A DNA stretch of 64,000 bases, from NCBI RefSeq assembly GCF_024168825.1, contig NZ_JALJWH010000001.1:4650001-4714000 (forward strand), in the 5' to 3' direction. Position numbers and translations under genes: made by a program. The notes beneath the pieces were generated by a model. The model made no database searches. It was given only the letters and a program-made list of their open reading frames with translations, and was not told the origin of the DNA. Each line of letters begins with the position of its first letter. Position 1 is the first letter of the stretch. This document shows, piece after piece, positions 1-64,000 of this stretch. The stretch is from Paenarthrobacter sp. A20. GTDB taxonomy: Bacteria > Actinomycetota > Actinomycetes > Actinomycetales > Micrococcaceae.

Positions 1-223
1 CCGTGTGAAGCTCGCTTTGGAAATCGCCATCGACGAGGTCGTGAACGAGCCCGGCTGCATCCGGTACGAGCTGACCGAGGCCACCGAAGAGAAGCTGGTC
101 CTGACCGAGCGTTGGGAATCAGAGGAACTCCTCGAGAAGCACTCCAAGGGTATTGCCGTCCAGGACCTGAACGAGTCCCTCAGCGCGCTTCTTGCCGAGC
201 CCGTCACGCTCGAACGGCTCTAG
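1..223 (+). CDS. ABM-domain monooxygenase, C-terminal part
   Basis: The reading frame is open to the left edge, so the gene is probably truncated. The visible 73 codons resemble the C-terminal two thirds of small antibiotic-biosynthesis-monooxygenase (ABM, YgiN-like) proteins: a segment reading EPGCIRYEL followed by a strand ending in ERW and then a helix with KHS. Family members are about 95-105 residues, so roughly 25-30 residues would lie outside. These cofactor-free ferredoxin-like dimers oxidise quinols or other aromatics, or act as stress proteins; the substrate cannot be read here. A GTG at position 5 could be an internal start, but it would remove the first beta strand. The frame ends just before a strong convergent hairpin. 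Confidence 0.6.
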   Translation, partial: RVKLALEIAIDEVVNEPGCIRYELTEATEEKLVLTERWESEELLEKHSKGIAVQDLNESLSALLAEPVTLERL

Positions 224-281
224 CCTCTTCCCGCTTCAGCCCGGCGACATCGCCGGAAAGCTGCGATGACGCTCTTAACGC

Positions 282-316
282 AACGAGGTCGCCGGAATTC
301 TCCGGCGACCTCGTTT
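282..316. terminator. bidirectional hairpin terminator
   Basis: A perfect 15-bp stem (arms 282-296 and 301-315) with a 4-nt AATT-like loop lies between two convergent genes. Short T stretches flank the stem on the plus side. It probably terminates both the monooxygenase and the thioredoxin transcripts. Confidence 0.75.
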
Positions 317-357
317 GCTTCCAGCGGCTTCGGTGTTTCAAGCAGCCGGGCTGGTCT

Positions 358-735
358 TTAGTTTTCCTGGGCCTCGGCGCGCGCCTTGGCAACGTGGGCG
401 TGGACTTCTTCCATGTCCAGTCCCTTCACGGCCTCGATGACCTGCTCAAGCTGCGGGCCGTTGAGGGCGCCCGGCTGCGAGAAGACCAGGACCTTTTCAC
501 GGAAAGCCATCAGCGTGGGGATGGAGGTAATCCCGGCCTCGGCAGCGAGCTGCTGCTCGGCCTCGGTGTCCACCTTCGCGAACACGACGTCAGTGTGCTT
601 CTCCGATGCAGCCCCGTACGTGGGGGCAAACTGGCGGCAGGGGCTGCACCAGGCAGCCCAAAAATCCACCAGGACAATGTCGTTGTCCTCGATAGTCGAT
701 GCGAACTGTTCTCCAGTGATGTCAACTGTAGCCAT
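358..735 (-). CDS. thioredoxin family protein
   Basis: A 125-residue cytoplasmic thioredoxin-fold protein. The redox motif WCSPC lies near residue 29 within VDFWAAWCSPCRQF, and the cis-proline loop ITSIPT is present, so a dithiol reductase function is likely. The first position of the CxxC pair spacer is Ser rather than the usual Gly, which can shift redox potential. The C-terminus carries an extra helical tail of about 20 residues rich in Ala, Glu and His. I chose the ATG at 735 because the protein then begins at the first beta strand; an in-frame ATG at 756 adds only seven unlikely residues. It is a single-gene unit between two convergent or spaced neighbours. Confidence 0.9.
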   Translation of the reverse strand: MATVDITGEQFASTIEDNDIVLVDFWAAWCSPCRQFAPTYGAASEKHTDVVFAKVDTEAEQQLAAEAGITSIPTLMAFREKVLVFSQPGALNGPQLEQVIEAVKGLDMEEVHAHVAKARAEAQEN

Positions 736-816
736 GGTTCCACGGTACGCGACCATGCCTGCTAAGTCCCGTGGAGGCGTGGCCTGTTCGCTTCACGCGT
801 TACCGGGAATAAACAG

Positions 817-2679
817 CTACTTGCCCAGGACGTACTTAATCGCGGATGCGTAGAGCGGCGCCACCTTGTTGTGGCCCGTCTGGTTCATATGGGCGCCATC
901 GAGGTAGTCGCCGGCTGCCCCGGCAATGGTTGCGGTGCCGGACATCGAGATGCGCGGCCAACCACGGAGGGCCGCTTCGCGGGTCACGAGCCCGTCCACC
1001 CAACGGCGTTGGGCGTGGCTGGCATCGTAGCGGGAAAGGACGCCGTTGATCAGGATGGTGCTGCGGGGATACTTGCGGCGCAGCTCGTCCCAGAGCCGGT
1101 TCGCCTGCGAGAGGATGGCCGCGTCCGTCGCGCCGATCCTGGCATCGTTGCCGCCCAGGGTCACCACCACCAGGCCCGGATTTCCCTGCGGCAGGAGGAT
1201 ACGGTCCTGCGCCAGCGCATCAGTCGCGGAGCCACCACCGACGGCGGGACTTCCGGAAACATAGCCGATCCCGCCGATGCTGCGAACTACTTGGCGCGGG
1301 TAGCCGGCCGCCCGGGCGCCTTGCTCGCCCCACGAGTCCATGTCCAGCTGTGAGTCGCCAAGGAAAACCGCTGTGGATGCGTCAACGGCCTCGGCCGAGT
1401 AGAGCTCCCCGGTGGCATCGCTCCAGATGGTTTCCAACTTCTGGAAGGCCACGTGGGCGCCCCTGCCATCCGTCCAGGTGTCTTTTACCGGCCAACCGAA
1501 TTCACCCGGGGTGATGGACCAGACTTTGTAGGTGGGGTGGCCAACAATCCGTGCGCCCGTGGCCGGGCCCCACACCAGCCAGCCGTTGGCGAACTGCTGA
1601 ACGAGTCCACCGGCCCGCGGAAGCTTGTCAGTGAGGGGAAGACCCAACTGACCGGCCGCTCCGCCCAGCGAGTTGTAGCGGTTATGAACATCCCCATGGG
1701 TGGTGGAGTGCGCACCCGTTGCCGCCGACCAGTAGACCGTACCGCCTTGGAAGAGCTGGTAGACGAAGTTGTTTTGCCTGACTTCCTCTCCCACTGGATA
1801 CCCGAGGGCACCGTTTTGGCCTCCCGTGGATGACCAGTAGCTTCGGATGGCCCCGGTCAGGGCCTTGGCGCCAGTGGCCGGTGACCAGATGATGGTTCCG
1901 CGCTGGTATTCCTGGGACGAGCCTCCGCTCTTCAGGCCCAAAGCTTCGTCTGTGGCCGGGTATCCCAGCTCGCCTTCCTCCATTCCGGCCCGCCGCCAGC
2001 GTTCACGGATGGCACCCATGGATGGATGGGCACCAGTGGCCGGTGACCACACCACAAAGCCGCGTTCGAAGGCTTGCCACGCGCCGCCGTCGCGCAGTCC
2101 GGTGCTTTCCCCTGTGACCGGGTAGCCGAGGAAGCCACCTTCGAAGCCGCTGCGGCCCCAAGCCAGATGGATGGATCCGCCAGTACGCTGGGCGCCTGTG
2201 GCCGGTGAGTATGTGATGGTCCCGCGCTCAAATGACTGCTTGGAACCGCCGTTGCGGAGCCCGCTTGCCGTATCGGTGGCGGGATAGCCGTGGAAGCCGG
2301 CCGGGCCGTCGGCGCCCCACCACGATGTGCGGACAGGTCCGTTGACCACCACGCGTGCTCCCGTGCGTGCCGACCAGGCGATGTCGCCACCCGCGAATCG
2401 TTGGACGCAGCCGGCGTTGCTTCCACTTCCTGAGCATTCCTCGGCCCCAGTGGGGCGGAGCAGCACGCTTCGTGCCCACGCGCTGGTGTTGTAGAGGTGT
2501 CCGATGGCGCCCGTGAGGGCCGGGGTTGAAGCCTGGACTGTGGTGGAAGCCGCATCCGGGACCGCGAACGTTTGGGTTGGCAACGCCGCCCCCAGGGTGC
2601 CCGGAACCAGGAGCGCCACCGCCATCGAGCCCAGGAACCAACGCCGCACGGGCCCCATCGCCGTCTTGGTAAAACCCAC
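817..2679 (-). CDS. secreted LGFP-repeat protein with SGNH hydrolase domain
   Basis: About 620 residues. A signal peptide (MGPVRRWFLGSMAVALLVPG core) is followed by about seven tandem LGFP repeats, recognisable by LGYPxTxE-type motifs alternating with FERGxIxWSPATGA, between roughly residues 60 and 400. These repeats occur in mycolata and related actinobacterial cell-envelope proteins. The C-terminal third is an SGNH/GDSL-like esterase: block I VFLGDSQLD, a GGNDAR block and a late DGAHMNQTGHN block carrying the Asp/His pair. I infer a wall-bound esterase that may act on acylated envelope glycans. GTG 2679 follows a GGGGGT stretch; ATG 2658 would also keep the signal peptide. Confidence 0.85.
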   Translation of the reverse strand: MGFTKTAMGPVRRWFLGSMAVALLVPGTLGAALPTQTFAVPDAASTTVQASTPALTGAIGHLYNTSAWARSVLLRPTGAEECSGSGSNAGCVQRFAGGDIAWSARTGARVVVNGPVRTSWWGADGPAGFHGYPATDTASGLRNGGSKQSFERGTITYSPATGAQRTGGSIHLAWGRSGFEGGFLGYPVTGESTGLRDGGAWQAFERGFVVWSPATGAHPSMGAIRERWRRAGMEEGELGYPATDEALGLKSGGSSQEYQRGTIIWSPATGAKALTGAIRSYWSSTGGQNGALGYPVGEEVRQNNFVYQLFQGGTVYWSAATGAHSTTHGDVHNRYNSLGGAAGQLGLPLTDKLPRAGGLVQQFANGWLVWGPATGARIVGHPTYKVWSITPGEFGWPVKDTWTDGRGAHVAFQKLETIWSDATGELYSAEAVDASTAVFLGDSQLDMDSWGEQGARAAGYPRQVVRSIGGIGYVSGSPAVGGGSATDALAQDRILLPQGNPGLVVVTLGGNDARIGATDAAILSQANRLWDELRRKYPRSTILINGVLSRYDASHAQRRWVDGLVTREAALRGWPRISMSGTATIAGAAGDYLDGAHMNQTGHNKVAPLYASAIKYVLGK

Positions 2680-2804
2680 TTCGCCAACCCCCAAACTGCT
2701 GCCACATCAAAACACTGAGGCAAGTATCTGCGACGCCGGCAGTCCCAACACCGGCGACGCAGCCAATGGTGCCACATCGTTATGTCGCTGCCTCTTGATC
2801 AGCA

Positions 2805-2840
2805 TTGAACAACTGTTTAGTCTTTGAAACATGCGTTCAA
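2805..2840. promoter_or_regulatory. candidate TetR operator over the start codon
   Basis: An imperfect 36-bp inverted repeat with TTGAAC and GTTCAA ends and inner GTTT/AAAC arms. It overlaps the ATG of the TetR gene at 2831. This position suits autorepression by the downstream regulator; no binding evidence is available from sequence alone. Confidence 0.45.
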
Positions 2841-3508
2841 ACGCTGAGGATTTCACCACACGGGCCCGCATCCGCGACGCCGCCATCGGACTTTTCGGCC
2901 GCGACGGATTCTCCCGCGCCACAGTGCGCGCAGTCGCCTCGGCGGCCGGCGTCAGCCCAGGTTTGGTCATCCACCATTTCGGCAGCAAGGCAGGGCTCCG
3001 CGAGGCCTGCGACCAGCACGTCCTCGCGCAAACAGCCACACAGGGCCGCGAGAAGGCGGACCCCATGTCCACCCGTCTGCTGATCCAGGACTATCTGAAC
3101 CACCCTGACCAATATGCCCACGAGATCGCCTACATCCGACGCTCCCTGGGCGACGAATCCGACGCCGGCGACGCCTTCTTCGACGCCGTTGTGAAACAGA
3201 CCCAGGACATCATCCATGCCGGGATCGAAGCCGGCACTATACGGAATTTCCACGATACCCACTCCACTGCCGTCGTCATCGCGTCCAACAGTCTTTCGAT
3301 GCTCATGCTGGGCAGGCACCTTTCGAGGACTTTGGGGGCCGTGGCTCCGGAGCCGAACGGCATCGGACCTGAGCTGCTGCGGCAACTGACATTGCCTGCC
3401 TTGGAGATTTACACCCACGGTTTCTACACGGACTCGCGGTTCCTGGATGCGGCCCGCGATGCCTTGGAGCAAGACACCACCAACCACGGAAGGGAGCATG
3501 CCCCGTGA
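2831..3508 (+). CDS. TetR family transcriptional regulator
   Basis: A 225-residue TetR-type regulator. The N-terminal helix-turn-helix lies at about residues 11-57 (IRDAAIGLFGRDGFSRATV then GVSPGLVIHHFGSKAGL), followed by an unassigned ligand-binding domain. Its stop codon overlaps the GTG of the next gene (GTGA), so it heads an operon with an ABC-2 exporter. Local repressors of this arrangement usually respond to an exporter substrate such as a drug or lipid. A palindrome across its own start codon suggests autoregulation. The inducer is unknown. Confidence 0.9.
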   Translation: MRSNAEDFTTRARIRDAAIGLFGRDGFSRATVRAVASAAGVSPGLVIHHFGSKAGLREACDQHVLAQTATQGREKADPMSTRLLIQDYLNHPDQYAHEIAYIRRSLGDESDAGDAFFDAVVKQTQDIIHAGIEAGTIRNFHDTHSTAVVIASNSLSMLMLGRHLSRTLGAVAPEPNGIGPELLRQLTLPALEIYTHGFYTDSRFLDAARDALEQDTTNHGREHAP

Positions 3509-4497
3509 CCCAGGCAATCGTCGTCGAGGGGTTACACAAGAGGTTCGGTCCCCGCGAGGTCCTGCACGGCCTGGATTTTGCCGTGGAGCCCGGGACTGTG
3601 TTCGGCGTCATCGGACCGAACGGAGCCGGCAAGACCACCACTATGCGGTGCTTGCTGGACATCATCCGGCCGAGTTCGGGTTCCATCTCGGTCCTCGGAC
3701 AGGATCCGCGTCGTGCCGGCACGGCACTCCGCCGCAGGATCGGCTACCTTCCCGGTGAACTGCATTTGGAGAACCGCACCACGGGACGCCGCATGCTGGA
3801 GCACTTCGCCGCCATCAGCGGCCCCGTGAACCCTCACCACGTCAACGACCTCGCTGACCGCCTGAACCTGGATCTGGACCGCCAGACCCGGAAACTCTCC
3901 AAAGGCAACAAACAGAAGCTGGGTTTGCTGCAGGCCTTCATGCACCAACCCGAACTCCTGGTCCTCGATGAACCAACCAGCGGCCTGGACCCCCTCGTCC
4001 AGCAGGTTTTTCATGCCATGGTCCGCGAGGCCGTGGATGGCGGCGCTACCGTCTTCCTCAGTTCGCATGTCCTGAGCGAAGTCCAGCAGGCAGCTGACGC
4101 AGTCGCCATCCTCCGCGACGGCGAAATCGTCACCGTCTCCACGGTGGAAGCCCTGAGGATGGCGGCCGTCCGGCAGCTCCGGTTCAACAGCACCGGCACC
4201 GCAGCGAACGACGTCGGAGCGCTGCTGGCCCGGGTGCCAGGCGTCGCCAATGTTGCGGTGCGGGAGCTCCCTGCCGACGGCCACGCCACCGGAACAGTGA
4301 CGGCTACGGCAACCCTTTCCGGGGACGTCCAGCCCCTGGTCCAGGAGTTGGCACGGCTGAACCTGACGGACCTGGTCCTCGAAGAACCGGACCTGGAAGA
4401 AGCTGTGCTGACGCTGTACACAGGGTCTTCCCCGGGTACCGACAACGGCCACAGCAACAGCAGAGGAATTCGAACCGAAGGAGCACATCATGCCTAG
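3505..4497 (+). CDS. ABC transporter ATP-binding protein (ABC-2 exporter)
   Basis: A 330-residue nucleotide-binding subunit. Walker A GPNGAGKT is at residues 37-44, the signature region reads LSKGNKQKLGL, Walker B is LLVLDEPTSGLDP, and the H-loop is SSHVL. The C-terminal 90 residues form the extra domain seen in drug- and antibiotic-export ATPases of the DrrA/CcmA class. It begins with GTG inside the TetR stop and overlaps the permease gene by 8 nt, so the three genes are translationally coupled. It probably powers export of a hydrophobic compound through the permease; the substrate is unknown. Confidence 0.93.
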   Translation: MTQAIVVEGLHKRFGPREVLHGLDFAVEPGTVFGVIGPNGAGKTTTMRCLLDIIRPSSGSISVLGQDPRRAGTALRRRIGYLPGELHLENRTTGRRMLEHFAAISGPVNPHHVNDLADRLNLDLDRQTRKLSKGNKQKLGLLQAFMHQPELLVLDEPTSGLDPLVQQVFHAMVREAVDGGATVFLSSHVLSEVQQAADAVAILRDGEIVTVSTVEALRMAAVRQLRFNSTGTAANDVGALLARVPGVANVAVRELPADGHATGTVTATATLSGDVQPLVQELARLNLTDLVLEEPDLEEAVLTLYTGSSPGTDNGHSNSRGIRTEGAHHA

Positions 4498-5290
4498 GTT
4501 CCTGCCCCTCTTTACCAAAGCGCTTACCGACTCGTGGCGCTCCACCCTTGCCTGGGCCTTGGGGCTGACGGCCGCGATCATGTTGTACTTGCCGTTGTAT
4601 CCGTCCATCGGCGGAAATTCGCAAATGCAGGACTTGATCAATGCCCTCCCGCCGGAGATGACCAAGGCACTGAACTACGACCAAATCGCCACAGGTCCCG
4701 GCTACACCCAGGCAACACTGTTCGGACTGGTCGGGTTCCTGCTGATGTCCATGGCCTCTGTCGGCTGGGGTGCCTCAGCCGTAGGCGGGGACGAAGAATC
4801 CGGATTGCTGGAACTGACCCTCGCGCACAGCGTCACCCGCGTGCAGGTGGTGCTGGAGCGCGCCCTCGCAATCCTGGTGCGAATCGCGTTCCTGTCAGTC
4901 CTTGTCTTCCTGTTGGTCCTGGCCCTGAACCGGCCCTCCGAACTGAGTATCGACGTCGGACATCTCGCCGGAGCGGCGCTGCTGTTTGCCGCGCTTGCCC
5001 TCCTCAGCGGAACCGCAGCTCTCTGTGCCGGGGCTCTGACCGGACGGAAGATTTACGCGATTGCCGCAGGTGCAGCCGTCGCTGTCCTCGGTTACGTGTT
5101 CAACGCGGTAGGGAGGCAAAGTCCCGACGTCGAATGGCTGCTGAACCTCTCGCCCTACCACTGGGCGTACGGGAACTCCCCGGTGGCCAATGGTGCTGAC
5201 TGGGGCGCCGTCGCCGGGCTGCTCGGCATCTCGGCGGCCCTCATCACGCTGGGTGCTGTGGCACTGCAGCGACGCGATGTGGGTGTCTAG
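4490..5290 (+). CDS. ABC-2 type permease subunit
   Basis: A 266-residue integral membrane protein with about six hydrophobic segments, beginning at LAWALGLTAAIMLYLPLY and ending with GLLGISAALITLGAVALQ. A cytoplasmic stretch GGDEESGLLELTLAHSVTR matches the conserved elbow of ABC-2 exporter permeases. It is the partner of the ATPase immediately upstream. Its TAG stop lies within a CTAG shared with the convergent thioesterase stop, so the two transcription units end on each other with no intergenic space. Confidence 0.88.
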   Translation: MPRFLPLFTKALTDSWRSTLAWALGLTAAIMLYLPLYPSIGGNSQMQDLINALPPEMTKALNYDQIATGPGYTQATLFGLVGFLLMSMASVGWGASAVGGDEESGLLELTLAHSVTRVQVVLERALAILVRIAFLSVLVFLLVLALNRPSELSIDVGHLAGAALLFAALALLSGTAALCAGALTGRKIYAIAAGAAVAVLGYVFNAVGRQSPDVEWLLNLSPYHWAYGNSPVANGADWGAVAGLLGISAALITLGAVALQRRDVGV

Positions 5291-5841
5291 CTCCAGACGT
5301 GCGGGGCGGGCCGGCGTGCTCCGGGCAGTGCATTGTTTTCACGCCATTCGTGGATCCATTCAGGCAGTTCCAGATCTGCGGGAGGTGCTCCGAACTCGGC
5401 GATGATTTCTTCCTGCGTGACCGGCCTGCCCTTGGTCACCAAGCGTGTGGCAATGTGAGCGCGGGCGTAGATTTCGCCTTTCACCACCATCCGCTGTTCA
5501 AAGTAGATGGCCTTGGTGTCCAGGCCGATGATGCGGGTTTCGATGGTGTAGCGCTGCCAGAGCTGGAGGGACTTGCGAAAAGCGATGGTTTCGCCGGCAG
5601 CAACCGGACTCCACCCTTTCTTACGCATCTTGGTCCAGATGCCGCTACGGACCATGAGATCGAAACGGCCAAGATCCATCAGCGAGAAATACATGCCGTT
5701 GTTGACATGCATTGCGATGTCGATATCCGTGGGGAGCACCTTCAATGGCAGTGAGGATTCTTCCCAGACACCCAGCGGCGACCGCTTGGACGAAGTGAAC
5801 AGCAGCATGAGGGTACGAAGAAGCAGGTGCATGCCAGACAT
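5287..5841 (-). CDS. acyl-CoA thioesterase, hot-dog fold
   Basis: A 184-residue protein of the 4-hydroxybenzoyl-CoA thioesterase/Them6-like group. The motif TDIDIAMHVNNGMYFSLMD near residue 38 contains the Asp and His-Val-Asn-Asn positions typical of the active-site loop and helix. It probably hydrolyses acyl-CoA thioesters in the cytoplasm. The start ATG (5841) abuts a perfect palindrome, so regulation at the promoter/leader is likely. A second ATG three codons in (5832) is possible. It is convergent with the ABC exporter and overlaps its stop codon. Confidence 0.83.
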   Translation of the reverse strand: MSGMHLLLRTLMLLFTSSKRSPLGVWEESSLPLKVLPTDIDIAMHVNNGMYFSLMDLGRFDLMVRSGIWTKMRKKGWSPVAAGETIAFRKSLQLWQRYTIETRIIGLDTKAIYFEQRMVVKGEIYARAHIATRLVTKGRPVTQEEIIAEFGAPPADLELPEWIHEWRENNALPGARRPAPHVWS

Positions 5842-5857
5842 GTTACCCGCCGGTAAC
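5842..5857. promoter_or_regulatory. palindromic operator candidate upstream of thioesterase
   Basis: GTTACC-CGCC-GGTAAC is a perfect 6-4-6 inverted repeat directly touching the thioesterase start codon. TetR-type regulators of acyl-CoA metabolism often bind compact palindromes of this kind. The regulator itself is not in the immediate neighbourhood. Confidence 0.4.
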
Positions 5858-6009
5858 TTTCAGGGAAAGATGGCGACCACGTTGCGGACTGGACCCACGG
5901 CACAGCTCCTGTTTATGTCCAACGATTGCACTAACGTTTACCGCTGGTTCATCAAAGCCGTGCACAATATCTGAAACTCATCTTCACGGAATACACAAGG
6001 GGGACCCCT

Positions 6010-6231
6010 TTGAGCACGCTTCAGACCACCAGGCCGCAAGGCGACGTTTGGCCGGAACTCTCCCGCCACCAGAACGTGGTCCTCCAGGACGCCCGCGGCA
6101 ACCGCATCGAGGGAACCATCGATGGCATGACGAATGACCGCAGCACGCTGTGGATCCAGCTCAAAGGTGGCCTGGGCCGCCAACTGATCCACCACCTGGA
6201 TGGGTACTGGCTGGAGACGCCCGCCGCCTGA
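6010..6231 (+). CDS. small hypothetical protein (73 aa)
   Basis: A 73-residue protein starting at TTG after an AAGGGGG-type stretch. The sequence reads as a small beta-rich domain: QNVVLQDARGNRIEGTIDG followed by STLWIQLKGG and a YWLET end. I do not recognise a named family. The regular alternation of polar and hydrophobic residues and the codon bias support real coding. It lies 47 bp before the potassium channel gene and may be co-transcribed. No cysteine, signal peptide or membrane segment is present. Confidence 0.6.
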   Translation: MSTLQTTRPQGDVWPELSRHQNVVLQDARGNRIEGTIDGMTNDRSTLWIQLKGGLGRQLIHHLDGYWLETPAA

Positions 6232-6278
6232 TGGGGTTCATCCCGGGCGCAGGAGTCCCAGGTGGCTAGTATTCCCGT

Positions 6279-7070
6279 ATGACTCAAGCGCGATACCGGG
6301 ACCTGGTGGAATGGCCCCTCATGGCCACGGCCCTGATTTTCCTCACTGCCTATGCATGGCAGGTCATCGGCCGGGTGAACGGCGCCGATGCGGTGCCCTT
6401 CGAGATTGTCCTCTGGATTACGTGGGGCATCTTCGCGCTGGACTACTTCGTCAACCTCTGGCTCGCGGAAGACAGGATGCGGTGGTTCCTCTGGAACCTG
6501 CACGAACTCCTGATCGTGATACTCCCCTTCTTCCGGCCCCTGCGGCTGCTGCGCCTCGTCACTTTGCTGTCCGTTCTTCAGCGCACCGTAGGCGAAACCC
6601 TGCGCGGGCGGGTTGCCACCTACGTGGCAGGTGCAGCCGCGATGCTCATCCTCATCGGCGCACTGGCCGTCCTGGATGTCGAACAGAATGACCCCGGCGC
6701 CAAGATCGTCAACTTCGGCGACGCCGCCTGGTGGGCCGTCACCACCATCACCACCGTTGGCTACGGAGACCTGTATCCCGTGACTCCCATCGGGAGGATC
6801 GTGGCCGCGGCCCTCATGATGAGCGGCATCGCTGTGCTCGGTATTGTCACAGCATCCATCGCTTCCTGGCTGGTTCAACGGATTGAAGAGAACGCTGAGG
6901 GTGTGGCAGCGGCAGCCGAAGTGAAAGCCGCCGCAGCCGAAGAACCCGTTCGGGCAGAAATGGCTGACTTGGTGACCGAAATCGCGGCCCTGAGGATGGA
7001 GATCGCCGAGCTCCGGGAAGCCACGACGGTCAGGCAAACCACGGAATTCGGGCGGGAGCGTGAAGTCTAG
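6279..7070 (+). CDS. voltage-sensor-type potassium channel
   Basis: A 263-residue six-helix ion channel. S1-S4 occupy about residues 12-100, with S4 carrying spaced arginines (R86, R89, R92 in RPLRLLRLV). The pore loop contains the potassium selectivity filter TTVGYGD at residues 158-164. After S6 there is a charged Ala/Glu-rich segment and a C-terminal heptad-like stretch (ALRMEIAELREA) that probably forms a tetramerising coiled coil. It resembles KvAP/KvLm-type prokaryotic channels. It would conduct K+ across the plasma membrane, gated by voltage. There is no obvious partner gene apart from the small protein upstream. Confidence 0.92.
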   Translation: MTQARYRDLVEWPLMATALIFLTAYAWQVIGRVNGADAVPFEIVLWITWGIFALDYFVNLWLAEDRMRWFLWNLHELLIVILPFFRPLRLLRLVTLLSVLQRTVGETLRGRVATYVAGAAAMLILIGALAVLDVEQNDPGAKIVNFGDAAWWAVTTITTVGYGDLYPVTPIGRIVAAALMMSGIAVLGIVTASIASWLVQRIEENAEGVAAAAEVKAAAAEEPVRAEMADLVTEIAALRMEIAELREATTVRQTTEFGREREV

Positions 7071-7290
7071 GCTCGGCGTCCCGCTCGATCCCGTACCGTC
7101 ACCACCTACATTGAGGGCCCAGATGGCATGACACGCCCTGGATTGCGGCGAGTCGCCGGGTAAGTGCGATCAAAGTGGGTGGTGGCGGTACGGCTGGACC
7201 CACGCTCATTCGGTTCCCGCGCCGCGCACGGGCGAACAACTGCGGGATCCTCCGGCAGGACCCGGCGCCGGGAACTCGCTGGGCACACAA

Positions 7291-7323
7291 AAAATCCCCG
7301 GAACCAGTGGTTCCGGGGATTTT
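7291..7323 (-). terminator. intrinsic terminator of tRNA-Tyr
   Basis: A perfect 15-bp stem (arms 7291-7305 and 7309-7323) with an AGT-centred loop. Read on the minus strand it ends in a run of T residues and lies 8 nt beyond the tRNA 3' end. Confidence 0.85.
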
Positions 7324-7330
7324 CCTTGGG

Positions 7331-7412
7331 TGGCAGATGAGGGATTCGAACCCCCGTAGGCGTTGCCAGCTGATTTACAGTCAGCCCCCTTTGGCCGCTC
7401 GGGTAATCTGCC
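7331..7412 (-). tRNA. tRNA-Tyr (anticodon GUA)
   Basis: The minus strand folds as an 82-nt class II tRNA. The seven-base acceptor arms GGCAGAT/ATCTGCC pair exactly, the discriminator is A, the anticodon loop is CTGTAAA with anticodon GTA, a variable arm of the length expected for bacterial tRNA-Tyr is present, and the T loop reads GGTTCGAATCC. The 3' CCA is only partly encoded. An intrinsic terminator follows directly. Confidence 0.95.
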
Positions 7413-7540
7413 GAACTTCAAAAGAAGATCACTTCCGGAGACCGTTTCTTTTCGATCCGGTAACCGAAGGCAGAGACAACCTTACAGAAGTTTTTGCGAA
7501 GAATCTAATCGAGGGCAGACACCCGTGATTTCCGCGTATT

Positions 7541-7807
7541 TCAGGCTTCCCCGAGGATCCGGCCAGCCAGTTTCGCTTCGAACTTTTCGGCTTGCTCGGG
7601 AGTGATCTGGTTGAGCTGCACAGCCCGCAGCAGATCCGCATGCACTCCATCCATGCGGGAAGTGGCATCAGGGACCGGGCTCAGGACAATCGACGCTGCA
7701 ACCGCCGCTGCTGCCACTGCACTCGCCGCAGCAACCGCGGCCGTACCGATGGAGCCTGCTGCTGCAGAAGCGGATTTGCTGATGGACTGGACGGCCTTGC
7801 TGCTCAT
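7541..7807 (-). CDS. small Ala-rich membrane-anchored hypothetical protein
   Basis: An 88-residue protein. I chose ATG 7807, which has a good GGAGG ribosome site at 9 nt; a longer in-frame opening to 7918 lacks one. A short Ser/Lys start (MSSKAVQSISKSASAA) leads to a long Ala/Val stretch that could be one membrane helix. The C-terminal 35 residues are polar and helical (ITPEQAEKFEAKLAGRIL). I do not recognise a family. It stands alone between the tRNA and YajQ, in the opposite direction to YajQ. Confidence 0.6.
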   Translation of the reverse strand: MSSKAVQSISKSASAAAGSIGTAAVAAASAVAAAAVAASIVLSPVPDATSRMDGVHADLLRAVQLNQITPEQAEKFEAKLAGRILGEA

Positions 7808-7989
7808 GCTGATCCTCCGACGATGCGTTCTTCCAACTGGTACAACTCTCAACCCATACCCTCGGTTCCCACCCTGCATGTGCTGTGAGCGAACTGTGAA
7901 AGTGCTCCACGGCCCCAAGCCGCGGCTTCCGTACTAGGCTGGATGCCAGACCAACCCGCCCTCACAGGGCCCCCAACCTAAGGAGAGTC

Positions 7990-8481
7990 ATGGCAGGCGA
8001 ATCCACATTCGACGTCGTCAGCAAGGTAGACAAGCAAGAGGTCGCCAACGCGCTCAACCAGTCCCAGAAGGAAATCGCACAGCGATACGACTTCAAGGGC
8101 GTCGGCGCGGAGATCGACTTCAGCGGCGAAAAGATCCTCATGAAGGCCAACTCCGAGGACCGCGTCCTTGCTGTCCTGGATGTTTTCCAGTCCAAGCTGA
8201 TCAAGCGCGGCATCTCGCTGAAGTCCCTGGACCAGGGCGAGCCCTTCCCCTCCGGCAAGGAATTCCGCCTGGAGTGCACCATCAAGGAAGGCATTGCCCA
8301 GGACATCGCCAAGAAGATCAACAAGATCATCCGCGATGAAGCCCCCAAGTCCGTCAAGTCCCAGATCCAGGGCGACGAACTCCGCGTGACCTCCAAGTCC
8401 CGCGACGACCTTCAGGAGACCATGAACATCCTCAAGAAGTTCGAAGAGGCCGATCTCCAGTTCGTGAACTTCCGCAGCTAG
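7990..8481 (+). CDS. yajQ: YajQ family nucleotide-binding protein
   Basis: A 163-residue cytoplasmic protein matching the whole YajQ family, which has two ferredoxin-like domains. Family landmarks visible are STFDVVSKVDKQEVANAL at the N-terminus, RYDFKG near residue 37, the central EFRLECTIKEG and the C-terminal LQFVNFR. Some YajQ proteins bind cyclic di-GMP and influence transcription, and others bind tRNA or GTP; the ligand in actinobacteria is not settled. It starts at ATG 7990 after an AAGGAGAG ribosome site and is followed by a strong terminator, so it is monocistronic. Confidence 0.93.
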   Translation: MAGESTFDVVSKVDKQEVANALNQSQKEIAQRYDFKGVGAEIDFSGEKILMKANSEDRVLAVLDVFQSKLIKRGISLKSLDQGEPFPSGKEFRLECTIKEGIAQDIAKKINKIIRDEAPKSVKSQIQGDELRVTSKSRDDLQETMNILKKFEEADLQFVNFRS

Positions 8482-8500
8482 TCCCAGCACCGTCCGAAAG

Positions 8501-8543
8501 GCCGGGATGCGAGCCCGTTACAGGGCCTGCGTCCCGGCTTTTT
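8501..8543 (+). terminator. intrinsic terminator after yajQ
   Basis: A GCCGGGA-type stem (left arm from 8501, right arm ending near 8539) closes over a GTTA-containing loop and is followed by five T residues. It lies 20 nt after the yajQ stop. Confidence 0.8.
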
Positions 8544-8633
8544 GCTGCCCGAAACTACACCGACTGTCGTAATGGATGCGCGGATTAGCGCACGATTAGT
8601 TTGCGTAATAGGCAAGTCAACGTATCCTTCTTC

Positions 8634-8649
8634 CTTAGGTGAGCCTAAG
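8634..8649. promoter_or_regulatory. IdeR/DtxR-type iron box upstream of efeU
   Basis: CTTAGGTGAGCCTAAG is a near-perfect palindrome matching the core of the actinobacterial iron-box consensus (TTAGG...AGCCTAA). It lies 27 bp before the efeU start, where a bound Fe(II)-IdeR repressor would block transcription or elongation. Iron-dependent repression of efeUOB follows from the known role of such boxes. Confidence 0.75.
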
Positions 8650-8676
8650 TACGGCCCCCTTAGCGAAAGTAAATCC

Positions 8677-9531
8677 ATGACCGCCAATTACCTGATCGGC
8701 CTGCGCGAAGGCCTTGAGGCATCACTGATCGTGGTCCTCCTGATGGCCTATCTCATTAAGACCGGCAGGCGTCACCTGATCCCCAGGGTATGGATGGGCG
8801 TTGCCCTCGCCATCGCTATTTCGCTTGGCTTCGGCGCACTTCTGACGTTCGGCCCCCGCGGCCTCACCTTCGAGGCGCAGGAAGCAATCGGCGGCGGTCT
8901 GTCCATTGTGGCCGTGGCCCTGGTGACCTGGATGGTCTTCTGGATGGCCCGCACCGCGCGCAGCCTCGGTGGCGAACTCCGCTCGCAAGTGGATAAAGCG
9001 GCCGACGGCGCCGCCTGGGGCCTTGTGGTGGTTGCGGCACTGGCCGTGGGCCGTGAGGGCCTCGAAACGGCCCTCTTCATCTGGGCCGCAGCCCAGGCCA
9101 CGGGCGAAACCACGCTTCCCCTGCTCGGCGCCCTGCTTGGCCTGCTGACAGCGGCTGGCCTGGGGTACCTGCTGCACAGGGGCGTCCTCAAGGTGAACCT
9201 TGGCCGCTTCTTCACCTGGACCGGAGTTGGCCTCATTATCATCGCAGGGGGCGTGCTGGCCTACGGAATCCACGATCTCCAGGAAGCCGGCATACTGCCC
9301 GGCCTGAACAACCTGGCCTTCGACGTCTCAGCTGCCATCCCGCCGTCGTCCTGGTACGGCACTTTGCTGAAGGGCACGCTGAACTTCTCCCCCGCCACCA
9401 CCTGGCTCGAAGCGGCGGCGTGGCTTCTGTACGTCATTCCGGTGCTGTTCCTCTACATCCGGGCCAACCGCTCCGCCCCACCCCAGGCTTCCCGCAAGAC
9501 TTCCACCACCGCCGTCACGGCACACCCGTAA
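8677..9531 (+). CDS. efeU: EfeU, FTR1-family iron permease
   Basis: A 284-residue membrane protein with about seven helices. Both REGLE motifs of the FTR1/EfeU family are present (R10-E14 and R126-E130); these glutamates line the iron path. The start ATG at 8677 puts the first REGLE at its usual place near residue 10, while the frame extends upstream without a ribosome site. It heads an efeU-efeO-efeB operon that takes up ferrous or ferric iron at the plasma membrane. An iron box immediately upstream indicates repression in iron-replete cells. Confidence 0.93.
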
Positions 9532-9573
9532 TCCCCGGCCCTGACGCCCACTCCCAAGACAAAGGACACACCC

Positions 9574-10758
9574 ATGTTCCTGCCCGCATCCTCTTCCCCG
9601 AAACTTCGGAGGACCCTCGCCGTCATTGGCGCGGCCGCCGCTGTGCCCCTGGTACTTGCCGGCTGCACCGACAACACGAAGACCACGGGCGCTACGGATG
9701 GTCCCATCCAGGTCAGCAGCACCGCCAATGAGTGCAAGGTCTCCACGGGAACCGCACCGAGCGGCAACCTCACCTTTGCCGTGAAGAACGAGGGCACTGA
9801 GGTGACCGAGTTCTACCTGCTGGCCGAAGATGGCCTGCGGATCCTGGGCGAAGTGGAGAACATCGGCCCCGGCATCACCCGCAACCTGGTGGTCACGGCT
9901 CCGGCCGGTAAATACAACACTGCGTGCAAGCCCGGAATGCAGGGCGAAGGCATCCGCGCGTCCTTTGAGGTCACCGAATCCGGCACCAAGCCCAGCGTGG
10001 ATGCCGACTTCCAGAAGCTCCTGGACAACGGGTCCCAGCAGTACGCCGCCTACGTCAAGGACCAGACGGAGCAGCTCATTGTGGGCACCAAGGCCTTCGC
10101 TGAAGCCTTCGCCGCCGGTGACGCCGGCAAGGCCCGCGACCTCTACGCCTCCACCCGCATGCACTGGGAGCGGATCGAACCCGTAGCTGAATCCTTCGGC
10201 GACCTGGACCCCAAGTTGGATGCCCGCGAGGCAGACCTTGAGCCCGGCCAGGAATGGACCGGCTGGCACCGCGCCGAGAAGGACCTCTTCCCGCCGGCAG
10301 AGTACACGGCTATGACCCCGGCGGAGCGCACCGCCATTTCCACGCAACTGGTAGCGGACACCGAGGACCTCGTCACCCGCACCCGCACGGTGGAACTGAC
10401 CCCGGACAAGCTCGGAAACGGCGCCAAGGAACTGCTCGATGAAGTTGCGACCGGCAAGGTCACCGGCGAAGAAGAGATCTGGTCCCACACCGACCTTTGG
10501 GACTTCCAGGCCAACGTTGACGGCGCCCGCATCGCTTTCGAGAACCTGAGGCCGGCCCTGGAGCAGAAGGACGCAGAGCTCGCCCAGTCCTTGGACGAAA
10601 AGTTCACGGCCCTGCAAACCGAACTCAAGAAGCACGCCAAGGGCGATGGCTTCGTCTACTACAACGAGCTGAGCCAGGAGCAGGTCCAGCAGCTCGCGGC
10701 CTTGGTCGATTCGCTGGGTGAGCCCCTCTCCAAGCTCACCGCAGCCGTGGTGCTGTGA
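9574..10758 (+). CDS. efeO: EfeO iron-uptake lipoprotein (cupredoxin + M75)
   Basis: A 394-residue exported protein. The signal sequence ends in the lipobox LAGC with the lipidated Cys at residue 31, fitting membrane anchoring in a Gram-positive. Residues about 45-135 form the cupredoxin-like domain, and the rest is the M75/imelysin-like helical domain, including the RMHWERIEPVAESFGDLDP stretch near residue 195 that is characteristic of EfeO. It is thought to bind iron and pass it to EfeU. It lies 42 bp after efeU and overlaps efeB by 4 nt. Confidence 0.93.
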   Translation: MFLPASSSPKLRRTLAVIGAAAAVPLVLAGCTDNTKTTGATDGPIQVSSTANECKVSTGTAPSGNLTFAVKNEGTEVTEFYLLAEDGLRILGEVENIGPGITRNLVVTAPAGKYNTACKPGMQGEGIRASFEVTESGTKPSVDADFQKLLDNGSQQYAAYVKDQTEQLIVGTKAFAEAFAAGDAGKARDLYASTRMHWERIEPVAESFGDLDPKLDAREADLEPGQEWTGWHRAEKDLFPPAEYTAMTPAERTAISTQLVADTEDLVTRTRTVELTPDKLGNGAKELLDEVATGKVTGEEEIWSHTDLWDFQANVDGARIAFENLRPALEQKDAELAQSLDEKFTALQTELKKHAKGDGFVYYNELSQEQVQQLAALVDSLGEPLSKLTAAVVL

Positions 10759-12191
10759 GCGGCTGCCCCTTCGGGCACACCGGCGAAAGCGCCGACGCCA
10801 ACCGCCCAGGTGAGAGTAACGGCGTCGGGCACTCCGGCGAGCCAGCCGCCGTCGTGACTCACCAGGAGGCGCACGACGGCGGTGTGGCGACGTCCGCTGC
10901 AGAAGGTACCTCCCGCATGTCCCGACGCGGCCTGCTCTCGCTCGCGGGGGTCGGGGGTGCCGGAGCAGTAGCCGGGCTGGCCGCCGGATTTCTCGGCCAT
11001 GATGTCCTGACGGCGGCGACCGCTTCCGCTGCGGACACCACCGCAGGGGATGCAGCAGTCCCCTTCTTTGGCGATCACCAGGCCGGCATCACCACCCCGG
11101 CACAGGACCGCCTGCACATGGCCGCTTTCGATGTCACCACAGAGGACCGCAAGGAACTCATCAAGCTCCTCAAGGACTGGACGGCCGCGGCTGAAGCCAT
11201 GACCACCGGCAACCCCACGGGCAAGACAGGCGCCGTCGACGGACCGTACGATGCCCCTCCGGAAGACACCGGCGAGGCGTTGGACCTTCCCGCGGCGAAG
11301 CTGACCCTAACGTTCGGTTTTGGTGCGGGGCTGTTCGAAAAGGACGGCAAGCCCCGGTTCGGACTGGACGGCCGGCGTCCGGAGGCTTTGATCGACCTCC
11401 CGCATTTCCCCGGTGACGATCTTCAGCCTGCGCGAACCGGTGGCGACATCGTCATCCAAGCCTGCGCGGACGATCCCCAGGTTGCCGTGCATGCCATCCG
11501 CAACCTTGCGAGGATCGGGTTCGGCAAGGTGCGTGTCCATTGGTCGCAGCTGGGGTTTGGACGCACCTCCTCCACGTCCAGGGCGCAGGTGACGCCGCGG
11601 AACCTCTTTGGCTTCAAGGACGGCACCAATAACCTCAAGGTCGAAGACAACGCTCTTCTTGAGGAGCACGTATGGGTTGGCGCGGGTGCCGGTCCAGGCG
11701 AGCAATGGATGAGGGGCGGCAGCTATCTGGTGGCCCGCAGGATCCAGATGCACATCGAAATCTGGGACCGAACTTCGCTGCGGGAACAGGAAGGGCTGAT
11801 CGGCCGGACCAAGGGCGTGGGTGCTCCCCTGTCAGGCGGGGAGGAGTTCACCACGCCCGACTTCTCGTTGGCGGGGCGGGCCGGGGAACCCTTGATTCCC
11901 ATGGATTCCCACATGAGGCTGGCCCACCCTGACCAGAATGCCGGCGTGAGGATGCTGCGCCGCGGATACAACTTCACGGATGGCTCGGACGGGCTGGGCC
12001 ACCTCGACGCAGGCCTGTTCTTTATTGCGTTCGTCAAGGATCCCCGGACGCACTACGTGCCCATGCAGCTGGCCTTGGCCAAGGGCGACACGTTGTCTGT
12101 GGAGTACCTGAAGCACACAGGCTCGGGGCTCTTTGCCGTGCCTCCGGGCGTCCAAGCCGGCGGTTTCATTGGCGAAGGGCTGTTCGCCTAG
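10755..12191 (+). CDS. efeB: EfeB, Tat-exported Dyp-type haem peroxidase
   Basis: A 478-residue dye-decolourising peroxidase of the EfeB class. The Dyp signature GFKDG occurs in NLFGFKDGTNNL, and the C-terminal haem region includes DAGLFFIAFVKDP. A twin-arginine signal (SRRGLLSLAG) starts only at residue 56. The first 54 residues, rich in Gly, His and Glu, precede it, so either the coupled GTG (10755, overlapping the efeO stop) is true and the signal is internal, or translation starts at ATG 10917. Role: oxidation of ferrous iron or haem-iron extraction outside the membrane for EfeUO. Confidence 0.92.
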   Translation: MSGCPFGHTGESADANRPGESNGVGHSGEPAAVVTHQEAHDGGVATSAAEGTSRMSRRGLLSLAGVGGAGAVAGLAAGFLGHDVLTAATASAADTTAGDAAVPFFGDHQAGITTPAQDRLHMAAFDVTTEDRKELIKLLKDWTAAAEAMTTGNPTGKTGAVDGPYDAPPEDTGEALDLPAAKLTLTFGFGAGLFEKDGKPRFGLDGRRPEALIDLPHFPGDDLQPARTGGDIVIQACADDPQVAVHAIRNLARIGFGKVRVHWSQLGFGRTSSTSRAQVTPRNLFGFKDGTNNLKVEDNALLEEHVWVGAGAGPGEQWMRGGSYLVARRIQMHIEIWDRTSLREQEGLIGRTKGVGAPLSGGEEFTTPDFSLAGRAGEPLIPMDSHMRLAHPDQNAGVRMLRRGYNFTDGSDGLGHLDAGLFFIAFVKDPRTHYVPMQLALAKGDTLSVEYLKHTGSGLFAVPPGVQAGGFIGEGLFA

Positions 12192-12209
12192 CCCTGGTTC
12201 AACGGGAAC

Positions 12210-13094
12210 CTAGGAAAGTGGCCGCCCGGCCATCCGTTCCAAGCGGCTGATCCGTTCCTTCATGGGCGGGTGCGTGGAGAACATACGCCGCATTCCTCCG
12301 CCACGGAACGGGTTGGCGATCATCAGGTGCGAGGCATTGACGAGCTTCTGGTCCTGCGGCAGGGGCAGTTGGCTGACGCCGGATTCGATCTTGCGCAGGG
12401 CTGAGGCGAGCGCCAACGGGTCTCCGGTCAGCTCGGCACCGTCCTCATCGGCGTCGTACTCGCGGGTTCGGGAAATGGCCATCTGGATCAATGACGCCGC
12501 AAACGGCGCGAGCAGGGCCATTGCAATGGTGGCCAGCGGATTGGCGTTTCGCCGGTCCCCGCTGCCAAATATCAGCAGCATCTGCCCCACGGACGTGATG
12601 ACACCGGCCACGGCGGCTGCGACGGATGAGGTCAGGATGTCGCGGTTGTACACGTGCATCAGCTCATGTCCCAGCACACCCCTGAGCTCGCGGGCGTCGA
12701 GGAGGTGCAGGATTCCCTCGGTGCAGCACACGGCAGCGTTCTTGGGGTTGCGGCCAGTGGCGAAGGCGTTGGGCGTCATGGTGGGCGAGAGGTAGATCCG
12801 GGGCATGGGCTTGTTGGCACGCACGGACAACTCCCGAACGATCTGGTAGAGCTGCGGAGCCTGTGCCTCGGTGACGGGGTAGGCCGCCATGGAGCGAATG
12901 GCGATCTTGTCGCTGTTCCAATATCCGTAGGCAGTAGTACCAACGCCGATGAGGGCCATGATCCAGATAGGCGTCGTGCTGCGGGTCCCTGCCGCGATAA
13001 TGGCGCCCAAACCCAACAACACCGCCCACAGCACACCGAAGAGCGCGGCAGTCTTGAGTCCATTGTTGTGTTTATGCACGGTTTCCCTGGTCAC
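12210..13094 (-). CDS. htpX: HtpX-type membrane zinc metalloprotease
   Basis: A 294-residue M48B protease. Two N-terminal membrane helices lie within residues 14-62, the zinc motif HELMH is at 143-147, further hydrophobic segments follow at about 158-210, and the third zinc ligand lies in the EYDADEDGAEL region. It matches HtpX across its whole length. HtpX cleaves damaged membrane proteins at the cytoplasmic face. It is convergent with efeB (18 bp apart) and lies downstream of an MFS gene on the same strand, separated by 94 bp. Confidence 0.93.
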   Translation of the reverse strand: MTRETVHKHNNGLKTAALFGVLWAVLLGLGAIIAAGTRSTTPIWIMALIGVGTTAYGYWNSDKIAIRSMAAYPVTEAQAPQLYQIVRELSVRANKPMPRIYLSPTMTPNAFATGRNPKNAAVCCTEGILHLLDARELRGVLGHELMHVYNRDILTSSVAAAVAGVITSVGQMLLIFGSGDRRNANPLATIAMALLAPFAASLIQMAISRTREYDADEDGAELTGDPLALASALRKIESGVSQLPLPQDQKLVNASHLMIANPFRGGGMRRMFSTHPPMKERISRLERMAGRPLS

Positions 13095-13188
13095 TTTCGT
13101 CAGCTCTTGCGGGGTTCTCTACGGATTAACGCCGACGCCGGTCGCCGTGTTCCGTTGTCAGCCTACGTTGCCGAAGTGGCGGGCCAGG

Positions 13189-14460
13189 CTAGGGCACAGG
13201 ATGCTTCGCATCGTAGGCAACGAACCCGGGCTGCAAGCGTGAAGCCAGCCATGCCAGGACAATGCAGAGAACTCCCCCGATGAGCAGCACGCCGCCTTCA
13301 CTGAGGAACTGCGTGACACCGCCTGCCAGCATGTCCCCCACCCGGGGACCACCGGCCACCACCACGATGAACACGCCCTGGAGCCGTCCCCGCAGGTGAT
13401 CCGGAGTAGCCGACTGGAGGATGGTGGTGCGGAAGACGGCGCTGACAGAGTCGGAAATCCCCGCAAGGGCACAGCAGAGGGCAGCCGGGATCAACCACGG
13501 CGTGACGCCATCGCGGCCCGCATCGCCCGCCAGCAACACCACCAGCCCGAAGCCCGCAATCGAGGCTCCCCAACCAACCACGGACCACACCACGGCGCTG
13601 CCCTGCATTCGCACACGGCCCAGCGGCCCGGAAAACAGGCCGGCGAGGAACGCTCCCACGGCCGTCGAAGCCAGCAGGACACCCACCGTTGTTTCGCCTC
13701 CGCCGATCATGACCGCCCCGATGGCAGGCATCAAAGCACGCGGCTGCGCGCAGATCATGGCGATGAGGTCGATGATGAAGGTCATGCGGACATTGGGTCG
13801 GGTGCCCAGGAAACGGAAGCCCTCCACTACGGAGCGGAGCCCTGGCCGCACAGCATCTTTCGACGGCGGCAACGGAGGCAGCTTGAAGAGGCCCCAGAGT
13901 GCGAACGTGAAGCTGATGACATCAATGGTGTAGGTCCAGCCGAAGCCTATGGTGGCCACGAGCACTCCGGCCAACAGCGGTCCCGCCGTCATGGACAGGC
14001 CAAACGTGAGCATGCTCAGGGCATTGGCAGCGGGGAGCAAATCCTTGCGGACCAGGAGTGGGATGATGGCGCTGCGGGCCGGACCGTTTATACCTTGGGC
14101 GCCGCTTTGGATAGCCACCAGCGCGTAGAGGATCCAGATGTTGCCGATCTCCAGCCAGGCCTGCAACGCCAGTCCGGCCGTTGTTGCCCAGAGGACCAGC
14201 GAGGCGACGAGGGCCACTTTGCGTCGATCATAGGCATCCGAAACGGATCCCCCGTAGAGCCCTGCGATGACCAAGGGGACCAGCGCGAAGATGCCGAGGA
14301 GGCCTACATAGAAGCTCTCCTGGGTGAGCCGGTAGACCTCCAGGCTGACAGCCACCAGTGTCAGTTGGGTACCAATGGCGGCCACCGATGCCCCCATCCA
14401 GAGCCGCCGAAAAGCCGGACTCTCCTTCAGTGGGGTGATGTCTGCCAGTAGTTTCGCCAC
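13189..14460 (-). CDS. MFS transporter, EntS/DHA3-like
   Basis: A 423-residue transporter with about 12 membrane segments. It begins with the cytoplasmic lead LKESPAFRRLWMG and has the SDAYDRRKVAL loop between helices 2 and 3, both typical of the DHA3 group that contains siderophore exporter EntS and macrolide pumps. It probably exports a small molecule by proton antiport. Its location between the iron-uptake operon and the Fur-regulated catalase makes siderophore export conceivable, but no siderophore biosynthesis gene is visible. The start is ATG 14460. Confidence 0.85.
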   Translation of the reverse strand: MAKLLADITPLKESPAFRRLWMGASVAAIGTQLTLVAVSLEVYRLTQESFYVGLLGIFALVPLVIAGLYGGSVSDAYDRRKVALVASLVLWATTAGLALQAWLEIGNIWILYALVAIQSGAQGINGPARSAIIPLLVRKDLLPAANALSMLTFGLSMTAGPLLAGVLVATIGFGWTYTIDVISFTFALWGLFKLPPLPPSKDAVRPGLRSVVEGFRFLGTRPNVRMTFIIDLIAMICAQPRALMPAIGAVMIGGGETTVGVLLASTAVGAFLAGLFSGPLGRVRMQGSAVVWSVVGWGASIAGFGLVVLLAGDAGRDGVTPWLIPAALCCALAGISDSVSAVFRTTILQSATPDHLRGRLQGVFIVVVAGGPRVGDMLAGGVTQFLSEGGVLLIGGVLCIVLAWLASRLQPGFVAYDAKHPVP

Positions 14461-14574
14461 CGTCCTACCTTAACGACCATTGCGGTGGCCTCCCGCCGCA
14501 CCCTTCCACCTCTGTTCTCCCCTCTGTGGTACTCCGCTTGGTAGGCTCACCCGGGGGAAGGAGTTGACAAGGTC

Positions 14575-15345
14575 ATGTCACGACAATTGCTGTATCGTTC
14601 GGGCTTTTGGGAGATTGCCCGGCCGCGCCATCCCCTCACCGCCGGTCATGTCCTGATCAGGCTCTCAGATCCCTCCACGGAGTTCGCGCATTCCTCGGCT
14701 GCCGACTGGCTTTTCTGCCACACCCTTCTCCGCGCCGCCCTTCACGAGGTCCTTGGCGTGTCGCGGTGCGTTGTCATGTTTGCCCACCAATGGCACCCGT
14801 TGGGCTCGGCCATTGGAGAGCCTGTGGCGGAGTCGTCAACGCCGACGTTCCACCTTTTCGGACGGTGGGACGGAGAAACCACGACGCCGGGACTCCAGTT
14901 ATCGCTGCCGGCCCATCGTCGGGCGGGGGTGCCGGAACAGGAACTCGATGGCACCGACGCCGCCCTCCGTGACGCACTGCGGGGAGGCCGACCCGACGCA
15001 GCGGCGACGTCCGCCAGTGACCTAAGTGCCGCCGTCGAGCCTGTCAGTGAGTCCGGTCCGCTGGTGCGGACCGTGGACGCCGGACCCCGGCACGCGGTCA
15101 TTGAGCCGGCCCGGCACCTCGATTCCATCCGGGATATCCAGCCAGCGGAGCTCCTGGCGATGGGTGCGGCCTTGGGAGCGCTTCCTTTGCCTGGCGGCGT
15201 CAGCGGATTCAGTTGTGTCGCAGTGGAACCCGAAGACGCCGGCGTCCCCTTGCGTGTCCATGCGCTGGGACGATCCGTCGCTGAGGAAGTAAACCCGCTC
15301 GAGGCCCTGCTCCGTTCACCGGAAGTTAGCCTTGCCTTATTGTGA
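14575..15345 (+). CDS. hypothetical protein, possible HIT-like fold
   Basis: A 256-residue cytoplasmic protein, start ATG 14575 after a GGGGGAAGGAG ribosome site. An early segment TAGHVLIRLSDP resembles the first strand-turn of HIT-superfamily proteins, and TPTFHLFGRWDG could be a degenerate His-containing motif, but I do not see the canonical HxHxH triad. The middle has a low-complexity Ala/Asp/Ser linker around residues 145-165. Function is unknown. It lies 30 bp before the Fur-family gene on the same strand and could be co-regulated with furA-katA. Confidence 0.55.
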   Translation: MSRQLLYRSGFWEIARPRHPLTAGHVLIRLSDPSTEFAHSSAADWLFCHTLLRAALHEVLGVSRCVVMFAHQWHPLGSAIGEPVAESSTPTFHLFGRWDGETTTPGLQLSLPAHRRAGVPEQELDGTDAALRDALRGGRPDAAATSASDLSAAVEPVSESGPLVRTVDAGPRHAVIEPARHLDSIRDIQPAELLAMGAALGALPLPGGVSGFSCVAVEPEDAGVPLRVHALGRSVAEEVNPLEALLRSPEVSLALL

Positions 15346-15375
15346 ACTCCTCAAAATAAGTGTTTCAATGAATGC

Positions 15376-15852
15376 ATGACAGATCACACAGCCGAGCAAG
15401 CAGAATGGGCCGCCGCCCTGCATGCCCACGGCCGTCGTGTGACCAAGCAGCGGTTGGCGGTGCTCGCCGCGGTCCAGCACCATCCACACTCCCCGGCAGA
15501 AGGCATCCTTGCCGCTGCACGCAAAGAGCTTCCTGAACTGACGGCGCAGTCCGTTTACGTAGTGCTCAGCGACCTCACGGACCTGCAGATGCTGCGCCGC
15601 TTCGAACCACCGCACTCCCCGGCACTTTATGAAACCCGGGTGGGCGACAACCACCATCACGCCGTGTGTATCAGCTGCGGCAAGGTGGAGGACGTGGATT
15701 GCGCCGTGGGGCACGCACCGTGCCTCACCCCGCACTGGGATGAGAATTCCAAGCCCATGACCATCCAGATCGCCGATGTCCTGTATCAAGGCGTCTGCCA
15801 GGACTGCCAGTCCAAACAACAGCTTCCCGTAACTTCCGTAACTCAGAAATAA
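15376..15852 (+). CDS. furA: Fur-family peroxide/iron regulator (FurA-like)
   Basis: A 158-residue Fur-family repressor. A winged helix spans about residues 10-85 (RVTKQRLAVLAAVQHHPHSPA). The metal-binding half carries NHHHAVCISCGKVED and a second Cys pair CQDC near the C-terminus, giving the CxxC...CxxC structural zinc site. It sits 15 bp upstream of a catalase gene, the arrangement known from mycobacterial furA-katG and from CatR/PerR-type regulators, so peroxide-responsive control of the catalase is the likely role. A loose inverted repeat (CTTATT...AATAAG, 15336-15360) in front could be its operator. Confidence 0.88.
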   Translation: MTDHTAEQAEWAAALHAHGRRVTKQRLAVLAAVQHHPHSPAEGILAAARKELPELTAQSVYVVLSDLTDLQMLRRFEPPHSPALYETRVGDNHHHAVCISCGKVEDVDCAVGHAPCLTPHWDENSKPMTIQIADVLYQGVCQDCQSKQQLPVTSVTQK

Positions 15853-15867
15853 GAAAAAAGGAGAACA

Positions 15868-17349
15868 ATGACTGCTATTTCAACAACCCAGTCAGGTGCA
15901 CCCGTTACCTCCGACGCGCACTCTAAGTCCGTCGGCGCTGACGGTGCCATCATCCTCACCGACCACTACCTGGTGGAGAAGCTCGCACAGTTCAACCGCG
16001 AGCGGGTCCCGGAGCGTGTAGTGCACGCCAAGGGTGGCGGCGCATTCGGTACGTTCAAGACCACCTCGGACGTCTCGGCCTACACCAAGGCAGCTTTCCT
16101 GCAGCCGGGTACCGAGACGGACATGCTGATCCGTTTCTCCTCCGTCGCTGGCGAGAATGGTTCTCCTGACACCTGGCGCGATCCCCGCGGTTTCGCCGTG
16201 AAGTTCTACACCTCCGAGGGCAACTACGACCTCGTGGGCAACAACACCCCCGTCTTCTTCATCCGCGACGGCATCAAGTTCCCGGACTTCATCCACTCCC
16301 AGAAGCGCCTCCCGGGTACCCACCTGCGTGACGCTGACATGCAGTGGGACTTCTGGACCCTCTCCCCCGAGTCCGCACACCAGGTCACCTGGCTCATGGG
16401 CGACCGCGGCCTCCCGGCTTCCTGGCGTGAAATGCAGGGCTACGGCTCGCACACCTACCAGTGGATCAACGCCGCTGGCGAGCGCTTCTGGGTCAAGTAC
16501 CACTTCAAGTCCAACCAGGGCGTCAAGACCATCACCGGTGACCAGGCTGAAGAACTTGCCGGCTCGGACGCGGACTTCTACATCCGCGACCTGCAGGAAA
16601 ACATTGCCGATGGCAACTTCCCCTCCTGGGAACTGCACGTCCAGGTCATGCCGTACGAAGACGCCAAGACGTACCGCTTCAACCCGTTCGACCTCACCAA
16701 GGTGTGGCCGCACTCTGACTACCCGCTGATCCACGTGGGCACCATGGAGCTGAACAAGAACCCGGAGAACTACTTCGCGCAGATCGAGCAGGCCACCTTC
16801 GCGCCGTCGAACTTCGTACCGGGCATCGCTGCTTCCCCGGACAAGATGCTGCAGGCCCGCATCTTCTCCTACGCCGACGCACACCGCTACCGCGTGGGTA
16901 CCAACCACGCACAGATCCCGGTGAACCAGCCCAAGAACCAGGTCAACAACTACAGCCAGGATGGCCAGGGTCGTTTCCTGTTCAACTCCCCCTCCACCCC
17001 GGTGTACGCACCGAACTCTGTTGGTGGCCCGGCTGCTGTTGAGCCCACTTCGCCGGCCGGTGGCTGGGAGAACGACGGCGAGCTCACCCTCTCCGCGCAC
17101 ACCCTGCACGCTGAGGACAGCGACTTCGGCCAGGCCGGTACCCTGTACCGCGAGGTCTACGATGACGCTGCCAAGGCCCGCCTCCTGGACACCATCACCG
17201 GTGCCGTGGGCGGCGTGAAGAACGCCGACATCAAGGAACGCGCCATCCAGTACTGGACCAACGTTGACTCCGATCTCGGCGCCAAGCTCCGTGCCAACCT
17301 CGGTGCAGGCCAGACCGAGTCCGACGCCGAAGCAGCCAACAAGCTCTAA
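15868..17349 (+). CDS. katA: haem catalase
   Basis: A 493-residue small-subunit monofunctional catalase. The distal His lies in [12 protein letters not shown], the RFSSV block follows, and the proximal haem Tyr lies in [14 protein letters not shown] near residue 338. It disproportionates hydrogen peroxide in the cytoplasm. An AAAAAGGAG ribosome site precedes ATG 15868, and codon use is strongly biased to C-ending codons, which suggests high expression. It is cotranscribed with furA and ends at a strong terminator. Confidence 0.96.
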
Positions 17350-17376
17350 GCGTCTTCGCGTTACTGCATTTTCCAG

Positions 17377-17417
17377 GAACACCCCGTTGCGGATCTCCGC
17401 AGCGGGGTGTTCTTTTT
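17377..17417 (+). terminator. intrinsic terminator after katA
   Basis: A GAACACCCCGTTGCGGA-type arm pairs with its complement across a TCT loop and is followed by TTTTTG. It lies about 28 nt after the katA stop. Confidence 0.85.
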
Positions 17418-17480
17418 GTTTTTCCACATAGCTCTTTTGACCTATGGCTGCGCCGGTGGTGGGGTCCATAGGATCCTTTC

Positions 17481-18116
17481 ATGAGCACATTCGAAGGCAT
17501 CCCTACAGCCGCATTCCGCTTCTATGCCGAACTCGAAGAGAACAACAACCGTGAGTGGTGGCTGGAACATAAAACAACGTACGACGCCGAGGTCAAGGAG
17601 CCGCTGACAGCTCTCCTTTCAGAGCTGGAGCCGCGGTTCGGGCCGGCCAAGATTTTTCGTCCCAACAGGGACATCCGGTTCTCCCAGGACAAGTCGCCAT
17701 ACAAAACTGCCCAAGGTGCCTTTGCCGCCACCCAGGAGGGCGTCGGCTTCTACGTCCAGATCAGTGCGGATGGACTGCTGATCGGTGGTGGTTACCATTC
17801 CCACACGCCTGCCCAGCTTGCGCGTTTCCGGGCCGCCGTGGATGCCCCTGACAGTGGATTGGAGCTGCAGGAGATCGTTGATTCGATCGCTACGGCCGGG
17901 TTTGCCATCGAGGGCGAGAAGCTCAAGACCGTTCCGCGGGGTGTCGACAAAGACCATCCACGCGCTGAGCTGCTCAAGCACAAGTCGTTGTCGGCGGGCG
18001 TGGAGGTTGGGCAACCGGACTGGCTTTCAACTCCCGCTGCCAAAGATGAGATCGCTGCCCGTTGGGAGGTACTGAGGCCTTTGGTGGAGTGGGTCAGCGA
18101 GCATGCTGCGCCGTAA
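17481..18116 (+). CDS. DUF2461 family protein
   Basis: A 211-residue protein matching the DUF2461 (TIGR02453) family along its length. Typical blocks are FYAELEENNNREWWLEHK near residue 12, the central FRPNRDIRFSQDKSPYKTA, and GGGYHSHTPAQLARFR. No biochemical role is established for this widespread family; the conserved Arg/Asp/Lys cluster suggests a nucleotide or phosphate interaction, but that is inference. It has its own terminator and no evident operon partner. Confidence 0.88.
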   Translation: MSTFEGIPTAAFRFYAELEENNNREWWLEHKTTYDAEVKEPLTALLSELEPRFGPAKIFRPNRDIRFSQDKSPYKTAQGAFAATQEGVGFYVQISADGLLIGGGYHSHTPAQLARFRAAVDAPDSGLELQEIVDSIATAGFAIEGEKLKTVPRGVDKDHPRAELLKHKSLSAGVEVGQPDWLSTPAAKDEIAARWEVLRPLVEWVSEHAAP

Positions 18117-18120
18117 CGCG

Positions 18121-18154
18121 AAGGCGCCCGGAAACCGATGTTTCCGGGCGCCTT
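18121..18154. terminator. hairpin terminator between convergent genes
   Basis: A perfect 15-bp stem (18121-18135 with 18140-18154) and a CGAT loop, 5 nt after the DUF2461 stop and 46 nt from the convergent permease stop. It has no long T tract. Confidence 0.7.
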
Positions 18155-18199
18155 GTAGGGCAAGAGGTGGCAGCTGTCTGACAAGCTGCCGTGATTGGT

Positions 18200-19747
18200 T
18201 TAGACCTTCGTGTAGCTGTCTTCGTCGCCGTCGGCCCGGCGGACTTCGGGAGCACCGTTGACGGAGGCCCTGGCTGCGGCGAACTTCTCGTTGAGCCTGG
18301 AGTGGCGCTGTCCGTAGGAGAAGTAGATGACCATGCCGATGACCAGCCAGATCGCGAAGAAGATCCAGGTTTCCACCGCCAGGTTGGTCATGAGGTAGAG
18401 GCAGAGCACCGCGGAGACCCACGGCAGGACCTTGCCGAACGGGACCCGGAAGGCGGGCTTGAGGTCAGGGCGCTTCTTGCGCAGCACCAGGATGCCCAGG
18501 CTGACCATCACGAAGGCGGACAACGTGCCAATGTTGATCATTTCCTCGAGGAGATCCACATTGGTCAGACCGGCAACCAGTGCCACAGCGGCGCCGCAGA
18601 TGATCTGGAGCCGGGCAGGGGTGGAGCGTTTCTCGCTGGTCTTGGACAGCGAACGAGGCAACAAGCCATCGCGGCTCATGGCGAGGACCACTCGGGACAG
18701 GCCCATGAGGAGCACCATGATCACCGTGGTCAGACCCACCAAGGAACCGAACGCGATGATCTTGGCAGCGTCCGTGTTGCCCACGGCCTCAAAGGCGGTA
18801 GTCAGGGTGGGGTTCTTGACCTCGGCCAGCTGTGTGTAGGAGACCATACCAGTCAGCGCGAGGGAGACCAGGATGTAGAGCAGCGTAACCACTGCAAGGC
18901 CACCGAAGATGCCGCGGGGAAGTGTCTTCTGCGGGTTCTTGACCTCTTCTGCGGAGGTGGCCACTACGTCGAAGCCGATGAAGGCGAAGAAGACCAGGGC
19001 TGCACCGGCGAAGACGCCCAGCGTTCCGTACTGGGCCGGAGCGGCGCCTGTGAGGAAGCCGAAGAAGGACTGCTTCATGACGTCGGCGGCACCGGAATCG
19101 GTGGGCTCAGAGGCCGGGACGAAGGGGGTGTAGTTGGAGAACTTCACGTAGCTGAAGCCAACAACGATCACGAACAGCACCACGGCGATCTTGATCAGCG
19201 TAAAGACGTTGCCGACGCGGGCGGACAACTTTGTCCCCAACACCAGCAGCACGGTGAAGATCGCGACGATGAGGAAGGCACCCCAATAGAGGTCAACGCC
19301 GCCCACCTTGATTGACGGCGGCATGTCTACGCCCATCAGGCCAAAGACGGTACTGAGGTAGATGCCCCAGTACTTGGCGATCACCGCCGCAGCGGTGAAA
19401 AGTTCGAGGATGAGGTTCCAGCCAATAATCCACGCAAGGACCTCGCCCATGGTCGCGTAGGTGAAGACGTAGGCGGAGCCGGCTACGGGAATTGCCGTGG
19501 CGAATTCTGCGTAGCACATGATGGCCAGCGCGCACGTGACGGCGGCGATCGCAAAGGAGATGGTGACGGCGGGGCCGGCAAAGTTTGCAGCAGCCTTGGC
19601 GCCTACCGAGAAGATCCCGGCGCCGACAGCAACGGCGACGCCCATGATCATCAGGTCCCAGGTGCTGAGGCTGCGCTTCAGCTTGCGACCGGGCTCATCG
19701 GCATCGGCGATCGACTGCTCGATCGATTTGGTCCTGAAAATGTTCAT
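18200..19747 (-). CDS. APC-superfamily cationic amino acid permease
   Basis: A 515-residue transporter with 12-14 membrane segments. The first helix carries the unwound APC motif GVAVAVGAGIFSVG, and helix 6 has FFAFIGFDVVATSAEEVKNPQ, a hallmark of the CAT/YfnA subgroup. It probably imports an amino acid (basic or branched) with protons. The start ATG 19747 has no strong ribosome site. It is a single-gene unit convergent with the DUF2461 gene; an AT-richer promoter region lies upstream, before the DUF779 operon end. Confidence 0.9.
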   Translation of the reverse strand: MNIFRTKSIEQSIADADEPGRKLKRSLSTWDLMIMGVAVAVGAGIFSVGAKAAANFAGPAVTISFAIAAVTCALAIMCYAEFATAIPVAGSAYVFTYATMGEVLAWIIGWNLILELFTAAAVIAKYWGIYLSTVFGLMGVDMPPSIKVGGVDLYWGAFLIVAIFTVLLVLGTKLSARVGNVFTLIKIAVVLFVIVVGFSYVKFSNYTPFVPASEPTDSGAADVMKQSFFGFLTGAAPAQYGTLGVFAGAALVFFAFIGFDVVATSAEEVKNPQKTLPRGIFGGLAVVTLLYILVSLALTGMVSYTQLAEVKNPTLTTAFEAVGNTDAAKIIAFGSLVGLTTVIMVLLMGLSRVVLAMSRDGLLPRSLSKTSEKRSTPARLQIICGAAVALVAGLTNVDLLEEMINIGTLSAFVMVSLGILVLRKKRPDLKPAFRVPFGKVLPWVSAVLCLYLMTNLAVETWIFFAIWLVIGMVIYFSYGQRHSRLNEKFAAARASVNGAPEVRRADGDEDSYTKV

Positions 19748-19865
19748 AAAAATGCCACATTCTGGATGGGAGTGGTATAGGACTCATCAAGAATAGTGTC
19801 CGGTCAATGGACGGCCATATTTATCCCAGATAGTGAGACGGCCTGTGGGGCGCGGGGCAGGTGTG

Positions 19866-19904
19866 GCTGGTGTGACGAAGGCGGGTTGCCCTCATCACAC
19901 CAGC
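19866..19904 (-). terminator. hairpin downstream of the aldehyde-oxidation operon
   Basis: A 10-bp perfect outer stem (GCTGGTGTGA at 19866-19875 with 19895-19904) lies 8 nt beyond the DUF779 stop on the minus strand. It has no T tract, so it may be a weak terminator or a stabilising 3' end. Confidence 0.45.
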
Positions 19905-19911
19905 TTTGGAC

Positions 19912-20328
19912 CTAATTGCTTGGCACGTCCCAGTCCATGAGGGTGGAACGGATCAGGAATCGCTTCCCCTCGGGAGACTCCACCGAGAACCCACTGCCGC
20001 GGCCGGGGACCACATCCACAGTGAGGTGGGTGTGCGACCAGTAATTGAACTGCTCCTTGGACATCCAGAACTCCAGCGGCTGTGGTTCACTGCCAGCTCC
20101 AATGTCGAACCTGCCCAGCAGGACATCGGAATCACCTGTCAGGAACTCCCCTGCCGGGTAGCACATGGGTGCCGAGCCGTCGCAGCAGCCGCCCGACTGA
20201 TGGAACATGAGCGGTCCGTGCTGGTCCCACAGCTTGCGGAGGAGTTCCACGGACACTACGGTCAGCGCCACCCGGGAAAAGTCCTCCCCGGGCAGCGTCA
20301 CCGCAGCTTCCAAGCTGGCGGAGTCCAT
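19912..20328 (-). CDS. DUF779 protein
   Basis: A 138-residue protein of the DUF779 family, recognisable by HGPLMFHQSGGCCDGSAPMC and the later WSHTHLTVDVVPGRG. Members sit almost always beside aldehyde or alcohol dehydrogenases of the AcoD/ExaC type, as here. The Cys-Cys and His residues suggest metal binding or redox chemistry, but the role is not established. Its ATG overlaps the alcohol dehydrogenase stop by one base (TGATG), so translation is coupled and the products may work together. Confidence 0.88.
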   Translation of the reverse strand: MDSASLEAAVTLPGEDFSRVALTVVSVELLRKLWDQHGPLMFHQSGGCCDGSAPMCYPAGEFLTGDSDVLLGRFDIGAGSEPQPLEFWMSKEQFNYWSHTHLTVDVVPGRGSGFSVESPEGKRFLIRSTLMDWDVPSN

Positions 20329-21347
20329 CAGAACTTCAGAACCACTCGGCCATCGATCTTGGCGTGCTTCATCTCGTCAAAGACCGCGTTGACCTCCGAG
20401 AGCTCCCGGGTAGAGACCGTTGGCTTGATCTTTCCCTGCGCATAGAACTCCAGCGCCTCTTCAAGGTCCTGCCGCGTGCCCACGATCGACCCCCTGACCG
20501 TGAGGCCTTTGAGCACGATCTCGAAGATAGGCGCCGGGAAGTCTCCCGGAGGCAGCCCGTTGAAAACGATCGTTCCACCACGCCGTGCCATGCCGATCGC
20601 CTGGCCGAAGGCAGAGGGATGCACCGCCGTGACCAGGACACCGTGGCAGCCACCGGTTTCACGTTGGATCACTTCCGCCGGATCCTCATGCAGGGCGTTC
20701 ACTGTCAGCTCAGCGCCATGTTCACGGGCCAGGGCCAACTTGTCGTCGGCAATGTCCACCGCTGCCACCCGGAGACCCATGGCCACCGCGTACTGCACTG
20801 CGATGTGTCCCAAACCGCCGATCCCGGAGATCGTGACCCACTGTCCCGGCCTGGCTTCGGTCATCTTCAGGCCCTTGTAAACGGTGACGCCGGCACACAG
20901 CACGGGCGCAACTTCCACAGGGTCCGAGCCTTCCGGGATGCGTGCGGCGAATCGCGTGTCCACCAGCATGTACTCGCCGAACGAGCCGTCCACGCTGTAG
21001 CCACCGTTCTGCTGCGACTCGCACAGGGTTTCCCAGCCGGTACGGCAGTACTGGCAGTCCCCGCAGGCAGACCAAAGCCAGGCGTTGCCCACCAACTGGC
21101 CAATGGCAACGTCCGTGACACCTTCGCCCAGGGCCACTACTTCTCCCACACCTTCATGGCCGGGAATGAACGGTGGCGTTGGCTTGACCGGCCAGTCGCC
21201 TTCAGCGGCGTGCAGGTCCGTATGACATACGCCCGAGGTGATGAGGCGCACCAGCGCCTGGCCGGGACCCGGCGTCGGGCGTTCCACTTCCTTGATCTCG
21301 AGGTCGGTTCCAAATTTCGTGACGACTGCAGCGTGCATGGTGGTCAT
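20328..21347 (-). CDS. zinc-dependent alcohol dehydrogenase (AdhP-like)
   Basis: A 339-residue medium-chain dehydrogenase. Catalytic zinc ligands lie in GVCHTDLHAAEGDW and GHEGVGEV, and the structural zinc cluster is CGDCQYCRTGWETLC. The NAD-binding turn GIGGLGHIAVQYA is intact. It interconverts primary alcohols and aldehydes with NAD(H). The ATG at 21347 follows AAGGAGATCGTCA, so I prefer it to an in-frame ATG at 21425. It lies between the aldehyde dehydrogenase and DUF779 genes; together they convert ethanol-like alcohols to carboxylic acids. Confidence 0.94.
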   Translation of the reverse strand: MTTMHAAVVTKFGTDLEIKEVERPTPGPGQALVRLITSGVCHTDLHAAEGDWPVKPTPPFIPGHEGVGEVVALGEGVTDVAIGQLVGNAWLWSACGDCQYCRTGWETLCESQQNGGYSVDGSFGEYMLVDTRFAARIPEGSDPVEVAPVLCAGVTVYKGLKMTEARPGQWVTISGIGGLGHIAVQYAVAMGLRVAAVDIADDKLALAREHGAELTVNALHEDPAEVIQRETGGCHGVLVTAVHPSAFGQAIGMARRGGTIVFNGLPPGDFPAPIFEIVLKGLTVRGSIVGTRQDLEEALEFYAQGKIKPTVSTRELSEVNAVFDEMKHAKIDGRVVLKF

Positions 21348-21387
21348 TGACGATCTCCTTTGATCTGTACGAATGATGGGAGTTTTT

Positions 21388-21435
21388 GTACAGCTGATGC
21401 CCCTAAAACCGCTCCATAAGGGCATCTGCTGTACA
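21388..21435. repeat. intra-operon hairpin between aldehyde and alcohol dehydrogenase genes
   Basis: TGTACAGCTGATGCCC and its reverse complement (one mismatch) form a 16-18-bp stem with a 12-nt loop. On the minus strand an A run rather than a T run follows, so it is unlikely to be a simple terminator. It may stabilise or process the polycistronic mRNA, or attenuate the downstream genes. Confidence 0.6.
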
Positions 21436-21442
21436 ACAACTC

Positions 21443-22966
21443 TTAGAAGAAGCCGAGCTTGTTCTCGTTGTAGCTGACCAGGAGGTTCTTGGTCTGCTGG
21501 TAGTGGTCCAGCATCATGGCGTGGTTCTCACGGCCAATACCTGAGGACTTGTAGCCACCGAAGGCGGCACCTGCCGGGTAGGCGTGGTAGTTGTTGACCC
21601 ACACGCGGCCGGCCTGGATTTCCCGGCCTGCGCGGTAGGCGACATTCCCGTTGCGCGACCAGACTCCGGCGCCCAGACCGTACAGCGTGTCGTTGGCAAG
21701 GCCGATTGCGTCGTTGTAGTCGCTGAACTTGGTCACGGACACCACCGGTCCGAAGATCTCCTCCTGGAAGATGCGCATCCGGTTGTGGCCTTCGAAGATG
21801 GTGGGCTGCACATAATAGCCGCCGGCCAGGTCACCGGACATCTCGGCCCGAGCACCGCCGGTCAGCACCTTGGCGCCCTCCTGCTTTCCGATGTCTATGT
21901 AGGAGAGGATCTTCTCCAGCTGGTCATTCGATGCCTGCGCGCCGATCTGGGTGTCGGTGTCCAGCGGGTTGCCCTGGATGATCTTGTTGGTCCGGGCCAC
22001 GACGTCCGTCATGAAGGAGTCGTAGATCCCTTCCTGGACCAAAGCACGGGACGGGCACGTGCAGACTTCGCCCTGGTTGAAGGCGAAGAGCGTGAAGCCT
22101 TCCTGGGCTTTGTCGTAGAAGGCATCGTTCTCGGAGGCAACGTCGTCGAAGAAGATGTTGGGGCTTTTTCCGCCAAGTTCGAGCGTGACGGGAATGAGGT
22201 TGTTGGACGCGTACTGGCTGATCAGCCGGCCCGTGGTGGTCTCGCCGGTGAAGGCAATCTTCCGGATGCGGGAGCTCGAGGCGAGGGGCTTGCCGGCCTC
22301 CACGCCGAAGCCGTTGACAACGTTCACCACGCCTGCCGGCAGAAGGTCACCGATGAGTTCCATGAGCACAAGGATGGACGTCGGTGTCTGCTCCGCGGGC
22401 TTGAGCACCACGGCATTGCCGGCGGCCAGGGCCGGGGCCAGCTTCCAAACAGCCATGAGGATGGGGAAGTTCCACGGGATGATCTGGCCGACAACGCCCA
22501 GCGGCTCCTTGAAGTGGTACGCCGTAGTGTCCTCATCCAGCTGGGAGAGGTGGCCTTCCTGCGCACGGACGGCAGAGGCAAAGTAGCGGAAGTGGTCGGC
22601 GGCCAACGGAATGTCGGCGTTGAGGGTCTCGCGGACGGGCTTGCCGTTGTCCCACGTCTCTGCGACCGCGAGGAGCTCAACGTTTTCGTCAATGCGATCG
22701 GCGATCTTGTTCAGGATGGCTGCGCGCTCGGTGGCAGAGGTCTTGCCCCAGGAGGGTGCAACCTTGTGCGCGGCGTCGAGGGCAAGCTCAATGTCCTCGG
22801 AGGTGCCGCGGGCAACTTCGCAGAAGGCCTTGCCCGTGACGGGGGTGATGTTCTCGAAGTAGGCGCCTTTGACCGGGGCAACCCACTCGCCGCCGATCCA
22901 GTTCTCGTAGCGGTCCTTGAACGTGACCTTCGAACCCTCGGCACCCGGCTGTGCGTAAACAGTCAT
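21443..22966 (-). CDS. NAD-dependent aldehyde dehydrogenase (AcoD/ExaC type)
   Basis: A 507-residue class 3-like aldehyde dehydrogenase. The general base Glu is in [12 protein letters not shown], and the catalytic Cys is in [13 protein letters not shown] near residue 301. The N-terminal block [15 protein letters not shown] is typical of acetaldehyde dehydrogenases linked to ethanol or acetoin catabolism. The start ATG is preceded by AAAGGAG. It follows an AcoR-like regulator on the same strand and leads the operon with ADH and DUF779. Confidence 0.94.
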
Positions 22967-23029
22967 TGCTAGCTCCTTTGCTGCGAATCACGGTGGCTGT
23001 CGCCATTGATCCGAGCCTAGGAGCGGGGA

Positions 23030-23050
23030 GGTTGCAGCTACGTTGCAACC
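23030..23050. promoter_or_regulatory. inverted repeat upstream of the aldehyde dehydrogenase gene
   Basis: GGTTGCA-N7-TGCAACC is a perfect 7-bp inverted repeat, 64 bp before the aldehyde dehydrogenase start and just after the regulator stop. It is a plausible binding site for the AcoR-like activator encoded next door. Confidence 0.5.
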
Positions 23051-23062
23051 TTGTGATTCAGC

Positions 23063-24406
23063 TCACGCAGACAGTTCGGTGTCGATCCGTTCAAGGTCAG
23101 CCACGACGGCGGCCCGCTTGGGTGAGCGCGGCGGCAGCTGCTTGAGGAGTGCAAGGCGGAGGTCGACGTCGTACTTCGCCTCGGGCAGTTCCGCGTACTT
23201 GAGCAGCGAATCGACGCTGCCATCACTGAGCAGCGCCTCGCGCAGCAGGTGCCCGACACGCTCACGCAACTGCACGACGCCGGGTGCCTCCGATCGCGGC
23301 AGGACCGCACCTTTGTAGATTTCCAGGGCAATGCGGTGGGCGCCACGTTGCAGGCAACTGAGAACCTGGCCGGAGTCGGGCAGCAACTCAACGGGGAGGC
23401 GGTAGGGCCGGGATTGGGGAACCGCGTCCGGGCTGAGTTCCTGGATCACCTTGCGGAGCCGCACCATCTCGGCCCGCAGCGTCACTGAGGATCCGTCGCC
23501 GGGGTACAGCTGCGTGCACAGGTCCTCGGCGCTGAGCCCGTCAGGGTGGCTGCCGAGGATGGCCAGGATTTCGCTGTGCCGCGCGGACAGGGACACGGTC
23601 CGGCCGTCGATGCTGAGGAGGGCTTGGTCGCGGCCCAACAGCTGCAAGCTGTTGCGATACAGGGCATGGCTGGAAGTGGCAGCCGAGTTCCGGCGTCGCG
23701 GTTTGGCCCGCACGGCGGCGGCCAGCTGCAGGCGCTCGATCCGCAGTTGGGCCTGCGCTGCAGCGACCGTTGCCTCCACCAGCGAGAGGGTGTGCGGGGC
23801 CACGGCAGTTTCCGTGCCTGTAATGTCCACGACGCCCAGCACGGCGCCGGAATCGGGATCGTGGAAGGGAACGGCGGTACAGCTCCAGGGGTGGACGGAT
23901 CGTTTGAAGTGCTCGGCGCCGGAGATCTGGATGCTGCGGTCAAGGGCCAGCGCGGTGCCTGGTGCACTGGTGCCCACGGAGGCTTCGGACCAGTCGGCTC
24001 CGGCCACGAACATCATGCCTTCGGCGCGGCGCTGCATCACGGGATCGCCGTCCACCCACAGGAGGCGGCCGACGTCGTCGCCCACTGCCACCAACAGGCC
24101 GCTGTCATGGCTGGGTTGGACCAGCAGCTTCTTGATCACGGGCATGATGGTGGCCAGCGGATGCTGCCTGCGGTACTCCTCCAGTTCGTCCTGGTCCATC
24201 GCGAGGGGCGCCTCGGCGACGTCGGGATTGGCCTGCAGGCTGGCGGAGCGTTGCCAGGATTCACGCACCAAGCGGCGGAGGCCAACGATATCCCCGGGCG
24301 CGCCCAGACGCAGGGAGTCCAGGCGTTCGTGGCCAACCAAGGCATGCTTCTGGACCAACTCCGCGGCATCGCTGCCTGGAACCGGCGGATGAATGGGTTT
24401 CCTCAT
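23063..24406 (-). CDS. AcoR-like GAF-domain transcriptional regulator
   Basis: A 447-residue cytoplasmic regulator. Residues about 40-200 match the N-terminal sensor of AcoR-type proteins: RESWQRSASLQANP, then a GAF-like domain ending in GVVDITGTETAVAPHTL. The usual AAA+ sigma-54 module is absent, in keeping with actinobacteria that lack sigma-54. Instead, the C-terminal half carries a winged-helix-like region (SLSARHSEILAILGSHPDG). It probably activates the alcohol/aldehyde genes immediately downstream in response to a small alcohol, aldehyde or acetoin. The ATG 24406 follows a GGGAG ribosome site. Confidence 0.85.
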   Translation of the reverse strand: MRKPIHPPVPGSDAAELVQKHALVGHERLDSLRLGAPGDIVGLRRLVRESWQRSASLQANPDVAEAPLAMDQDELEEYRRQHPLATIMPVIKKLLVQPSHDSGLLVAVGDDVGRLLWVDGDPVMQRRAEGMMFVAGADWSEASVGTSAPGTALALDRSIQISGAEHFKRSVHPWSCTAVPFHDPDSGAVLGVVDITGTETAVAPHTLSLVEATVAAAQAQLRIERLQLAAAVRAKPRRRNSAATSSHALYRNSLQLLGRDQALLSIDGRTVSLSARHSEILAILGSHPDGLSAEDLCTQLYPGDGSSVTLRAEMVRLRKVIQELSPDAVPQSRPYRLPVELLPDSGQVLSCLQRGAHRIALEIYKGAVLPRSEAPGVVQLRERVGHLLREALLSDGSVDSLLKYAELPEAKYDVDLRLALLKQLPPRSPKRAAVVADLERIDTELSA

Positions 24407-24493
24407 CGAACTCCCTGGTAGTCCGCAATGACGGTGCGCTGCGTGTAACGGGCGGCACAGTACCGTGAAGTCTAGTTCGGGTGGAGGAGATTG

Positions 24494-25933
24494 TCAGCCG
24501 CGGGAGATCTGGATCATTTCCTCGCGCGGAACAACCTTGATGCGTTCACGGACCACACCGTTGCCGCTACCTTCGCCACCGGACCAGGAAGCACCTAGGG
24601 CAGCCTCGTGGGCATCAAGCCGGTTCCAGCCCTCCCAGGTGGTGTATTCGACGCCGCGTTCTTCGAGGAGGTCGATGATGGCCTGCGGATCCGGGTTCTC
24701 GGCCGGGGGCAGGGTGAGCCTGTCCTCGAGGAGGAAGCCAATGGTCTCCAGGGCATCGCCCTTGGTGTGGCCAATCAAACCGACCGGTCCGCGCTTGATC
24801 CAGCCCGTTGCGTAGATTCCCGGTACGGGCTTGCCGTCGGCGTCCAGGACGCGACCGCCGTCGTTCGGTATGACGCCTCGGCGGGCATCGTACTCAAGCT
24901 CCTCCAGCGGTGAACCGTGGTAGCCGATGGCGCGGTAGACGGACTGGACCGGGTACTCGACGAACTCGCCGGTGCCTTTGGCATTGCCCGTTCCGTCCAG
25001 CTGCATGCGCTCGAACTTGATCCCGGAGACCTTCCCCGGTGCCTCTGGCGAGTCCAGGACTTCCACCGGGCTGTGCAGGAAGTGCAGGTGCAGGCGGCGT
25101 GAAGAGGGCTGCTCGGATTCGGCGTGCTCTTCGACCAGCCAGTTGGTCATGGTGTTGACCATGGTCTTGATCTGGTTGTTCGTCTTGATGGCTTCATCGG
25201 AGGCTTCGTCGAACTCGAAGTCTTCCGGGTACAGGACAATGTCCACGTCCTTGCAGTGGGACAGTTCACGCAGTTCCAACGGCGTGAACTTCACCTGGGC
25301 GGGACCGCGTCGGCCGAAAACATGAACGTCGGTGACCGGCGACTTCTTCAGCCCTGCGTAGACGTTGTCCGGGATTTCGGTGACCAGCAATTCCTCGGGG
25401 TGCTTGACCAGCATCCGCGCGACATCCAAGGCCACATTGCCGTTGCCAATCACGGCGATCTCCTTGGCGTCCAAGGGCCACTCGCGGGGCACGTCCGGGT
25501 GTCCGTCGTACCAGGACACGAAGTCGGCGCCTCCGAAGGAACCCTCGAGTTCGATGCCGGGGATGTTCAGGTCCGCGTCCTTGATGGCACCGGTGGAGAA
25601 GATCACGGCGTCGTAGAAAGCGCGGAAATCGTGCAGCGTCAAGTCCCGGCCGTAGGTCACGTTGCCCAGAAAGCGGATGTCACCGCGATCCAACACCTTG
25701 TGCAGGGCGTTGACGATGCCCTTGATGCGTGGATGATCCGGGGCCACTCCGTAGCGGATCAGGCCGTACGGCGCCGGGTATGCCTCGAAGAGGTCGATGC
25801 TGACCTCCACGTCGCCGTCTTTGACCTCATTGGATTTAGTCAGGATGTCCGCGGCGTACACACCTGCGGGACCTGCGCCGACGATCGCAACGCGTAGCGG
25901 ACGTTTGGGGGTGGTTGCGGCTGAGTTGGACAC
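24494..25933 (-). CDS. ferredoxin-NADP reductase, FprA type (copy 1)
   Basis: A 479-residue adrenodoxin-reductase-like flavoprotein. The FAD-binding VAIVGAGPAGVYAADIL is at the N-terminus, the NADP-binding region IAVIGNGNVALDVARML is near residue 165, and the C-terminal ATGWIKRGPVGLIGHTKGDA block is typical of mycobacterial FprA. It transfers electrons between NADPH and ferredoxins. GTG 25933 is preferred because the ATG 11 codons upstream lacks a ribosome site. A close paralogue lies at 49136. It has no clear operon partner and faces away from rarD. Confidence 0.92.
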   Translation of the reverse strand: MSNSAATTPKRPLRVAIVGAGPAGVYAADILTKSNEVKDGDVEVSIDLFEAYPAPYGLIRYGVAPDHPRIKGIVNALHKVLDRGDIRFLGNVTYGRDLTLHDFRAFYDAVIFSTGAIKDADLNIPGIELEGSFGGADFVSWYDGHPDVPREWPLDAKEIAVIGNGNVALDVARMLVKHPEELLVTEIPDNVYAGLKKSPVTDVHVFGRRGPAQVKFTPLELRELSHCKDVDIVLYPEDFEFDEASDEAIKTNNQIKTMVNTMTNWLVEEHAESEQPSSRRLHLHFLHSPVEVLDSPEAPGKVSGIKFERMQLDGTGNAKGTGEFVEYPVQSVYRAIGYHGSPLEELEYDARRGVIPNDGGRVLDADGKPVPGIYATGWIKRGPVGLIGHTKGDALETIGFLLEDRLTLPPAENPDPQAIIDLLEERGVEYTTWEGWNRLDAHEAALGASWSGGEGSGNGVVRERIKVVPREEMIQISRG

Positions 25934-26050
25934 CGTAAGCCCTTCCGAAGCAGTGAGCCACGCCATTGTTGGGGCGCGCAGATTCCAATTCTAGATGTCG
26001 ACCCTACGTCAGGCCGCTTATATGGCAGGAGTCACAGAAATTCCCAAACA

Positions 26051-27118
26051 TTGCGGAATATTGCGTCAGGAGATGGTGTTGCCGACAATGTGTCGACACC
26101 GGAACAGATCATCTCAAGCTCTTCTTCAAACCAACCCACGACGGCGGCAGTCGGGGGCGGCGGCAAAGGCACCGGAAGCATCGACAAGCCGGTGAGGAGC
26201 GAGTCGACGGCGGGGGTCCTGTTCGGCATCGGCGCCTACGGCCTGTGGGGGCTGCTGCCGCTTTACTTCTTTGTTCTGATGCCGGCAAGTGCCATCGAGA
26301 TCGTAGCCAACCGGATAGTCTGGTCCTTGCTCTTTTGTGCCTTGCTGATCACTATCACCCGGGCCTGGAAGACTTTCTGGGCTGCGGTGAAAGATCGTTC
26401 TGTGTTCGGTCCACTGGCCCTGGCAGCGGGCTTGATCGCCATCAACTGGCTCACCTACACGTTCGGCGTCACCACCGGCCACGCGGTGGAAACCTCCTTG
26501 GGCTACTTCATCAACCCTCTGGTATCTGTCCTCCTGGGCGTTTTCGTCCTCAAGGAGAAGCTGCGTCCCCTGCAGTGGGCAGCAGTGGGTATCGGATTCG
26601 TTGCAGTGGGCGTCCTGACGTTCTCCTACGGGCAGCTGCCGTGGATTGCGCTGATCCTTGCCTTCAGCTTCGGCCTCTACGGCTTCGTCAAAAAGCGCGT
26701 CGGACCCAAGGTTGACGCCCTCACCAGCCTCAGCGTGGAGACCGTGGTGTTGGCCCCCCTCGCCGCCATCACCATGGTGGTCCTTGGTGTCACGGGCGTG
26801 GAAACCCTCACCACTTTGGGTGCCGGCCACTTCTGGCTGCTGGTGGCTTCCGGTGTCATCACTGCCGTGCCGCTACTTTTCTTTGGTGCCTCCGCCCGAC
26901 GCTTGCCCATGACCACCATCGGCCTGCTGCAGTACTTTGCGCCGGTCCTTCAGTTCATCGTGGCCCTGACTGTGTTCAACGAGACCATGACCACGGCCCG
27001 CTGGATCGGCTTCTGCGTCGTGTGGCTCGCCCTGGTCCTGCTCACCATCGACATGCTGCGGACCACGCGGAAGAACTCCGTGTTGAAGAAGAAGGCCCGT
27101 CTGGCGGCTGCCCAGTAG
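26051..27118 (+). CDS. rarD: RarD/EamA-family membrane transporter
   Basis: A 355-residue protein with ten predicted helices. The RarD signature is clear: GVLFGIGAYGLWGLLPLYF, ANRIVWSLLF and the repeat half ending GLLQYFAPVLQFIVALTVFNE. The family belongs to drug/metabolite exporters, and E. coli RarD is associated with chloramphenicol sensitivity. About 50 polar, Ser/Gly-rich residues precede the first helix, so the real start may be later than TTG 26051, for example GTG 26090. A long palindrome starts 4 nt after the stop. Confidence 0.88.
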   Translation: MRNIASGDGVADNVSTPEQIISSSSSNQPTTAAVGGGGKGTGSIDKPVRSESTAGVLFGIGAYGLWGLLPLYFFVLMPASAIEIVANRIVWSLLFCALLITITRAWKTFWAAVKDRSVFGPLALAAGLIAINWLTYTFGVTTGHAVETSLGYFINPLVSVLLGVFVLKEKLRPLQWAAVGIGFVAVGVLTFSYGQLPWIALILAFSFGLYGFVKKRVGPKVDALTSLSVETVVLAPLAAITMVVLGVTGVETLTTLGAGHFWLLVASGVITAVPLLFFGASARRLPMTTIGLLQYFAPVLQFIVALTVFNETMTTARWIGFCVVWLALVLLTIDMLRTTRKNSVLKKKARLAAAQ

Positions 27119-27122
27119 TACT

Positions 27123-27187
27123 GCAACGCGGGGTCACTTACGGCCCATGTGAAGGGAAATTATGGGCCGTAAGTGACCCCGCGTTGC
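27123..27187. repeat. 65-nt palindromic repeat, copy A
   Basis: Perfect 26-bp arms (27123-27148 and 27162-27187) surround a 13-nt loop. The left arm is identical to that of copy B at 39116-39180; the right arm differs from B's by one base and the loop sequence is different. It lies between the rarD stop and the convergent fucosidase stop and may act as a bidirectional terminator. It marks the left border of the polysaccharide island. Confidence 0.9.
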
Positions 27188-27188
27188 T

Positions 27189-28547
27189 TTAGTCCAGCAC
27201 GTCAGGGTTGGGTTCCTTCTCGGACGAGGGCCGGGCCAATGCACTGGTTTCCAGGGCGAAAACAAGCGGCCCGGTACTCGCGTCACCCGCAATGACCATT
27301 TCGAACAGCGAGTCCGCGAGCCGCTTGAACGGATGCTCACCGGATCCCAGCAACCGCACGCCGGCGAGCGCCATTCCGGCCGGCAACTGCAGCCGGATCC
27401 GCCCCGATACCGGCGCCCGGGTCACTACGGCGTAGACGTCGCCCGTGGCAGAACGGGTGAAGTAGCCCCACCCCGGATAGTCCCAGCCCTCGGCGAAGCC
27501 GCACCCGTAGATGGCTTCCCCGTTGACGGAAAGCCACTCCCCCACTTTCGTGGCGATCCCCACCTCGGCCGGTGCCATGGAACCGTCTCCACGGGGTCCG
27601 AAGTTCAGCAGGAAATTGCCGCCAAGGGACGTGCAGTGGGCGATCATGTCCACCACATCCCACGGGTGCTTCAGAGTTGCCTGGGCCCATGGTCCCTGGT
27701 GATACCCCCAACTGGCCTGCGGAATGGTCATGCACGCTTCCCAATCCCGCTCAGCCACGCCGTGGTCCCATGGCTCCGGCAATCTGCGTTCGTAGCCGCT
27801 TTCGTAATCACCCATGAGTGCTCCGTTGGAATCGACGTGCCGTGCGCCGAAGTCGTCGGCCCGGAGCCTGCTGTTGACCACCACGCCGGGAATCCGTTCC
27901 TTCAGCATCCGCTCGACTTCCCAGGTCCACCACCCGTTGGCTTTCACGGACTCGTCCCAGGTGCCGTCGAACCAGAATCCCTTGACCGACGGATACCGCT
28001 CGGCGAGTTCCTCCAACTGCTTCATCGCAAAGTCGAGGTAGCGGGCGAAAGCCAGGCTGTCGGCGTCGTCCTCCAGCGTGAAACGCCAGTCCGGGTGCCG
28101 CCAGTCCAGCACTGAGTAGTAGAAGTTGACGTCGATTCCCCGGGCCTCGTACGCCGCGACGAGTTCGCCCAGGACATCCCTGCCCGATGGCGTATTGCCC
28201 ATGTGGAAGTCCGTGTGGGCGCTCGGCCACAAGCAAAAGCCGTCATGATGTTTGGTGGTGATGGTCATGTAGCGGGCACCGAGGGCCACCGCCGTGTCCG
28301 CCCACCGTTCGGCGTCGAAGTCAGCCAGGGTGAAGTCCTTCGCCAGCGCTTCCCAGCGCTGCTGCGGAATTTTCGCGACGCGCGGCAGGAACTCGGCCGC
28401 GAACTCCACGTCCTTGCCCTCCCATCGGCCAGCCGGCAGCGAGTAGAGGCCCCAGTGGATGAACTGCCCCACCCGGTGGCTCCGGAACCGCTGCATTGCA
28501 GCATCCTCACGGGGTTTTTCGCGGGACGCGCCGTACTTGAGGTCCAT
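27189..28547 (-). CDS. GH29 alpha-L-fucosidase
   Basis: A 452-residue GH29 hydrolase. Landmarks are GQFIHWGLYSLPAGRWEG near residue 36, TTKHHDGFCLWPS, and the nucleophile Asp at residue 194 in GFWFDGTWD. It would release alpha-linked fucose from glycans. No signal peptide is visible, so it should act on imported oligosaccharides in the cytoplasm. The ATG 28547 overlaps the DUF2264 stop by one base, which decides the start over an in-frame opening at 28571. It is the last gene of the five-gene minus-strand operon. Confidence 0.93.
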   Translation of the reverse strand: MDLKYGASREKPREDAAMQRFRSHRVGQFIHWGLYSLPAGRWEGKDVEFAAEFLPRVAKIPQQRWEALAKDFTLADFDAERWADTAVALGARYMTITTKHHDGFCLWPSAHTDFHMGNTPSGRDVLGELVAAYEARGIDVNFYYSVLDWRHPDWRFTLEDDADSLAFARYLDFAMKQLEELAERYPSVKGFWFDGTWDESVKANGWWTWEVERMLKERIPGVVVNSRLRADDFGARHVDSNGALMGDYESGYERRLPEPWDHGVAERDWEACMTIPQASWGYHQGPWAQATLKHPWDVVDMIAHCTSLGGNFLLNFGPRGDGSMAPAEVGIATKVGEWLSVNGEAIYGCGFAEGWDYPGWGYFTRSATGDVYAVVTRAPVSGRIRLQLPAGMALAGVRLLGSGEHPFKRLADSLFEMVIAGDASTGPLVFALETSALARPSSEKEPNPDVLD

Positions 28548-30493
28548 CACTTTCCCACCTGCCCGTCCCACGGCACAAACGTCCGCAGGTCAAAAGTCTG
28601 CGAAGTGCCGCTCGCCCACGTGACTGACACTTCCGTGCCGGAAACCACGACGGCGGCAGCCGCCTTGAGCGTTTCGGGGGCCGGAGCCTCGTCCCGGGTC
28701 AGGGTGTGGAGCGCGATGTGGACCGTTTCCCCGCTGGTGCGCTGCGCGCCCAGAACCGGTACAGCTGAGTGCTCGCCCATGGCGTTGGCTCCCGCATAGC
28801 GGGTGGTGTCCGGATCCTGCCACCCGTGGATAGCTGTGATTGCCGCGAACACGTCGCCGTTGCTGACCCATGCCGTGTCTTCGGACCGGCCCGCTTGCAC
28901 GGGTTGGGCTCCGGCGACGGCATGACCACCTTCCCGGACGGAATACTCCACCGGTCCGCGGACCAGGTGGCAACGAAGCTCATGAATCCCGTTCACTGCA
29001 GAGACGGTGGTCACGGCAGTGCCGGTCAAGGTCTTTCCATACAGCTGCGGAATGTGCACGGATCCGCTGACGAGTCCGTCCGTGCGGGTGGCGCGGAGGG
29101 CACACCGCCGGCTCGCCACGCCGTCGGACCCCAACAACGCAAGGTGGCCGTCCACATTGTCCTCCCACGCAGCACCCGTGCCCGGGGCCGTGTGCGTGGA
29201 ATAGGAGAACTTGGCGTAATGCGGATCGTCGGGGTCCGTGCCGCCTCCCACTGGCAAGCCGCAGTGATCGCTGCCGTGATTGGTCAGACGCACCAAGCCG
29301 CCGTGGGTGGTCAACGTCCAGCCGGCATCGGGCAAGGACCGCAGCTGAGCCGGACCGTCCGTGGGCTGCGGCTCTTCCACGTCCTGCCACACCCGGTGCT
29401 CCGGCGGGAGGGCCAAGCCAAGGAAGCCGATGCCCGCCAAGTACGGCGAGCCGAAACCGCTGTACGCCTGGCAGGATGCCAGGTGCTCGTCGTACCAGCC
29501 AAGGTTCGGCGGCCCATCCACCCCTACGCCCTTGGCGGTGAAGTTCGCCAGCACACCGGACGCCAAACGTCGGGTTGCGCCCGGGGTCAGCGGGTTCACG
29601 CCCGAGATTTCCGCACACCACAGCGCAGCCAGGACAGCCGTGCGGTACGCCAGGGATCGCCCGACGTGCAGCACCGCTCCATCCTTGGCGAACATGAGGC
29701 TCTGCGTGCCCACGAACTCCCGCAAACGGTCCAGGTGACGGCGGCCCTCAGGGGTGTCCTCCCGGCCGGTCATCTTGTACCAAGCCCACAGATACGGGTG
29801 AATGGCCCACGCGTTGTAGTAGTCGATCGCGTGTTCCGGCCCATCCGTGTACCAGCCATCACCCACATACCAGGACTCCACCCGTGCCACGTTCCGCGCC
29901 CCAATGCAGCCCGACACGTCCTCACCCACCGAACGCAGGAAACCCTCAGCCATTGCGGGGAACAGCTGCCAGTTGTTGCCCCACACCTCAAGCCGGGCAT
30001 GGTGCCGCAACCAATCCGCAACCTGCTTCTTCTCCCCCGCCGACAAGGGCTCCCACAGCCACTCTCGGGCAATGTAGAGCGAGAAGGCGATGTTCGCCGC
30101 TTCCACGATCGAGTTGGTCACCCCCAGCAAAGGAGACTTGCAGGTGACCCCCAACGGCCAGCGTTCCTCTCCCCCCGGATCAGTGCCGGCAAGCAGCGCC
30201 TCCCGGTACCAGGCCGCCAAACCCAGCCGATCCTGGCCACATGCACCGGCAATCCGCGGCGCAGCCATCAACAGGCTCCGCCCGATGGTTTCCATGCCTT
30301 CCCGGCGCTCGCCGTCGCGGGTCACCGGGCCAGGGAGGCGTGGGCTCGCCTTCAACGGGCTGGAATATTGGCGGATGTGTTCCAGCCAGTGGTCAGCCGT
30401 GGCCTCCCAGTGGCTGCGGGTCCAGCCCGTGAATGGGGACTGGTCTTTGTTGGTTTCGGGTAGCCACGGCAAGTTGGGCAGGGACTGTGTCAC
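28547..30493 (-). CDS. DUF2264 protein
   Basis: A 648-residue cytoplasmic protein of the DUF2264 family. The N-terminal 380 residues are helix- and Trp-rich (WYREALLAGTD, GNNWQLFPAMAEGFLRSVG, DGWYTDGPEHAIDYYNAWAIHPYLWAWYK), which suggests an alpha/alpha-barrel like those of polysaccharide lyases and unsaturated uronyl hydrolases. The rest is beta-rich. I know of no established activity for the family, but genomic links to lyases are common. In this operon it could process the unsaturated uronate ends that a PL8 lyase creates; that is inference. Confidence 0.88.
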   Translation of the reverse strand: MTQSLPNLPWLPETNKDQSPFTGWTRSHWEATADHWLEHIRQYSSPLKASPRLPGPVTRDGERREGMETIGRSLLMAAPRIAGACGQDRLGLAAWYREALLAGTDPGGEERWPLGVTCKSPLLGVTNSIVEAANIAFSLYIAREWLWEPLSAGEKKQVADWLRHHARLEVWGNNWQLFPAMAEGFLRSVGEDVSGCIGARNVARVESWYVGDGWYTDGPEHAIDYYNAWAIHPYLWAWYKMTGREDTPEGRRHLDRLREFVGTQSLMFAKDGAVLHVGRSLAYRTAVLAALWCAEISGVNPLTPGATRRLASGVLANFTAKGVGVDGPPNLGWYDEHLASCQAYSGFGSPYLAGIGFLGLALPPEHRVWQDVEEPQPTDGPAQLRSLPDAGWTLTTHGGLVRLTNHGSDHCGLPVGGGTDPDDPHYAKFSYSTHTAPGTGAAWEDNVDGHLALLGSDGVASRRCALRATRTDGLVSGSVHIPQLYGKTLTGTAVTTVSAVNGIHELRCHLVRGPVEYSVREGGHAVAGAQPVQAGRSEDTAWVSNGDVFAAITAIHGWQDPDTTRYAGANAMGEHSAVPVLGAQRTSGETVHIALHTLTRDEAPAPETLKAAAAVVVSGTEVSVTWASGTSQTFDLRTFVPWDGQVGK

Positions 30494-30539
30494 GGTGTTG
30501 GGTCCTTGGGTTCAGGCAAACTGGGGTTGTGCGGACTGG

Positions 30540-32189
30540 CTACTTGGCCAAGGCCGATTCGTATTCGCCGCGGATGGTGTCTCCGCCGTTCTTCTTCCAG
30601 TCCGCCACGGCGCTCTTGAGTGCGTCCATGGTGCCACGTCCGGCGATGACTGCCGTGGCGGCGTCGGACACAGGCTGTCCGAGCTTGGCGCCCTTGCTGG
30701 CGTTCGTGGGGCTGAACAGCGTGCCACACGGATCTTCGACGCCCAGCGGAATGAGCTTTGAGTAGGCGTTGTGCATGACGTCCACGATGTCCTTGTTGCT
30801 GGGGTCGTAGACAACCTGCTGCGGCGCGGCGAGGTACTTCCACGGCACGGCGTTGTCCAGCAAAGCACGCTCGGTGACCACGGGATTGCCGTTGGCATCC
30901 AGGGTGTAGTCTGCTCCTTCTGCTCCGTAGTTGAGCAGCAGGTACTCTTCGCTGCCGAACGGGGCCGCCAGGAAGTTTGCAACCGCCAGGACTTCCTTGA
31001 GCTTGGCTTCGTCGGCCTTCTTCAGCATGACAGTGGCGAAGGTGATGTTATCCAACCAGGTCTGTGCCTTGCCGCCGTCGTGGCCTACTGGGATGAACGG
31101 CACGGCGTTGTTGGCCTTGTTGGCGGCGGGGATGCTGCGGCCGTAGCCGGTGGGGCCAATGTAAGCGGGGAGGCCGTCGTAGATCATGGCCACCTTGCCG
31201 GAGATGAAGGAGTTCACCATCTGCGACTTGGTCCAGCCCTCGGAGCCCGGCACGTAGAGGCCGTCTTTGTAGAGCTTGGCTGCGAACTCGATCGCGGCCA
31301 TGTATTCGTCCGTTTCGAACGCCCTGGTGAGTTTGCCGCCGTCGTTCTTCCAGACGTTCGGCGTCCGGAACATGTGGTGCAGCATCGTCAGGCCGAACTT
31401 GGTACTGCCCAACGCCCACTGGTTCTTGGACGGGTTGGTGAGCTCCTTGGCCACCCGGTAGAAATCGTCCTTGTCCTTGATGTCCTCGGTGGACTTGATG
31501 CCCACGTTCTCCAACAGGGTCTGGTTCACGAAGCCGGAGCCACCGGTCAGGTTGCGCGGGATGGGCAGCGAGTAGAGCTTGCCGGCCTGGACGGTTTGCT
31601 TCCAGAACACCTCCGGGATGGCGGCCAGGTTGGGGTAATCCTTGATCTTGTCGCCACCCAGCATCGGCGTCAGGTCCGCGCACTTGGCCTGGAGGAACTC
31701 CACGATGTTGGGCACGGCGGCGCCGTCGTTGAGCATGAGGTCGGGCAGCTCGCCGCCGGCAATGATCGTGTTGAACTTGGTGGCGTAGTCATCCGAGGAC
31801 ACCGAGGTGATCTCCACCTGACCGCCCAGGCGTGCTTCGATGGCCTGCCACGCGGGGTTGTCCGCCCGGGCGTTGGGGGCCGTGCCGAACAGGTTGGTGA
31901 TGGCGGTGACCTTGCCACCCTTGAGCGGTGGGCTCTCCACGCTTCGGAACGGTGCGGGGTACTTGTAGAACGCCGCCGGCACGCCTTCTGCCGTGCCGGC
32001 GATGTCCGCCGCGGCCGCCTTAAGGGGCATGTGCGTGGGGAGCAATGCTTCGCTGGCGTTCGAGGCAACAGTGGTGGTTCGCTGGCCGCAGCCCACCAAG
32101 GCCCCGCCGCTGAACAACGCCAGGGCGCCGATGCCCGTGACGGAAAGGAAGTTCCGGCGGCTGGGGCCGGAAGTCTGGATTGATTTCAT
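30540..32189 (-). CDS. sugar ABC transporter substrate-binding lipoprotein
   Basis: A 549-residue extracellular binding protein of the LplA type used by CUT1 oligosaccharide importers. The N-terminus has both a twin-arginine-like SRRNFLSVTG and a lipobox ending at Cys34 (GALVGC), so it is a lipid-anchored, possibly Tat-exported protein. The ATG at 32189 gives a proper signal peptide; the frame runs on upstream into the permease gene but is shadow. It binds the imported oligosaccharide and delivers it to the two permeases encoded just upstream in the operon. Confidence 0.92.
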   Translation of the reverse strand: MKSIQTSGPSRRNFLSVTGIGALALFSGGALVGCGQRTTTVASNASEALLPTHMPLKAAAADIAGTAEGVPAAFYKYPAPFRSVESPPLKGGKVTAITNLFGTAPNARADNPAWQAIEARLGGQVEITSVSSDDYATKFNTIIAGGELPDLMLNDGAAVPNIVEFLQAKCADLTPMLGGDKIKDYPNLAAIPEVFWKQTVQAGKLYSLPIPRNLTGGSGFVNQTLLENVGIKSTEDIKDKDDFYRVAKELTNPSKNQWALGSTKFGLTMLHHMFRTPNVWKNDGGKLTRAFETDEYMAAIEFAAKLYKDGLYVPGSEGWTKSQMVNSFISGKVAMIYDGLPAYIGPTGYGRSIPAANKANNAVPFIPVGHDGGKAQTWLDNITFATVMLKKADEAKLKEVLAVANFLAAPFGSEEYLLLNYGAEGADYTLDANGNPVVTERALLDNAVPWKYLAAPQQVVYDPSNKDIVDVMHNAYSKLIPLGVEDPCGTLFSPTNASKGAKLGQPVSDAATAVIAGRGTMDALKSAVADWKKNGGDTIRGEYESALAK

Positions 32190-32215
32190 GGGATGCCCTT
32201 TCACAAATGGTTTGA

Positions 32216-33160
32216 CTAGCCTTTGATGGCGCCGGTGAGGACGCCTTTGGTGAAGTACCGCTGAAGGAACGGGAACACGATCACGATGGGGATCAGCGAA
32301 ATCACGACGACGGCCATCTGGATCGCTTGCGACGGCACCGCGATCTCGGCTACTGCGGAGTCGCCCATGGGCTGGCCCAGCAGGACGTATTGGCGCAGGA
32401 TCATGGACAGCGGCCACTTGTCGTCGTTCAGGTAGAGCATGGCGTTGAAGAATGCGTTCCAGTACCCCACGGCGTAGAAGAGCCCGACGACCGCCAACAC
32501 ACCACGTGAGAGTGGCAACACCATCTGGACCAGGATGCGGAAGTCGCCGGCGCCGTCGATCTTCGCCGCCTCGAAGAGCTCCTGCGGCAGGTTCATGAAG
32601 AAGGACCTCACCACCACCAGGTTGAAGGCACTCATCAAGGTGGGCAGGACCAAGGCCGCGTAGCTGTCCAGCAATCCGAGTTCCTTGACCATGAGGAAGC
32701 TGGGAATGATGCCCGGGCTGAAGAGCATGGTGAACAGGGCCGTCATGAGGAAGAAGCGGCCGCCCACGAGGTCCCGGCGGGTCAGTCCGTACGCCATCGC
32801 GACCGTGACCACCAGTGACAGGGCCGTGCCCACGGTGGTGATCACCAGGGACCGGATCAGCGCATCAGTGACAACGCCACCGGCGAAGATGGTCTGGTAC
32901 GCAGCGAAAGTGGGCTCCTTGGGGAAGAGCACCAGGCCGTTGTTGTTGGCGATCTCGCTTTGGCTGGACAGGCTCGTGGCGAGGACCGCAAGCAGGGGGT
33001 ACAGGGCCAGGAAGCAAATGACCACCAGCGCGATGGCCTTGGAGACTTGCACGGCCGGCTTGGGCTTTTCCATCCAGACGGGGCGGGTGTCCTTTGTTTT
33101 CGGCCTGTTTTTCGGGCGGCGGCCCAGGCCGGCCACCAGTGTGCTACTTGGATTTGCCAT
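32216..33160 (-). CDS. carbohydrate ABC permease, LplC type
   Basis: A 314-residue inner-membrane permease with six helices after a basic N-terminal segment. The conserved cytoplasmic loop reads EAAKIDGAGDFRILVQMVLPLSRG, the EAA motif that contacts the ATPase. ATG 33160 is 12 nt from a GGAAGG site; it overlaps the preceding permease gene by 17 nt. It forms the translocation pore together with the LplB-type subunit. Confidence 0.92.
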   Translation of the reverse strand: MANPSSTLVAGLGRRPKNRPKTKDTRPVWMEKPKPAVQVSKAIALVVICFLALYPLLAVLATSLSSQSEIANNNGLVLFPKEPTFAAYQTIFAGGVVTDALIRSLVITTVGTALSLVVTVAMAYGLTRRDLVGGRFFLMTALFTMLFSPGIIPSFLMVKELGLLDSYAALVLPTLMSAFNLVVVRSFFMNLPQELFEAAKIDGAGDFRILVQMVLPLSRGVLAVVGLFYAVGYWNAFFNAMLYLNDDKWPLSMILRQYVLLGQPMGDSAVAEIAVPSQAIQMAVVVISLIPIVIVFPFLQRYFTKGVLTGAIKG

Positions 33161-34187
33161 TGGAATAGACACCTTCCTGTCCAAAGAAATGCGCGAGCTT
33201 GTTGGCGCCGAGCACCAGGATCAGTCCGACGATCCCCTTGACGAGTCCGACGGCGGCGGCCGGTCCCCACTGCCCGTCCTGAATGCCATGGAAGTAGACG
33301 TAGGTATCCAACACTTCGCCTGCACCGGGTCCCACGTTGTCGCGCTGCAGGACGATCTGTTCGAACCCGACGGACAGGATGCTGCCGAGGTTGAGGATGA
33401 GCAGCAGGACGATCACCGGCATGATCCCCGGGAGCGTGATGTGCCAGAGCCGGTGACGGGCGTTTGCCCCATCCACGGCGGCGGCTTCGTAGAGCTCCTG
33501 GTCCACGTTCATGAGGGCGGCCAGGAAGATGATGGTTCCCCAGCCGGCGTCTTTCCAGATGGACTGGATGGTGACCAGGAAGGGGAAGAACTCCGGCGTG
33601 GTCATGGCATCGAAGCGCGGCAGGCCCAGGTTTTCCAGCAGGTGCGGAACGGCCCCGGTAGCGCCGAGGACCTCGGAGAAGACCGCCACGATGATGACCC
33701 AACCGATGAAGTGCGGCAGGTAGACAACGCTCTGCACGAACTTCCGGATCTTGTTGGAGACGATGCTGTTGAGCAGCAGGGCCAGGCAGATGGGAACCGG
33801 GAAGAAGAGGGCCAGCTGGAGGCCCGTGATCACCAGTGTGTTGCGGAGGGCCTCCCAGAATGCACCGTCCTGGAACATGGCCGCGAAGTTGTCCAGGCCT
33901 ACCCAGACGCTGTCCATGAAGCCGAGATACGGCTTGTAGTCCAGGAACGCGATGATGTTGCCGGCGAGCGGGACGTAGTGGAACACCACGAAGTACAAGA
34001 AGCCCGGGGCGATCAGGAGCAACATCACTTTGTCGCGTCGGATCCTTGCCGTGAGGCTCTTCTTGCGGGCCTGCCCTCGGGCCGCTTCCTTTGGTGGTCG
34101 ACCCCGACGGCGACCTTCCGCCACCGCAGCCGGCCCACCGACGTCGGGCGTCACGTGGGGCGTGAGTGTCTGGCTGTTGCTGCTCAT
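33144..34187 (-). CDS. carbohydrate ABC permease, LplB type
   Basis: A 347-residue permease. After a basic 50-residue cytoplasmic leader (EGRRRGRPPKEAARG) the first helix is LLLIAPGFLYFVVFHYVPL, and the EAA loop reads EAAAVDGANARHRLWHITLPG. The ATG 34187 has GAGGA at 8 nt. It is the first gene of the minus-strand operon, behind two LacI-type operators. No ATPase gene is present in the cluster, so a shared MsmX-like ATPase elsewhere must energise import. Confidence 0.92.
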   Translation of the reverse strand: MSSNSQTLTPHVTPDVGGPAAVAEGRRRGRPPKEAARGQARKKSLTARIRRDKVMLLLIAPGFLYFVVFHYVPLAGNIIAFLDYKPYLGFMDSVWVGLDNFAAMFQDGAFWEALRNTLVITGLQLALFFPVPICLALLLNSIVSNKIRKFVQSVVYLPHFIGWVIIVAVFSEVLGATGAVPHLLENLGLPRFDAMTTPEFFPFLVTIQSIWKDAGWGTIIFLAALMNVDQELYEAAAVDGANARHRLWHITLPGIMPVIVLLLILNLGSILSVGFEQIVLQRDNVGPGAGEVLDTYVYFHGIQDGQWGPAAAVGLVKGIVGLILVLGANKLAHFFGQEGVYSNGKSK

Positions 34188-34260
34188 GTATTTCCTCTGT
34201 CTGCGCCGCAAGGACGGATGTGGAGTGGCCCGGCGCCTGGGGAGCGCTCAGTGGCTAGAA

Positions 34261-34278
34261 ATAGTAAGCGTTTACTAT
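34261..34278. promoter_or_regulatory. LacI-type operator 1
   Basis: ATAGTAAGCGTTTACTAT is a CG-centred near-palindrome typical of LacI-family sites. It lies in the divergent promoter region, 74 bp before the LplB-type permease start. Its half-sites match operator 2. Confidence 0.7.
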
Positions 34279-34392
34279 GGAGAAGAAGCTACCCAGTTGC
34301 ACGGTGTGATGTCAATAACATGCACAAAACCATACAAACGTTGATTCTGCGGGATTGACAGGATTTCAACTACCCGCCTAGGGTGACTGGAA

Positions 34393-34410
34393 ATAGCAAG
34401 CGCTTTCTAT
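34393..34410. promoter_or_regulatory. LacI-type operator 2
   Basis: ATAGCAAGCGCTTTCTAT shares the pattern ATAGYAAGCGYTTWCTAT with operator 1, 132 bp apart centre to centre. It lies 33 bp upstream of the dehydrogenase GTG, so one LacI protein could control both divergent operons, perhaps by looping. Confidence 0.7.
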
Positions 34411-34442
34411 AGTTTTCCATCGACGAACCGGACGGAACCGCA

Positions 34443-35468
34443 GTGACCACCAACCTCCACCAAGCCGGCACCATCAAGGCTGCGTTCGTGATGGGCCGCA
34501 ACACCCTGCGCACCCTGTTCAGCCCCGAGGACCTGGCGCGACTCCACGGAATGGTCACCCTGGTGGACTCCGAGCCCATTGCGGACTTTTCCGCGCCGGG
34601 AGCTTTGGAGCTGCTGGCAGATGCGGAACTGCTCATCACAGGGTGGGGTGCACCCACCATTGACGCCTTCGTGGTGGACCAGCTGCCCAGGTTGCGGTGC
34701 ATCGTCCATGCGGCGGGCACCGTCAAGACGTTCCTGTCCCCCGCGGTTTACGAGCGCGGGATAGAGGTGTCATCATCTGCTGCCGCCAACGCCGTGCCAG
34801 TGGCGGAGTTTACATTTGCCGCGATCGTCATGGGCCTCAAGCGGGCCCGCAGGTTCAGCGAACAATTGCGCATCACAGGGGCCTCGCGCAACACGTCCGG
34901 TTTCCCCACCATTGGAACCAACGGCGTGACCATCGGACTGGTGGGGGCCTCCCGCGTCGGCCGCCTAGTGATCGGGCTGCTCAAGAACCTCGATGCCCGG
35001 GTGCTGGTCTACGATCCTTACCTCACCGTCGTCGACGCCTCGGAACTTGGCGTTGAAACCGTCGGACTGGACCAGTTGTGCGCGATGTCCGATGTTGTGA
35101 GCGTCCACGCTCCGGACATCGCGGAAACGCGGGGCATCATCGGCGCGCAGCAACTCGCCCTCATGAAGGACGGAACGCTGGTCATCAATACGGCCCGCGG
35201 CGCCCTCATCGATGCCACCGCTCTGACCGCCGAGCTGGTTTCCGGACGGCTGGACGCGTATCTTGACGTCACAGATCCAGAGCCGCTCCCAGCCAGCTCC
35301 GTGCTGCACACACTGCCCAATGTGGTGCTGACACCCCACATTGCGGGGGCGATGGGCAACGAAATCCACCGTTTGGGCAGCCACGCCGTGATGGAAATCC
35401 GCCGATTGAGCGAGGGCTTGCCCTTGGCTTATCCGGTATTGGCCGCGGATCTTGCGAGAATCGCTTAG
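34443..35468 (+). CDS. D-2-hydroxyacid dehydrogenase family protein
   Basis: A 341-residue NAD(P)-dependent dehydrogenase related to phosphoglycerate/glyoxylate reductases. The Rossmann turn reads GLVGASRVGR, with Ser in place of the usual middle Gly. The catalytic Arg is in NTARGALID and the catalytic His in LTPHIAGA. It should reduce or oxidise a 2-keto/2-hydroxy acid. Its GTG start is behind LacI operator 2, and its stop overlaps the LacI gene by one base. In this context it may act on a sugar-acid breakdown product; the substrate is not evident. Confidence 0.87.
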   Translation: MTTNLHQAGTIKAAFVMGRNTLRTLFSPEDLARLHGMVTLVDSEPIADFSAPGALELLADAELLITGWGAPTIDAFVVDQLPRLRCIVHAAGTVKTFLSPAVYERGIEVSSSAAANAVPVAEFTFAAIVMGLKRARRFSEQLRITGASRNTSGFPTIGTNGVTIGLVGASRVGRLVIGLLKNLDARVLVYDPYLTVVDASELGVETVGLDQLCAMSDVVSVHAPDIAETRGIIGAQQLALMKDGTLVINTARGALIDATALTAELVSGRLDAYLDVTDPEPLPASSVLHTLPNVVLTPHIAGAMGNEIHRLGSHAVMEIRRLSEGLPLAYPVLAADLARIA

Positions 35469-36562
35469 TGACTGAGAAAAGCTCCCCCACAGATCCGATC
35501 CACGCCCGCGGCGGCAGCGGCGCCACCATTGCCGACGTTGCGCAGGCGGCAGGCGTGTCGGTGGCCACCGTTTCGAGGGCCTTGAGCGGCAACTACCCGG
35601 TGGCAAAAGCCACGCGCGAGCGCATCTTCCGGTCCGTGGCTGATCTTGGCTACGTGGCCAATGCGCATGCCCGTGCCCTCGCCGGTGCCACGACGCGCAC
35701 CGTCGGAATCATCATCAACGACGTCGCCGATCCCTTCTTCGCCTACATCGCCCGCGGAGTTGAGAGGCAGGCGAGCGCAGAGGGACGCATGTGCCTTATC
35801 ACCGCGACCCACGGAGACAAGGAACGCGAACTCGCACTGGTGGACCTCATGCGCGAGCAACGTACCGATGCCGTGATCCTGGTGGGTGGGGCCTCGGACG
35901 ACCCCAGATACAGGAAGCAAATGGCCGACCGTGCCCGTGCACTTTCTGCGGCCGGATCATCCCTGGTTCTCTGCGGACGCCCTTCGTTGGGGGCCGGCGT
36001 CCCTACCAAAATGGTCACCTACGACAACGAAGGTGGTGCCTTCGCGATCACGGACTACCTGATCTCCCAGGGACACCGCAGGATCCTTTACGTTGGCGGC
36101 CCCCGCGATTTCTCGACGACGGCCTCTCGGCTTGCCGGCTTCTACCGCGCTCTGGATGCCCGCGGCATTGAGCGGGATCCTTCGCTGGTCCACGAGGGCG
36201 CGTTTGGCCGTGGTTTCGGATACAGCCGCATGCGCGAGCTGCTGGACCAGGAGATCGACTTCACTGCGGTCTTCGGTGCCAACGACCTCGTGGCCGCCGG
36301 CATCCTGGAGGCGCTCGAGGAACGCGGAATCCGGGTTCCCCAGGATGTCTCAGTGGTTGGCTACGACGACGTTCCGGTGGCAAGCGAGCTTCGACCGCGG
36401 CTCACCACGGTCCGCGTTCCGCTGGAAGAACTGGGTCGTGAAGCCGTGCGGTTGGCCCTGTCCCAGTCACCGCACGACGCCGGCGCCTCATCTGACAACA
36501 CGCTCACGGTCGGCACCCACATAGTCATCCGGGACTCGGTTTCGCCTCCCAACAAGGCCTGA
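35468..36562 (+). CDS. LacI family transcriptional regulator
   Basis: A 364-residue repressor. The DNA-binding helix-turn-helix and hinge lie at about residues 18-70 (TIADVAQAAGVSVATVSRAL then RIFRSVADLGYVAN), followed by the periplasmic-binding-like effector domain with FGANDLVAAGILEAL and VVGYDDVPVASEL. GTG 35468 overlaps the preceding stop (TAGTG). It is the obvious candidate to bind the two CG-centred operators and to sense an oligosaccharide or uronate intermediate of the island. Confidence 0.93.
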   Translation: MTEKSSPTDPIHARGGSGATIADVAQAAGVSVATVSRALSGNYPVAKATRERIFRSVADLGYVANAHARALAGATTRTVGIIINDVADPFFAYIARGVERQASAEGRMCLITATHGDKERELALVDLMREQRTDAVILVGGASDDPRYRKQMADRARALSAAGSSLVLCGRPSLGAGVPTKMVTYDNEGGAFAITDYLISQGHRRILYVGGPRDFSTTASRLAGFYRALDARGIERDPSLVHEGAFGRGFGYSRMRELLDQEIDFTAVFGANDLVAAGILEALEERGIRVPQDVSVVGYDDVPVASELRPRLTTVRVPLEELGREAVRLALSQSPHDAGASSDNTLTVGTHIVIRDSVSPPNKA

Positions 36563-36609
36563 GCAGTTTTGTTCATTTCTGTTGAGGTGGCCGGGAACCG
36601 GACATAAAG

Positions 36610-36630
36610 TTGCGGAAACTTTCACCGCAA
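36610..36630. promoter_or_regulatory. inverted repeat upstream of the PL8 gene
   Basis: TTGCGG-N9-CCGCAA with a GAAACTTTC core, 44 bp before the likely lyase start. It could be an extra regulator site for the lyase or a short hairpin. Confidence 0.35.
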
Positions 36631-36673
36631 TGTCCACCCCATCACGCCTGGAACAGTTTTGAACGGAGCAGTT

Positions 36674-39109
36674 TTGAACTTCAATGGACCCACAATGAGC
36701 CGCAGGACCCTTTTCCGCGCAGGAGGTGCAGCAGCCCTCGCGGGTGCCCTGCTTTCCCAGGCCGGGCCTTCGTTTGCCGCTTCGGGGCTTCAGGAACTGA
36801 TCGATCGACGCCGGTTGGTCCTCACCGGAGGCCAGAGCGCCGCAGACATCCCCGAGCTCGCAGCGCAACTTGAAGGCATGGGCGAGACCACCGGGAAATG
36901 GTGGACTTCCTTGGACAAGGCCCCGGCGCGGACCTCCCTGTGGAGCGATATCCCTTTGACGGGCATCGGACAGTCCACTGCTGCTACAGGCAATATGGGC
37001 CTGCACTTCAACCGCCTGTACGACATGGCCTTGGGGTATGCAGTCCCCGGCAATCCTTATGCAGGAAACCCGGAACTGGCCGCCGACATTGTGGCGGGCC
37101 TGCAGCTCCTCAATGACACGGCGTACAAACCGTCCACCAAGGCAGCAGGCAACTGGTGGTTCTGGGAGATCGGCGTTCCCCGGAAGACCGTGGACATCCT
37201 CACCCTGCTTCATGCCGAAGTTCCCGAAGCCCTGCGGACATCCCTGTTGGCAGCCGTGCGTTGGTTTGCGCCCAACCCGAATTGGCGCGGCCGTGCCACA
37301 TCCCTGGCGGAGACCGGCGCCAACCGCGTGGACAAGTCGCTGGCCTGCTGCATGCGGGGCATCCTGGACAACAAACCGGACGAGATCGCCCTGGGCAGGG
37401 ACGCCTTGAGCGACACCGTCCGCGGCGGGATCAACAGTGTCTTTACCTACGTCACCAGCGGCGACGGCTTTTACGCCGATGGTTCCTATGTCCAACACTC
37501 TTACCTGCCCTACGCGGGCACTTACGGCGTGGTGGCCCTGGCCGGCATCGCCGAGATCATCGCGATGCTGGGTGGAAGCACCTGGGCAGTGAACGACCCC
37601 AAGCGCTCCGTGCTCCTCGACGCCGTGGAGGAGACCTATGCCCCGTTCGTCTGGGACGGACGGATCATGGACACCATCCGTGGCCGTGCAGTCTCCCGCC
37701 AACGCGAACCCGATTACGTCAGCGGTTTTGGACTGATCTCCGCTGTCCTGCTGCTGGCACCGGGTTGCGATGAACCCTACCGTTCACGGTTCCTGGCCTT
37801 GGCCAAGGGCTGGTTGGAACGCTGCGCGGACCAGAAACTCGTGGGGCATCCAACGCAGAGCCTGGCAAAGTCCTTGCTCTCGCTCGGCGTCCTGTCAGAT
37901 ACCTCCGTGGTCGCTGTGCCGGCACCCGTCTACAGCCGTATGTTTGCCGACCAAGACCGTTTGGTCCATCACCGCCCGGGCTGGGGCTGCACCGTGAACC
38001 TCTCCTCCAAGCGCATCGGCCGTTACGAGTGGGGCAACAGTGAGAACAACCTCGGCTGGTACCAGGGCGACGGGATGACCTTCCTGTACACACGGCAGGA
38101 TCCTTCCCAGTTCAGCGCTGACTTCTGGCCGACAGTTGACCCCTACGCCCTTCCCGGCACCACCGTCAACGATCAAGTAAGGGCGAGCGGCGCTGGCGGG
38201 GCAGGGACCGGCATCCCCCGCGCCTTCCAGGCGTTCGCCGGTGGACTCACCGTGGACGGTCGCTGGGGCGTCATCGGCATGGACCACCTCAACCACAACA
38301 AAACCCTGTCCGGTCGGAAGTCATGGTTCTTCCTGGACGATGCTGTGGTCTGCCTCGGGGCGGGAATCACCGGTACGGGCGGCGCTGCGGTACAGACCAC
38401 CATAGAGAACAGGTCGTTCGCGGTTGGGTCCGTACCGTCGGTGCGGACCGACTCCCGGAACCGTCGTATGGCGCCGGGCGACACACCCGTGGTCTTGAAG
38501 CGGTCCGCGCACGTTGAAGGGCACGGAGGCTATGTCTTCCTCGATGCGCCTGGCGTTTCCGGGTCTGCTGAAGTTGCGGTGGTTCGCCGGACGGGCAGCT
38601 GGTTCGACGTGAATTCAGGGGCGGACACTGGCGGCACCACCGATCCGGTCACCCGGGACTACGTCACCATTACGCATCGGCACGGTAGTGACCCGGCGGC
38701 ATCCGGCTACGCCTATATGGTCTTGCCCGCTGCCGGCCACTCCACCACGTTCTCCCAGTCCGCCAACCCCGATGTGAAGGTCCTTGCCAACTCTGCCGAA
38801 GTCCAGATGGTGGAGGTTGGCAAGGACAAGCTGGTCATGGCCAACTTCTTCGCGGCAGGTTCAGCCGGCGGGTACACAGCGTCCGGGCCGTGCACCGTGT
38901 CCGCACACCAGACCGGGGACAAGCTCACCTTGGCCGTGGCGGATCCGTCCCGAACGCGGGCTGCTGTGAGGATCACGCTCGCCGGGTCCGACTGGAGCAC
39001 GCTGGTGGATTCCGGGCCCGGCGTGGTCTTGGTCAGCGCCAACCCGGTGGTCATTGAGGTCCAGCTCGACGGGCATGGCCACCAGAAGAACCTGACGCTG
39101 GGCACCTAG
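36674..39109 (+). CDS. secreted polysaccharide lyase family 8
   Basis: About 811 residues. A Tat signal (SRRTLFRAGGAAALAGALLS) is followed by the PL8 alpha/alpha toroid and beta-sandwich domains. The Trp patch NWWFWEIGVPR is at about 160, the catalytic Asn217 in TGANRVD, His275 in QHSYLPYAGTYG and Tyr284 nine residues later, the same His-Tyr spacing as known hyaluronate lyases; the Arg cluster RGRAVSRQ follows. It should cleave hyaluronate, chondroitin or xanthan-like polymers by beta-elimination; specificity cannot be read. TTG 36674 has GGAG at 5 nt; ATG 36695 is an alternative. Confidence 0.93.
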   Translation: MNFNGPTMSRRTLFRAGGAAALAGALLSQAGPSFAASGLQELIDRRRLVLTGGQSAADIPELAAQLEGMGETTGKWWTSLDKAPARTSLWSDIPLTGIGQSTAATGNMGLHFNRLYDMALGYAVPGNPYAGNPELAADIVAGLQLLNDTAYKPSTKAAGNWWFWEIGVPRKTVDILTLLHAEVPEALRTSLLAAVRWFAPNPNWRGRATSLAETGANRVDKSLACCMRGILDNKPDEIALGRDALSDTVRGGINSVFTYVTSGDGFYADGSYVQHSYLPYAGTYGVVALAGIAEIIAMLGGSTWAVNDPKRSVLLDAVEETYAPFVWDGRIMDTIRGRAVSRQREPDYVSGFGLISAVLLLAPGCDEPYRSRFLALAKGWLERCADQKLVGHPTQSLAKSLLSLGVLSDTSVVAVPAPVYSRMFADQDRLVHHRPGWGCTVNLSSKRIGRYEWGNSENNLGWYQGDGMTFLYTRQDPSQFSADFWPTVDPYALPGTTVNDQVRASGAGGAGTGIPRAFQAFAGGLTVDGRWGVIGMDHLNHNKTLSGRKSWFFLDDAVVCLGAGITGTGGAAVQTTIENRSFAVGSVPSVRTDSRNRRMAPGDTPVVLKRSAHVEGHGGYVFLDAPGVSGSAEVAVVRRTGSWFDVNSGADTGGTTDPVTRDYVTITHRHGSDPAASGYAYMVLPAAGHSTTFSQSANPDVKVLANSAEVQMVEVGKDKLVMANFFAAGSAGGYTASGPCTVSAHQTGDKLTLAVADPSRTRAAVRITLAGSDWSTLVDSGPGVVLVSANPVVIEVQLDGHGHQKNLTLGT

Positions 39110-39115
39110 CTGAAA

Positions 39116-39180
39116 GCAACGCGGGGTCACTTACGGCCCATCCGAGTGGTAAACATGGGCTGTAAGTGACCCCGCGTTGC
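39116..39180. repeat. 65-nt palindromic repeat, copy B
   Basis: 26-nt arms at 39116-39141 and 39155-39180, with one C-to-T change in the right arm relative to copy A, and a different 13-nt loop. It lies between the convergent PL8 and gabT stops and marks the right border of the polysaccharide island. Confidence 0.9.
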
Positions 39181-39198
39181 TGCTTGAAACGGTGTGAG

Positions 39199-40554
39199 TT
39201 ACGCGTGTGCCTTGATGGCTGCGGCGAGGACCTCGAGGCCGTCGATCAGCAGTTCGTCGCTGATGACCAGCGGCGGGAGCAGGCGGATCACGTTGCCGTA
39301 GGTGCCGCAGGTCAGGATGATGACGCCTTCCTGGAGGCAAGCGGCGGCCACAGCCTTGGTCAGTTCAGCGTTCGGTTCCTTGGAGCCGGACTGAACGAGT
39401 TCGATAGCCAGCATGGCGCCGCGGCCACGGATGTCGCCAACCACGGAAACTTCGTCAGCCAGTTCGCGGAGTTTGCCCAGGGCGAGCTCTTCGATGTGGC
39501 GGGCGCGGCCGTTGAGGTCGTGCTGCTCCATGGTGTCGATGGCTGCCAGTGCTGCTGCGCAAGCGACCGGGTTACCACCGTAGGTGCCGCCGAGGCCGCC
39601 CGGGTGAACGGCGTCGAGCAGGTCGGCGCGGCCGGTGATCGCGGACAGCGGGAGGCCGCCGGCGATGCCCTTGGCCATGGTGATGATGTCCGGGACAACA
39701 CCTTCGTGGTCAACGGCGAACCATTCGCCCGTGCGGCAGAAGCCGGACTGGACCTCGTCAGCGATGAAGACGATGCCCTTTTCCTTGGCCCAAGCGGACA
39801 GTGCCGGGAGGAAACCTTCGGCCGGAACGATGAAGCCGCCCTCGCCCTGGATGGGTTCGATGATGATGGCGGCAACCTGGTCGCCACCGATCTGCTTCTC
39901 GATCATGGTGATGGCGCGCTTGGCGGCCTCGGCACCGGTGATCTCCGGGTTCTCTTCGCGGAACGGGTAGCTCATGGGCATGCGGTAGACCTCGGGCGCG
40001 AACGGGCCGAAGTTGGTCTTGTACGGCATGGCCTTGGCGGTCAGTGCCATGGTCAGGTTGGTACGGCCGTGGTACGCGTGGTCGAAAGCAACCACGGCAT
40101 CGCGGCCGGTGGCCAGGCGTGCAACCTTGACGGCGTTCTCCACGGCTTCAGCGCCAGAGTTGAACAGCACGGTGCGCTTGGCGTGGTCGCCCGGGGTGAG
40201 GCGGTTCAGCTGCTCGGCAACTGCAACGTAGCCCTCGTACGGGGTGACCATGAAGCAGGTGTGCGTGAAGTGCGCAGCTGCTTCCTGGACGGCGGCGACG
40301 ACGGCGGGGTCGGAAGCGCCGACGCTGGTCACGGCGATGCCGGAACCGAGGTCGATGAAGGAGTTGCCATCAACGTCGCGGATGATGCCGCCGTCGGCGT
40401 CTTCAACGTAGACGGGGACACCCGAGGCGACGCCGGCAGCAACGACGGCGGAGCGGCGCTCAGCCAGGGCCTGCGACTTGGGGCCGGGGAAGGCGCCGTT
40501 GATGTTGCGCTTCTGCTCGATGCGGTACGAGAGTTCGTTCGCGGTGGTAGTCAT
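39199..40554 (-). CDS. gabT: 4-aminobutyrate aminotransferase
   Basis: A 451-residue class III aminotransferase. The PLP-binding Lys is in ITMAKGIAGGLPLSAI, preceded by FIADEVQSGFCRTGEWFA, and the N-terminal half has DLGSGIAVTSVG. It converts GABA and 2-oxoglutarate to succinate semialdehyde and glutamate. The ATG 40554 follows AAAGG. It lies 45 bp after the aminobutyraldehyde dehydrogenase gene on the same strand, so the two form a putrescine/GABA degradation operon. Confidence 0.95.
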   Translation of the reverse strand: MTTTANELSYRIEQKRNINGAFPGPKSQALAERRSAVVAAGVASGVPVYVEDADGGIIRDVDGNSFIDLGSGIAVTSVGASDPAVVAAVQEAAAHFTHTCFMVTPYEGYVAVAEQLNRLTPGDHAKRTVLFNSGAEAVENAVKVARLATGRDAVVAFDHAYHGRTNLTMALTAKAMPYKTNFGPFAPEVYRMPMSYPFREENPEITGAEAAKRAITMIEKQIGGDQVAAIIIEPIQGEGGFIVPAEGFLPALSAWAKEKGIVFIADEVQSGFCRTGEWFAVDHEGVVPDIITMAKGIAGGLPLSAITGRADLLDAVHPGGLGGTYGGNPVACAAALAAIDTMEQHDLNGRARHIEELALGKLRELADEVSVVGDIRGRGAMLAIELVQSGSKEPNAELTKAVAAACLQEGVIILTCGTYGNVIRLLPPLVISDELLIDGLEVLAAAIKAHA

Positions 40555-40599
40555 GGGGTGGTTGCCTTTCTGGGAAATTCGTACGGGTGGGGCGAAGCG

Positions 40600-42030
40600 C
40601 TACGCGTCGAGTGCACTCATCACGTGCTTGATGCGCGTGTAGTCTTCCACGCCGTACATGGAGAGGTCCTTGCCGTAGCCGGACTGCTTGAAGCCGCCGT
40701 GCGGCATCTCTGCCGTCAGCAGGATGTGGGTGTTGATCCAGACCGCACCGAAGTCCAGGTCGCGGCTCATGCGCATGGCCGTGCCGTGGTCGGTGGTCCA
40801 GACGCTGGACGCCAGGGCGTACTCGACGTCGTTGGCCAGGTCGAGTGCTTCGGCTTCAGTGCTGAACTTCTGCACGGTAATGACCGGACCGAAGGTTTCC
40901 TTCTGCACGATGTCGTCGGTCTGCTTGGCCCCGGAGATGATGGTGGGCTCGAAGAAGAAGCCCTTCTCGCCTGCGCGGTGGCCACCGGTTTCGATCTTGC
41001 AGTTGGCCGGGAGGTGCTCCACTACCGAGGTGACGGCGTTGAAGTGGTTCACGTTGTTGAGCGGGCCGAAGTAGTTGTCTTCGTCGTTCTGCGAACCGGT
41101 GTGCAGGGTCTTGGTGTGTTCCACCATGGCTGCCACGACGTCGTCGTGAACGGAGTCCTCCACCAACACGCGGGTGATGGCGGTGCAGTCCTGGCCGGCG
41201 TTGAAGAAGGCGAACTCGGCGATGGCCGCGGCGCTCTTCTTGATGTCGGCGTCCTTGAAGACAATGGCCGGAGCCTTGCCGCCAAGTTCCAGGTGTGCAC
41301 GCTTGAGGCCCTTGGCTGCGCCGCTGGCGACTGCGATGCCCGCGCGGACGGAACCGGTGATGGAGACCAGCCCGGGGACCTTGTGGTCAACCATCATGGC
41401 GCCGGTCTCACCGGTGCCGAGGACAACGTTCAGGACACCGGCCGGGAAGATCTCGCCGGCGAGGCGTGCCAGGACCAGGGTGGATTCCGGGGTGGTGTCC
41501 GACGGCTTGAGGACAACGGTGTTGCCGGCAGCCAGGGCGGGGCCGATCTTCCAGATGGCCATGAGGAACGGGTAGTTCCACGGCGCAACCTGGGCTACGA
41601 CGCCGATCGGTTCGCGACGTACGTAGGAGGTGTGGCCCTCGAAGTATTCACCGGCAGACTTGCCTTCCATGATGCGTGCAGCACCGGCGAAGAAGCGGAG
41701 CTGGTCGGCGCCGGCGGCAACTTCCTCGGAAGCGATCAGGGAGCGTACCTGGCCGGTGTTGCGGTGCTGGGCGTCAACGAGTTCGTCGCTGTTGGCCTCC
41801 ACGGCGTCGGCAAGCTTGAGCAACATGAGCTGGCGCTGGCCCGGCGTGACGTGCTTCCACGTCTTGAAGGCGTCGCTGGCAGCGGTCATGGCGGCGTCGA
41901 CGTCGGCCTGCACCGAAATCGGCGACTTGGCAACGATCTCCCCATTGGTGGGGTTCACGATGTCAAGGAGACCCGTACCTACCGGCGTAACGAATTCGCC
42001 GTTGATGAAGTTCTGCAAGGTTTGAACCAC
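40600..42030 (-). CDS. patD: gamma-aminobutyraldehyde dehydrogenase
   Basis: A 476-residue aldehyde dehydrogenase. FFAGAARIMEGKSAGEYFEG followed by HTSYVRREPIGVVAQVAPWN is characteristic of the YdcW/Prr group rather than GabD. Catalytic residues are the Glu of LELGGKAPAIVF and the Cys of FNAGQDCTAITRV. It oxidises 4-aminobutanal from putrescine to GABA, which GabT then uses. The GTG at 42030 has GAGGG at 9 nt and gives the normal family length; the frame extends upstream to 42195 into the promoter region. A succinate semialdehyde dehydrogenase role is the main alternative. Confidence 0.88.
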   Translation of the reverse strand: MVQTLQNFINGEFVTPVGTGLLDIVNPTNGEIVAKSPISVQADVDAAMTAASDAFKTWKHVTPGQRQLMLLKLADAVEANSDELVDAQHRNTGQVRSLIASEEVAAGADQLRFFAGAARIMEGKSAGEYFEGHTSYVRREPIGVVAQVAPWNYPFLMAIWKIGPALAAGNTVVLKPSDTTPESTLVLARLAGEIFPAGVLNVVLGTGETGAMMVDHKVPGLVSITGSVRAGIAVASGAAKGLKRAHLELGGKAPAIVFKDADIKKSAAAIAEFAFFNAGQDCTAITRVLVEDSVHDDVVAAMVEHTKTLHTGSQNDEDNYFGPLNNVNHFNAVTSVVEHLPANCKIETGGHRAGEKGFFFEPTIISGAKQTDDIVQKETFGPVITVQKFSTEAEALDLANDVEYALASSVWTTDHGTAMRMSRDLDFGAVWINTHILLTAEMPHGGFKQSGYGKDLSMYGVEDYTRIKHVMSALDA

Positions 42031-42173
42031 GGTGTGCAACCCTCTTTCGGAGTCTGGGCATGGGTTTAGCTGATCAGAGCCTATGCCAGGGAGGGGGTCC
42101 AAGGAATAGCCAGCTGCACACACAACAACCCCCCACTTAGTGCGCTTGACCAGTGCAGGGTTACGCTTTAACC

Positions 42174-43616
42174 ATGGCAATGTCCCTCGCTTCACTCGTC
42201 GCTGTCCCCTCCCTGAAACTCCGCCAGGCAGGACTTGCCGAAACCACGCTGAACCAAGACATCAGCTGGGTCGCGGTGACGGAGCTGGAGGACCCCCAAC
42301 GCTTCCTGAGCGGCGGCGAATTGGTCCTCACCACGGGCCTGCGCCTCAAGAGTGCGGCGGATCAGCGGCGCTTCGTCCGTCAAGCCCAGCGCGCGGGAGC
42401 CGTGGGGATCGGTTTCGGCATTGGCCTGACCCACGAGTCGGTTCCCGATGCCCTGGTCGCTGAGGCCAACCGCTGGGGCCTGCCCTTGGTGGAGGTCCCT
42501 TACGAGATCCCCTTCATCGCCATCGGCAAGCTCGTGGCCGAGTCCCACTCAGCGGACCACTACTCCAACCTGGAACGGCTTCTGGCCGGGCACCAGATCC
42601 TTGCCCGCTCCCTGCTCACCGGCGGTGGCCTCAACGAACTCCTCAAGCAGTTGGGCAGCATGCTCCGCACCGATGTTGTGCTCACCCAGTTCAGCGCTCA
42701 GCTCTACAACAGCGTGGCCGGCAAGCCCGCGCCGACGGCGGATGGCTGGGCTTCGTATCCGATTCCCACCGGCCGCAGGGACGCCTGCACCTTGTGGTTG
42801 CGGCAGCCTTTCGTCGACTCCGGAATCGTCAGCTACGCGCAGAACCTCATCAGCGTGGAACTCAACAACATGGTCAAGCAGCGCCAGTCCCAGCGTGCCA
42901 TGGCCGGGCAAGTGCTGGACGACGTCATCCACGGCACCCTGGAAACCATCGAGGCCGCCCGCCGCTTGGCCGGCGTCGGCATCAACAGCACGCGTAAGAA
43001 CGTAGTACTCGTTGCCGAATCCGCGGCACACCACAAGCAACTGGTCAGCATTTCGCTGCCCCAGGCGCTGGAAGCCGGCGTCAGCGCCGTCGTCGGGAAG
43101 GACCTTGTCACCGTCATCAGCGATGACGGCAGTTCCGCTACCGCCTTGGCCAAGAGCCTCAGCGACCACCTGCAGGAGGCCGGTATCCACGCCGTGATCG
43201 GAATAGGCGGCGCCTACACGAAGCCCAACGGCCTGCGCTGGAGCTACTTTGAAGCGCGCGACGCCGTGGCGCACGGCTTGCCGGTTAACGAGCCGGAGCG
43301 CCTCAGCCTGACGTCCCTGCTCCTCGCCAGCGAGGACGTTCCCCTGGCCGATATGGCCAGCGAGTCGCTGACGCCTCTCCGGAAGTTCGACGCCGCTCAT
43401 GGGGCCGAGTTGGTGGCCACCCTGGAAAGCTACTTGAACCACAACGGGTCTGTTGCCGCCGTCGCCGAAGCCCTGACGTTGCACCGGAATACCGTGCGAT
43501 ACCGTCTGGCGCAGATCACCGAACTGACGGGCTACGACCCTTCGCAGACGCAGGACCGGGTGCAGCTCTGGCTGGCGTTGGCGGTGCAGCGACTGGGTTC
43601 ACGCAACCCCCGCTAA
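42174..43616 (+). CDS. PucR family regulator, GabR-like
   Basis: A 480-residue PucR-type regulator. The N-terminal PucR domain spans about residues 5-120 (SLKLRQAGLAETTLNQDISW, GELVLTTGLRLKS), and the C-terminal helix-turn-helix reads NGSVAAVAEALTLHRNTVRYRL. It is divergent from the GABA operon. In Corynebacterium glutamicum a PucR-type GabR activates gabTDP, so a GABA-responsive activator is the likely role here. ATG 42174 or the ATG two codons later may be the start; no clear ribosome site precedes either. Confidence 0.88.
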   Translation: MAMSLASLVAVPSLKLRQAGLAETTLNQDISWVAVTELEDPQRFLSGGELVLTTGLRLKSAADQRRFVRQAQRAGAVGIGFGIGLTHESVPDALVAEANRWGLPLVEVPYEIPFIAIGKLVAESHSADHYSNLERLLAGHQILARSLLTGGGLNELLKQLGSMLRTDVVLTQFSAQLYNSVAGKPAPTADGWASYPIPTGRRDACTLWLRQPFVDSGIVSYAQNLISVELNNMVKQRQSQRAMAGQVLDDVIHGTLETIEAARRLAGVGINSTRKNVVLVAESAAHHKQLVSISLPQALEAGVSAVVGKDLVTVISDDGSSATALAKSLSDHLQEAGIHAVIGIGGAYTKPNGLRWSYFEARDAVAHGLPVNEPERLSLTSLLLASEDVPLADMASESLTPLRKFDAAHGAELVATLESYLNHNGSVAAVAEALTLHRNTVRYRLAQITELTGYDPSQTQDRVQLWLALAVQRLGSRNPR

Positions 43617-43666
43617 GGATCCCCGTCCGCGCACAGCCGGAGAGGTTCGCCACATAACTCTAGACA

Positions 43667-43685
43667 TTAGACATCAAACGTCTAA
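43667..43685. promoter_or_regulatory. operator candidate upstream of MFS-gntR
   Basis: TTAGAC-N7-GTCTAA ends 9 bp before the MFS start codon, in an AT-rich patch. It suits a site for the GntR regulator encoded in the same operon. Confidence 0.5.
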
Positions 43686-43694
43686 CCTTTAGAT

Positions 43695-44981
43695 ATGGCC
43701 GCGACGACTCCTCTTACCCCCAGCACCGGAAACATCCCTACGATTCCCACCGCCCAGGCTGCTCCTGCCCTTTCGGTCAACGCAGCCGTCCCGAAGACCC
43801 GCGTCGTCGCCGTCGTCGGCATTATTGCCGTGGTCCTTATCGGCCTGAACCTGCGGGCGGGCATCACCAGCGCCGCAGCGCTGTTCCATGAGCTGCAGCA
43901 GGTGCTGGGCTACGGCGCCCTGGTCGCGTCCATCCTGCCGTCCATCCCCCTGCTGTGCTTTGCTGTCGCAGGCATGGGAACGTCGTGGTTGACCCGTCGC
44001 GTGGGTGTCGAGAAAGCCATTGCCATAGCCCTGGCGCTGCTGGCCGGCGGCTTGTTGGTACGCGGTGTTCCAGTGACGGGCGCCCTCCTCGGCGGTACGG
44101 TCCTGGCGATGTCCGGACTGGCGGTGTGCAATGTGGCCATGCCGTCCTTCATCCGCGAGCACTACTCCGAGCGCACCTCCATGATGACCGGCCTTTACAC
44201 CTTCACCATGTCCGGCGGCGCCACCTTCGCCGCAGTCGTCAGCGTTCCGTTGGCGCAGGAACTCGGCTCACCGTCCATGGGCCTGGCCGCCTGGGGCCTG
44301 CTGGGTGTCGCAGCCCTCCTCGGCTTCCTGCCGATCGTCCTGCACACGCACCGGAGCGCCACCAAGACTGATCGGCCCCGCGTGTCCATGTGGCCGTTGC
44401 TCCGCACCCGGCTGGGCATCCTGATTACAGCGATCTTTACGTTCCAGGCCTTCCTTGCCTACGCCGTGATGAGCTGGTTCGCCTACATCCTGACCTCCCA
44501 GGGCCTCAGCGCTTCAGAGAGCGGCCTGCAGTTCGGTGTCATGCAGCTGGTCTCCGTAGCTGCCGGCATGATCCTCCTTGCGTTCGGCTCCCGGCCCGGC
44601 ATGCTCCGCCCCGCCCTGTACCTCGCCAGCAGCTCCACGTTGCTGGCCATCGCCGCCATGGTCTGGCTGCCGACGTCGCTGGCGGTTGTCCCGGCCGTCT
44701 TGTTCGGATTCGGCTTGGGCATCTTCCCGCTGGTTTTGGTGATCATCAGCCGCAGCGGACGGTCGACGGCGGAAACCACCGCGCTCTCCACCATCGCCCA
44801 ATCGCTGGGATACTTGATTGCGGCCATTGGCCCCTTTGGCATGGGACTGCTCCACAGCGCCACCGGCGGCTGGGTACTGCCCCTGAGCCTGCTGTCCATC
44901 GTGGCCGTGGCGCTCATGGTCACCTGCCACCTGCTCACCAGCAAGCGCACTGCCACCAAGACCGGACCGAGGACTGCATGA
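43695..44981 (+). CDS. MFS transporter, CynX/NimT type
   Basis: A 428-residue, 12-helix transporter. The blocks LNLRAGITSAAALFHELQQVLG and PGMLRPALYLASSSTLLAI are typical of the CynX (cyanate/nitroimidazole) branch. The substrate is not predictable. The ATG 43695 has no recognisable ribosome site, so the message may be leaderless. Its stop overlaps the GntR start (ATGA), so the transporter and regulator are coupled and the regulator probably senses the transported compound. Confidence 0.88.
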   Translation: MAATTPLTPSTGNIPTIPTAQAAPALSVNAAVPKTRVVAVVGIIAVVLIGLNLRAGITSAAALFHELQQVLGYGALVASILPSIPLLCFAVAGMGTSWLTRRVGVEKAIAIALALLAGGLLVRGVPVTGALLGGTVLAMSGLAVCNVAMPSFIREHYSERTSMMTGLYTFTMSGGATFAAVVSVPLAQELGSPSMGLAAWGLLGVAALLGFLPIVLHTHRSATKTDRPRVSMWPLLRTRLGILITAIFTFQAFLAYAVMSWFAYILTSQGLSASESGLQFGVMQLVSVAAGMILLAFGSRPGMLRPALYLASSSTLLAIAAMVWLPTSLAVVPAVLFGFGLGIFPLVLVIISRSGRSTAETTALSTIAQSLGYLIAAIGPFGMGLLHSATGGWVLPLSLLSIVAVALMVTCHLLTSKRTATKTGPRTA

Positions 44982-45658
44982 CCCTGACTCCATCGCATCG
45001 CCCGGCCCTGGCCGAGGAGGTCACTTCCAAGCTCCGGGACATGATCAAGTCCGGCGAATGGCCACTTCAGGAGCGCATCCCCGCGGAGCCCGAACTCATG
45101 TCCACGCTGGGCGTTTCGCGGGGAACCCTGCGCGAAGCCATCAAGGCACTGGCCCACTCCGGAATGCTTGAGGTACGACGCGGCGACGGCACGTATGTGC
45201 GGGCCAACAGTGAGATGTCCGGCGCGGCCCAGCGCATGTACCTGGAGCACACCCAGGAACATATCGTTGAAGTCCGGCTCGGCCTGGACACCCAGGCTGC
45301 CCGCCTGGCCACCAAGCACGCCACCGCCGAAGACCTGGCCGAAATGCGACGTCTCCTGGCGCTACGCCACGATGCTTGGCAGGCCGAGGACTATCCCACG
45401 TGGGCCAGCGCCGACTGGGAATTCCACGAGCGCGTTGCCTTGGCGTCAGGGAATCCCCTGCTGCACCAGTTGTACGTTTCGTTCGGTGGCGTGTTCCACA
45501 ACGACCTCCTCAGGCAGCAGCGCAAGGGCGGCTTCAACGGCATCCCCCGCGAAGGGCACGACGAATTGGTGGATGCCCTCGAAGCCCACGATCCCGACGC
45601 CGCCGTGCGCAGCGTGTACCGGAACCTGGACTACTGTTCGGACCAGGGCCCGCGGTAA
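44978..45658 (+). CDS. GntR/FadR-subfamily regulator
   Basis: A 226-residue regulator. The winged helix at residues 5-75 includes LRDMIKSGEWPLQERIPAEP and ELMSTLGVSRGTLREAIKAL. The C-terminal FCD domain has RLGLDTQAARLATKHAT, with the conserved acidic and His positions of metal-binding FCD proteins (DWEFHERVALASGN). It probably represses the upstream MFS gene. The ATG lies inside the MFS stop; a longer frame running from 44390 is an overlapping artefact. It ends one base before the convergent sulfur-enzyme gene. Confidence 0.92.
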   Translation: MTLTPSHRPALAEEVTSKLRDMIKSGEWPLQERIPAEPELMSTLGVSRGTLREAIKALAHSGMLEVRRGDGTYVRANSEMSGAAQRMYLEHTQEHIVEVRLGLDTQAARLATKHATAEDLAEMRRLLALRHDAWQAEDYPTWASADWEFHERVALASGNPLLHQLYVSFGGVFHNDLLRQQRKGGFNGIPREGHDELVDALEAHDPDAAVRSVYRNLDYCSDQGPR

Positions 45659-47020
45659 CTAGGTTGTTTCGATGCCGGCCCCGGCGGCATCCTTGAACCT
45701 GGCATTGATGAGCACCACATCCCGCCCGGCCCGGTCCAGCAAGCTGGCGGCAACACTCGCCCTGTAGCCCGTGGCGCAGTGCACCCAAATTCTGTCATCC
45801 GGCAGCTCACTGATCCTTGCGAGGAGCTCGTAGACGGGCACGTTCAGCGCACCCTTGATATGGGAAGTCTTGAACTCGCCAGGACGCCGGACGTCCAACA
45901 CCATGTCCTCCGGCTCCCGGCCCTTGAGGAGAGCTGTCCAGTCCCCATGCGGGTAGCTCGCACGTGGAGACTCCGGTGCCCACTCACCAGGTTGAGGCCC
46001 GACGGCGGCATCCGGGTTGTCGATGCCGATCCTCGCCAAGTCGCGGATCGCCTTATGCACCTCGCCGTGTGGGCCCAGCAACGTGAGCGGTTGGTTCCAC
46101 GGGATGACCCAGCCCAGGTAGCTGGTGAAATTGTCGCCCTTCCCGTACTCGAAACTCACGCTTCCGTGCAGGTGGCTGTCCGCGAACGCGACGCGATGCC
46201 GCAGATCCACCACCCACTCCCCAGCTGTGAGACGCCGGTCAAGTTCCTCCGGATCAACGGAGTCCGGCACGTCCAAGTCCGCAGGGCCAACGCCGGCCGC
46301 ATTGAGTGGGCTCATGTGGGCGTAATACGCGGGATAGGCCGTGATGTTCTCCAGAAGCTGCGCAACGAAGTGGTCCTCGTTGGAATCCGTCAGGGCGTGG
46401 TTGGACTCTGCTTGCTCGCCGATCGTCGATGATTCCTGGTGGCTCGCGGGGCCGATGGAGCAGAACGATCCGAAGCCGTGGGTCGGGTAGAGCGCAGCGT
46501 CAGGATGCGCCGAGTCCACCAATCGGCGGACCGACGAGTATTGGTCGTGGGCCAGCTTTGCGGTGTCGTGCGGCGATACCAGGTCCGTCCGTCCGACGGA
46601 ACCGTAGAGCAAGCTGCCGCCGGAAAACACAGCCTCAGGGCCGCCGTCGTGCGTGTCATCCCGGACCACGTAGGAGAGGTGCGTGTGCGTGTGACCCGGG
46701 GTTGCCACCACCGAGACACGAAGGCGGCCAACGTGGAGGACCTGGCCGTCAGTGACGGGAACCCTCACAAACGAAACCTCATCGGCCGCGTTCACCAAGT
46801 ACGCGGCACCGTGCTTCTCCGCCAGAACCAAACCACCAGTGACGTAGTCATTGTGCAGGTGCGTTTCGGCCACATGCGTGATCCGCACGCCGGCTTCACG
46901 GGCAGCCTTTTCAACCCGGTCAATGTCCCGTTGGGGGTCTATCACCACCGCCACAGTGCCGTCATGCACCAGGTAGCTGCGGTCCCCCAACTGGGGAGTT
47001 TCGATGACCACTACGTCCAT
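45659..47020 (-). CDS. metallo-beta-lactamase/double rhodanese protein
   Basis: A 453-residue fusion. Residues 1-240 form an ETHE1/glyoxalase-II-like metallo-beta-lactamase with THLHNDYVTGG and PGHTHTHLSYVV as metal sites. Two rhodanese domains follow: the first (about 255-345) lacks an active-site Cys, the second has it in HCATGYRASVAASLL near residue 430. Such proteins act as persulfide dioxygenases or sulfurtransferases in sulfide and thiosulfate handling. ATG 47020. It is monocistronic, with a long perfect palindrome upstream of its start. Confidence 0.9.
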   Translation of the reverse strand: MDVVVIETPQLGDRSYLVHDGTVAVVIDPQRDIDRVEKAAREAGVRITHVAETHLHNDYVTGGLVLAEKHGAAYLVNAADEVSFVRVPVTDGQVLHVGRLRVSVVATPGHTHTHLSYVVRDDTHDGGPEAVFSGGSLLYGSVGRTDLVSPHDTAKLAHDQYSSVRRLVDSAHPDAALYPTHGFGSFCSIGPASHQESSTIGEQAESNHALTDSNEDHFVAQLLENITAYPAYYAHMSPLNAAGVGPADLDVPDSVDPEELDRRLTAGEWVVDLRHRVAFADSHLHGSVSFEYGKGDNFTSYLGWVIPWNQPLTLLGPHGEVHKAIRDLARIGIDNPDAAVGPQPGEWAPESPRASYPHGDWTALLKGREPEDMVLDVRRPGEFKTSHIKGALNVPVYELLARISELPDDRIWVHCATGYRASVAASLLDRAGRDVVLINARFKDAAGAGIETT

Positions 47021-47055
47021 GGTTCAGGGTACCGCGGGTGCACGGAACGGAAGCA

Positions 47056-47108
47056 GAGGAGCTTACTGTGGTGATTCCTGCACCAGGAATCACCACAGTA
47101 AGCTCCTC
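47056..47108. repeat. perfect 25-bp palindrome
   Basis: Arms 47056-47080 and 47084-47108 pair perfectly across a three-base loop. It lies 23 bp downstream of the small membrane-protein operon and 35 bp upstream of the sulfur-enzyme start. No T tract follows on the minus strand. It may be a terminator for the minus operon or a repeat element. Confidence 0.85.
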
Positions 47109-47131
47109 TTGAGTCAGCCCACCCCTTTGTC

Positions 47132-47638
47132 TCAGGTTATGGAATCATGATTCTCTTCATCGCTCGGGTCTCCTGAGGCCAGAAACCGGTTCCTCGAAAT
47201 TGCGATGCTCCAAAAAATGAGAATACCGAGAACTGTTGCAGATGCAAGTGAAAACGCCCCCTCTACCAGCCACTGCAAGAAAATTGAATTAGTGCGCTGG
47301 CCCAGCTCCGTTTCTGGTTGACCAATAATGATGGCGATAATCATCGTCATGCCCAATGTGATGGTTGCTCCCCAAAGTGGGGCCACCGAGCCATTCGATT
47401 TCTGAGGCGAGAAACGGTTGCGGAAAACCCCCATTGTGACTGCACTGAGAATCACTGTTGCGAGATGGTATTCCCACGCGACCCTCGGAACGATGGCTTG
47501 AATAGGGTTGCCTGGAAAATCTGTAATAATCCCGTCATGGGCGTTTCGAGTTTGGATCAAAAGGAAACCAAGGGCAAGTATCCAAGCAACTGTAACCATC
47601 ATCGACCCGAGCGTTCGAACAACACTGGTGCTGGGCAC
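47132..47638 (-). CDS. hypothetical membrane protein (168 aa)
   Basis: A 168-residue protein with four hydrophobic segments (about residues 10-28, 54-72, 86-104 and 126-148) and polar ends rich in Ser/Asp/Glu. No family recognised. GTG 47638 lies 5 bp after the stop of the secreted-protein gene upstream, so the two are coupled. Base composition is less GC-rich than the flanks. Topology and position recall immunity or anchoring proteins encoded beside small exported peptides, but this is only inference. Confidence 0.65.
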   Translation of the reverse strand: MPSTSVVRTLGSMMVTVAWILALGFLLIQTRNAHDGIITDFPGNPIQAIVPRVAWEYHLATVILSAVTMGVFRNRFSPQKSNGSVAPLWGATITLGMTMIIAIIIGQPETELGQRTNSIFLQWLVEGAFSLASATVLGILIFWSIAISRNRFLASGDPSDEENHDSIT

Positions 47639-47643
47639 GTTGC

Positions 47644-48258
47644 CTAGTCCAACCGGTTAAGAACGAACGCACGCTTCGATGTGCTTCGCGGCAGTTCGAC
47701 CGTGTGAGGCAAGTCTTCGAGGCCTTCAACCAGGAGCAGTCCGCTTGCCCGATTACTCTTAACCGAATCTGCCCGCAGGGACTTCGATGTCGGGTTGGCT
47801 TCCAGTTCGACATCAGCGGGCACCAGATAGGCGGTAACTCCCTTCGCGTTAGCGGCTGACTGATCGCCCCAGAGATGGAGTGAAAGACCACTCTCATTGA
47901 AGTGGGCCCGTGTCATGCAAGCCGTTCCGATGTTTCCTGCCGGCGCCTCGAGGGATACGACCATGCAGACTTCTGACCGATCAGAGCTCACAGCCGCATA
48001 GTAGGACGCGCTATCTGTCTTCTTTAGCAGGCGCATGGAATCTCTCGCCAGGTCAGACAAGGCATGGCTTGCGGTTACAGCTGAAGGGGGCAGGTCCATT
48101 GCCCGCTGCTCTTGGCCTAACGCAGGGACCAAAACGTCCGGATCCAGCGAACCCTCTTTAGTGGCGAGGGCCGGGGACGCGAAGATGGCCAACGCTACGC
48201 TGGAGATCGCGAGTGTGGCAGCGGCGGTCGAGCGTAAGTGCTTTGATGAAAAAGTCAT
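47644..48258 (-). CDS. hypothetical secreted protein (204 aa)
   Basis: A 204-residue exported protein. A typical signal peptide (STAAATLAISSVALAIFASP, cleavage after ALA near residue 32) precedes a mature domain with just two cysteines (SEVCMVV and IGTACMTR), probably disulfide-bonded. I see no enzyme motif. ATG 48258 follows AGGAG at 6 nt. It is the middle gene of three same-strand genes, 54 bp after the small secreted protein and 5 bp before the membrane protein. Confidence 0.7.
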   Translation of the reverse strand: MTFSSKHLRSTAAATLAISSVALAIFASPALATKEGSLDPDVLVPALGQEQRAMDLPPSAVTASHALSDLARDSMRLLKKTDSASYYAAVSSDRSEVCMVVSLEAPAGNIGTACMTRAHFNESGLSLHLWGDQSAANAKGVTAYLVPADVELEANPTSKSLRADSVKSNRASGLLLVEGLEDLPHTVELPRSTSKRAFVLNRLD

Positions 48259-48312
48259 TTGCTACTCCTGAAGGAAGAGGGAAGGAAAGCCAGGTCTCAA
48301 ATGCAATACGGC

Positions 48313-48699
48313 TTATTGTCGTGACCTGGCACAATCAACCCCTGTTGTCCCTTGAATTTGAAGCCCGTAGCCCCACCAGCAGTCGCCGTGCGTCAAAGCG
48401 GCAGGCAAGTGCGTAAAACGGGTACGGGCATGATTGGGTACGTCAATACCTCCATAGACATAACCGCTGTTATCCCCGCGAGTTCGGACGTACAACTTGC
48501 CGCCAAAAGTGGAATTCATGAATCCCTCACCGCCGACATTCGTTCCACCGTATCCGCTCTCTGCGTGCTGCCCTTGCGCAATTGGTTTCTGCAATGCGTA
48601 GTAGATGTCCGAGGCACCATGTGCCGCGGCGGGAATTCCTAGCGGAATCACAACCATCATTGCCATGACAGCAGCGGATTTTAGATTTCCAACCTTCAT
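48313..48699 (-). CDS. small secreted Gly/Tyr-rich protein (128 aa)
   Basis: A 128-residue protein with a clear signal peptide (MKVGNLKSAAVMAMMVVIPL, AHGA cleavage region near 29). The mature part of about 99 residues is rich in Gly, Tyr and Asn (ESGYGGTNVGGEGFMNSTFG) and has only two cysteines, in HGDCWWGYG and near the C-terminus (GVDCARS), which could form one disulfide. I do not recognise it. A GGGGGAG ribosome site precedes ATG 48699. Size, export and linked membrane gene resemble bacteriocin-type cassettes, without proof. Confidence 0.65.
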   Translation of the reverse strand: MKVGNLKSAAVMAMMVVIPLGIPAAAHGASDIYYALQKPIAQGQHAESGYGGTNVGGEGFMNSTFGGKLYVRTRGDNSGYVYGGIDVPNHARTRFTHLPAALTHGDCWWGYGLQIQGTTGVDCARSRQ

Positions 48700-49135
48700 T
48701 GCTCCCCCTGAGAAAGCGGCGACTACGATGTCGCCGTCGTGAGGGAATGTTTACATCTTTCTGATCATTGCACCAGTTAATCATTTTCTGGAGTGTCAAT
48801 AATCCCGAATTCGAAGAAATATCTGGATTTCCGCGTCACGAAAGAGCAAAAGCCGTTTCGCGCATTGCGATCTGCGTGCTGCATGATGTGGCAGCTCTGG
48901 TCCTGGCAACCGACACTGATCCATGCAAAAAAGACCCACCCTAGTTGGTCCAAGCTGGGTCGTCGATTGATGCTGAACGGTTTGGTAGGTGTAGGGAACA
49001 CATACTTGGGCGGCCTCTACGAACAACTCTTCGGATAACGAACTAGCTCCAGATATAGCTACTCCCCGAAAGGCAGAACTGATTTCTCAGCTCAACTTCC
49101 GGGGAGCAGCTAGATGGGGTGACCCCCTCGTAGTT
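48700..49135. other. gene-poor, less GC-rich spacer
   Basis: These 436 bases hold no open frame that I can support. Frames of 70-81 codons exist on both strands (48777-49038) but have Cys/Trp-rich, unlike-protein composition and mutually overlap. The left part should contain the promoter of the three-gene minus-strand cassette; the right end holds a hairpin. Confidence 0.6.
49056..49112 (-). terminator. hairpin downstream of cysG-fpr operon
   Basis: A 17-nt arm TAGCTACTCCCCGAAAG (49056-49072) pairs with 49096-49112 with two mismatches. It lies 24 nt after the reductase stop on the minus strand and has no T tract. Confidence 0.5.
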
Positions 49136-50602
49136 TTAGACCTGTGCGGCTACGCCATCACGGGAGATGTTGACCATGTCCTCGCGCGGCACCACCTTGA
49201 TGCGCTCGCGCTTGACCTCAACACCGTGGGAAGTACCGGCTTCGGTGGCTGCTGCGCCGAGGGCGAGTTCGTGGGCGTCCAGGGCCAGCCACCCTTCCCA
49301 GCTGGTGAACTTCACGCCGCGGGCGTCAAGGAGTTCCACCACTGCGTCAGCTGCGGGAACCTCGGCCAGCGGCAGGTTTTCGCGGTCTTCAAGGAGGTAG
49401 GTGACGGTTTCCAGGGCATCGCCCTTGGTGTGACCGATGAGGCCAACCGGACCACGCTTGATCCAGCCCGTTGCGTAGAGGCCCGGCACGTGCTGGCCGT
49501 CGGCGTCCAGGACGCGACCGCCGTCGTTGGTGACGACGCCCTTCTTGTGGTCGAACTCGACGTCCGGCAGGGCCGAACCGAAGTAGCCGATGGCGCGGTA
49601 CACGGCCTGGACCGGGTAGTCGATGAACTCGCCGGTACCGCGGGCGTTGCCCGTGCCGTCCAGTTCGGTGCGCTCGAACTTGATGCCCGCAACCTTGCCC
49701 GGGGTTTCGGCGGAGTCCACGATCTCCACCGGGCTGTGCAGGAAGTGCAGGTGCAGGCGACGGGAAGCCTTGAGCTCGGAGAGGTCCTCAGGCTGCTCGG
49801 CGATCCAGTTGGTGAGCGTGCCAACCATGGTCTTGATCTGGTTGTTCGTCTGGACCTGGCGGTCGGACTCTTCGTCGAATTCGAAGTCCTCGGCGTAGAG
49901 GATGATGTCCACGTCCTTGGAGTGCGAGAGTTCGCGGAGTTCCAACGGGGTGAACTTCACCTGTGCCGGGCCGCGGCGGCCGAAGACGTGCACGTCCGTG
50001 ACCGGCGAGCTCTTGAGGCCGGCGTAAACGTTGTCCGGGATTTCGGTGACCAGCAGGTCATCAGCGTGCTTGGAGAGTACGCGGGCCACGTCCAGGGCCA
50101 CGTTGCCGTTGCCGAGAACAGCGATCTCGGTGGCTTCCAGCGGCCATTCACGGGAGACGTCCGGGTGTCCGTCGAACCAGGAGACGAAGTCGGCGCCGCC
50201 GAAGGAGCCTTCGAGTTCGATGCCCGGGATGTTCAGGTCCGCGTCCTTGATGGCGCCGGTGGCGAAGATGATGGCGTCGTAGTGCTTGCGGAGGTCCTCG
50301 ATGGAGATGTCCGTGCCGTAGTCCACGTTGCCGAAGAAGCGGATGTCGCCGCGGTCCAGCACCTTGTGCAGCGCGTTCACGATGCCCTTGATGCGGGGGT
50401 GGTCCGGAGCAACACCGTAACGGATGAGGCCGTAGGGAGCCGGGTAACGATCGAAGAGGTCGATGCTGACGTTGAGCTCGCCGCTCTTGACGGCCTCGCT
50501 CTTTGTCAGGATGTCCGCTGCGTACACGCCTGCCGGGCCGGAGCCGATGACGGCGACGCGAAGCGGACGGTCCGCAGAACCTACGGGGGTGCTAATTGAC
50601 AC
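49136..50602 (-). CDS. ferredoxin-NADP reductase, FprA type (copy 2)
   Basis: A 488-residue flavoprotein nearly co-linear with the copy at 24494, with FAD motif VAVIGSGPAGVYAADIL and NADP motif IAVLGNGNVALDVARVL. Start GTG 50602 with AAGGAA upstream. It follows siroheme synthase by 20 bp on the same strand, so it most likely supplies electrons, through ferredoxin, to a siroheme-dependent sulfite or nitrite reductase, as reported for FprA-like proteins linked to assimilatory sulfate reduction. Confidence 0.93.
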   Translation of the reverse strand: MSISTPVGSADRPLRVAVIGSGPAGVYAADILTKSEAVKSGELNVSIDLFDRYPAPYGLIRYGVAPDHPRIKGIVNALHKVLDRGDIRFFGNVDYGTDISIEDLRKHYDAIIFATGAIKDADLNIPGIELEGSFGGADFVSWFDGHPDVSREWPLEATEIAVLGNGNVALDVARVLSKHADDLLVTEIPDNVYAGLKSSPVTDVHVFGRRGPAQVKFTPLELRELSHSKDVDIILYAEDFEFDEESDRQVQTNNQIKTMVGTLTNWIAEQPEDLSELKASRRLHLHFLHSPVEIVDSAETPGKVAGIKFERTELDGTGNARGTGEFIDYPVQAVYRAIGYFGSALPDVEFDHKKGVVTNDGGRVLDADGQHVPGLYATGWIKRGPVGLIGHTKGDALETVTYLLEDRENLPLAEVPAADAVVELLDARGVKFTSWEGWLALDAHELALGAAATEAGTSHGVEVKRERIKVVPREDMVNISRDGVAAQV

Positions 50603-50622
50603 GGCTGTGTTCCTTCTTCTTC

Positions 50623-51900
50623 TCAGTTACTGCGGACGCGGGGACGATTGGGGGTGATAGTGCTGTAGTCAGCGGTCTTGAAATGCTGCGGTGCAAACGG
50701 GCTGACACGGACCACATCGCCGATCACAATGACCGCCGGGTTGGCCACGCCGACGGCTTCCGCCTGGTCCGCGATGGTACCCAGAGTGCCGATGGTGACG
50801 CGCTGGTCCGGCAAATACCCGTTCTCTACGATACCTACTGGTGTGTCCAAAGGCAGACCCGAGCCTGCCAGCTCAGCCGCGGAATCACGCAACTGCGCCA
50901 CTCCCATGAGCAACACCACAGTGTGATCGGGGCGTGCGGGGACTTCGGACAACTCTTCGTGTCCGGTCACCACGCTGAAGCCCTTGGCCAGGCCACGGTG
51001 CGTCACCGGGATACCGGCAGCGGCCGGAACCGAGATTGCCGACGTCACGCCGGACACCACTTCAACCTCGACGCCGTTCTGGCGGCAGAACTCTGCTTCC
51101 TCGCCGCCGCGGCCCAGGACGTAGGGGTCGCCGCCTTTGAGGCGGACCACGCGGTTGCCCTTCAGTGCTTCGTCCACCAGGATGCGGTTGATCTCCAGCT
51201 GCGGAACCGGGTGGTGGCCGGGCGTCTTGCCGACCTCGATCACGCGGACATCCGGGGCAAGCTCTTTGAGCAGCTCCCGCGGGCCAAGTCGGTCGGCAAC
51301 CACGACGTCGGCCTGGCCCAGCAGGCGCCTGCCGCGGACCGTGATAAGTCCCGAGTCGCCAGGACCACCACCGACGAGGGCGACGGAGCCGGCGGGCGTC
51401 TTACCGGCGGCGTCCGGCTTGCGGTGACGGCGGAGCGGAAGGTCACCGGTTTCCAGGGCGGTGGCAACGGCGTTGCGGAGGGCCATGGCTCGGCGCGGGT
51501 CTCCCCCGGCATTGATGGCGATCTTGACGTCGTCCACCACGGCCACGGCGGGTGTCCACGCGGCCGATGCTTCATGGTCCGAGGCGTTGACGCACCAGAT
51601 GCGCTGCGCTTCGGCGTCGGCCGCTACCTGGGTGTCCACGGCGGATGCGCCAGTGGCGGTCTGAACGAACCAGACGCCGTCGAGGTCTGACGTTCGGTAC
51701 TCCCGCGGCTCCCAGGTGAGGAGTCCGGATGCGGCGAGTTCGCGAAGGTTCGCGGTGGCAACGGGAGCGACGACGGTGACTTTAGCCCCGGCGTCGAGCA
51801 GCCCCTTGGCGCGGCGCTCCGCGACGGGTCCGCCGCCCACAACCAGCACCGGTCGGCCGAGCAGCCGCAGCGCGGTGGGGTAAATGTCCTGTATTGCCAT
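50623..51900 (-). CDS. cysG: siroheme synthase CysG-type (uroporphyrinogen-III methyltransferase)
   Basis: A 425-residue bifunctional protein. Residues 1-150 are the precorrin-2 dehydrogenase/ferrochelatase part (LLGRPVLVVGGGPVAERRAK). Residues about 175-410 are the methyltransferase, with VALVGGGPGDSGLITVRG and VRLKGGDPYVLGRGGEE. It makes siroheme from uroporphyrinogen III for sulfite/nitrite reductase. ATG 51900 begins at the proper family position (MAIQDIYPTALRLLG). It is the first gene of an operon with the reductase. Confidence 0.94.
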   Translation of the reverse strand: MAIQDIYPTALRLLGRPVLVVGGGPVAERRAKGLLDAGAKVTVVAPVATANLRELAASGLLTWEPREYRTSDLDGVWFVQTATGASAVDTQVAADAEAQRIWCVNASDHEASAAWTPAVAVVDDVKIAINAGGDPRRAMALRNAVATALETGDLPLRRHRKPDAAGKTPAGSVALVGGGPGDSGLITVRGRRLLGQADVVVADRLGPRELLKELAPDVRVIEVGKTPGHHPVPQLEINRILVDEALKGNRVVRLKGGDPYVLGRGGEEAEFCRQNGVEVEVVSGVTSAISVPAAAGIPVTHRGLAKGFSVVTGHEELSEVPARPDHTVVLLMGVAQLRDSAAELAGSGLPLDTPVGIVENGYLPDQRVTIGTLGTIADQAEAVGVANPAVIVIGDVVRVSPFAPQHFKTADYSTITPNRPRVRSN

Positions 51901-51989
51901 GAAAAAACTGTAGGGCGGCTCCGTAACATGCTTCAAAGGCTTGGAAACACCCGGTAACGCTGGGTAATCCAACGTCACATACTGCCCCG

Positions 51990-52808
51990 CTAGTTCGGGG
52001 AAACCCTGTCTTTAAGCGTCAGGTAGTGGGCCCGCTGCTCCTTGCCAAGATGCTCGATGGCGTAACGAAGCGTGGTGCGCGGCATGGTGGCTGCGTGTTC
52101 GTCGAGGAACGCCAGGAGTCGTTCGCGGCTGCTCCGGCCAGCGTCGCGTACCCAGCCGCCCACGGCCTTGTGGATCAGATCCTCTTGGTCTGCGAGCAGG
52201 ATCTGGGCGATGGCGAAAGTGTCATCCAATTGGCCCTCGCGGATAAACGCCGACGTGGCGACGATGGCTGTCCGGCGCTCCCACATGTCCTCCGAGCGCG
52301 CCAGTTCATACAGCGGGTCCCGTGGCTTGTCCATAAGCCACCCACCCACCACGCGCCCCGCCCCCAGGTCCACCAGGTCCCAGTTGTTGATGCGGTCGTG
52401 CCGTCGCAGGTACAGCTCGTAGAGGCTTTGGCGTACCGCTTCCGTGGTCTTCTTCTTCTGCGCTTGGAGCGACATGATCTTCACGGCTCCAGCCCGCGCC
52501 TCGTGGATGTCTTCCTCCAGCAGCTGCTCGATCTCGTCCAGCGGCATGACCGCGAACTCTTTGGCAAGCGTGAATACCTCACCCATGCGCACGCCCATGA
52601 AGAAGTCACCCTCGGCATAGTCACCTTGGCCGGTCTTGAAGTACCGCTGGTATTTGGCTTGCTCGACGTCGGACTGCCGCATCTTCAGGCGCTCCAGGAA
52701 CCCGACGGCGGTGGGCTGGGTTCCCGGCGCCAGCGCGGCAGGCTTTCCGGAGTTTCCCGCCTTGGGCGCCTTCCCGGTTATAGGTGTCTTTCCAACCTTG
52801 GGGGTCAT
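51990..52808 (-). CDS. AlkD-like DNA alkylation repair protein
   Basis: A 272-residue HEAT-repeat protein. After a basic, Pro/Gly/Lys-rich N-terminal 40 residues, it shows the AlkD series: KYQRYFKTGQGDYAEGDFFMGVRMGEV, LYELYLRRHDRINNWDLVD and WERRTAIVATSAFIR, then HKAVGGWVRDAG. The Trp and Asp positions around NNWDLVD correspond to the active-site cleft of AlkD. It would excise cationic alkylated bases. ATG 52808. It stands between cysG and glutaminase with no operon partner obvious. Confidence 0.9.
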   Translation of the reverse strand: MTPKVGKTPITGKAPKAGNSGKPAALAPGTQPTAVGFLERLKMRQSDVEQAKYQRYFKTGQGDYAEGDFFMGVRMGEVFTLAKEFAVMPLDEIEQLLEEDIHEARAGAVKIMSLQAQKKKTTEAVRQSLYELYLRRHDRINNWDLVDLGAGRVVGGWLMDKPRDPLYELARSEDMWERRTAIVATSAFIREGQLDDTFAIAQILLADQEDLIHKAVGGWVRDAGRSSRERLLAFLDEHAATMPRTTLRYAIEHLGKEQRAHYLTLKDRVSPN

Positions 52809-52823
52809 CCCTCAATAATGCGC

Positions 52824-53735
52824 CTAAAAGACGGACCAGCCAGTACGGGTAGTGAATTCGTCCAGCGCGGCCACGCCAGCCACGGAATTCCCGGAGCGCC
52901 CCAGGCCAGGACTCCACACGCTGATGGAGCACTTGTTGGGGACCACTGCGACGATGCCGCCGCCGACGCCGCTCTTGCCGGGAAGGCCCACCCTGTAGGC
53001 GAATTCACCCGCGGCGTCATACGTTCCACAGGTGAGCATCACGGCGTTGATCCTCTTGGTCTGCGCCGGAGACAACAGCAGGCTTCCTGCGGCTCCGAGG
53101 CCGTTGGACGCGAGGAACCGGGTTGCGAGCGCGAGGTCTTCGCAGGTCATGGCCAGGGCGCATTGCTTGGCATACGAGTCCAGGACCTCATCCACGGGGT
53201 TCTCCAAGTTGCCGCAGCTTGCCAGGAAGTGGGCCAACGACGCGTTGCGGTGGCCGTTCCCCAGTTCGGAGGACGCCACAACGTGGTCCGTGTCGACGTC
53301 TGCATTGCCGGTCTCTCGCCGCATCAGGTCCCTCACGGCGTGGGCAGCGTTGCCCGTCAGGCTCAGGAGCCGGTCGGTCACCACGATGGCACCGGCGTTG
53401 ATGAACGGATTTCGGGGTATGCCTTCCTCACTCTCCAACTGGACCAGCGAGTTGAAGGGGTTGCCCGAGGGTTCCCGGAAAACGCGCTTCCAGATGCGGT
53501 CCCCGTCAGAAGCCAGCACCAAGGCGAGGGCGAAGACTTTGGAAATGCTCTGAATGGAGAACTCCACGTGAGCATCTCCGGCCGAGAAGACTTCGCCGTC
53601 CCGCGTGACTACGGAGATCCCGAACTGGTGCGGGTCCACTGCTCCGAGTTGCGGGATGTAGTCGGCCACTTTTCCTTGACCGACGTGCGGTTGAACTGCT
53701 CCCACGATGTCATCGAGGAGATTCTGGATATCCAT
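52824..53735 (-). CDS. glsA: glutaminase A
   Basis: A 303-residue serine-dependent glutaminase. The catalytic Ser-x-x-Lys is in FSIQSISKVFALAL near residue 65; NPFINAGAIVVTD and the C-terminal GVGGGIVAVVPNKCSISVWSP complete the family pattern. It hydrolyses glutamine to glutamate and ammonia. I chose ATG 53735 (MDIQNLLDDIV), which gives the usual length. It follows a PucR/CdaR-type regulator by 4 bp and so is likely co-transcribed and controlled by it. Confidence 0.94.
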   Translation of the reverse strand: MDIQNLLDDIVGAVQPHVGQGKVADYIPQLGAVDPHQFGISVVTRDGEVFSAGDAHVEFSIQSISKVFALALVLASDGDRIWKRVFREPSGNPFNSLVQLESEEGIPRNPFINAGAIVVTDRLLSLTGNAAHAVRDLMRRETGNADVDTDHVVASSELGNGHRNASLAHFLASCGNLENPVDEVLDSYAKQCALAMTCEDLALATRFLASNGLGAAGSLLLSPAQTKRINAVMLTCGTYDAAGEFAYRVGLPGKSGVGGGIVAVVPNKCSISVWSPGLGRSGNSVAGVAALDEFTTRTGWSVF

Positions 53736-53739
53736 ATTT

Positions 53740-55356
53740 CTAGCCCCTGGTCCCTGTGTAGGTCCAAAGCCTGATCTGGAGGTGTGCCAGCAGGCGTTCA
53801 TCCGCGGATTGCAGGTCCAGGCCAGCCACCTCGCAGGCGCGGCGGAGCCTGTAGTGAACGGTGTTGCGGTGGACAGCCAATTCCTCGGCGCATCTGTTCA
53901 CGTCGCCAAAGAACTCCAGATAAGTCAGGAGTGTCAGCGCGAATTCCGGATAACGGCTGCACAGCCGAGTGATTCCTGCATGGCGCAGGGTGGTCCGCGA
54001 TTCCATCAAATCCAACAATTCCCTGGTCAGGACTGTTGTTTCCACGTCGCTGTACGAGGCCACGCGCACGTCCGGTGTTGCTTCCATGACTTTGAGGACG
54101 CTGCGCACGTGGTCAAGGGTGGCGTGCAGGGCGTCAAGGCGCGGAACGATGGGACCAACTGCTGCCTGCACCTGGAAATGAAGGTGGGTGGTGGCATCAC
54201 GAACAATGGTGTTGACCAGGCGATTGATGGCGGGGAGGGATTTCAGCGGGTCCACATCGGGCAGGATGATGGCCGTTTCCATCCCCAACGCCCCCACGAC
54301 GGCGCCTGGTCGATAGGCTGCCGCGTGGATTGATGCCACTTTGGAGAGCTCTCCCCTGCGGAGCTGAAGCCCCGCCGCGCTCTGGCTAAGCCCGCCCGCC
54401 GAGATCAGTATCAAAGCCGCTGGCTTCGACGGGTCGATGCCTGCCGATTGGGCCTGCGAATGGACTTGTGCCGTTCCACTGAGCAGGCCGGACACACGGT
54501 CCTCGCGCATCGACTGGGACTGCTCATTGCGGTGGCGTACCAATTCGATGGCCGCATGCCGGGCTGCACCCACCATGATGCGGTCCGTGTTGGCCGCCAA
54601 GGGTTCAGCACCTTCCTGCAACCAGATGTATCCCATGACACGGCTGCCCGCGTGAATGCCGATTGCCACACGTTCACGAAGACCCGCATCAAGGTTGGCT
54701 TCCACATGGACAGGCGCTTCAGTGGCCTGCAGGTGCTTGTAGACTCCTGATTCCTTCAGGAGTTTTTGGTACTTTTCAGGGCCACGCCTCGCCAGGATGG
54801 ATAGCCGGCGGAGCTCGTCAACGTCATTGGATGCCGGGGAGTAGGCAAGAACCCGGTTGCCCGGATCTTCGATCACCACGTGCCCGTTGGTCAGTGTGGC
54901 CGTGGTTTGGGCGATTGCGAACAAGTCCCGGTGAACTGACATGGGGGTTTCCCCTGGCACATCGTTCTCACGGACCCGGTCCAGCGCGATGCTCTCGAAC
55001 TTATCCCAACGGAGTCCCGGGGCAACCGCCACCAGCCCAATGCCGGTCGGTTGGAGCAACTCGGCCGCGGATTCCAACTCGGGCTCGCTGCCCTTGACCG
55101 CAACTGCCGTGGGACGGCCCCCCATGATGCGGCGGAGTGCAGGGAGCGCCGCACGCCCGCGAACGCCGATCAACATGACCAGGGCGCCTGGGCGGATCTC
55201 GTCGTCGTCTTCAGCATCAACAATGACAGTTTCGCGGACGGTTCTGTTGTCCTCTGCCGGGGCCAGCAGCAACCGGGCGTTGCCGACACCCAGGTCTTCC
55301 AGGACATCGCTCAATAAGGTGACGACTCCGTCGTCGTCAATTTCCAGGGCTTTCAA
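53740..55356 (-). CDS. PucR/CdaR-type transcriptional regulator
   Basis: A 538-residue regulator. The C-terminal helix-turn-helix is FFGDVNRCAEELAVHRNTVHYRL near residue 490, and the middle has the GGDEF-like CdaR region (LILISAGGLSQSAAGL, AAIILPDVDPLKSL-like stretch). The N-terminus resembles the PucR sensor (ESAAELLQPTGIGLVAVAP). The start TTG 55356 overlies a small GAAGC/GCTTC hairpin that may limit initiation. Coupled to glutaminase and divergent from an amino acid permease, it probably senses an amino acid or amide. Confidence 0.88.
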   Translation of the reverse strand: MKALEIDDDGVVTLLSDVLEDLGVGNARLLLAPAEDNRTVRETVIVDAEDDDEIRPGALVMLIGVRGRAALPALRRIMGGRPTAVAVKGSEPELESAAELLQPTGIGLVAVAPGLRWDKFESIALDRVRENDVPGETPMSVHRDLFAIAQTTATLTNGHVVIEDPGNRVLAYSPASNDVDELRRLSILARRGPEKYQKLLKESGVYKHLQATEAPVHVEANLDAGLRERVAIGIHAGSRVMGYIWLQEGAEPLAANTDRIMVGAARHAAIELVRHRNEQSQSMREDRVSGLLSGTAQVHSQAQSAGIDPSKPAALILISAGGLSQSAAGLQLRRGELSKVASIHAAAYRPGAVVGALGMETAIILPDVDPLKSLPAINRLVNTIVRDATTHLHFQVQAAVGPIVPRLDALHATLDHVRSVLKVMEATPDVRVASYSDVETTVLTRELLDLMESRTTLRHAGITRLCSRYPEFALTLLTYLEFFGDVNRCAEELAVHRNTVHYRLRRACEVAGLDLQSADERLLAHLQIRLWTYTGTRG

Positions 55357-55695
55357 CGAAGCTATCGCTTCCTCTCCACATCAGTTTCTTCAGCAGTACG
55401 CTTCCTCGCCATTGAGGGCGCCGCCGGTACATGTGCGCAGGCACGCACAGCGAGAAACATTACCGGCCCTTCAGAACAGCAGTGTTGTCCTCCCGGCACA
55501 AGAGCCGGGCCCTGAATTTGGTTCGCCAGCCAATTTGTTGTCGACGGCAGCGACCTAGAGTTGGTGACTGTCCCACACACCACAAAGACTGCCTGCAGTG
55601 CGGCCAATTTCAGGCGCAATTGCCAAGCAGTCAGCCCCACGTTGTGGAGTATTGAGCCACCTGAGGTGGCAACGGAGTCAAAGGAGACCCCCGAA
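55357..55695. other. divergent intergenic region
   Basis: The 339 bases between the PucR-type regulator and the permease hold no gene. The frame of the permease is open back to 55561, but the encoded residues are unlike the family. The region must contain the two divergent promoters; I see no strong palindrome. Confidence 0.55.
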
Positions 55696-57174
55696 GTGAT
55701 ACCCACCCCTGCGTCCACACAAACCCTTCCCTCCCCAACAGACCTGGCCGCCAGTCCGCCGTCGAACGCTTTCGCCCAAGAGGAAACCGGCTACCGCAAG
55801 ACCCTCAAGCCCCGGCAAATCCAGATGATCGCCATCGGCGGCGCAATCGGTACCGGGCTGTTCATGGGCGCCGGAGGACGTCTCAACGGATCCGGACCTG
55901 CGCTGGTCCTGGTCTATGCCGTCTGCGGATTCTTCGCGTTCCTGATCCTCCGGGCACTGGGCGAGTTGGTGCTGTACCGCCCCACGTCGGGCTCTTTTGT
56001 TTCTTATGCCCGCGAGTTTTACGGCGAGAAAATGGCCTACACCGCCGGCTGGCTGTACTTCCTGAACTGGGCCATGACCTCGATTGTGGACGTCACCGCC
56101 GTTGCCCTCTACGTGAAGTTCTGGGGCCAGTATTGGGCGCCCATCAATGACGTCCCGCAGTGGTTGATCGCGTTGATCGCTTTGGTAGTGGTGCTCTCCC
56201 TGAACCTGGTGTCCGTGAAGATCTTTGGCGAGATGGAGTTCTGGTTCGCCATGATCAAGGTGGGCGCCCTGGTGACGTTCCTCGTGGTGGGAATCTGCTT
56301 CATTGTTTTCGGCGGCCGGACGGACGTGGGCATTCCGGGCTTCAACGTCATCGCCGAGAACGGCGGCATGTTCCCCATGGGCTCCGTGGCGCCGCTCCTG
56401 GCGATCAGCGGTGTGGTGTTTGCCTACGCTGCGGTGGAACTCGTGGGCACCGCGGCCGGCGAAACGGCCGAACCCCACAAGGTAATGCCAAAAGCGGTAA
56501 ATACCGTAGTGATCCGCATCGGAGTCTTCTACGTCGGCTCCGTCCTGCTGCTCTCGCTGCTGCTTCCCTTCACGTCCTACAAGGCCGGCGAATCCCCCTT
56601 TGTCACCTTCTTCTCGCACCTCGGCGATCCGCAGGCCGGTGCCATCTCCGCATCCGTGATGAACTTCGTGGTCCTCACGGCGGCGCTCTCCAGCCTCAAC
56701 GCCGGGCTGTACTCCACCGGCCGCATCCTCCGCTCCATGGCAGTGAACGGCTCGGCTCCGCAGTTCACCGGACGGATCAGCGCGTCCGGAGTGCCTTACG
56801 GCGGCATCCTGCTCACGGCCGTCATCACCTTGGTGGGCGTTGCATTGAACGCCGTTGTCCCTTCGCAGGTCTTTGAGATCGTGCTGGAAATCTCAGCGGT
56901 GGGCATCATCGGCGGCTGGGCCACCATCATGCTCTGCCACATCAAGCTCCAGAGCTGGGTTCGCAGCGGCAAGGTTGCCCGGCCAGCGTTCCGGCTGTTC
57001 GGCGCCCCCTTCACCTCTTACCTCACGCTCGGTTTCCTGGCCTTTGTCCTGGTCACCATGGGGTTCTCGGAAACAGGTCGCTGGGTGCTGGCCTCGCTGC
57101 TGGTCCTGGTGCCGCTGCTGATCGCCGGCTGGTACGCGTATCGCGGCCGCATCCGCACCGCCCTGACGTCCTAG
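55696..57174 (+). CDS. amino acid permease, AAT family (asparagine-permease-like)
   Basis: A 492-residue, 12-helix transporter. Helix 1 is [20 protein letters not shown], and helix 6 has [21 protein letters not shown], both typical of the AroP/GabP/AnsP group. GTG 55696 lies 9 nt after a full AAGGAG site, so I reject the longer frame. It imports an amino acid; the glutaminase and regulator divergent upstream point to glutamine/asparagine, whereas the decarboxylase immediately downstream points to an amino acid with a basic side chain. Confidence 0.9.
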
Positions 57175-57202
57175 ACCCCTTTTCAGTTTGAAAGTGAAAC
57201 AC

Positions 57203-59920
57203 ATGAGCACCCCTTCCCCGTCCCCCAAAATCGGCACCCCCAGCAGGGCCTGGCGGTCCCGTGCCGACGCTTGGGAGTTTTTGGGATACGCCCTCAGGCA
57301 GCTCGCCTCGGCCCGGCACCAGGAGTCCGGTTTGCTGTCCCAGATCGATAGGACCTTTGCCCTCCTGGCAGCGGTGGAACCGTATTGGGCAGAGCCTGGA
57401 GTCAACGCTGTGGCCCAGTTGCGCCAGTTAATCGACGACGGCGAACCCCAGGCCGCGCTCCAGCTTCTGGGCGGTTTGTCCCACCTCCCGCTCGCCTCTG
57501 CCGGGGAAACAGCTGCGGTGCCGCGCGCTGAGCTCCCGGACGAGGAAGTTGTTGACCAGTCCGAGCCGGCTGACCGGCCACGCTTCGAGGTCCTGGTGGT
57601 GGATACCATTGAGCCCGAAGAATCCGAAGCGCTCAAGAACACCATGGCTGCGCAGCGCCGCCCTTCGGATGCGTTCACCTACACTGTCACCGTGGTTCCC
57701 AGCTATGAGGATGCCTTGGTGGCCATCATGCTGAACCCTGATATCCAGTCTGTTGTCCTTCGCCCGGGCTTCTCCCTCCGCAGCTCCCATCTCTTGGGCA
57801 GCGACCTCCAACGGTTCCTGGTCCGGCACACCTCCGCAGACTTGCAGGACTCACGGCCTATCGAGCGAATCCTTGCCCTGGCCGAGGCTGTCTCCGGGCT
57901 TCGGCCGGAGCTTGATGTCTACCTGGTGGCAGGGGTTTCCATCGAGTCGCTGGCTGGATCCCTGACGCGAAAGTTCCGGCGGATTTTCCGGCGACAGGAC
58001 CATTTGGACCTGCATCTGTCACTGCTGTCCGGGGTGGCCGAACGCTACGAAACGCCGTTCTTCACGGCGTTGCAGGACTACAGCCGCCGCCCGGCCAGTG
58101 TCTTCCATGCCCTGCCAATTTCCCGGGGCGCGTCGGTAGGGACGTCACCGTGGATCCGGGACATGGCCGATTTTTACGGGACAAACCTGCTGTTGGCCGA
58201 AACGTCCGCCACCTCGGGCGGTCTGGACTCTTTGCTGGATCCCCACGGCTCCATCAAACGCGCGCAGGAACTCGCCGCCCGCGCCTTTGGGGCGCAACGA
58301 ACCTACTTTGTCACCAACGGCACATCCACGGCCAACAAAATCGTGCACCAGTCACTGCTTGCCCCGGGCGATGTTGTGCTGGTGGACCGCAACTGCCACA
58401 AATCCCACCACTACGCCTTTGTGCTTGCCGGTGCCCGTGTGTCCTACTTGGATGCCTATCCCCTGGACAAGTACGCGTTTTATGGTGCTGTCCCTCTGGC
58501 CAGCCTGAAGCGCAGGCTCCTGGAGTACCGGCGGGCAGGCCGGCTCCACGAGGTGAAGATGGTGACCCTCACCAACTGCACGTTTGATGGAGTCGTCTAC
58601 GACGTCGAAAGGGTCATGGAGGAATGCCTGGCCATCAAACCGGATCTGGTTTTCCTGTGGGACGAGGCGTGGTTTGCCTTCGCCCGCTCCCATCCGGTGT
58701 ACCGCCGTCGAACCGGCATGGCGGCAGCAGCCGCTCTGGAAGCTTCCTTCAGCGATCCTGCCTACGCCGCCCGGTACGCGGAACAGGCCGCTGCCCTTCA
58801 TGACCCGGCCACCGGCGAACCCCTTGATGACGACGCCTGGCTCACCACCAGGCTGATTCCGGATCCTGCCAAGGCACGCCTGCGGGTCTACGCAACGCAG
58901 TCAACCCACAAAACGTTGACCTCGCTGCGGCAGGGTTCCATGATCCACGTGTATGACCAGGACTTCGCCGGCTCCAACCGGGAGTCCTTCCGCGAGGCGT
59001 ACATGACCCACACGTCCACCTCCCCCAACTACCAAATTCTGGCTTCCCTGGACATTGGCAGACGACAGGTGGAACTGGAAGGTTTCGGCCTGGTGCAACG
59101 GCAATCGGACCTTGCCGTGTCCGTGGCCCAAGCCGTGGCCCGGCATCCCCTGCTGAAGAAGTACTTCCGTGTGCTGACCTCGCGGGACCTCATCGGTCCG
59201 CGCTATAGGGAAACCGGCTCCAGCATGCCGCTGCGGGATGGGCTGGCCGAGCTGGAGGATGCCTGGCAGCGGGACGAGTTCGTCATCGATCCCAGCCGCC
59301 TGACGCTGGACATCAGCAAGACAGGGATCGACGGCGACACTTTCCGCCACAGCTACCTCATGGACGATCACGGCATCCAGGTGAACAAGACGTCACGGAA
59401 CACGGTGCTGTTCATGACCAACATCGGCACGTCCCGAAGCTCCGTGGCGTACCTGATCGAGGTCCTGGTGAAACTCGCTGAGGGCTTTGAGAATCCACAT
59501 CCATCGTCGCGGGCTCGGACGCTACCTGCCTCATCCGATGCTCCGCGTCCCACTCCCCCGCTCCCGGACTTCAGCACCTTTGCCGCGCGCTTCCGTACGG
59601 ATGATTCCTGCGAGGACGGTGATATCCGGGCCGCCTACTTTGAGAGTTACAAGCCCGATTCCACGGTGTACCTGTCCGCGGCTGAGGTGGCTGCGGCGGT
59701 GGCCGCGGGACAGGAAGTGGTCTCGGCAGGGTTCGTTACGCCGTATCCGCCCGGGTTCCCCATCCTGGTCCCGGGGCAGGTGATTACCCGGCAAACCCTC
59801 GAATTCATGGCCGCCTTGGATACGCGTGAAATCCATGGGTTCGATCACGAACGGGGGTACCGGGTGTTCGTGGAGCCTGCTTCTTCTTCTGTTCTCGAGC
59901 TGGTGGCTGTGGCGTCCTAG
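57203..59920 (+). CDS. Orn/Lys/Arg-type PLP decarboxylase
   Basis: A 905-residue PLP enzyme of the group III decarboxylase family, longer than the usual 700-780. Residues about 1-125 are an unassigned N-terminal segment, then a flavodoxin-like wing (FEVLVVDTIEPEESE), then the PLP core with TYFVTNGTSTANKIV, DRNCHKSHHYAFVLAG, FLWDEAWFAFARSHPVYRRR and the PLP-binding Lys in STHKTLTSLRQGSM, and a C-terminal domain with PYPPGFPILVPGQ. It would decarboxylate ornithine, lysine or arginine. ATG 57203; TTG 57188 is possible. It is coupled to the permease upstream. Confidence 0.9.
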   Translation: MSTPSPSPKIGTPSRAWRSRADAWEFLGYALRQLASARHQESGLLSQIDRTFALLAAVEPYWAEPGVNAVAQLRQLIDDGEPQAALQLLGGLSHLPLASAGETAAVPRAELPDEEVVDQSEPADRPRFEVLVVDTIEPEESEALKNTMAAQRRPSDAFTYTVTVVPSYEDALVAIMLNPDIQSVVLRPGFSLRSSHLLGSDLQRFLVRHTSADLQDSRPIERILALAEAVSGLRPELDVYLVAGVSIESLAGSLTRKFRRIFRRQDHLDLHLSLLSGVAERYETPFFTALQDYSRRPASVFHALPISRGASVGTSPWIRDMADFYGTNLLLAETSATSGGLDSLLDPHGSIKRAQELAARAFGAQRTYFVTNGTSTANKIVHQSLLAPGDVVLVDRNCHKSHHYAFVLAGARVSYLDAYPLDKYAFYGAVPLASLKRRLLEYRRAGRLHEVKMVTLTNCTFDGVVYDVERVMEECLAIKPDLVFLWDEAWFAFARSHPVYRRRTGMAAAAALEASFSDPAYAARYAEQAAALHDPATGEPLDDDAWLTTRLIPDPAKARLRVYATQSTHKTLTSLRQGSMIHVYDQDFAGSNRESFREAYMTHTSTSPNYQILASLDIGRRQVELEGFGLVQRQSDLAVSVAQAVARHPLLKKYFRVLTSRDLIGPRYRETGSSMPLRDGLAELEDAWQRDEFVIDPSRLTLDISKTGIDGDTFRHSYLMDDHGIQVNKTSRNTVLFMTNIGTSRSSVAYLIEVLVKLAEGFENPHPSSRARTLPASSDAPRPTPPLPDFSTFAARFRTDDSCEDGDIRAAYFESYKPDSTVYLSAAEVAAAVAAGQEVVSAGFVTPYPPGFPILVPGQVITRQTLEFMAALDTREIHGFDHERGYRVFVEPASSSVLELVAVAS

Positions 59921-60954
59921 GCTTTCGCGCTCCAACCGAAGGCAGGGGCGACGTGCTTGGCGGCGTTGCCCAGCAGCTTGGCGTTGTAGTCGACGCCAAG
60001 CTGGTTGGGCACCGTGAGAAGGACCGTGTCGGCTGCTTGCACGGCTGCGTCCTTCGCAAGTTCGTCCGCCACTTGATCCGGCTCGCCGATGTAGCTTTTC
60101 CCGAAGCGGGACAAGGCGCCGTCGAGAATTCCCACTTGGTCTTGGCTGTCCGCTTGGGCTCGGAGACCGAAGTAGTGGTTGTCGACGTCGTCCACGATGG
60201 GGATCACGCTGCGGCTGACGGAAATCCTTGGTTCAAAGTCGTGCCCTGCGGCGGCCCAGGCTTCGCGGAACATTCGGATCTGCTCGGCTTGCAGTTCATC
60301 GAAAGGCACTCCCGTGTCCTCAGTGAGGAGGGTTGAGCTCATGAGGTTCATGCCTTGCTCTGCTGCCCAGACTGCAGTCTTCCGGGTTCCGGCGCCCCAC
60401 CAGATTCTCTGCGGGAGGCCGGGTGACTGGGGTTGGATGGGCAGCAGACCTGTGGCCCCGCCGGAGTAATGTGGGTCCGCTTCGGCCACCCCGTGCCCGG
60501 CGATGGCTTTGCGGAACAATGCAGTGTGGCGGCGGGCCATGTCGCCACCGTCCTCACCGTCCTCGGGGACGTAGCCGAAGTTGGATGCTCCGTTCCGTGC
60601 GGGTTCGGGTGAACCACGGCTCACTCCGAGCTGCAGCCGCCCATCACTGATGAGGTCCGTGGCTGCTGCTTCCTCGGCCATGTAGAGGCTGTTTTCGTAC
60701 CTCATGTCGATGACGCCGGTCCCCATTTCGATCCGGCTGGTCCGTGCCGCAATAGCGCTCAGCAGTGGAAAGGGCGATGCTTGCTGCCGGGCGAAGTGGT
60801 GCACCCGGAAGAAGGCTCCGTCGATGCCCAGTTCCTCAGCAGCCACAGCGAGTTCGATCCCCTGTTTCAGGGCCTCCCCAGCCGTTGGCACGAGGGAACC
60901 GGGGACGCGGGCCCAGTGACCGAAGGAGAGGAAACCGATCCGTTTGTTGTGCAT
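59917..60954 (-). CDS. LLM-class flavin-dependent oxidoreductase
   Basis: A 345-residue luciferase-like monooxygenase. It begins RIGFLSFGHWARVPGS, has the FMN-binding barrel strands (FFRVHHFARQQASPF, IEMGTGVIDMRYEN) and the SRGSPEPA loop, and ends near the usual length. It oxidises a small organic compound with reduced FMN and oxygen; the substrate is not predictable. Its stop overlaps the decarboxylase stop within CTAG, so the two genes converge with no spacer. ATG 60954. Confidence 0.9.
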   Translation of the reverse strand: MHNKRIGFLSFGHWARVPGSLVPTAGEALKQGIELAVAAEELGIDGAFFRVHHFARQQASPFPLLSAIAARTSRIEMGTGVIDMRYENSLYMAEEAAATDLISDGRLQLGVSRGSPEPARNGASNFGYVPEDGEDGGDMARRHTALFRKAIAGHGVAEADPHYSGGATGLLPIQPQSPGLPQRIWWGAGTRKTAVWAAEQGMNLMSSTLLTEDTGVPFDELQAEQIRMFREAWAAAGHDFEPRISVSRSVIPIVDDVDNHYFGLRAQADSQDQVGILDGALSRFGKSYIGEPDQVADELAKDAAVQAADTVLLTVPNQLGVDYNAKLLGNAAKHVAPAFGWSAKA

Positions 60955-61055
60955 GTTCGGGACAACTCCGCGAGGGCCCGGAGAATTCCACGGAGCCCCT
61001 CGTCCGCCTCTCAGCGTCTTCCGAAAGTGATTCAGAATCCGTCGAGTGCATTAGG

Positions 61056-61061
61056 TATAGT
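61056..61061 (+). promoter_or_regulatory. possible -10 element before the DUF1023 gene
   Basis: TATAGT in a locally AT-richer stretch, 36 bp before the GTG start. A TTCAGA hexamer 19 bp upstream could serve as a poor -35. Weak evidence. Confidence 0.3.
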
Positions 61062-61097
61062 GGAGCCGTCGGCGGTTTATCTATTTGATGGAGTAAA

Positions 61098-63017
61098 GTG
61101 AATTTCGACACGGGGGTTGCCGATCGTCTGATCGGTGCATGTCGAGACGCAGCCCGTACGCTGCAGGATCAACGCGGCGGACGGGAGTCGATCTCAACGG
61201 CTGCCCTTACGGAATTCCGGGGCGTGTTCGCTGACTGTTTCCGGGAGAACGTTGCCGCTGAACGGGCGGCCCGTTCGGAGCTGGTCCATATGTTGGAAGA
61301 TGTTGCCCGTCAGGTCCAGGATGCGAAGAGCGCCGCGGAGGTTGAGCAGCGTCGCTTGGATGACGTGACGGAGTGGGTGCTTGCCTCCGGCTGGGTGCGT
61401 GCTGGCGGGGGTGTTGGAGTGAATGTGGGGCCGCGCCCGTCGATGGAGGAGACTGACCGTCCGGTGGTGAGCGTGAACACTGTGCGGCAGGGGTTGCGTG
61501 TCTGGGCGAGTGGAAGCACTGCTGGGGCGAGTTCCGCTGATCCGGACACCTTGGAATCCGCAGTGTCAACCTTCAGGATCCAGGACGGCTCAGACCGAGG
61601 CGCGGCCAACAGAGTCAGTGCAGCTATGTCCGAGTTCGAGGACAGGTGCTCCTGGGCGCACTCTGATCTCGACGCTGTCCGTGGCGGGCTGCGACGGTTC
61701 CTGGAAGACAACCATCAGGACGCGACCCGGCTTTCCGACATCGCGTCCACGTTCCGCGCTGCCGGTGGGAGCGGTGACCTCGGGCAGATAACGGTATCGA
61801 ACGGCGTTCTTGTGCTTGCAACGGCGCCGATGACCTTATCGGGCTCGGCGCTGCTGGGCTACTTGTCCACTGCATCCGAGGCTGACGTGAAGGCATTGGC
61901 CACAATACCCGGATGGCAGCAGACCCTGCGAGGCTTGGACCCATCGAAGATCGGGACTTGGTGGGCGGGCATGAACGCGGGAGCCCACCCTGCAGCGAAC
62001 GAGTCCGGGCTCACGCAGGTGCAGGAGCTCCTGCTGGCTGCGGCTCCGGCCATGTTCGGCGCTTTGGACGGGATGCCCGCACTGGCTAGGGTCCGGGCTA
62101 ACCAGTTGAACGCGCCAAGCCTGCTCCGCGCGGCGGAGAAAGACCTGGAAACAGCCCGGAAGTTGTCGGGGATCGGGCAAGCACACCACGACCCGAACCG
62201 AACAAAGATGCTGGAAAATGAGGTGGCCTACCTGAAGCAGGTGGAAGCCGGGGACGTACGGCTTTACCTCTATGACCGGGACCAGTCCCGGATTGTGCAA
62301 ATGATCGGCACCCCAGACCCCAACACACGGCATGTGATCACCTACGTCCCGGGAACGTTCACCGGACTGAACATCTTCTACGAAGGCGGCGTACAGCAGG
62401 TCTCGAAATACCTCAATAACAACGTGCCGGGGACGGTGGCTTTCGTCTATAAGGATGGGCGGTTCCCCGGAGAGGCGGACACCGCAGGAGGTCCCAACCT
62501 GGCGAGAATTGGTGAGGCGAACGACGAGAACCTTGCACGCACCTCGGGGCAGCAACTGGCAGGTTTCGAGACCGGGATGCGCACTGACCCCTACCTGAAC
62601 GGTGCCGAGCAAACTGGCATCGGGCACAGCTGGGGCCTGGCGAACCTCACCAGTTCCGAGGTCGCCGGAGCCCGATATGACAAGGTGATTTCCCTCGCCG
62701 GGGCCGGAATGCTCCCGGACTGGAAACCACAGCCAACCACGGAATACTCGAACCTGTACTACTATGATCTGCTCGTCCATGGTCAGGGAGTTCCCAACCT
62801 CATCACGAAGAGAGGGGTGGTGTGGGATGGAAATAACCCCATTCATCGGGATGAGTTCGAACAGCACTATTACCGCGGCCCCCACGACGACCAACTTAGG
62901 GCGATTAACACCGTCGAAGAAGGGAACATCCTCATGGAAAACCACAACCTCATCGCCTCCGACAGCAAAGACAACAAGAAAGCGCTCAAAGACATGCTTG
63001 GAATTGTGACTCGATGA
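61098..63017 (+). CDS. DUF1023 alpha/beta hydrolase with helical N-terminus
   Basis: A 639-residue protein. The first about 240 residues are helical and Ala/Arg/Glu-rich (ACRDAARTLQDQRGG, LVHMLEDVARQVQDAKSAA, DRCSWAHSDLDAVRGGLRRF), like the WXG100/LXG-type delivery segments of type VII-linked proteins. The rest is the DUF1023 hydrolase, with nucleophile elbow GHSWG (Ser511) and Asp/His positions in the last 100 residues. No signal peptide is visible. GTG 61098 has GGAG at 7 nt. The stop overlaps the lipoprotein ATG (ATGA). Substrate unknown. Confidence 0.85.
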   Translation: MNFDTGVADRLIGACRDAARTLQDQRGGRESISTAALTEFRGVFADCFRENVAAERAARSELVHMLEDVARQVQDAKSAAEVEQRRLDDVTEWVLASGWVRAGGGVGVNVGPRPSMEETDRPVVSVNTVRQGLRVWASGSTAGASSADPDTLESAVSTFRIQDGSDRGAANRVSAAMSEFEDRCSWAHSDLDAVRGGLRRFLEDNHQDATRLSDIASTFRAAGGSGDLGQITVSNGVLVLATAPMTLSGSALLGYLSTASEADVKALATIPGWQQTLRGLDPSKIGTWWAGMNAGAHPAANESGLTQVQELLLAAAPAMFGALDGMPALARVRANQLNAPSLLRAAEKDLETARKLSGIGQAHHDPNRTKMLENEVAYLKQVEAGDVRLYLYDRDQSRIVQMIGTPDPNTRHVITYVPGTFTGLNIFYEGGVQQVSKYLNNNVPGTVAFVYKDGRFPGEADTAGGPNLARIGEANDENLARTSGQQLAGFETGMRTDPYLNGAEQTGIGHSWGLANLTSSEVAGARYDKVISLAGAGMLPDWKPQPTTEYSNLYYYDLLVHGQGVPNLITKRGVVWDGNNPIHRDEFEQHYYRGPHDDQLRAINTVEEGNILMENHNLIASDSKDNKKALKDMLGIVTR

Positions 63018-63565
63018 TAGGGCGACGCGGCACCATGGCGTTGTTGCTGGCGGGCCTCATGGGGCTTACGGGTTGCGCCGGAACCCCAAATACGAGTTCG
63101 ACAGAGTCAACTGTGCCAAGCGCCACCAAAACACAGGAGGAACCGGTGAAAGTTGAACTGACATGGCAGGATGCCAAAGCTCATACCCAAGCTCTGGAAC
63201 TGGAGATCGCCGCCCAAGTCCCTGAAGACGCCGTTATCTCGATCGATCAGAAGACGAAGGGCATGCTTCTGTCCTGCAACCGAACCAAACACAGCTGGAA
63301 TGGTTCAACGACAATCACGGTCACCGAAGGAACCAAAATCGAGCCGATCCTGAAAGAAATCAAAACCCACTATCAGAGTGGACAATACGTCGTCGAGGAC
63401 AGGCTTGATATCAGAGGATCATACGAAGTCCAGATAAGCCCTCACAATACGAGCGATGAAAACTACATTGTCGCCGAAGGGTTAGCCCCAAACCAGATCC
63501 GCATTGATTCGGGCTCTGAGTGTTTCACGTTGCCAGAAGGTATTTACCCGGGCGGGAATTTTTAG
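63014..63565 (+). CDS. small lipoprotein, copy 1
   Basis: A 183-residue lipoprotein: basic start MIGRRGT, hydrophobic core and lipobox LTGC with Cys21, then a Ser/Thr/Glu linker and a mature domain with a Cys pair (LLSCNRTKHSWNGST and SECFTLPEG). I recognise no family. It is translationally coupled to the hydrolase and has a paralogue 87 bp downstream. Position after a putative secreted effector suggests an immunity or accessory role at the membrane surface; that is inference. Confidence 0.8.
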   Translation: MIGRRGTMALLLAGLMGLTGCAGTPNTSSTESTVPSATKTQEEPVKVELTWQDAKAHTQALELEIAAQVPEDAVISIDQKTKGMLLSCNRTKHSWNGSTTITVTEGTKIEPILKEIKTHYQSGQYVVEDRLDIRGSYEVQISPHNTSDENYIVAEGLAPNQIRIDSGSECFTLPEGIYPGGNF

Positions 63566-63655
63566 ATCCTCATGAAAAACCAGAACCTCCTCGCCTCGTA
63601 CAGCGAGGACAACGTGCACGTGCCCAAGTGCATGCTGGGAAGTGCAATTCGGTGA
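63566..63655 (+). pseudogene. degenerate copy of the DUF1023 hydrolase C-terminus
   Basis: Ninety bases, 29 codons plus a TGA, that align without gaps with the last 90 bases of the hydrolase gene (62928-63017): 16 of 29 residues are identical (ILM, LLAS, DN, MLG landmarks). There is no start with a ribosome site. Its stop overlaps the next lipoprotein start as GTGA, reproducing the coupling of the intact pair. It is the trace of a tandem duplication. Confidence 0.85.
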
Positions 63656-64000
63656 GGATTCGGAGCGGCGCCGTGGCGTTGATGCTGGTCGTTTCAATCG
63701 GGCTTGCCGGCTGCGCCGGAAACCCAAGCGCGAGTTCGACGGAGTCAACCGTGCCAACTGCCAGTGATACACAGGAGGAACCGTTGATAGCCGAACTGAC
63801 CTGGCAGGAAGCTAAAGCAAGCACGGCAAAGGAAGCGCTGGAGATCGCGGCCTTGATCCCAAAGGACAAGATTACTTCCATAGTCCAGAAAGAGACGGGC
63901 GTTCTCCTATCCTGCAGCAATACCGAACACAACTGGAACGGTTCGACTTCGATCACGCTGACTGAGGGAAGCGAAGCTGAATCTGTCGTGAAAGAACTTG
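63652..64000 (+). CDS. small lipoprotein, copy 2 (cut by window edge)
   Basis: From GTG 63652, 116 codons are visible before the window ends. The signal has lipobox LAGC, and the mature part closely follows copy 1: SSTESTVP, TQEEP, ELTWQEAK, VLLSCSNTEHNWNGST and a TLTEGSE stretch. The N-terminal halves are strongly similar, so this is a recent paralogue; the lipobox linker is the best conserved part. Its role should match that of copy 1, perhaps with different specificity. Confidence 0.82.
   Translation, partial: MRIRSGAVALMLVVSIGLAGCAGNPSASSTESTVPTASDTQEEPLIAELTWQEAKASTAKEALEIAALIPKDKITSIVQKETGVLLSCSNTEHNWNGSTSITLTEGSEAESVVKEL

What the first reader, a model, noticed from the sequence alone, without database searches (positions are those of the whole stretch)
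62928..64000. Tandem duplication of a hydrolase-tail/lipoprotein module
The last 30 codons of the DUF1023 gene plus the coupled lipoprotein gene are repeated directly downstream as a degenerate 30-codon remnant plus a paralogous lipoprotein. Even the stop/start overlap is kept. Orphan C-terminal pieces followed by a partner gene are a hallmark of polymorphic toxin-immunity loci. Further copies may follow beyond the window.
Basis: seen in the sequence. Interest (0 to 1): 0.75.

Follow-up and report, generated by a model that had tools for sequence, protein, structure and literature searches.

The report
Toxin with immunity lipoprotein array
A soil bacterium carries a probable secreted lipid-cutting toxin followed by a row of four different protective lipoproteins, which look like a collected set of antidotes to its own toxin and to slightly different toxins of related species.

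Summary
Twelve Paenarthrobacter/Arthrobacter loci of this type hold 1 to 5 lipoproteins.

Most likely reading: an alpha/beta-hydrolase toxin with a type VII-like N-terminus, its cognate immunity lipoprotein in first position, and orphan immunity genes behind it.
- No array repeats an immunity type (38 genes, 11 types).
- The orphan bodies here match first-position lipoproteins of other species at 90-99%.
- Between types, the last 19 hydrolase residues differ by 52%, against 12% on average elsewhere; within types by 0%.
- Five of 12 hydrolase genes are broken or truncated, but 0 of 38 lipoprotein genes.

The "degenerate" remnants are open reading frames: 26 of 26 stay open to within 3 nt of the next lipoprotein start.

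The kind is known (polyimmunity locus; resembles TslA/TilA). The tip-only polymorphism and the tail mini-ORFs make it a new variant. Toxicity, secretion and binding are inferred. The DUF1023 label is not supported.

The parts
61098..63017 (+). Hydrolase gene, probable toxin, 639 aa, GTG start; two N-terminal helical hairpins, then an alpha/beta-hydrolase domain
   Evidence: Open frame; model pLDDT 88.8; profile positions 10-96 match EsxA of S. aureus, E 4.8e-4; hydrolase folds
61098..61400 (+). ESAT-6/WXG100-like N-terminal hairpin (residues 1-101), probable type VII export region
   Evidence: Helices 5-39 and 43-101; homologue P0060 is above the WXG100 cut-off
62628..62630 (+). Codon of S511 in GHSWG, probable nucleophile
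   Evidence: Invariant in 32 sequences
62943..62945 (+). Codon of H616, probable catalytic histidine, inside the repeated tail
   Evidence: Invariant in 32 sequences
62958..63014 (+). Polymorphic tip: last 19 residues (621-639), terminal helix 624-638
   Evidence: 0 of 95 within-type differences, 0.519 between types; helix
63014..63565 (+). Lipoprotein 1, cognate immunity candidate, 183 aa; start overlaps the hydrolase stop
   Evidence: lipobox cysteine C21 invariant
63377..63454 (+). Hypervariable stretch of lipoprotein 1 (residues 122-147), candidate toxin-binding face
   Evidence: 12 of the 15 most variable positions among the 11 types
63572..63655 (+). Tail mini-ORF (remnant) of unit 2, 27 codons, stop overlaps the GTG of lipoprotein 2
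63652..64000 (+). Lipoprotein 2, orphan immunity candidate, cut by the window edge (185 aa in L003:3153-3710); units 3 and 4 follow outside (L003:3711-4346 and 4347-4987)

Best explanation
A polymorphic toxin locus with a collected immunity array. The 639-aa protein is exported through its ESAT-6-like N-terminus by an EssC-type (type VII) machine and cuts lipids or another ester in the envelope of competing cells. Lipoprotein 1, anchored outside the membrane, binds and blocks it. Lipoproteins 2-4 are orphan immunity proteins against allelic forms of the toxin made by related species. The toxin type lies mainly in its last ~19 residues, which move between species together with lipoprotein 1 by homologous recombination. 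Each orphan unit keeps the last 27 toxin codons as an open mini-ORF that probably hands translating ribosomes from one lipoprotein gene to the next and serves as homology for exchange. Shown by sequence: array, types, co-variation, recombination tracts, open frames, loss of toxin with lipoproteins kept. Inferred: export, lipid target, toxicity, neutralisation, translational coupling.
For: Array of four units, 1-5 in 12 loci. No type twice in an array: 0 repeats against 4.34 expected, P 0.004, 0.012 without TC1. Own lipoproteins 2, 3 and 4 match first-position bodies of CM16/G080/G200 (98-99%), SM1928 (90%) and AR02 (90%). Hydrolase tip 0/95 within types, 0.519 between types. Same-type pairs are 98-100% identical over tail end and lipoprotein 1 although core bins fall to 75-100%. 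Hydrolase broken or truncated in 5 of 12, lipoproteins in 0 of 38 (Fisher P 4e-4). Solitary tail + lipoprotein loci in 5 of 17 regions of other genera. EsxA match; three EssC-like ATPases in the genome. Hydrolase homologue next to the lipoprotein in 14 of 17 distant regions.
Against: No functional data. Three of the five hydrolase lesions are simple frameshifts and could be sequencing errors; by coding length alone the chance that all five fall in the hydrolase is 0.04. The EssC matches are below the curated cut-offs, and the best PDB sequence match of the hydrolase profile is a coiled coil (formin-binding protein, E 4.7e-4), equal to EsxA. 11 of 26 orphans have a type not seen at first position elsewhere. 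The tip shows no excess of amino-acid changes (pN/pS 0.56), so it may be a passenger. Three of 17 distant regions and G126 have a lipoprotein without a detected hydrolase. A seven-lipoprotein array in G521 has no room for tail remnants.
Confidence: 0.72

Rival explanations
1. The lipoproteins are partners of a housekeeping envelope lipase (chaperone, activator or membrane anchor), and the array is dosage amplification.
For: Enzyme and lipoprotein are neighbours in 14 of 17 distant regions; the lipoprotein fold resembles LppA and DUF4853 proteins, for which I saw no immunity role.
Against: Copies within an array are never the same type; lipoproteins persist where the hydrolase is lost; orphan bodies match other species' first-position genes.
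Confidence: 0.15
2. Immunity array as proposed, but the hydrolase tip and the tail remnants are passengers: the tip differs only because recombination borders lie there, and the remnants are relics that have not yet decayed.
For: Tip pN/pS 0.56; neutral chance of no premature stop in the remnants is 0.09 to 0.018, pooled pN/pS 0.63; the same remnant goes with different bodies in 8 of 11 orphan pairs.
Against: 26 of 26 remnants remain open to the next start; at first position the same tip always goes with the same body (3 of 3 pairs without TC1, against 3 of 11 orphan pairs, Fisher P 0.055).
Confidence: 0.35
3. A single old tandem duplication without function, now decaying.
For: Unit junctions share one form, with the tail ATG 0-6 nt after the lipoprotein stop, which suggests one founding event.
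Against: Unit number varies from 1 to 5, bodies are exchanged between species, and 38 of 38 lipoprotein frames are open.
Confidence: 0.03

Closest known systems
TslA-TilA, type VII-secreted phospholipase toxin of Staphylococcus with tandem immunity lipoproteins (PMC10730906; passages seen)
   Same: Alpha/beta-type lipase toxin linked to type VII secretion; membrane lipoprotein as immunity; variable number of paralogous lipoprotein genes at the locus
   Different: TslA has the reverse domain order, and its immunity genes lie upstream; TilA is DUF576, which none of 38 lipoproteins here matches; no toxin-tail pieces were mentioned in the passages seen
Polyimmunity loci and Tox-ABhydrolase-3 of polymorphic toxins (PMC3482391; passages seen)
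   Same: Tandem paralogous immunity genes; alpha/beta-hydrolase toxin with GHSxG that may be carried by WXG proteins
   Different: Listed immunity partners are Imm66 and Imm69; here a lipoprotein family without a Pfam name. Membership in Tox-ABhydrolase-3 was not tested
esaG, tipC and tspA/tsaI immunity clusters (PMC9484751; abstract and Discussion read)
   Same: Homologous recombination between tandem immunity paralogues; a 3' tspA fragment lies within the tsaI cluster, and the authors say recombination with it would make a new toxin variant and delete the genes between
   Different: One fragment there, against a tail copy before every orphan gene here; they found no evidence of such recombination in their data, whereas AR02 here looks like such a product
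Immunity gene arrays of Vibrio cholerae T6SS (PMC5361080; passages seen)
   Same: [quoted passage not shown] a shifted 3' effector end is described
   Different: Arises there by successive insertion of unrelated modules; here the units are homologous and share one junction form
Orphan Rhs toxin of Salmonella LT2 (PMC3967940; abstract and outline seen)
   Same: An orphan C-terminal toxin piece with an immunity gene recombines with the main gene
   Different: The orphan piece there is a whole toxin domain; here only 27 codons
LppA of Mycobacterium tuberculosis (2v7s) and DUF4853 protein of Actinomyces (4mjg)
   Different: 10-13% identity; Pfam LppA matches one of four lipoproteins only at E 0.41, below its cut-off

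Membership tests
Homogeneous polyimmunity locus | Tandem array of distinct paralogous immunity-type genes | tested here: met
   Four lipoproteins 54-67% identical to the first, same strand, ~640-nt units
Homogeneous polyimmunity locus | Number and type of genes vary between related genomes | tested here: met
   1-5 genes and 11 types in 12 loci
Homogeneous polyimmunity locus | The genes neutralise toxins | not testable with these tools
   Needs a bench test
Type VII polymorphic toxin | N-terminal WXG100/LXG-type helical domain | tested here: met
   EsxA match E 4.8e-4 for the family profile, helical hairpins; 1 of 32 members passes the Pfam WXG100 cut-off; the window protein alone has no Pfam WXG100 match
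Type VII polymorphic toxin | EssC/EccC-type ATPase in the genome | tested here: met
   Three ORFs match TIGR03928 at E 2.6e-159, 9.6e-144 and 5.9e-75, all below the curated cut-off
Type VII polymorphic toxin | Secretion by that system | not testable with these tools
   No secretion data
DUF1023 (PF06259) | Match to the Pfam profile | tested here: not met
   No match at E<=10 for the window protein, nor for 32 members at E<=0.01
Alpha/beta-hydrolase fold | Fold with Ser in GxSxG and a C-terminal His | tested here: met
   [not shown]
TslA/TilA family | TilA-type DUF576 lipoprotein | tested here: not met
   Not among the 4 Pfam families that any of 38 members matches at E<=0.01
TslA/TilA family | Lipase domain N-terminal, helical targeting domain C-terminal | tested here: not met
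   Order is the opposite in the model
Tox-ABhydrolase-3 | Sequence family membership | not tested
   No profile of that family at hand; only the GHSxG motif is shared
LppA (PF16708) | Match to the Pfam profile | tested here: not met
   E 0.41 for lipoprotein 3, below cut-off, and none for the others

The most novel reading that the evidence does not exclude
A tip-and-shield cassette system. A toxin with a conserved catalytic body is re-typed by replacing only its last helix (~19 residues) together with the matching lipoprotein. The orphan units are minimal cassettes (toxin-tail mini-ORF plus shield) that keep the shields translated by stop-start coupling and act as donors: one crossover between the hydrolase tail and a downstream tail copy would drop the genes between and install a new tip and shield; AR02 looks like such a product. 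The contact would be the toxin's terminal helix against the hypervariable hairpin (residues 122-147) of the lipoprotein.
Probability: 0.3. Interest if true: 0.75.

Novelty: new variant of a known kind. Interest (0 to 1): 0.6.

Why it matters
If right, soil Micrococcaceae maintain a shared pool of toxin types and matching immunity lipoproteins, in which the same immunity gene is the cognate in one species and an orphan in the next. Neither gene family has a Pfam name, and the sources that name the hydrolase homologues mostly call them hypothetical proteins. If the tip sets specificity, the toxin-immunity contact is reduced to about one helix and one hairpin, a small natural system for reading how a protein contact co-evolves. 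The tail mini-ORFs would be a testable case of toxin gene remnants kept for a new purpose.

Tried and rejected
Rejected: DUF1023 as the family. Dosage array of like copies. A plasmid or phage as carrier: no tblastn match of the hydrolase in 72,556 plasmid and 50,697 phage records. Positive selection on the tip: pN/pS 0.56; the value that one search prints for codons 540-600 is not used, because at least one row (G250) has an extra codon there and the ungapped comparison is out of register. Foldseek with the lipoprotein model gave no match at E<=0.001, and a profile search of PDB sequences with it gave two matches, best E 0.23.

Literature, open-access library only: DUF1023 (4 papers); Arthrobacter + type VII secretion + immunity + toxin + lipoprotein (3 papers, none on this by title); immunity protein + translational coupling + orphan + polymorphic toxin (none); tandem immunity + lipoprotein + phospholipase + effector + duplicat (1 paper: PMC3482391); polyimmunity + Actinobacteria + lipoprotein + WXG100 (none); Rv2542/LppA/LppB (35 papers, 10 seen in the listing, none with Rv2542). 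Nothing on this family was seen; subscription journals were not searched.

Limits of the counts: one search scored at most 16 candidates per genome and does not list seven same-genus genomes with weak matches; one search scored 8 per genome. Their counts are lower bounds. All include the window's own genome.

Rows dropped: 2 of 17 distinct remnants, frameshifted, from the test; TC1 from the tip-body pair test and in one variant of the shuffle test; CM16 from the hydrolase windows, its gene being mostly deleted; G250 entered there as a piece of 269 residues. The 122-147 block of the lipoprotein was chosen after seeing the variable positions, so its P value is not to be trusted.

Full report
Observation. 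The window is G000:C1:4650001-4714000 of a 5.38-Mb genome; L003 holds the stretch across its right edge (window position = L003 position + 60499). The hydrolase gene 61098-63017 (639 aa) overlaps lipoprotein 1 (63014-63565) by ATGA. Units of about 640 bp repeat the hydrolase tail and a lipoprotein gene, four in all (300-nt and 125-nt repeat families, spacing 635-648 nt). Only the first unit and part of the second lie in the window. The lipoproteins are 54-67% identical to the first and share the lipobox cysteine.

Relatives. A search of 149 relatives gave 16 genomes with a match, 206 genomes of the genus gave 22, and 395 genomes drawn evenly from the family gave 43; these overlap, include the own genome and are lower bounds. 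They hold 4, 3, 2, 2, 5, 4, 1 and 4, 4, 1, 4, 4 lipoproteins, 38 in all, each with an open frame. Of 17 more distant regions of the genus, 14 carry a hydrolase homologue beside the lipoprotein; L038, L040 and L042 do not at E<=0.001, nor does G126 (L033).

Toxin-like behaviour of the hydrolase gene. From its start codon the frame is full length (639-640 aa) in 7 of 12 loci. It ends early in G080 (378 aa), cf158 (189), SM1928 (228) and CM16 (123); in CM16 most of the gene is deleted, the start lying 464 nt before the lipoprotein instead of about 1916. G250 keeps a 298-aa frame with only a C-terminal part, in which the position of H616 is tyrosine. Lipoproteins are intact in 38 of 38 (Fisher P 4e-4). 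By coding length alone the chance that all five lesions fall in the hydrolase is 0.04, and three lesions are simple frameshifts that could be sequencing errors. Among 17 regions of other genera, 5 hold a tail plus lipoprotein without a full hydrolase (L122, L129, L132, L135, L137), and L127 holds an intact hydrolase pair, a C-terminal fragment of about 227 residues with a lipoprotein, and a 28-residue tail with a lipoprotein. Keeping the lipoprotein when the enzyme is lost is what immunity genes do.

Repertoire. The lipoprotein bodies (from the conserved W/R-Q-x-A-K motif on) fall into 11 types at an average-linkage cut of 0.15. No array holds a type twice: 0 repeats against 4.34 in shuffles, P 0.004; 0.012 without TC1; 0.0009 to 0.027 over the other cuts tried. 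Within-array body identity averages 0.60 (maximum 0.83, 51 pairs), while the best match in another genome has median 0.98 (own/TC1 pair not used). The own orphans match first-position bodies elsewhere at 98-99% (lipoprotein 2: CM16, G080, G200), 90% (3: SM1928) and 90% (4: AR02). Own and CM16 have the same four types with the first two exchanged. Fifteen of 26 orphans have a type seen at first position in another genome; four of the 11 types were seen only as orphans.

Polymorphic tip. In 20-residue windows along the hydrolase (11 loci, broken genes entered as separate pieces), the last window (621-639) has 0 differences in 95 within-type comparisons and 0.519 between types. The next highest window is 0.244; the other windows average 0.123 between and 0.084 within types. 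In the model this is the terminal helix 624-638. DNA comparison in 100-nt bins shows sharp borders: own and G200 are 88-100% identical up to hydrolase nt 1800, 83% in the next bin, then 34-74%. The same-type pairs own/G067, G080/G200 and G219/cf158 are 98-100% identical from nt 1900 through lipoprotein 1, although their core bins run from 75 to 100%. So the tail end and lipoprotein 1 travel together between species. AR02's tip and signal peptide are closest to an orphan unit (G219 unit 3: 0.89 and 0.96, against 0.82 and 0.69 for any first unit), as if an orphan unit had been promoted. Whether the tip is the contact or a passenger is open: pN/pS 0.56, pair test P 0.055.

Tail mini-ORFs. The 26 segments between lipoprotein genes (17 distinct) all begin with ATG 0-6 nt after the preceding stop. 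Of the 26, 21 end in a stop that overlaps the next start, 3 run in frame into the next gene, and 2 stop 2-3 nt before it. With 74 to 123 substitutions on 15 in-register remnants, the neutral chance of no premature stop is 0.09 to 0.018; pooled pN/pS is 0.63. Sixteen of 26 have lost the histidine, so the enzyme function is gone while the frame stays. I read them as translational bridges, with modest confidence. The seven-gene array of G521 (L125) has only 33-56 nt between matched ends, so no remnants.

Verdict. Shown by sequence: array, repertoire, exchange, tip co-variation, open frames. Inferred: export, lipid attack, neutralisation, coupling. As a kind it is a homogeneous polyimmunity locus around a type VII-like toxin; the tip-limited polymorphism and the tail mini-ORFs are the new variant.

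Noticed in passing
L138:5971-10425, L139:8283-12572, L140:6696-10934 (own genome, outside the window): Three EssC-like ATPases with FHA-like parts, two beside genes that look like kinases and a phosphatase (by eye); possible type VII systems of a T7SSd-like kind.
   Followed up: partly
L084 (G250), hydrolase frame 6676-7572 (-): A truncated hydrolase whose invariant His position is Tyr and whose tail start resembles the remnants of cf158 and G219 unit 3, as if the tail came from a remnant.
   Followed up: partly
L122:8590-8813 (G426): Hydrolase reduced to about its first 18 codons joined to its tail, followed by an intact lipoprotein; the short N-terminal frame ends in a stop overlapping the tail ATG.
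   Followed up: partly
L125:6548-12169 (G521): Intact hydrolase followed by seven tandem lipoproteins without tail remnants.
   Followed up: no
window 57188-60954: Upstream neighbours by eye: a 910-aa decarboxylase-like ORF on + and a luciferase-like monooxygenase on -. A weak match about 0.7-1 kb upstream of the hydrolase on - recurs in several other loci, perhaps the same monooxygenase, which would mean a shared chromosomal site.
   Followed up: no
lipoprotein model m84f97966eba9: Its fold resembles LppA; from recall, not from a call, lppA and lppB are tandem genes in M. tuberculosis beside a hydrolase-like gene. Not followed.
   Followed up: no
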